Made by a program: the position numbers and the translations under genes
Shown: positions 1 to 21,144 of the stretch, piece after piece
Position numbering within the stretch: the stretch's first letter is position 1
How the letters are laid out: every line of letters starts with the position of its first letter
IMG/VR virus record: IMGVR_UViG_3300025137_000364
Span: 1 to 21,144 of that record
DNA length: 21,144 bases
From: a virus
Strand: one strand, 5' to 3'
Notes under the pieces: model-generated
The model's database searches: none
What the model saw: the letters and a program-made list of their open reading frames with translations, nothing else
What the model was told of the DNA's origin: nothing

Positions 1-192
1 TCTTGAAGAATCATAAACTTGGTGGTCATTTGCTGTACTTCTTACTTTATGCCATGTCCAATCTGGTTTAAAGTTACCAGAATTAGCATTATTAGTAATT
101 ACATTACCGCCACTTCCTATTGCTGTTCCATTTCCTGTATATAACTGTGTATGAAAATGTGCTGAAGGATCGTCTATATTTGTATAAGCCAT
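1..192 (-). CDS. Tail fibre/adhesin protein, N-terminal 64 residues (runs off left edge)
   Basis: The ATG is at 192-190 and overlaps the TAA of the upstream gene as TAATG; a GGAG lies 8 nt upstream inside that gene. The frame stays open to base 1, so the C-terminus lies outside the window. The visible product starts MAYTNIDDPSAHFHTQLYTG and continues through a Gly/Asn-rich stretch to PDWTWHKVRS and a VYDSSR motif. From general knowledge of marine phage adhesins, the DPSAxFxTxLYTGNG start followed by a PDxxWxK segment marks a beta-rich, concanavalin-like receptor-binding module, often found next to LamG/SPRY proteins like the one upstream. The role in host recognition is inferred from family resemblance and position at the end of the fibre cluster. 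Confidence 0.7.
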   Translation of the reverse strand, partial: MAYTNIDDPSAHFHTQLYTGNGTAIGSGGNVITNNANSGNFKPDWTWHKVRSTANDHQVYDSSR

Positions 193-1601
193 TATCCGAA
201 CTCCGCTAAATTTTGTGAGCAAATAGAATAATAAGAATTTGGTGGTGCATACTCGAATGTTCCGTAGCCATTAGCATCACTTGCCGCACTTGAAATTGTA
301 TTAACTGTATAACCACCCCAATTTAAAAATTGAGTATCTCCATTATAAGATGTTGAATATGCTGTAAAAAATTGTTCAGTTTGAAATGCTGATACTAAAT
401 CTGTTCCTGAACCATTTACTGCTGAACCATTCCTATAAAGAATGAATTTTTTTGTAGAACTTTCTAAATCTAAAGCAATTGCAAATGTATCACTTGAACT
501 CCAAGCTCCTCCTGCGTTGCCAAAGTTATCTTGACCTGTTTGTGAACCAGCTACTAGATAATAATAGTTGCCTGTACTATAGCCAAGCAATACAGTAGGG
601 CCTGTTTGTCCATCTGCTCCAGTAGAAGCAAATCCAAAAAGATTATTGTTCCAAGTATCTCCTGTAACATTTGCACCTTTAATTTCCCAATACCACCTGC
701 CTTTAGAAACAGCCATACTACTTCTAGCAATTTTCCAAGCACCACCTCCCCATGCTACTTGAGTAGCACCTTCAGTAATAGTTCCATTAGCTCTAGGTTC
801 AGCCCATAAAGGAGACCAAGTACAAAAATTATTAGTAGGCGTGTCCGTAGCTTGGTCAGCTGCTGATAAATTTTGAAGTGTAAAAGTTTGACCATTTCCA
901 CTTGTATCTGTTCCTAAACTAGAAGAATCTTTAAACTCTAAATAAACTGAGTTTTGTGGAAAACTGCCTGTGTATGCTTTTGGAATCCATATACCAGTAT
1001 CTGTATCAAACTCACCAAAAGTTGTCGGTGCTAATTGACTTCCTGATATAGAAATGACCTCTGAGATGTAACCACAAAATCTATTTGCTTCACCAATAAC
1101 AGTGCCTATTTCCATATAGCTACTATTTGCATTGTGCATAGTACTATCATTTTGACTAAAATTTGTTTCTGTAGAAAAAGAAGTTTCTTCAACACCATTA
1201 ATATAAATTCTTAGTCTATCTCCTGCTGTCCCACTTGTTGTATCTACAGCAGTAACTATGTGTAACCACGCAGCGGTGTCTCTGAAAACTCTGTTAGTTA
1301 TATACACAGCTTGGTCTGAGCCTGAAACATAAGACCTTACCCTTAATGTATTGTTGCTTTCAAAACTTACTAAGAAAAAATTATTTCCATCTGTGCCTGC
1401 ACCCCAAATATATTGTTGGTTACTTATTTCTGTTCTTTTTACCCAAAGGCTTACTGTAAAAGTTTGACTATTACCGCCACCTGCACCCCAAGCACGATAC
1501 ATTCTTTCAGAATTATCTGCTTCGTTTTTATAAGAGTTATCAATTTCATACGATGCTGTAGATATACTTCCTCTATTAGCCGTGCGTTGTAGCGTTTCCA
1601 T
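192..1601 (-). CDS. LamG/SPRY-like tail adhesin (469 aa)
   Basis: Probable receptor-binding protein at the virion tip. Residues about 35-200 look like a LamG/concanavalin A-like sandwich (FTVSLWVKRT, AWLHIVTAVD, LRIYINGVEE, YMEIGTV). Residues about 215-262 are the linker common in marine phage fibres (VYLEFKDSSSLG, then DTPTNNFCTWSPL). Residues about 280-440 look like a SPRY-type domain (SKGRWYWEIKG, LFGFAST, FAIALDLESSTKKFILYRNG). No signal peptide, membrane segment or catalytic motif is visible. The ATG at 1601 has no strong ribosome binding site and begins 3 nt after the previous stop; Met34 is a possible alternative start. The gene contains no GATC, unlike most of the window. Domain names rest on pattern recognition, not a search; the adhesin role is inferred. 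Confidence 0.75.
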   Translation of the reverse strand: METLQRTANRGSISTASYEIDNSYKNEADNSERMYRAWGAGGGNSQTFTVSLWVKRTEISNQQYIWGAGTDGNNFFLVSFESNNTLRVRSYVSGSDQAVYITNRVFRDTAAWLHIVTAVDTTSGTAGDRLRIYINGVEETSFSTETNFSQNDSTMHNANSSYMEIGTVIGEANRFCGYISEVISISGSQLAPTTFGEFDTDTGIWIPKAYTGSFPQNSVYLEFKDSSSLGTDTSGNGQTFTLQNLSAADQATDTPTNNFCTWSPLWAEPRANGTITEGATQVAWGGGAWKIARSSMAVSKGRWYWEIKGANVTGDTWNNNLFGFASTGADGQTGPTVLLGYSTGNYYYLVAGSQTGQDNFGNAGGAWSSSDTFAIALDLESSTKKFILYRNGSAVNGSGTDLVSAFQTEQFFTAYSTSYNGDTQFLNWGGYTVNTISSAASDANGYGTFEYAPPNSYYSICSQNLAEFG

Positions 1602-1604
1602 AGA

Positions 1605-2501
1605 TTAAGTTTGTGCCATGTTTTGACTTCTGCCAATCTCTTGCCAGACAGAGCCGTTGTATCTGAAGCTGAAGATGTCTGTTTTGTTTGCTGTTGCTGT
1701 AACTGTAGGAGCTGTACTTGCAGCAAATTCAAAGACTGTGTTCCAAGCTATCGTTCTTGGCGTACTGCCTTGGGCTAGTTCTACAGAAATAATTGCACCT
1801 TCTACAGCATTACTTGGTGCTGAGAAAGTCGTGTTTTCTGTGGTTACATGATAAGCGTTAGCTGCTGCTGCTGAATTCCAAGCTACTGCATTAGAGCTTG
1901 AGGTTAATGCAACTTGTTTAATGTAAGCAGAAGTTTCAGCGGCTACTGTTCCTTTTAAAATTAATTCCCCAGTTCCAACATCAGCAATATAACTATTAGA
2001 GCCATCGTGGTACATTTCTAAATCGCCTGATGCTCCTGCTTTAAATTTTCCTGCGTCATTCTCAATAAAAACCATACCATCGTGAGTAATACGCATTTTT
2101 TCAGCAGTAGAGCCACCACTTGCTCTAGTATGAAATAATATGTTTTGGGAAGCAATAGTATTTTTAATATCAAAGTTACTTGCAGCTGTATGAGATATAT
2201 CTCCACCTAGTGTTAAACCTGTAAGCGTACCAAGACTTGTAATACTTGATTGAGCTGCTCCTGTTACTGTAGCGGCTGTACCAGAAACATTACCAGTAAC
2301 ATTACCAGTTAATGAGCCAGTAATTGTTCCTGTAACACCAAGCGTTCCGCCAAGTGTTGTATTGCCTGTAACCGCTAAAGTTGTATCAATAGATACGGCC
2401 TTAACAGTAACACCTGTTAGATCTAAGACATCACCGCTGGGGATCTCTTTGATGGCTGGCGTTCCACTGCCATCAACTATTAAAGGGAAAAAATCACTCA
2501 T
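1605..2501 (-). CDS. Tail fibre protein (298 aa)
   Basis: Likely a short fibre or fibre extension. The N-terminus (MSDFFPLIVDGSGTPAIKEI) is followed at about residues 40-80 by a Thr/Gly beta-repeat stretch (TGNTTLGGTLGVTG, LTGNVTGNVSG), as in many marine phage fibres. The middle holds the LEMYHDGSNSYI motif common in such proteins, and the C-terminus is a Ser/Ala/Thr-rich beta domain ending WQEIGRSQNMAQT. The ATG is at 2501 with AGGAG 6-7 nt upstream, inside the last codons of the larger fibre gene; the two genes are separated by 1 nt (TAG-A-ATG). GATC sites occur only in the first roughly 30 codons, which hints that a conserved attachment N-terminus is joined to an exchanged distal part. Function is inferred. 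Confidence 0.75.
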   Translation of the reverse strand: MSDFFPLIVDGSGTPAIKEIPSGDVLDLTGVTVKAVSIDTTLAVTGNTTLGGTLGVTGTITGSLTGNVTGNVSGTAATVTGAAQSSITSLGTLTGLTLGGDISHTAASNFDIKNTIASQNILFHTRASGGSTAEKMRITHDGMVFIENDAGKFKAGASGDLEMYHDGSNSYIADVGTGELILKGTVAAETSAYIKQVALTSSSNAVAWNSAAAANAYHVTTENTTFSAPSNAVEGAIISVELAQGSTPRTIAWNTVFEFAASTAPTVTATANKTDIFSFRYNGSVWQEIGRSQNMAQT

Positions 2502-2502
2502 T

Positions 2503-5500
2503 CTATACTCCTACATTGATAGTGCCGCTTCTGCCTATGACGGCCAACACTCCACTGGTTATTGTTATTGCTATGCTGGCAGCTCTGCCAACAACATTTA
2601 AAGTTTGTGAAACGGCAACATTAGCAAAGGCTAGAGTTCCGTTTCCATTAGTTGTTAGGGCTTGGCCATTAGATCCATCTGAAACATTTAATTCTGGGAT
2701 CCCAATTGCATTGGCCGCTACTTTTGCCTGGGTGATTTGATCGTCTGCTATTGATGCAGTTACTACTGCATTGCTAGCCAATTGATCTGCACCTACTGCA
2801 TCATCTGCAATCATTGACTGCTCAACTGCATCTGCTTGAATTGTTGCAGCTCCAGTTACATTGCCAGATCCATCAAAACTTGCTGAAGTCCATAGGACAT
2901 CGCCAGTCATTCCAATTGTTCTGGCCGTTGCCAAAGCTGTTGCTGTTGCGGCATTACCAGATGCAGAAGCTGCTACTACATTTAGATTATCAACAAAGGC
3001 CTTATCTACTCTGGCATCTATTGCTGAATTTGCTCTTGAGGATGTGAAATATAAATAGCTGCTATCTTCAGTTATGTTTGAAGTGTCCAGGGAAATGTTT
3101 GCGGATCCATTAAAAGATACGCCAGCAATTGTTCTGGCTGTTTGTAATGTTGTAGAAGTTGCTGCATTGCCTGTAGCACTTGCGGCCACTACCGATAAAT
3201 TATCTACAAATGCTTTATCAACATAAGAATCAATTTTTGTAGCAACTCTGGTATCTGTAAAATAAAGGTTAGTATTTTCAGCAATGTTTGCTGAGGTTAA
3301 TACCACAGCTCCAGTTTGTGAATTAACAGAAGTAACAGCTGAGGCTGCTTGACTAAATGAAATTACACCAGTGCTAGAGTTGTATGAAAGATCACCGCTT
3401 GCTGAAATTGCAGATCTTGCTCTAGCGTTAGTAAAATATAAATTTGTGTTTTCGCTTAGATCTGCTGTGGTGTGATTAGATAAAGTAGAAACCTGGCCAG
3501 TAACATTGCCTGTTAAATTGCCTTCTACATTAGCAACCAATGTTCCTAATGAAGCCAAAGTTATGTTGCCTGTTGAAGATCCATTTGCTGTTGTTAATCC
3601 CAGGGTAAATTTATCGGCTGATTCATCCCAAATAAATACTGCGTTATCAGAGGATCCTCTGTTAATTAACATTCCAGAATCGTTAACTGGCACGCCAGTT
3701 AAATTAGCATTTAATTCAAAAAGGTTATCTTCTATTTTTAAATTGGTTGTATCTAAGTATGTGAGATCTCCATTAACTGTTAAATCTCCAGCAACTGTTA
3801 AATCATTTGCTATTGATACATCATTTGGCAGGCCAATAGTTACAGCTGCTGTTTCGGATCCGCTGCCAGATACTTCAATTTCATTGTTTGTACCTGCAAT
3901 GATGGCCACATAATTTCCTGTGGTTTTTGTTCCCAGGGCAATAGCATCATCATCAATAGTTAAAGATAAAGTTACATTACCAGAACCATCAAAGTTTTGA
4001 GCTGAAGCTGTAGCATCTCCTGTAATAGAAAAAGCTCTGGCCGTAGCTAATGCTGTAGCTGTAGCAGAATTTCCAGAGGTCGATGCAGCTACAATATTGA
4101 GTGCATCTACAAATGCTTTGTTGACATAAGAATTAACCTTGGTTGCTACCCTGGTATCTGTATAAAATAAATTGGTTGATCCTTCTGCAACAGTGTCTGA
4201 ATTTCCCTGGGCATAAGTTAAAACCCCAGTTGATGAATTATAAGAAAGTTGTGCTGAATTTTCTGATATTGAGGCCCTGGCTCTTGCCTCGGTAAAGTAC
4301 AAAGATCCAGATTCTGAAAGCTGCGATGTATTGAATGGGCTTAAAGAAACAACACCAGTAAATGTTCCAGCTGTATCATCATAACTCCAGGTAAGGCCAG
4401 TGCCATTTTGGATTAAAGCTGCAACCCTATCATCTGTTCTTTCATTCGTAAAAAATAAATTTGTAGATCCTTCTTGCAGATTATCTGTATCTTTAGTTGC
4501 TAACCTAGTATCAAAAGCTGCAAAGCTCCTGGTATCTGTAAAATATAAATTAGATCCTTCACTTAAATTTGAGGTTGAATGATTAGATATATTGCTAACC
4601 TGGCCAGTTACATTGCCAGTTAATGCAGCTGTTACAACTCCAAAAGTTACATTATCTGAGGTGCCAACTGCTTGGCCAATAGAAAAAGTTATGTTGTTGC
4701 CACTTAACGCAGAAGTTACACCAGTACCACCAAGCAAGCCTAGTGTTTCTGAATCAAGATCTATAGATCCAGAATTAGTGCCATCGCTTATATCAAGATC
4801 CTCAGCCGTTATGGCCGCATCAACATAAGTTTTAATAGCTTTGGCTGAGGCCAGCGTGTTATCAGATCCAGAGACTGCATTTAGATCTGTATCTAAAACA
4901 CCAGCTTTTAAATTATCAACTTCTAAGTTTGTTAAAGTATTGTTATCAAGATCTAATGATTTATTTGTTAATGTTTGAGATCCAGTTAATGTTGCAACTG
5001 TAGAATCAATAGCAAAAGATACAGTGTTTTCTGCTCCAACTGTATCTATACCAGTGCCGCCATTTAAAGTAAATGTTTCGCTATCAAGATCTATTGAAAG
5101 CACCCCACCGCTATCGGCTTGGAAATCTAAATCTTGGGCCGTAACTTGGGAATCAATATAAGTTTTTAATGATTGCTGAGTTGCTAAAGCTGTTGCTGAA
5201 TTACTGGCTAAATTATCTTCATCTAATATAGATGTAACTGTAGATCCACTGCTAAACGATAAACTTGTTATGCCATTAACAGTACCGCCATTAATATCAA
5301 CTGTATTATCAGCTGTAATACTCCAGGGCAAAGTAATCCAGGCATTGTTACCGCTGTTGCGGATCTTCATAACTGAGCTGCTAGTGTCTACCCACAATTC
5401 ATAGGCAAACTTAGTCGCTGGCTCTGTTGCTCCAGAGTTATTAGAAACAATTGCAGTAAGTGCATTGTTTAAATCAGCTCTGAAATTTGCTCCAGATTGA

Positions 5501-5529
5501 TTGATTAAATTGTAATCATGTTGAGCCAT
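2503..5529 (-). CDS. Large repeat-rich tail fibre protein (1008 aa)
   Basis: Main tail fibre. The N-terminal 70 residues (MAQHDYNLINQSGANFRADL, then YELWVDTSSSVMKIRN and WITLPW) match the conserved attachment module of many marine phage fibres. The shaft is built from beta repeats. Seven copies of a (N/S)LYFTxxR-type motif lie near residues 329, 359, 411, 455, 698, 756 and 827. Three longer units contain VxKAFVDxLxVVAAS. Two IDLDSET blocks lie near residues 146 and 256, and two LSYNSSTGV blocks near 428 and 714. A TLGNxTLAS-like stretch and DLTVAGDLTVNGDLTYLD resemble trimeric fibre repeats. The C-terminus is hydrophobic and Val/Gly-rich without a recognised chaperone domain. The start has AAAGGG 6 nt upstream. 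Host-range role is inferred. Confidence 0.85.
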   Translation of the reverse strand: MAQHDYNLINQSGANFRADLNNALTAIVSNNSGATEPATKFAYELWVDTSSSVMKIRNSGNNAWITLPWSITADNTVDINGGTVNGITSLSFSSGSTVTSILDEDNLASNSATALATQQSLKTYIDSQVTAQDLDFQADSGGVLSIDLDSETFTLNGGTGIDTVGAENTVSFAIDSTVATLTGSQTLTNKSLDLDNNTLTNLEVDNLKAGVLDTDLNAVSGSDNTLASAKAIKTYVDAAITAEDLDISDGTNSGSIDLDSETLGLLGGTGVTSALSGNNITFSIGQAVGTSDNVTFGVVTAALTGNVTGQVSNISNHSTSNLSEGSNLYFTDTRSFAAFDTRLATKDTDNLQEGSTNLFFTNERTDDRVAALIQNGTGLTWSYDDTAGTFTGVVSLSPFNTSQLSESGSLYFTEARARASISENSAQLSYNSSTGVLTYAQGNSDTVAEGSTNLFYTDTRVATKVNSYVNKAFVDALNIVAASTSGNSATATALATARAFSITGDATASAQNFDGSGNVTLSLTIDDDAIALGTKTTGNYVAIIAGTNNEIEVSGSGSETAAVTIGLPNDVSIANDLTVAGDLTVNGDLTYLDTTNLKIEDNLFELNANLTGVPVNDSGMLINRGSSDNAVFIWDESADKFTLGLTTANGSSTGNITLASLGTLVANVEGNLTGNVTGQVSTLSNHTTADLSENTNLYFTNARARSAISASGDLSYNSSTGVISFSQAASAVTSVNSQTGAVVLTSANIAENTNLYFTDTRVATKIDSYVDKAFVDNLSVVAASATGNAATSTTLQTARTIAGVSFNGSANISLDTSNITEDSSYLYFTSSRANSAIDARVDKAFVDNLNVVAASASGNAATATALATARTIGMTGDVLWTSASFDGSGNVTGAATIQADAVEQSMIADDAVGADQLASNAVVTASIADDQITQAKVAANAIGIPELNVSDGSNGQALTTNGNGTLAFANVAVSQTLNVVGRAASIAITITSGVLAVIGRSGTINVGV
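2914..4167 (-). repeat. Three long internal repeat units in the fibre gene
   Basis: Protein-level repeats of about 46-48 residues occur at 4030-4167 (residues 455-500), 3127-3270 (754-801) and 2914-3057 (825-872). Each reads xLYFTxxRxxxxI, then VxKAFVDxLxVVAAS, then GNxATxTxLxTAR followed by two residues. The second and third lie close together, while the first is about 760 nt away, so they are dispersed copies. Nucleotide identity is visibly lower than protein similarity, which indicates old duplications kept for shaft structure. Confidence 0.8.
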
Positions 5530-5582
5530 TAGCTACCCTTTTGTTGTTTATAAATTTTACTTTTATTAATTGCTTTACGCAT
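5529..5582 (-). CDS. Possible 17-residue basic leader peptide before the fibre gene
   Basis: The 61-nt gap between the 116-aa gene and the large fibre gene holds an ATG at 5582 that opens MRKAINKSKIYKQQKGS and then stops at TAA 5531-5529. The stop overlaps the fibre ATG as TAATG, the same junction used at seven other gene boundaries here. Six of 17 residues are Lys or Arg. A GAGGA at the end of the upstream gene sits about 12 nt before this ATG, which is long for a ribosome binding site. A short chance ORF is possible; the matching TAATG overlap is the only reason to list it. If real, it would act as a translational coupler. Confidence 0.25.
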   Translation of the reverse strand: MRKAINKSKIYKQQKGS

Positions 5583-5590
5583 ATATATTT

Positions 5591-5941
5591 TTATTCCTCT
5601 AATCGCATTGGATCAACTTCTTCCCAACCATAAAGCTGCCATGTAAAATATGCATCTAAATCTTCAATTGTTGTTGTTGCTTGGTACCACTCTATAGCTT
5701 TATTATCTGTTAAATCGCTAATTAAAATGAAATTTTCTGGCAAGCCATCTATTTTATAGGAGTAAACTCCTGATAAAGATGCATACATTTTTTCAGTAAT
5801 TGTTTGGGTTTTATCTGCTTTATCAACTGCTATTACTTCTACACAAACATTCTTAACAATCAAAGTATTATTACTCATACTAAGTGGAATTGTGTTTACA
5901 GTATCAAGAGTGTAAGTGTAATTAAAATTATGTATTGCCAT
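5591..5941 (-). CDS. Unrecognised 116-aa protein between tip and fibre genes
   Basis: I do not recognise this family with confidence. The protein starts MAIHNFNYTYTLDT and is acidic toward the end (WEEVDPMRLEE). It has no signal peptide, membrane span or repeats; alternating hydrophobic residues (TLIVKNVCVEVIAV, FILISDL) suggest a small beta-rich fold. The ATG at 5941 overlaps the stop of the tip gene as TAATG, with GGAG 5 nt upstream, so translation is probably coupled to it. The position between the lambda-J-like tip protein and the fibre suggests a small virion or fibre-attachment component, but that rests on position alone. Confidence 0.75.
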   Translation of the reverse strand: MAIHNFNYTYTLDTVNTIPLSMSNNTLIVKNVCVEVIAVDKADKTQTITEKMYASLSGVYSYKIDGLPENFILISDLTDNKAIEWYQATTTIEDLDAYFTWQLYGWEEVDPMRLEE

Positions 5942-8900
5942 TAAATCTCCGAAAATTTATAGAATCCATATTGAACATTTGCCACATATCTATTGTTGCC
6001 GTCCCCTTGGGCATTCACATACAGCCTTAATGTTCTTGATGTGCTACTGGTTTTTCTAACCATAAAATCTTTTTGCACCATTTCATTTGCATTATCGAAC
6101 CTTGCAATTGCAGACCAATATTCTGAGTTTCCAGAATGATATTGAGCAGAGCCTTGATCTGCTGTTGGAATATTTGGGTTGCTGTCATCTGAATATTCAA
6201 TATCACTTCTAAGCTCAAAACTTGAACCAGAGCCAAAAGTTCCATCGCCTGCAACTATAGATAAAGTTTTAACCTGTCCAGTGCTACCAAAAACTCTACA
6301 AAAAATATGATATACCCCTGGTGCAGTTCCCAAATCAGCTACCAGCTTTAATCTTTTTTGATTATTTTGCCAAGCTCCTATTGTTGATCCTGAAACTGTC
6401 GCAGCTTCAAAATTTAGAGCCAGGTCTGTAACATTAATTTTGTCTGCTGTTATGTTGGTAATTCTTGCGTTGTCAATAAATACAGTTCCACCGCTAACTA
6501 AAAATGGGCTTACGCTAGATCCAGAACCATTATCAATTTGAAAAGTATCAGCTAAAAATGAAACAATGCTTGTTGCTCCAGAGCCAGAAGATGCGTTAGA
6601 TCCTAAGACCATTTGTGCAACCTTGCCAGCTGCATTAGTTTTTAAAACAAAACTGGCAGCAGCATTGCCATTAATATTAGTTATAGCCGTAGCGTTTGTA
6701 GTTACAGAGGAAGATACCCCACTTACAGTTGATGTTAATGAGCTTATATCGCCTGCTAAAGCAGTGTCTGCATTTGCCCTGGTTGTTTGCTCTGTGCTAA
6801 TTGCTGAGGTATTGCCGCCAACAGTAGAAGTTAAGTTGGTTAATGCAGTTGCATTAGCAGCTGTATTAGTTGTTAAGGTAACAATGTTGCTTTGTGCTGA
6901 GGCAATGTTTGTGGTGTTAGTTCCTACAGTTGAATTTAATGAGTTATACAAAGTAACTAGGGATGAATCTCTGGCCTTTTCCCAGCCATTGTTTGCTGCA
7001 TTTCTTACATATATCTGGTTGTTATCGTCTGTATCTGCCCATAAATCCTGAGCCTGTAACGCATCGCCATTAGCCCTGGTGCTTGGTGCTGAGGTAGCTT
7101 TTATTAATTCTGTTGAGCTTGCCCCACCAGCATTTATTGCTGCCACTAAATCTGTTCCAGCTTTTGATAGTGTTACAGCTGAGTTTTTTATATCAGCAGT
7201 ATTTACTGGCTCTGTTGTTATGCTAAAAGTTAGTGTTGCTGCATCTGATTCAACGCCAAGAGTATTAATTGAGCTTACGCTGGCAACATAGTTATTGCCT
7301 TTAGGTAAATAATTAAGATCTGCATTATTAACATCTACAATTTTATTGGTTAGTTGATTGCCAGAGCTATCAACAATATTTACTCTAAAAGTTTTATCTG
7401 GAAAATCTGTTGGCTCAGTCCAGGACAAAAAAGGCCTGCCAGTTGAGCTAGATCCGCTATCAGTAAAAGATAAACCAGTAGGAGGCTTAACAGCATAGGC
7501 TGAGGGTAAGTTTGCTAAATCTTCTACTGCTTCTTGCGGTGGTACTTCCCAGGTATAAACATCAAAATATTCTATTAAGCTGACTGAAACCAATCCATTA
7601 GATTGCAATTCCAGAGCCTCAACCCTACAAACTTTGCCAGAAAAACTTAGGCCAGAATATGTTAGATCAACAATATCTCCAACATTTAATTTATACATTT
7701 CTGAGGTTCCCAAAAACTGCATTGTTGTCTGGTTTCTGCTCCTAGTTAAAATTGCCTTAGCCATGTTGTAGGCAATATAAGGATCAGTAACTAAAGGAAA
7801 CTCAGCTTTAACCTCTAGCACTTCACCGCCATCATCCGAGGCAAAATTTGGTGAGGCATCATGTAAAACTGTTGCGGTATCTAATTCATACTTTTTATTA
7901 GCATTAAAAAATTCAACAATAACTTTGTTGGCCTTTTTATCTTTGTTTCCATAATCAACCGATATTCCAGATTCAGCAATTATGTGATTATCATTAATGC
8001 TAAAAGTTGATGAGCCTGTATCTTCAATTGCTAATTCATATTTACCATCTATATACAAAAATATTCCTCGCATATTTGCCAGGAGTTCCTTAGCGTTATC
8101 CATTACATTTTTGTTTATATCAATGTAGCCATTACAATGAAACCTTTTAACTTTTGCTAATGTTGTACCTACTTCGCCAGAAAATGATGCAGAAAATAAA
8201 GCATTTATATAAACTAAGTATTCAGCACTTTCATCATAAAATTGATCTCTGTGAACTTCCTTTATCTCAGCCTCAGTAATAATTCCATTTCCATTTGAAT
8301 CGTATAGGCTTAATACTTCACCAATTTTATTTTGAAACCAATTTGTATTAGCAAAAGTACCATCAATTGAAAAAAAATCATTACCAGAAGTTGCAGTAAA
8401 AGTGGTGGCAACAGCAGATCCATTAAAATATGGTTGATCTACTTTTGTATCGCAGACATTTGCAGCTGCTGTAAAAGTTGACATATTTATTTGTGCGGAT
8501 GTTAGACCTTTGCCATATTCATTGTTTGTAATGTAATCAAGAAAACACAAGGCTGGGTTGTCTGAATGTTTGTAAGTAGAAACAGTGCCGAATGTTTGGT
8601 TTGAATCCCTTGGATCAAAAACTTTTTTGCCTCGCACTTGCACTGTTAATTGCGGCACTCCTCGCCACATTCCGTTTTTGTGATAACCATAATGTGCTGC
8701 TATGTAACATATACCATTTAATTTATGTGCCGTTGTCCAATTTGGCATAGATGCAACAAGCATTGGATCTGCTGTTTGTGATGCAGCTCCATGATGTAAG
8801 TTCATAACATATCTGTACTTAGCAGCAGGATCGGTTCCAAAAGTACCCCCAGGGAGTTCTAAACTATTTGTTCCACTTTGTGAGACTGTATTTAATGATC

Positions 8901-9309
8901 CAGCACCAGAAGAAATTTTATCTGAGCCTATGTAGCCGCCATCTTTAAATCTTGGGGCATCTGTCAATGGGTTGCCATCTAGTTCTATTGTTCTACCTAT
9001 AATTTCATCACACTCACCAATTGAAAGTGCATAAACAACATAGAGATCTTTGCTATTATTTGCACTAACATCCATATAGACAATTTGTGTGCCAACCCTT
9101 CTTGTTCCGTAAATAACTGGTATTTTGCCACCAGCAGAAGTTTTGTTTGCCAATATGTCCTGGCCTTTGGCAAGCATTGCTTTTGCTTGCATAAAACCTT
9201 TAACACCAACTGCAATAGTTGCTATGTATACTGCGGCTTTTATTCTCGCCCAATTACCAACCAGAAAGGCACCAATTTTGCTAAAAAATGCAGGTAACAT
9301 AAATGCCAT
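5941..9309 (-). CDS. Lambda J-like tail tip / host specificity protein (1122 aa)
   Basis: Central tail tip protein forming the baseplate hub and central fibre. An in-frame GTG at 9321 exists, but the ATG at 9309 is preferred: it overlaps the upstream stop as TAATG and has AGGTGGGG about 6 nt before it. Numbering from that ATG, residues 3-45 are hydrophobic (FLVGNWARIKAAVYIATIAV). Residues 60-115 carry the J-family hub block (KIPVIYGTRRVGTQIVYMDV, then ALSIGECDEIIG). An EF-hand loop lies at 337-348. A hub block at about 440-585 includes YKLNVGDIVDLTYSG, and a fibronectin III-like domain covers about 603-700. A Thr/Asn-rich coiled repeat runs about 795-885, followed by a lambda J/DUF1983-like block near 886-970 (GKVAQMVLGS, FLADTFQID). 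The last 130 residues form a beta-rich end that may contact the host. Confidence 0.88.
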   Translation of the reverse strand: MAFMLPAFFSKIGAFLVGNWARIKAAVYIATIAVGVKGFMQAKAMLAKGQDILANKTSAGGKIPVIYGTRRVGTQIVYMDVSANNSKDLYVVYALSIGECDEIIGRTIELDGNPLTDAPRFKDGGYIGSDKISSGAGSLNTVSQSGTNSLELPGGTFGTDPAAKYRYVMNLHHGAASQTADPMLVASMPNWTTAHKLNGICYIAAHYGYHKNGMWRGVPQLTVQVRGKKVFDPRDSNQTFGTVSTYKHSDNPALCFLDYITNNEYGKGLTSAQINMSTFTAAANVCDTKVDQPYFNGSAVATTFTATSGNDFFSIDGTFANTNWFQNKIGEVLSLYDSNGNGIITEAEIKEVHRDQFYDESAEYLVYINALFSASFSGEVGTTLAKVKRFHCNGYIDINKNVMDNAKELLANMRGIFLYIDGKYELAIEDTGSSTFSINDNHIIAESGISVDYGNKDKKANKVIVEFFNANKKYELDTATVLHDASPNFASDDGGEVLEVKAEFPLVTDPYIAYNMAKAILTRSRNQTTMQFLGTSEMYKLNVGDIVDLTYSGLSFSGKVCRVEALELQSNGLVSVSLIEYFDVYTWEVPPQEAVEDLANLPSAYAVKPPTGLSFTDSGSSSTGRPFLSWTEPTDFPDKTFRVNIVDSSGNQLTNKIVDVNNADLNYLPKGNNYVASVSSINTLGVESDAATLTFSITTEPVNTADIKNSAVTLSKAGTDLVAAINAGGASSTELIKATSAPSTRANGDALQAQDLWADTDDNNQIYVRNAANNGWEKARDSSLVTLYNSLNSTVGTNTTNIASAQSNIVTLTTNTAANATALTNLTSTVGGNTSAISTEQTTRANADTALAGDISSLTSTVSGVSSSVTTNATAITNINGNAAASFVLKTNAAGKVAQMVLGSNASSGSGATSIVSFLADTFQIDNGSGSSVSPFLVSGGTVFIDNARITNITADKINVTDLALNFEAATVSGSTIGAWQNNQKRLKLVADLGTAPGVYHIFCRVFGSTGQVKTLSIVAGDGTFGSGSSFELRSDIEYSDDSNPNIPTADQGSAQYHSGNSEYWSAIARFDNANEMVQKDFMVRKTSSTSRTLRLYVNAQGDGNNRYVANVQYGFYKFSEI
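8266..8301 (-). other. EF-hand calcium-binding loop within the tip protein
   Basis: The twelve codons read DSNGNGIITEAE. They match the canonical EF-hand loop at positions 1 (D), 3 (N), 5 (N), 6 (G), 8 (I) and 12 (E). Hydrophobic residues flank it (GEVLSLY before, IKEV after), as expected for the two short helices. Calcium binding is inferred from the motif; only one loop is visible, whereas EF-hands usually pair. Confidence 0.6.
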
Positions 9310-9857
9310 TACATACCCCACCTAACATCTTCTTTTGTTTGTGTAGCAAATTCTAAACCTCTATCACCAGCACTAAAAGTTTGCTGAGATTCATCTGAGT
9401 AATGCCTGCCTTTAGTTAAATTCCAATTTGCCCAATGACTAGCAACAGTCATTTGTAAAGTAGATTCATCTAAATTTTCATTAATGCCTATATTACTTAT
9501 TTGACCAGTAAAAAAATTAATTGCTCCAACAATAATTTCGTTTGTATCAAAATATGCTAAATGTATATTTACTGTTTTATCTGTAAACTCACCATCTTGA
9601 ACAAGAGATCTTACTTGGCTTGTAATGTTAGAAAAACCTATATTAATTTCGTTAATCTGTAATTGTCCTGTTTCAGTCGTTGAATCTACTGAAAGAAAAG
9701 ATCCGCCAGCTTCATAGCTATTAGATTCATAAGTTACATTTGTGTACCAATCTGTAAGCCTAATTACTGTTGATAAATTTAATTCAACTAAAAAAGCTGT
9801 TTTGGTTGCAGTTGCTGATACCTGGTTTTGTATAGCAGTTGATAAACTTCTTGGCAT
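9309..9857 (-). CDS. Tail hub/tip assembly protein, DUF2163- or gpL-like (182 aa)
   Basis: Probable baseplate hub component between the distal tail protein and the J-like tip protein. The N-terminus (MPRSLSTAIQNQVSATATKT then FLVELNL) and the middle (YTNVTYESNSYEAGG, INEINIGFSN) suggest beta-barrel hub domains. The C-terminus contains GRHYSDESQQTFSAGDRGLE, a pattern (GRxxxxxSQQxxFxxGDxGxEF) often seen at the end of phage hub proteins. The ATG at 9857 overlaps the upstream stop as TAATG, with AGAGG about 10 nt upstream; its own stop overlaps the tip gene in the same way. No NlpC/P60 peptidase gene follows, unlike many related clusters. Family name is by resemblance and gene order. Confidence 0.75.
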   Translation of the reverse strand: MPRSLSTAIQNQVSATATKTAFLVELNLSTVIRLTDWYTNVTYESNSYEAGGSFLSVDSTTETGQLQINEINIGFSNITSQVRSLVQDGEFTDKTVNIHLAYFDTNEIIVGAINFFTGQISNIGINENLDESTLQMTVASHWANWNLTKGRHYSDESQQTFSAGDRGLEFATQTKEDVRWGM

Positions 9858-10456
9858 TATGTAATGGCCTCTCGCACATCAAATGAAATGCTGTAAAAGC
9901 CACTGGCATCAGTTACATACATAATTTCATTGCTTACAAGATAAACAGTGTAGCTAGGTTTATTGACTGTAACTGCTTCATTGTTTGCAAGGGCTGCCAC
10001 TAAATTTGGCGATATGCTTATTGTTGCAGCTCCATTTGAAGCATTAGCATTGGCTGTAACCATGTATACCTTTGTATGACCTGCAAATTTTATTTTATCG
10101 CCAGCTTTAAGCACGCCAGTAGTTTGTGAAAAACCATCCATGGCGATGGTGTTATCACCAGCAACATGAGCCGCATTAACTAATATATCTGTTTCAGATT
10201 TACTGGATCCTAAATTATTTATAGGCTCTACAATTGTAAAATTTTCAAATGAGCCTTTTTGGTTTTGTAAAAATGCAAATACTTCCTGGCCCTTTTCTTG
10301 TTGCATGGGTGGCATTTGCACTGTAAATGAAAAATATTGAGAGCCAATTTGTCTAACTTGTTTGCGGCCAGATAAAGTCTGATTTACAAGTGTTGGCGTA
10401 TTGCCCTTAAAATTTATGGTGCTAAAATTTGGATCTGTTGGAAATTGGCCAGACAT
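9857..10456 (-). CDS. Distal tail protein-like (199 aa)
   Basis: Likely the ring at the tail end that joins the tube to the hub. The N-terminal part (MSGQFPTDPNFSTINFKGNT, SGRKQVRQIGSQYFSFTVQM, EVFAFLQNQKGSFENFTI) has the layout of phage distal tail and DUF2460-like proteins: a statement about the measured profile followed by a Gly-Ser-Phe loop in the partner-contact region. The middle (about residues 90-165) looks like an inserted beta domain (AGDNTIAMDGF, LKAGDKIKFAGH), and the C-terminus returns to the first fold (YTVYLVSNEIMYVT, FYSISFDVREAIT). It abuts the tape measure gene with no gap (TAA then ATG). Position between tape measure and hub fits. Exact family is uncertain. Confidence 0.7.
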   Translation of the reverse strand: MSGQFPTDPNFSTINFKGNTPTLVNQTLSGRKQVRQIGSQYFSFTVQMPPMQQEKGQEVFAFLQNQKGSFENFTIVEPINNLGSSKSETDILVNAAHVAGDNTIAMDGFSQTTGVLKAGDKIKFAGHTKVYMVTANANASNGAATISISPNLVAALANNEAVTVNKPSYTVYLVSNEIMYVTDASGFYSISFDVREAIT

Positions 10457-12151
10457 TTATACAACCCCCATTTTGCCTTGATTGTTCATGGCGTTATTTA
10501 TTATTGATGTAATTAAACCTTTTCTTGATGACAAGAGCTGATCGAACCCTGTGGCATCTACTGTTGAAATATTAAAATTAACTGTTGAGGCTCCACCCAT
10601 AGCCTGGCCTTTTGTATGATCTACAACTGTTTCGTTTGGATGCAGTATTGCTGGAAAGCCTCCTTTGCCATCTACGCCACCTGCCCTAGATCCCATTCCT
10701 GTAAATCCACCACCATCAAACTCTGGAATCATTCCAAACATTGCTTTTGCCATTGGGGCAATAATCATTTGTTGTATGGCTATTCTTAATAATTGTTCTA
10801 CTACAAAAGTTGCAAAATCTTCAAATGCAAATTTGCCAGTTTTTAAGCCATCAACAATTGTATCTTCAAATTTTTTCATTGATGCAACTGCTGCATTTTC
10901 AATTGATGTATTTACATCTTTAAGCTGATCCATAAATTTTTCAGTTGGGCTTAATAAATCTGTAAATGTTTTGCCTAAACCATTTTCTCCAAGATCATCT
11001 TGAAGGCCTAAAGCATTATCTCTGAGATCTTCAAGAGTAACTTTCATGCCTCTTAATTTTTCTGCTGCATTCTGTGTTCTTGTTAAAAAATCTGTGCTTG
11101 CTACATTTTTTTCTGCTTTTGCTAATTCTAATTCAGCATCTTTTACCTGGAGCATTATGTCTGCCAAACTACCAAATACATGGCCAAGCCCTGGTGTTTT
11201 TTTGAGTATGTCTGCTATAAAATTACCATAGCTAATTGAGGCTTTAGGTAAAATAATTTCTAAGTTCGCAAGAAAATTAGAAAAAGCAAATTGCATTTCG
11301 CCTATGGCTACAATAGCACTAGCACTTGCATCAATTATGGAATTTGCAATATTCATTCCTAAAACATCCATGCCGCCAGCACTATCTATCATTGATTGTA
11401 TTGTTTTTGCAATTACTGTTTGCATCTGCTCAAAAACTGGCAAAAATGAAGTTGTAATATTATTTACAAAGGATCCAAGCTGCATTTTTATAACACCTAC
11501 AGCATCATTAAATTGCTCGGTTCTTCTAATTACTTTTTCGCTAAGTACAATGCCTAGCTCTTTTGCTCTGGTAATAAAATCTTTTAAGCCTCTATTGCTT
11601 AGATCTTTAATAGCACCAGTTAAAACAACACCTTGCCTACCAAATAAACCAGCCAAAGCTGCTGCCCTGGTTGTTTGATCTGCCATGTTTGATACGCCTT
11701 TTGCTGTCTCAACTAGCAATGTATCAAATGATTTCATGTTGCCGTTAGTGTCTTTTAATTCAACACCAAGATCTTTAAAAATATCTGCTTGCGTTTTTAG
11801 GCCCCTGGAAGCATCACCAACACTTCTAGCAAATTTAATAAGTGCTGTATTTGCACCTTCAACAGTTGTACCAGATTCTCTGGCCGCAAGATGAAACGCT
11901 TGCAATGTATCTGTAGCAATTCCTGTTTGTGTAGAAGTTTTACCCAAAGCATCAACCGCATCAAAAGATTTATTAACAATTAAAGCTAATGCACCAGCTG
12001 CTGCTGTTGCTGCAATACCTACAGCTGCAATTCCTTTGGTTGCACCTGCGGCAGCTCCACCAATAGATTTAAGGCCACCAGTTACAGAGGTAAAAGCAGC
12101 TTTTGTTTTATTAACAGCTGTTAATTCAATCTTTACTTTTTTATTTGCCAT
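10457..12151 (-). CDS. Tail tape measure protein (564 aa)
   Basis: Sets tail length and is ejected with the DNA. The N-terminus (MANKKVKIELTAVNKTKAAF) leads into an Ala/Gly-rich hydrophobic stretch at about residues 33-60. The centre is mostly helical (long amphipathic stretches such as QVKDAELELAKAEKNVAS). A second hydrophobic region lies near 447-473 (QLLRIAIQQMIIAPMAKAMF). Residues 474-515 form the Gly-rich lambda-type C-terminal motif (EFDGGGFTG then FPAILHPNETVV). At about 0.15 nm per residue, 564 residues predict a tail near 85 nm, shorter than lambda's. The ATG at 12151 lies inside the end of the frameshifted G-T frame (11-nt overlap). A lambda-type tape measure gene directly after G-T is the expected order. 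Confidence 0.9.
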   Translation of the reverse strand: MANKKVKIELTAVNKTKAAFTSVTGGLKSIGGAAAGATKGIAAVGIAATAAAGALALIVNKSFDAVDALGKTSTQTGIATDTLQAFHLAARESGTTVEGANTALIKFARSVGDASRGLKTQADIFKDLGVELKDTNGNMKSFDTLLVETAKGVSNMADQTTRAAALAGLFGRQGVVLTGAIKDLSNRGLKDFITRAKELGIVLSEKVIRRTEQFNDAVGVIKMQLGSFVNNITTSFLPVFEQMQTVIAKTIQSMIDSAGGMDVLGMNIANSIIDASASAIVAIGEMQFAFSNFLANLEIILPKASISYGNFIADILKKTPGLGHVFGSLADIMLQVKDAELELAKAEKNVASTDFLTRTQNAAEKLRGMKVTLEDLRDNALGLQDDLGENGLGKTFTDLLSPTEKFMDQLKDVNTSIENAAVASMKKFEDTIVDGLKTGKFAFEDFATFVVEQLLRIAIQQMIIAPMAKAMFGMIPEFDGGGFTGMGSRAGGVDGKGGFPAILHPNETVVDHTKGQAMGGASTVNFNISTVDATGFDQLLSSRKGLITSIINNAMNNQGKMGVV

Positions 12152-12625
12152 GCTTTTTTCTATCTTCTAATATTTCTAAATAAGCAATCCAGCCTTGATA
12201 TTCCTGGACACTAATTTGCTGCAATTCCTCTAAGGTTTTACCTAGCTTTTCTGCAAGGCTGTATTGCAGAAATAAATTAGCATCCTCTGTTAGTCCTTTT
12301 TTGTTTCCTCAATAGGCTCTTGCCCCATAATTTCTTGGGCCACTCTTACTAACACTTCTCGATCTACATTATTTAAAAGTTTGTTTTTATCGCCAATATC
12401 AAATAACTTTTCTCCTTCGCCATTTAGTGCCTTATAAATTAATACATAAGCCATCATTGTAAGATCATCGTTTTGGCTCATTTTATAGAGCTTAGATGTT
12501 TCACTTAGCGTTAATGGCTTGCTGTATATTTTTAACGGCTCTGATTCTTCGCCCCATTCTGGAACAAGCGTTACTCTCACATCTTGGTTATCAAAATGTT
12601 TTACTGCGTTATCTATTACTGACAT
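12141..12625 (-). CDS. Tail assembly chaperone G-T fusion by -1 frameshift (161 aa)
   Basis: Read as 12625-12296, then a step back of one base to 12296-12141. After Lys110 the ribosome slips on A_AAA_AAG and adds 51 residues: GLTEDANLFLQYSLAEKLGK, then an amphipathic helix containing QEYQGWIAYLEILED, ending RKKHGK. The extension has no ATG in its own frame, so frameshifting is its natural route of expression. In lambda, gpG and gpGT are made in a fixed ratio; the T part recruits the tube protein and G coats the tape measure. The EYxGWxAY helix is typical of T-type tails. The frame stops at TAA 12143-12141, 11 nt inside the tape measure gene. Frameshift efficiency is not known from sequence. 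Confidence 0.85.
12248..12272 (-). promoter_or_regulatory. 9-bp hairpin downstream of the slippery site
   Basis: On the minus strand TTTCTGCAA (12272-12264) and TTGCAGAAA (12256-12248) are perfect inverted repeats around a 7-nt loop, inside the T extension. The stem begins 23 nt after the heptamer, farther than the usual 5-9 nt for a stimulatory structure, so a role in frameshifting is possible but not assured. Confidence 0.4.
12290..12625 (-). CDS. Tail assembly chaperone G (111 aa, zero-frame product)
   Basis: Shorter, more abundant product of the G/G-T locus. The sequence starts MSVIDNAVKHFDNQDVRVTL, has the compact mixed fold expected of siphovirus chaperones (EPLKIYSKPLTLSETSKLYK, LTMMAYVLIYKALNG, VLVRVAQEIMG) and ends EETKKD at TAA 12292-12290. 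Location between the tube and tape measure genes fits lambda G. No clear ribosome binding site precedes the ATG at 12625; the tube gene ends only 3 nt before it, so translation may depend on the upstream gene. It is not part of the mature virion in the lambda model. Confidence 0.85.
   Translation of the reverse strand: MSVIDNAVKHFDNQDVRVTLVPEWGEESEPLKIYSKPLTLSETSKLYKMSQNDDLTMMAYVLIYKALNGEGEKLFDIGDKNKLLNNVDREVLVRVAQEIMGQEPIEETKKD
12296..12302 (-). promoter_or_regulatory. Slippery heptamer A_AAA_AAG for -1 frameshifting
   Basis: On the minus strand the G gene reads ACA AAA AAG GAC TAA. The heptamer A AAA AAG is in the correct phase (X XXY YYZ) and only one sense codon before the zero-frame stop. 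This is among the most efficient bacterial slippery sequences. The -1 frame then stays open for 51 codons with a T-like sequence, which is strong internal support. Confidence 0.88.
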
Positions 12626-12628
12626 TTT

Positions 12629-13018
12629 TTATACTGTTGCGGTTGTAATAGCACCAGTTCCCTGGACGGCTATTGATGCTTCAACAAGTCCATCAAAACT
12701 AGCTGTAATATTTTTACCAGTTACAATTACGCTGCCACTATAAAAAGTTGCTCCGCTTCCACTTCCCTCTGGGTACCAGAGCAAAGTAACTGTAGATCCA
12801 ACTGCCAACGCTGTTTGGCCATTAGTATCTGTTTCATCCCACATACAATCTACTGAACCAGAGAATGATGTTAAAGATGCTAGATGAGTTCGAGCAGCAT
12901 CGCCAAGGGAAGTAGTTTCTATTGTGTCCGCACTTTCGTCCAGAGCATAAGATTTAACTTCCGCTACAGTATTGCTGCCAATTTTAATTGCCCCTTCGGA
13001 GCCTTTATGCACTGCCAT
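12629..13018 (-). CDS. Major tail tube protein (129 aa)
   Basis: Forms the stacked hexameric rings of the tail. The sequence opens MAVHKGSEGAIKIGSNTVAE and contains blocks seen in small tube proteins of marine siphoviruses: ETTSLGDAARTHLASLTSFS, GSVDCMWDETDTNGQTAL, VTLLWYPEGSGSGATFYSG and FDGLVEASIAVQGTGAITT. The length (129 aa) is typical of the minimal tube fold without an Ig-like extension. The ATG at 13018 lies 14 nt inside the end of the 53-aa gene, in another frame. The order terminator, tube, chaperone, tape measure matches lambda V-G-T-H. Confidence 0.88.
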   Translation of the reverse strand: MAVHKGSEGAIKIGSNTVAEVKSYALDESADTIETTSLGDAARTHLASLTSFSGSVDCMWDETDTNGQTALAVGSTVTLLWYPEGSGSGATFYSGSVIVTGKNITASFDGLVEASIAVQGTGAITTATV

Positions 13019-13166
13019 TTTCTTTTACCTCGGCTTTCGCCTGTTTTTTTGGAGAAGATTTTGTTTCCTGGATTGCTTCTCCTTTCCAACCCTTTTTTAA
13101 TAGATACTCAACCTTAGTTGGATGTGCATCTATAAAACTTGAACCATCTGGGCTAATCATTTTCAT
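13005..13166 (-). CDS. Small lysine-rich protein (53 aa), unrecognised
   Basis: This short gene has an excellent ribosome binding site: AGGAG at 13177-13173, 6 nt before the ATG at 13166. It begins 13 nt after the tail terminator stop and ends inside the tube gene (14-nt overlap). The product starts MKMISPDGSSFIDAHPTKVE and has a central YLLKKGWKGE block, then a Lys-rich tail (KSSPKKQAKAEVKENGSA). The D-A-H-P-x-K-V-E-x-L-L-x-x-GW pattern resembles very small proteins often placed beside tail or head genes in phages; I know no assigned function. Coding is supported by the ribosome site, packing and clean frame. Confidence 0.7.
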   Translation of the reverse strand: MKMISPDGSSFIDAHPTKVEYLLKKGWKGEAIQETKSSPKKQAKAEVKENGSA

Positions 13167-13179
13167 AATTTACTCCTGG

Positions 13180-13626
13180 TTAAACTGCCACATCTGGATT
13201 TTGTTCCTGGACATAGTAGCTAGTTAAAAAAACCAAAGTTCCGAAGGCTAAAGGCCTTTCTCCCTCTGCATTAAATTCAATTTCAGTTGATTCCAGGTAA
13301 CAATCTTTGGCCTTCCCAGATAGGGTTGGATCCGCAGCTATTGCCTGCTCAACTTCTTTACAAATAGTGTCCAGAGTATCTTCAAAATTAGTTGTACTCT
13401 TAACATAGGCCTCAACATTTAGGCTAAGGATCCTTTCACTTGTTCTGTTTGGGCCAATCTCTATTGGCTCGCTTGTTTCGGATTTTGTATAAACCAAAAT
13501 CGCTGGCAGGTTGCCATCCTCTAAAGGGTAAACCCTGGAATCAAACACATTAGATCCAGTAGTTGTTAAACCTGTTAGTTGTGTAACAACTTGATTGCGG
13601 ATCTGCTGCCTAACATGATCTGCCAT
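13180..13626 (-). CDS. Tail terminator / tail completion protein (148 aa)
   Basis: Probably caps the tail tube and joins it to the head, like lambda gpU or SPP1 gp17. Sequence evidence: an N-terminal helix (VRQQIRNQVVTQLTG), then VFDSRVYPLEDGNLPAILVY, a pattern (RVYPLxxxxLPAIxVY) typical of this family, a SEPIEIGPNRTSERILSLNV strand region and a C-terminal helix and strand (DTICKEVEQAIAADP, FGTLVFLTSYYVQ). The ATG at 13626 overlaps the upstream stop as TAATG with AGAGG 7 nt before it. Position between the neck paralogues and the tube gene matches the expected order. Family assignment by pattern only. Confidence 0.75.
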   Translation of the reverse strand: MADHVRQQIRNQVVTQLTGLTTTGSNVFDSRVYPLEDGNLPAILVYTKSETSEPIEIGPNRTSERILSLNVEAYVKSTTNFEDTLDTICKEVEQAIAADPTLSGKAKDCYLESTEIEFNAEGERPLAFGTLVFLTSYYVQEQNPDVAV

Positions 13627-13976
13627 TAGCTTGCCTCTAATACTAAGGCAGTAAAGCCTTTGTTGTCTTTTTGCACATTTACAATTTTATAATTGCTTGC
13701 CGCTTTCAAAATATTGCCATCAACATCTTTGTATGCACTAACGGCCAAGGTGTCTCCTTGGGAAACATTTAAAATATCTACGGATCTGCAATATGCAATA
13801 GGCGTTGCGGATTCAACACCAGATCCATCATCAAGTTCTAAAAATTCTTCGTTCAATATTAAATTTATTGAAGTGTTTACTCCATTTCTGGTGTAAGTAG
13901 CCTGCAATCCATGGCCAAAATTTGGATCTAAATAAGCGGCCATATCTGCCTCTGTTTCATATCGGATCTGGCTCAT
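13626..13976 (-). CDS. Head-tail stopper-like protein, lambda FII type (116 aa)
   Basis: Neck protein, probably closing the channel after packaging. The C-terminal half (QGDTLAVSAYK, YKIVNVQKDNKGFTALVLEA) lines up with the lambda gpFII pattern GDTL-x-n-Y/F-x-V-x-x-V-x-x-D-x-G-x-x-x-L-x-L. The whole protein is homologous to the next upstream gene product: E-x-x-x-D-x-x-x-Y-x-D-x-x-FG-x-G near the start and SINLILNEEF against NINLLMDEDY in the middle. The ATG overlaps the upstream stop as TAATG, with AGAGG 7 nt before it. The stopper role is inferred from family pattern and position between capsid and tail terminator. Confidence 0.7.
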   Translation of the reverse strand: MSQIRYETEADMAAYLDPNFGHGLQATYTRNGVNTSINLILNEEFLELDDGSGVESATPIAYCRSVDILNVSQGDTLAVSAYKDVDGNILKAASNYKIVNVQKDNKGFTALVLEAS

Positions 13977-14380
13977 TATGCTGCCTCTAAAAGTAGAGTT
14001 ATCATGCCAACATTATCTGGCTGTACTTCAACCACTAAATATGTTGTTGCTGGCCTTATAACAGTGCCTTGATCTGTTGTGATTGCATCTACTATCAATC
14101 TATCAGCGTGCGATGCGTATGGAGCATCAATGGCTCTTATAGTAGCTTTAGGTTGAAAGCCCTCAGCTGCAACGCTGTTGCCTTCAATAGAAAAATAATC
14201 TTCATCCATTAGCAAATTTATGTTCTGGCTTGCCCCAGAATCAATATCAAACCAGGTATCAATTAATCCTGGCCTAGTATCAAATAAAGTGTCTTGCACT
14301 TCAAAAAAAGTGCCAGTAACCCCAAATCCTACTGTTGAATCAACATAGGAATTAAAATCACTGACACTTTCAAGAGCCAC
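13976..14380 (-). CDS. Head-tail stopper-like paralogue (134 aa)
   Basis: A tandem paralogue of the following gene. Shared blocks: DFNSYVDSTVGFGV at the N-terminus, QNINLLMDEDYFSIEG, then ADRLIVDAITTDQG and TYLVVEVQPDNVGMITLLLE at the C-terminus. It has about 18 extra residues after the first block. The start is GTG at 14380 (GTG GCT CTT), just 2 nt after the previous stop; no in-frame ATG lies nearby. Its own stop overlaps the paralogue's ATG as TAATG. Likely a neck component related to lambda FII; whether both copies enter the same ring or sit in different layers cannot be told from sequence. Confidence 0.65.
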   Translation of the reverse strand: MALESVSDFNSYVDSTVGFGVTGTFFEVQDTLFDTRPGLIDTWFDIDSGASQNINLLMDEDYFSIEGNSVAAEGFQPKATIRAIDAPYASHADRLIVDAITTDQGTVIRPATTYLVVEVQPDNVGMITLLLEAA

Positions 14381-14382
14381 AA

Positions 14383-14646
14383 TTAGCTCTTAGTTCTTTT
14401 TTTAGGAGCAGGAACCTCTGAGCTTTCTAAGCCAACAGATCTATCTGTTTTTTTAGATTTCCCAGTGTGTTCTTCTACCTTGCCGTAATAAACTAGTTCA
14501 TTGCCAATAGATTCTTCAATCTCAACAACATCACCTGGATTAACAGATTCTGAGTTAATTACTGTTGCTTTAATTACTAAATATTTTTTCATAAGAACGC
14601 TGGTGGCATTGCTGCCACCAGTTCCATTATTGGTTGTCATAACCAT
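14383..14646 (-). CDS. Small protein downstream of the capsid gene (87 aa)
   Basis: Unrecognised. From the ATG at 14646 the first 18 residues are Asn/Gly/Thr/Ser-rich (MTTNNGTGGSNATS) and linker-like. The apparent domain begins at Met19 (14592; MKKYLVIKATVINSESVNPG, then DVVEIEESIGNELVYYG), and a Lys/Ser tail follows (KSKKTDR, PAPKKRTKS). A strong hairpin at 14600-14621 sits within the linker codons and would leave no ribosome site for the Met19 start, so 14646 is kept. An AAGGTG about 11 nt before 14646 is a weak site. The ORF is in the same frame as the capsid gene, three codons after its stop. The slot is that of lambda FI or a decoration protein, but no similarity is evident. Confidence 0.65.
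   Translation of the reverse strand: MVMTTNNGTGGSNATSVLMKKYLVIKATVINSESVNPGDVVEIEESIGNELVYYGKVEEHTGKSKKTDRSVGLESSEVPAPKKRTKS
14600..14621 (-). promoter_or_regulatory. 9-bp GNRA hairpin after the capsid gene
   Basis: The minus-strand RNA folds as CUGGUGGCA, loop GCAA, UGCCACCAG: nine perfect base pairs closed by a GNRA tetraloop, 32 nt after the capsid stop codon. There is no U-run after it, so it is not a standard intrinsic terminator. Such a stable stem in AT-rich DNA could protect or define an mRNA end, or slow ribosomes. Confidence 0.6.
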
Positions 14647-14652
14647 AATTAA

Positions 14653-16599
14653 TTAAGCACCTTTACAGAAAGATACAGCGTGTCTTACGCCCATATCTAC
14701 TGACTGGAGAGCTACCACACGGACGCTTCCTGTTGAAGATAAAGAATAAGGATCCACAACAATATCAAGAGTTCCAAAGAAACCAACTAGGAAATCTGAG
14801 AAGTTACCAAATAAATACTTATTAGCATCTATTTGTGTTGATACGATTGCGTTATATCCATTAATCTGGCCATTTTCAGCAACAAAGCTAGATGTGCCAG
14901 CTACTTTAGGTGTTCCTTTCATGTTGCCCATGTTAGTTGGGTTAACAATGTATGAAAGATCTCCAAGTAGTGCATTATCAGCTGCAACTAAAGATTCCAT
15001 GCCAAGCATTTCTAAATAAGTTGGAGTAGATGCTGCTGCAAAAGCTGCGGCAGAGTTAATTCCAGTTGTATTTAAAATACCTTTAGGATTTCCGTTGTTT
15101 CCAGAACCACTAATACCGACATTGTCAATATGAACAGCGATAGATTTTGTTAAATCATCTCTAATTAAGTTTTCAACATCTAAAGATGATTGAATCATTA
15201 ATTGTCTAGTTACATCAACAAAAGCACCCAATGTTTTAGGAGTAAGACTTACATTCCCAATTGTTGGAGTTTGGTTAGATACAGCTCCGCCCTCAGTAGC
15301 TACAAAAGCAGCACTTGAAGCAGTTAATTTCTTAGGAATCTTAACATCGCCTGTTAAACCTCTAAGCAAAGTTGTACCAGCGGCCATAATAGATGAATTA
15401 GCTCTAAGGACATCAATAAAATCCTGTGGTCTAAAATCTTCACCAGATAGATCGCCTTCGTTACCCATTGTCATGCCTCTTTGAGACCATTCAGCCATAA
15501 CTTCACCAGGCAATAAAATACCTTGTGCTGTTCTGCCTTGTGCTTGTCCAGCAGCTGCTGAACATTCAAATTCAAATTTAGCTTCTTCTTGTGCACGCCT
15601 ATCTGTAGGATTTGCCATAGCATTAACTGCTCTTAATATGCTAAATCTTTTTGATTCTTTTGGTGTTAAACCAATTTCACCTGGAGTTTCTAAAGGCTTA
15701 TCGTTTCCGATATTATCTAATAAGATGCCTCTAAAATCTTCAACTGTAGAACCATTTGCAATTGCTTGATCTGCTAGGTCTCTTTTGTTGTGCTTGGTAG
15801 CAAGATCTAAAATCTCTTTTGAGTTTTTAGCAAATTCTTTTCTTGCTTCGTCTGCACTTTGAGATCTAACTTCATCAAGATTAATTTCTTGTTTTTCATT
15901 TTCCATTTTAGTTACCTGTATATTTGGAGTTTTGTTAGATTTAGAACGGCCAACGCCAACTTGCTTGGATTGATCTGCTGGGATTGAAACTATAGATGCT
16001 TCCATAGGTGTCCAACTAGCCCTGTAATGATCGCCAATCTCATCATTTGTTGCCTGTTCAAGTTTATTTACTCTGTAGCCAACTGAAATATTTTGTTTTA
16101 TTCCATCAACTACATCTTGAAAAACTTCCTGAGCAAGAGCAGATCTACCAAATCTGACCACAGCAATTGTTCTTTTCGCTGCCTCATCAAGTCTAAATTC
16201 TTCTACAACACCTATCTGCTCATCCATACGATGGTTGTTCAGTAATGGTGCTGTTCCAGAGGCCATAAATGACATATCTACATCCTCTGCTTTGTGAGAA
16301 AGCACTTCAAGGCCAAAACCTCTTTCAACTTCGCTTTCAGAGCTAACTCCGATTCGCACTCGTCTTTCTTTCTCGTCTATGTAAGATGCCCTGGAGAGAT
16401 CAATAGTTCGATAAGTTACCTCATCGTCAAATAATCTTTCTGTAGCATCTAATTCAACACCCTCATTGACTTCAACAGATTCAATAATTGGATCTGCTTC
16501 TGCTTCGCTGAGGATGGGATTTTCACTTTTAAATTCCATGCTTACCTCGCTAGGATGTTTTTCATTTGGCGTAATTGCCTCTTGAAACTTGTTATTCAT
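14653..16599 (-). CDS. Prohead protease-major capsid protein fusion (648 aa)
   Basis: One polypeptide carries both functions. Residues about 55-215 are an S78/U35-type prohead protease: the block APLLNNHRMDEQIGVVEEF holds the likely catalytic His123, KQNISVGYRV holds the likely Ser172, and ASIVSIPAD (201-209) is a conserved strand. Residues 232-300 are a charged helical delta/scaffold region (QSADEARKEFAKNSKEI). From about 310 the HK97-fold capsid begins: QGILLPGEVMAEWSQRG, KIPKKLTASSAAFVATEGGA, LGAFVDVTRQLM, DDLTKSIAVHIDNVGISGSG, GNPKGILNT and a hydrophobic C-terminal end. The ATG at 16599 has AAGGAG 9 nt upstream and overlaps the portal stop by 8 nt. An internal ATG (Met232) may give a separate capsid protein. 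Protease cleavage is inferred to separate the parts. Confidence 0.88.
   Translation of the reverse strand: MNNKFQEAITPNEKHPSEVSMEFKSENPILSEAEADPIIESVEVNEGVELDATERLFDDEVTYRTIDLSRASYIDEKERRVRIGVSSESEVERGFGLEVLSHKAEDVDMSFMASGTAPLLNNHRMDEQIGVVEEFRLDEAAKRTIAVVRFGRSALAQEVFQDVVDGIKQNISVGYRVNKLEQATNDEIGDHYRASWTPMEASIVSIPADQSKQVGVGRSKSNKTPNIQVTKMENEKQEINLDEVRSQSADEARKEFAKNSKEILDLATKHNKRDLADQAIANGSTVEDFRGILLDNIGNDKPLETPGEIGLTPKESKRFSILRAVNAMANPTDRRAQEEAKFEFECSAAAGQAQGRTAQGILLPGEVMAEWSQRGMTMGNEGDLSGEDFRPQDFIDVLRANSSIMAAGTTLLRGLTGDVKIPKKLTASSAAFVATEGGAVSNQTPTIGNVSLTPKTLGAFVDVTRQLMIQSSLDVENLIRDDLTKSIAVHIDNVGISGSGNNGNPKGILNTTGINSAAAFAAASTPTYLEMLGMESLVAADNALLGDLSYIVNPTNMGNMKGTPKVAGTSSFVAENGQINGYNAIVSTQIDANKYLFGNFSDFLVGFFGTLDIVVDPYSLSSTGSVRVVALQSVDMGVRHAVSFCKGA
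15904..15917 (-). promoter_or_regulatory. Candidate internal start for separate capsid protein
   Basis: Met232 of the fusion (ATG 15906-15904) is preceded by AGGTAA at 15917-15912, ending 5 nt upstream. It lies exactly between the protease end and the helical delta-like region (MENEKQEINLDEVRSQ). A similar AGGTAA lies before the small terminase ATG in this genome. Use of this start is inferred. Confidence 0.35.
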
Positions 16600-18070
16600 T
16601 ATCTGGATCTCCTTCTACTTCTGCTGGCACTGGTGCCTTATTACCAAAAGGCTGGAAAGCTGTAGAGATTCCATATTGTTCTGCCAGTTCTTTTTCTTTT
16701 TGGTGCTGCTCAAATGTTTCTTCAACATCTTTACCATAGCTACTTACTATGTCGCTATATGTGGTTATTCCGTTTTGCAGGCCAACAACATTGGCTTGCA
16801 TTTCTTTGAGTGGATCTATCCAGGCAAAAGATCTTGGAATGTAATTTATTGAATCAGCAAATTTATCAAACTTACCCATAGGCAAATTGATAGCTTTGGT
16901 TGTAATTGCCATTTCAAGCCAGCGTTTAAATATGACATCTACAAAATGCTGTATGCAAAATTCTTGCCACAATTGGAAATGGCTTCTGTCCTCTAACGCA
17001 CCCTGGCGTATAGAGCTGTAATTAACAGAGGTTAAATCATTAGACAAAGCGTGGTAGCTAATATTAAGGCCAGAAGCAATAGATCTTAAAACAGTTGTTG
17101 TAAAAGATTCAAAAGCACTTGTTGGATGTGTTGGATCATAAGGTGTAAATTGCACGCCATCTGGCAGCTGCTGGAATGTACCAGGCTCTACATTCATGAC
17201 TGGATTAAAATCATCTTCTACACCATCACCAACATAAGAGTTGCCATCTGGTGAAGAAAAGAATCCAGATTTACTAGCACCCAATCTTGCGGCCACTATT
17301 TCAGCCTCTAAATATCCAGAAAGCATTTTTGAATTAGCCATTGCTGTTGCAATATGACTAACGCCTCTTGTTTGTTCTGCCCTGTTTGGCATATAACAAT
17401 GAGTAATCTCCTCTGCTGGTACTCTTATATGCTTATTAGCAATGTCATAAGTATCACCATAAGGATGATTTTTAAATAAATGATAGGCTACTGGCTTTCT
17501 GAATTGATCTACCTCAACACCCATGCAGATCTTATTGCCATTTTTTAATGTGTAGTTTAAATCTTCGTCTAGGTGATCTGCTTCAATAAATTGTATTTGA
17601 TAACCATAAGGGCTTGCATTAGTCTTTATATGTCTTATTAAAACTTCACCATCTCTGGCCAGGGCTTCAACAAATAATTTTTGACAATCTAAAAAAGACA
17701 AACGGCCATTTGCAGTGCATATACCTAGCTTGCCCCATTTCTTCCAGGCATCTTCAATTTGTCTGTTCGCCAGTAAGTCTAAGGATCCATTTTCATTTCT
17801 AGCTTTAGCTGAGATCCGCACGCCATGTTTGCCAACTACATTTGATACCATTAAATTTAGATAACGGCTTATGTATGAATCATTCCTGGCCAAACTTCTG
17901 GCCCTATCTCTTAGCGTTCTTATTGAATCTTTAATTTCTGCATCGGCAGATTTACTGGAAGTTAAAAAATCAGCAAACAATCTGCCAGTTGATGCTCCTT
18001 GGTAGCTTCTTTTATATGTAAAGCCTTTTGGTTTAGTTTGTCGATTAAATATGTTGTTGTACCAAGCCAT
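16592..18070 (-). CDS. Portal protein, lambda gpB type (492 aa)
   Basis: Forms the dodecameric portal through which DNA enters and leaves the head. It matches the Phage_portal_2 pattern: SYQGASTGRLF at 22-32, RTLRDRARSLARNDSYISRY at 51-70 and NLMVSNVVGKHGVRI at 72-86, then a W-x-x-W (WKKWG) block, LFVEALARDGEVLIRHI, EADHLDEDL, EEITHCYMPNRAEQTRGVSH, and a C-terminal wing (FIPRSFAWIDPLKEM-like, WIDPLKEMQANVVGLQNGI). The start overlaps the upstream gene as TAATG at 18070, and the stop overlaps the protease-capsid start by 8 nt. Order W, portal, protease-capsid matches lambda W-B-C-E. Acidic C-terminus (PAEVEGDPDNE). Confidence 0.92.
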   Translation of the reverse strand: MAWYNNIFNRQTKPKGFTYKRSYQGASTGRLFADFLTSSKSADAEIKDSIRTLRDRARSLARNDSYISRYLNLMVSNVVGKHGVRISAKARNENGSLDLLANRQIEDAWKKWGKLGICTANGRLSFLDCQKLFVEALARDGEVLIRHIKTNASPYGYQIQFIEADHLDEDLNYTLKNGNKICMGVEVDQFRKPVAYHLFKNHPYGDTYDIANKHIRVPAEEITHCYMPNRAEQTRGVSHIATAMANSKMLSGYLEAEIVAARLGASKSGFFSSPDGNSYVGDGVEDDFNPVMNVEPGTFQQLPDGVQFTPYDPTHPTSAFESFTTTVLRSIASGLNISYHALSNDLTSVNYSSIRQGALEDRSHFQLWQEFCIQHFVDVIFKRWLEMAITTKAINLPMGKFDKFADSINYIPRSFAWIDPLKEMQANVVGLQNGITTYSDIVSSYGKDVEETFEQHQKEKELAEQYGISTAFQPFGNKAPVPAEVEGDPDNE

Positions 18071-18690
18071 TATGTTAGATCTGTTGGATTAAAAGTTGAG
18101 TGCCTACCAAAGCTAACTTTGATATTGTTTCCAGAGCCTTTGCCATTTTTAACTCTGGCCTGTTTTAGTTCTTGTAAATATTCTGTTTTAAATCTATCTC
18201 TAAATGTCATAAGCTCGTCAATAGACATTCTGGAAAGAGATCTGCCTGCAATACTCATAGAAGATTGATCCATTGTTGCTCTGTTAAGTGCAACTGCTTC
18301 AATTGCATCAAGCATTTGTTTTGCAAAAGATCTTACGCTGCTAGTTGTTGTGTTGTAATTTGGTTGTACATTAACAAAGCCTTCGCCAACTTTAATGCGG
18401 CCACCGCTGTTTCTATGTATGTTGGCTATGTAGTTATATTCGCCAGGCGTGTAATTTGTTGTCGTTGAATGTGGCAGCTCTACTTTGTAATTATCGCCAT
18501 CATTAGTTGCAACAACTTGAAAATGCACATTTGTTGCACCATCAATTAAATTAAATTCATACTTTAGTGTGAAAGCTGCGTTGCTGTAATCTGTTCCCAG
18601 GTTGTTATTTACCCACGCCCAATTATCACCAGCTTTTAATTCTGCTGGAACGGATGTTGGGTAATTTGTTGAATCGAATAAATTGGCCAA
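18070..18690 (-). CDS. Head-tail joining protein: beta domain plus gpW-like domain (206 aa)
   Basis: Sits between terminase and portal as lambda W does. The start is TTG at 18690; AGAGG lies 5 nt upstream, and no earlier in-frame ATG exists. Residues about 15-105 look like a beta-sandwich (GDNWAWVNNNLGTD, FTLKYEFNLIDG, YTPGEYNYIANIHR). Residues about 115-185 form a helical hairpin with the gpW-type signature: QMLDAIEAVALNRATMDQSS, then MSIAGRSLSRMSIDELMTFR and an amphipathic helix (RFKTEYLQELKQARV). Proteins of this two-part design are common in proteobacterial phages and prophages. gpW binds below the portal and makes a platform for the tail. The role of the beta part is unknown. Confidence 0.75.
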   Translation of the reverse strand: MANLFDSTNYPTSVPAELKAGDNWAWVNNNLGTDYSNAAFTLKYEFNLIDGATNVHFQVVATNDGDNYKVELPHSTTTNYTPGEYNYIANIHRNSGGRIKVGEGFVNVQPNYNTTTSSVRSFAKQMLDAIEAVALNRATMDQSSMSIAGRSLSRMSIDELMTFRDRFKTEYLQELKQARVKNGKGSGNNIKVSFGRHSTFNPTDLT

Positions 18691-18812
18691 TAGATCCTCT
18701 TAATAAAAAAAATACACCAAGCTAAAACACTAAGGTTATTTAATTTACTGTCAAATATATTTATTACGAATTATTTAAGAGATCTCAGCTGTAAAACTAA
18801 CATTATTCGTAA
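18691..18812 (-). promoter_or_regulatory. Non-coding gap between terminase and head genes: candidate promoter region
   Basis: Largest gap in the window (122 nt, very AT-rich). It contains a perfect -35-like TTGACA on the minus strand (18754-18749), but the best -10 partner at 16-nt spacing (TAGTGT) matches only 3 of 6 bases. An inverted repeat ATTACGAAT (18763-18771) and ATTCGTAAT (18805-18813) flank two palindromes, GAGATCTC (18779-18786) and CAGCTG (18786-18791). No U-run terminator is evident. Possible operator or promoter for the head-tail operon. A 10-codon ORF in it is not credible. Confidence 0.35.
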
Positions 18813-20642
18813 TTATTGCTTCCAACTGTTAGCAAAATTAGATCCAGGCATAAATCCAGGGCCTTTTGGGTTGCCAGAGGTGTTTTTTGTATCTACCTTA
18901 GTACCAGTTAATAATCTTTCTTCTATCACATCAAAATTTGGATTTAGTAAATAAATTGCAGCAAAGTTATACACAGTTACATCCAAGGCCTCATTCCTGG
19001 GCCTAATTTGTTTCCAGGCTAAAGTTTTACGGCCACGGATCCATTTAGTAATTCTTTTTTCAGCTGTAAGCTGCTTAAAGTATTCCTCATCAACATCTGC
19101 TGGGAAATGCAGTGTTGTTGTATCTTGATCTGCATTAAGCCTTGCAAATATGTTTTCTTTTGCTGTATCAGTTCCAACTGTATATAAGGCTACTTGCGTT
19201 TTGCCTACATAACTTGGCTTACTAACTATTGGCTTACCTGCAACGCTTGCTCCTTTAATAGCAAAAATTCTTCTGCCCTGGCGTGGTTTTGTAAACGAAT
19301 ATACAATTTGCGAATGATGGCCACCAGAATCGATGCAGGTAGATGAAATTGCAATAGATCTACCAGATTCAGTCTTAAATCGACTTTTAAGATATAGATC
19401 TAATTCATTCCAGACATTAACCGCATTTGGATCTCCCCAGAATACTTTGTATTCAATTACCCAGGCTTCATAGTTATGGCCCCATCCCATTACTTGGGCC
19501 TCTAATCTATCTTTTTGCGTATCAACACCGCAAGTTGCAACCAAAATATCTTCTGGCAGGCTTAGGCCATCATAATTTAATCTTCTGGCCAACAAGCCTT
19601 CATGCTCTACGCCATCGCCCTGTTCTTCCCAGCTTTCTCCCAGGCTAGTATTTATAAAAGTCTTTAACATTTCTGGCATTTTTTTTGCTTCAAGAAAGTT
19701 TACGGCCATTGATGCCCAAGTTGACCAGGGAGAATACAACTCTGAAATATGAAACCCTGCTGTTTTAACAGAAGATTCGGTGGCTTGCCATTCGCCATGT
19801 TTTAGCATCCAGGGCTTTTTAGATTCGTCAATTACAGATCCACATTCCTGGCAGCAATAATGTGCTGTTTCTGGTTTACCTTCATCCCATACAACATTCT
19901 TCCAAAGCAATCTTTGTTTAGTATGACACTCTGGACATGGAACCATATAAAAGCGTTTATCTGATTCCTCAAATGCAGCTTCAATTTTAGAGATCCCTTT
20001 TACAGTTGGAGTGCTGCACATATAAATTTTGCGGTTCCAGAATGTTTTTGTCCTGGCTATAGCTAAATCCGAAGGACTGCCTTCTGAGCCAGCAGAAAGT
20101 TCATAACGATCTAATTCGTCTAGTAGTAAAATTCTTATTGGTCTACTTGCAAGGCCAGCAGCAGAGTTAGATCCAACCAAAGATAAGTGGCCGCCAGGAA
20201 ACTTTTTGTGCAAAACAGTGTTGCTGCTATCTCTAGATCTAGCATCTGCAACTAAGTCTCTAATTTTATTGCTATCTCTTATCATTGCGGCCAAACGATC
20301 TTTTGAAAATGACTGGGCCATAGCTAAAGTTGGCTGAACACATAACATTGGCGAGGCATCTTGATCCATGTAGTAGGCAATGGCATTTAGTATCAATTCA
20401 GTCTTACCAACTTGCGATGATGTCATTACAACTATTCTTTCAATACCTGGATCATTAAAAGTATCCATAATTTCTCTTTGGTATTCTGCCCTGGTTGTAT
20501 TCCATTGCCCAGCTTCCGCAGAGTTCTCTGGGCTTAAACGCCTATGCGAATCTGCCCATTCTGAAATCTTTAAATCTGGTGGCGGTTTAAATACTGCTTT
20601 CGTGTTGTTCAACACGATCTGCATATTCTGTAGGTATTCCAT
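18813..20642 (-). CDS. terL: Terminase large subunit, GpA family (609 aa)
   Basis: Packaging motor ATPase and nuclease. The GpA-type N-terminus is present (KISEWADSHRRLSPENSAE, AEYQREIMD). ATPase: a deviant Walker A, MTSSQVGKTE, at 73-82; Walker B ILLLDELDR at 171-179; coupling motif STP at 210-212. A zinc-ribbon-like pair CPEC (236-239) and CCQEC (263-267) lies between the ATPase and nuclease domains, as is usual in this family. Nuclease acidic residues are Asp374 (CGVDTQ), Asp438 (CIDSGG) and Asp554 (ALDVTVYN). The ATG at 20642 has AGGAG only 3 nt upstream, so Met7 (20624) is an alternative; the gene overlaps the small subunit by 56 nt. Confidence 0.95.
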   Translation of the reverse strand: MEYLQNMQIVLNNTKAVFKPPPDLKISEWADSHRRLSPENSAEAGQWNTTRAEYQREIMDTFNDPGIERIVVMTSSQVGKTELILNAIAYYMDQDASPMLCVQPTLAMAQSFSKDRLAAMIRDSNKIRDLVADARSRDSSNTVLHKKFPGGHLSLVGSNSAAGLASRPIRILLLDELDRYELSAGSEGSPSDLAIARTKTFWNRKIYMCSTPTVKGISKIEAAFEESDKRFYMVPCPECHTKQRLLWKNVVWDEGKPETAHYCCQECGSVIDESKKPWMLKHGEWQATESSVKTAGFHISELYSPWSTWASMAVNFLEAKKMPEMLKTFINTSLGESWEEQGDGVEHEGLLARRLNYDGLSLPEDILVATCGVDTQKDRLEAQVMGWGHNYEAWVIEYKVFWGDPNAVNVWNELDLYLKSRFKTESGRSIAISSTCIDSGGHHSQIVYSFTKPRQGRRIFAIKGASVAGKPIVSKPSYVGKTQVALYTVGTDTAKENIFARLNADQDTTTLHFPADVDEEYFKQLTAEKRITKWIRGRKTLAWKQIRPRNEALDVTVYNFAAIYLLNPNFDVIEERLLTGTKVDTKNTSGNPKGPGFMPGSNFANSWKQ

Positions 20643-21087
20643 TTTCTCCTAGCTCACTGAGTGCATCGTTTATGTTTTCTTTAATTAATTGCTCTGCTTC
20701 TGGGTATGTCTCCAGGGCAATAACTTGATGGGCAATCCTAGAAGGCAATCCCAACAGCTTGGCCCTAACATTGGCCACAAAATCTGTCCAGGTATCTTGA
20801 ACCAGTTGTGCTGGTATTAGCTGGCCTTCAAGTTGGTTTACTTCAAGCTCTGCCTTATCAGCCTGGAATTTTGTTAGTCTGGTTTTTTCTTCGGCTATGT
20901 CTCCGCCTCCGCTGCGTTTGTTGTAGCCGCCTAGCTTGCGAAGGTAAGAAATATAAGCAATTCTGCAAACATCAATGTTCAAAGGAGATCTACCCATTTT
21001 AGAGGGCAAAATACCATCCCTTATAAGCTCTGAGATCCTTTTGGTGCTAAGGTCTAAGTGTTCAGCTAATTCTCTTTGTGTAGCCAT
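20587..21087 (-). CDS. terS: Terminase small subunit, Nu1-like (166 aa)
   Basis: DNA-recognition subunit of the packaging motor. The N-terminus is a helix-turn-helix (TQRELAEHLDLSTKRISELI, residues 3-22) followed by a wing (GILPSKMGRSPLNID). After a Gly-rich hinge (NKRSGGGD), a long helical region (AEEKTRLTKFQADKAELEVN, then QLEGQLIPAQLVQDTW) forms the oligomerisation coiled coil seen in Nu1-type and related small terminases. The C-terminus overlaps the large subunit start by 56 nt and so probably couples their translation. The ATG at 21087 has AGGTAA upstream. The binding site (cos or pac) would be expected nearby, upstream of this gene, and is not certain in this window. Confidence 0.85.
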   Translation of the reverse strand: MATQRELAEHLDLSTKRISELIRDGILPSKMGRSPLNIDVCRIAYISYLRKLGGYNKRSGGGDIAEEKTRLTKFQADKAELEVNQLEGQLIPAQLVQDTWTDFVANVRAKLLGLPSRIAHQVIALETYPEAEQLIKENINDALSELGENGIPTEYADRVEQHESSI

Positions 21088-21144
21088 AATTACCTAATTA
21101 AAAAAGGGCTGTCGCTACAAAAAGCATGGGATGCGAATTTACCA
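21088..21144. other. Upstream region of the small terminase (57 nt, edge of window)
   Basis: No gene fits. It contains AGGTAA 3 nt before the terminase ATG (minus strand) and a weak GCAT-CCC-ATGC stem followed by five T on the minus strand. Phage packaging sites often lie beside the small terminase gene, but no specific site can be recognised here. Confidence 0.3.

Follow-up and report, generated by a model that had tools for sequence, protein, structure and literature searches.

How two overlapping reading frames, lying between the tail tube and tape measure genes of a marine phage, could yield two tail assembly proteins, and in what ratio, is the question raised by this locus. G-T frameshifting is among the textbook examples of recoding and sets a ratio of G to G-T that matters for tail assembly. 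What governs this ratio other than the slippery heptamer has received little description. Slippery sites in tail chaperone genes form a well-known class; the roles of lambda G and T in tail assembly have been reviewed, with a G to G-T ratio of 30:1 (PMC5009743), and frameshift rates of 6-7% have been measured for two tail chaperone genes (PMC3711429). The G-T frameshift predicted here, in a 21,144-nucleotide stretch from IMG/VR virus record IMGVR_UViG_3300025137_000364 (the window), is a further case of that known class; its new part is an RNA helix downstream of the slip site, which the first-pass annotation had not noticed and which is added here.

The G-T locus and its probable slip site

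The genes run in the order tail tube, G, T and tape measure on the minus strand (Table 1), and the 3' end of G reads GAG GAA ACA AAA AAG GAC TAA. On re-reading the sequence, the particulars of the first-pass annotation were all correct: the end of G, the phase and position of A_AAA_AAG (12302-12296), and an open -1 frame of 51 codons that has no ATG and terminates (TAA, 12143-12141) 11 nt inside the tape measure gene, which starts at 12151. Read in the -1 frame from 12296, the extension translates as G-LTEDANLFLQYSLAEKLGKTLEELQQISVQEYQGWIAYLEILEDRKKHGK-stop. Of the 64 in-phase XXXYYYZ heptamers contained in the window's ORFs, this one alone is A_AAA_AAG, and just one other also has a stop no more than four codons away together with a long open -1 frame. 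On these counts the site exceeds what chance would produce. That other heptamer, A_AAT_TTA, is a weak slip site located at the window edge, in phase and four codons before the stop of ORF 1601-192 (minus strand; window 1-210), with its -1 frame open to the edge; it may be due to chance.

Table 1. Coordinates of genes, recoding signals and predicted RNA elements at the G-T locus.
Feature	Position	Strand	Basis
Major tail tube protein gene, 129 aa, upstream of G	12629..13018	-	PHROG 1407 major tail protein, 7.6e-16
Gene G, putative tail assembly chaperone, 0 frame, 111 aa	12290..12625	-	ORF; PHROG 344 tail assembly chaperone, 8.4e-5; PHROG 20784, 1.2e-6
GAGG, Shine-Dalgarno-like, 4 nt before heptamer; possible 5' stimulator	12307..12310	-	Conserved GAG codon
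Slippery heptamer A_AAA_AAG, in phase with G, one codon before TAA	12296..12302	-	Sequence; heptamer codons essentially invariant in relatives
T extension, -1 frame, 51 codons + TAA	12141..12296	-	PHROG 337, 5.5e-5; PHROG 26456; codon-phase substitution pattern
5' arm of long-range helix, GGAUGCUAAUUU, beginning 10 nt after heptamer	12274..12285	-	RNAalifold, pair counts
Inner hairpin UUUCUGCAA/UUGCAGAAA within long-range helix	12248..12272	-	Single-sequence fold; kept in nearest relatives, placed differently in others
Second, weaker inner stem	12218..12246	-	Single-sequence fold only
3' arm of long-range helix, AAAUUAGUGUCC	12206..12217	-	RNAalifold, pair counts
Tape measure protein gene, 564 aa	10457..12151	-	PHROG 8462, 1.1e-36; Pfam Tape_meas_lam_C, 2e-12

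That the two frames form a G-T tail chaperone pair joined by -1 frameshifting, as had been proposed, is supported by gene order, by family matches and by conservation. The joined G-T protein matched PHROG 16513, 'tail assembly chaperone', with residues 3-156 on positions 6-160 of 160 (1.3e-8), and G by itself matched tail assembly chaperone families weakly (PHROG 344). PHROG 337 is common to the T extension and lambda gpT (4.7e-7 for the latter) and was matched by 24 of 29 T extensions tested from relatives, while direct profile-profile comparison of T with lambda T gave a weak match (probability 9%, E 0.0036). A Pfam search of the window's G and T returned no match for either; among the relatives, a weak match of G to Pfam TAC_13 was seen in 6 of 29. 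Nothing was found when solved structures were searched with the G profile or when annotated phages were searched at the DNA level, and no relative came up when genome contigs were scanned for the Sinorhizobium phage G gene. By terminase, the nearest named relatives are CRP-822-type Roseobacter phages (48-50%), which points to a likely alphaproteobacterial host.

Conservation of the heptamer and the -1 frame

In each of the 104 distinct close relatives from IMG/VR, G carries A_AAA_AAG or A_AAA_AAC in phase at its end, and an open, protein-like -1 frame encoding the same domain follows. Their G genes end with A_AAA_AAG followed by GAC TAA, by GAC TGA or directly by TAA, or with A_AAA_AAC directly followed by TAA. 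Four further groups were seeded with cultured phages of Roseobacter (CRP-406, CRP-823) and Pelagibacter (HTVC202P, HTVC112P), and among their readable loci a heptamer of the same class and the frame are both retained in 81/81, 78/78, 76/79 and 80/80 respectively; in the three exceptions, all from the HTVC202P group, the last six codons before the stop contain no heptamer. The first-pass annotation had named related phages lacking both the heptamer and the open -1 frame as evidence that would count against it; instead, the two features persist in hundreds of relatives. Substitutions within the extension, counted on a tree of 95 relatives, fell on -1-frame codon positions 1, 2 and 3 in the numbers 135, 55 and 260, a pattern that demonstrates coding selection in the -1 frame. 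A programmed -1 frameshift at this site is thus predicted with strong support.

Upstream of the heptamer, codon -4 is GAG in 90 of the 95 relatives, with three changes on the tree, against a usage of only 22% GAG among the window's Glu codons. This codon contributes to the GAGG motif, which is separated from the heptamer by 4 nt in the window and by 7 nt in many relatives, a difference in spacing that counts against our preferred reading.

About three times on the tree, A_AAA_AAC UAA has been replaced by A_AAA_AAG, with UAA following either directly or after GAC; very different slipperiness in E. coli has been reported for the two heptamers (PMC5009743).

Among cultured phages, CRP-406, CRP-823 and CRP-811 all possess the G gene, the heptamer and the -1 frame, and G of CRP-406 is annotated as hypothetical. 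None of the cultured Pelagibacter and Roseobacter phages examined has T annotated, the frameshift product being absent from the GenBank record of all seven that were viewed. In Pelagibacter phage HTVC112P (3406-3552), an antisense ORF (gp41), probably spurious, has been placed in GenBank over the unannotated T extension. In a distant relative, Marine virus AG-345-A17, a T-like sequence (LGKTVAELCETLTVEEMIGWAAF) follows G at about 3256-3400, but it is encoded in frame +1 (or -2), and an XXXYYYZ heptamer is lacking close to the G stop; another shift may be used there, or the single-cell assembly may contain an indel.

A long-range helix downstream of the heptamer

Over the ten codons that follow the slip site, third positions hardly vary on the tree of 95 relatives, and the consensus fold explains this conservation by the pairing of a helix arm. 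The conserved block was also considered as an independent start codon for T, as a site of readthrough of the G stop (TAATAA in some relatives) and as a sigma-70-like promoter, each of which was rejected in its favour.

In the consensus fold the two outer arms of Table 1 form 12 base pairs across a 56-nt loop, with an energy of -14.4 kcal/mol compared with a mean of -1.2 and a best value of -6.4 for column shuffles. Pairing holds in 99.1% of cells in 47 relatives and drops to 25-54% when the partner is slid; 11 cells carry double changes, and none of 500 shuffles had as many. At pair 61-130, a tree from which the helix columns were left out shows about three replacements of C-G by G-C and two other changes. 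The helix begins 10 nt after the heptamer in the window and 7 nt after it in the A_AAA_AAC relatives. A stable, conserved RNA structure therefore lies about 5-10 nt after the heptamer, as is characteristic of structure-stimulated -1 frameshifting.

Folded alone, the window RNA is predicted to form the helix closing two stems, that is, a three-way junction (-26.6 kcal/mol, z = -2.93). Random synonymous recoding at phage codon usage, with amino acids fixed, gave an equally good helix in 0.7% of trials. A codon shuffle within the window sequence alone gave weak significance (P 0.15); this is too weak a null, and it was supplemented by the phage-usage recoding and by tree-based covariation. A search of Rfam returned only a spurious miRNA match far below the cut-off. 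The inner hairpin was our first idea for a stimulator and was rejected, since neither its sequence nor its place is conserved across clades, whereas the outer helix is.

Helices in other phages and the proposed mechanism

Relatives of CRP-406 and CRP-823 have a 12-bp helix (GCGAUCCAUUCA/UGAAUGGGUCGC) that begins 6 nt after the heptamer, spans a 79-nt loop and is unrelated in sequence to that of the window; 94.6% of cells are paired and 10 carry double changes. CRP-811 also carries a helix of this type, and a minority subgroup has mismatches in it. Its 3' arm encodes a NEWVAY stretch, so that protein constraint partly explains its conservation, and recoding gave P values of 0.016-0.16. In a further subgroup the heptamer is followed, after 4 nt, by an 18-bp hairpin, which is 99.1% paired and was never produced by random recoding in the one example tested; relatives of HTVC112P have a G+C-rich hairpin of 7 bp. 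The HTVC202P group keeps the heptamer but showed no helix, and the helix is therefore not universal. Covariation backs the downstream structure in one phage group, and a second group has an equivalent of unrelated sequence. A conserved structure downstream of a G-T site was not described for any phage in the literature searched, Xu et al. 2004 and 2013 being outside its scope.

The locus is best explained, in our view, by canonical programmed -1 frameshifting of the G-T type, with a structured stimulator downstream and possibly some help from GAGG (probability about 0.85). Most ribosomes would terminate at the TAA and release G, while a minority would slip back by one base on A_AAA_AAG and read 51 more codons to make G-T, both the event and its rate being predictions from the sequence. 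If the proteins act in this phage as in lambda, G would bind the tape measure protein and the T part would recruit the tail tube protein. The helix, closing its two hairpins, would be met at the mRNA entrance while the ribosome reads the heptamer, and very probably promotes the slip; GAGG may assist by pairing with 16S rRNA, as in dnaX.

It is improbable, but worth weighing, that the frameshift is real and the helix serves another purpose, such as mRNA stability or the control of tape measure translation. Its role is deduced from sequence and the HTVC202P group manages without it, but across unrelated sequences the 5' arm stays 6-10 nt after the heptamer, the usual position of a -1 stimulator, while the position of the 3' arm relative to the tape measure start varies. 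Transcriptional slippage, in which RNA polymerase would add or drop an A and ordinary translation would then give G-T, seems very unlikely. In many relatives the run does reach 8-9 A, but the window and its clade have only six, a run shorter than transcriptional slippage usually needs, which makes that process unlikely in the window; furthermore, the constant feature over A6 to A9 is the in-phase A_AAA_AAN heptamer, and the near-fixed distance to the helix suits ribosomal slippage. That T is made separately from a non-ATG start of its own is scarcely credible, since the AGAGGAU/AAAGGAU that resembles a ribosome-binding site in the T region has its AGGA accounted for by the helix arm, conserved T residues start directly after the heptamer, and the nearest NTG (codon +10) varies among GTG, CTG, TCG and TCA according to the relative.

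A structured stimulator of -1 frameshifting has precedents outside tail genes. The IS911 heptamer is A_AAA_AAG, and in both dnaX and IS911 a Shine-Dalgarno-like sequence lies upstream of the slip site. Like the window, E. coli dnaX and IS911 combine A_AAA_AAG with a 3' structure, which in IS911 is reported to be a three-way junction (PMC5009743) similar to the predicted window fold, and the mechanism is therefore not new in itself. They differ in their unrelated genes and products, and the closing helix of the window spans 80 nt. The CRP-822-type Roseobacter phages (PMC12629253) share with the window the tail gene order, heptamer class, open -1 frame and an analogous long-range helix, but the helix sequence is unrelated and the frameshift product unannotated; the paper describing them restricts the tail assembly chaperone to some subgroups and leaves frameshifting unmentioned.

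We propose, tentatively and at somewhat less than even odds, that multi-branched long-range helices 5-10 nt past the slip site belong generally to G-T frameshifting, both in marine siphophages and in lambda itself, having arisen repeatedly and been overlooked, and that they help to set the ratio of G to G-T required for tail assembly. Lambda shares with the window its gene order, -1 direction, G/G-T pair and a T domain in PHROG 337; it differs in heptamer (G_GGA_AAG against A_AAA_AAG), in the distance from slip site to G stop (5 codons against 1) and in the length of T (144 aa against 51 codons). In lambda and nine relatives, HK225, N15 and phi80 among them, a helix of 8-10 bp with a loop of about 55 nt lies 5-7 nt past the heptamer; the 12-bp helix of the window is stronger and covarying. 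The lambda-group helix has only one pair with a double-sided change (G-C to A-U), and recoding gave P values of 0.027-0.41 in six phages; on both counts we treat it as a lead only. This weaker hint suggests that an undescribed stimulator may also be present at the frameshift site of lambda, a phage in which a laboratory test is easy.
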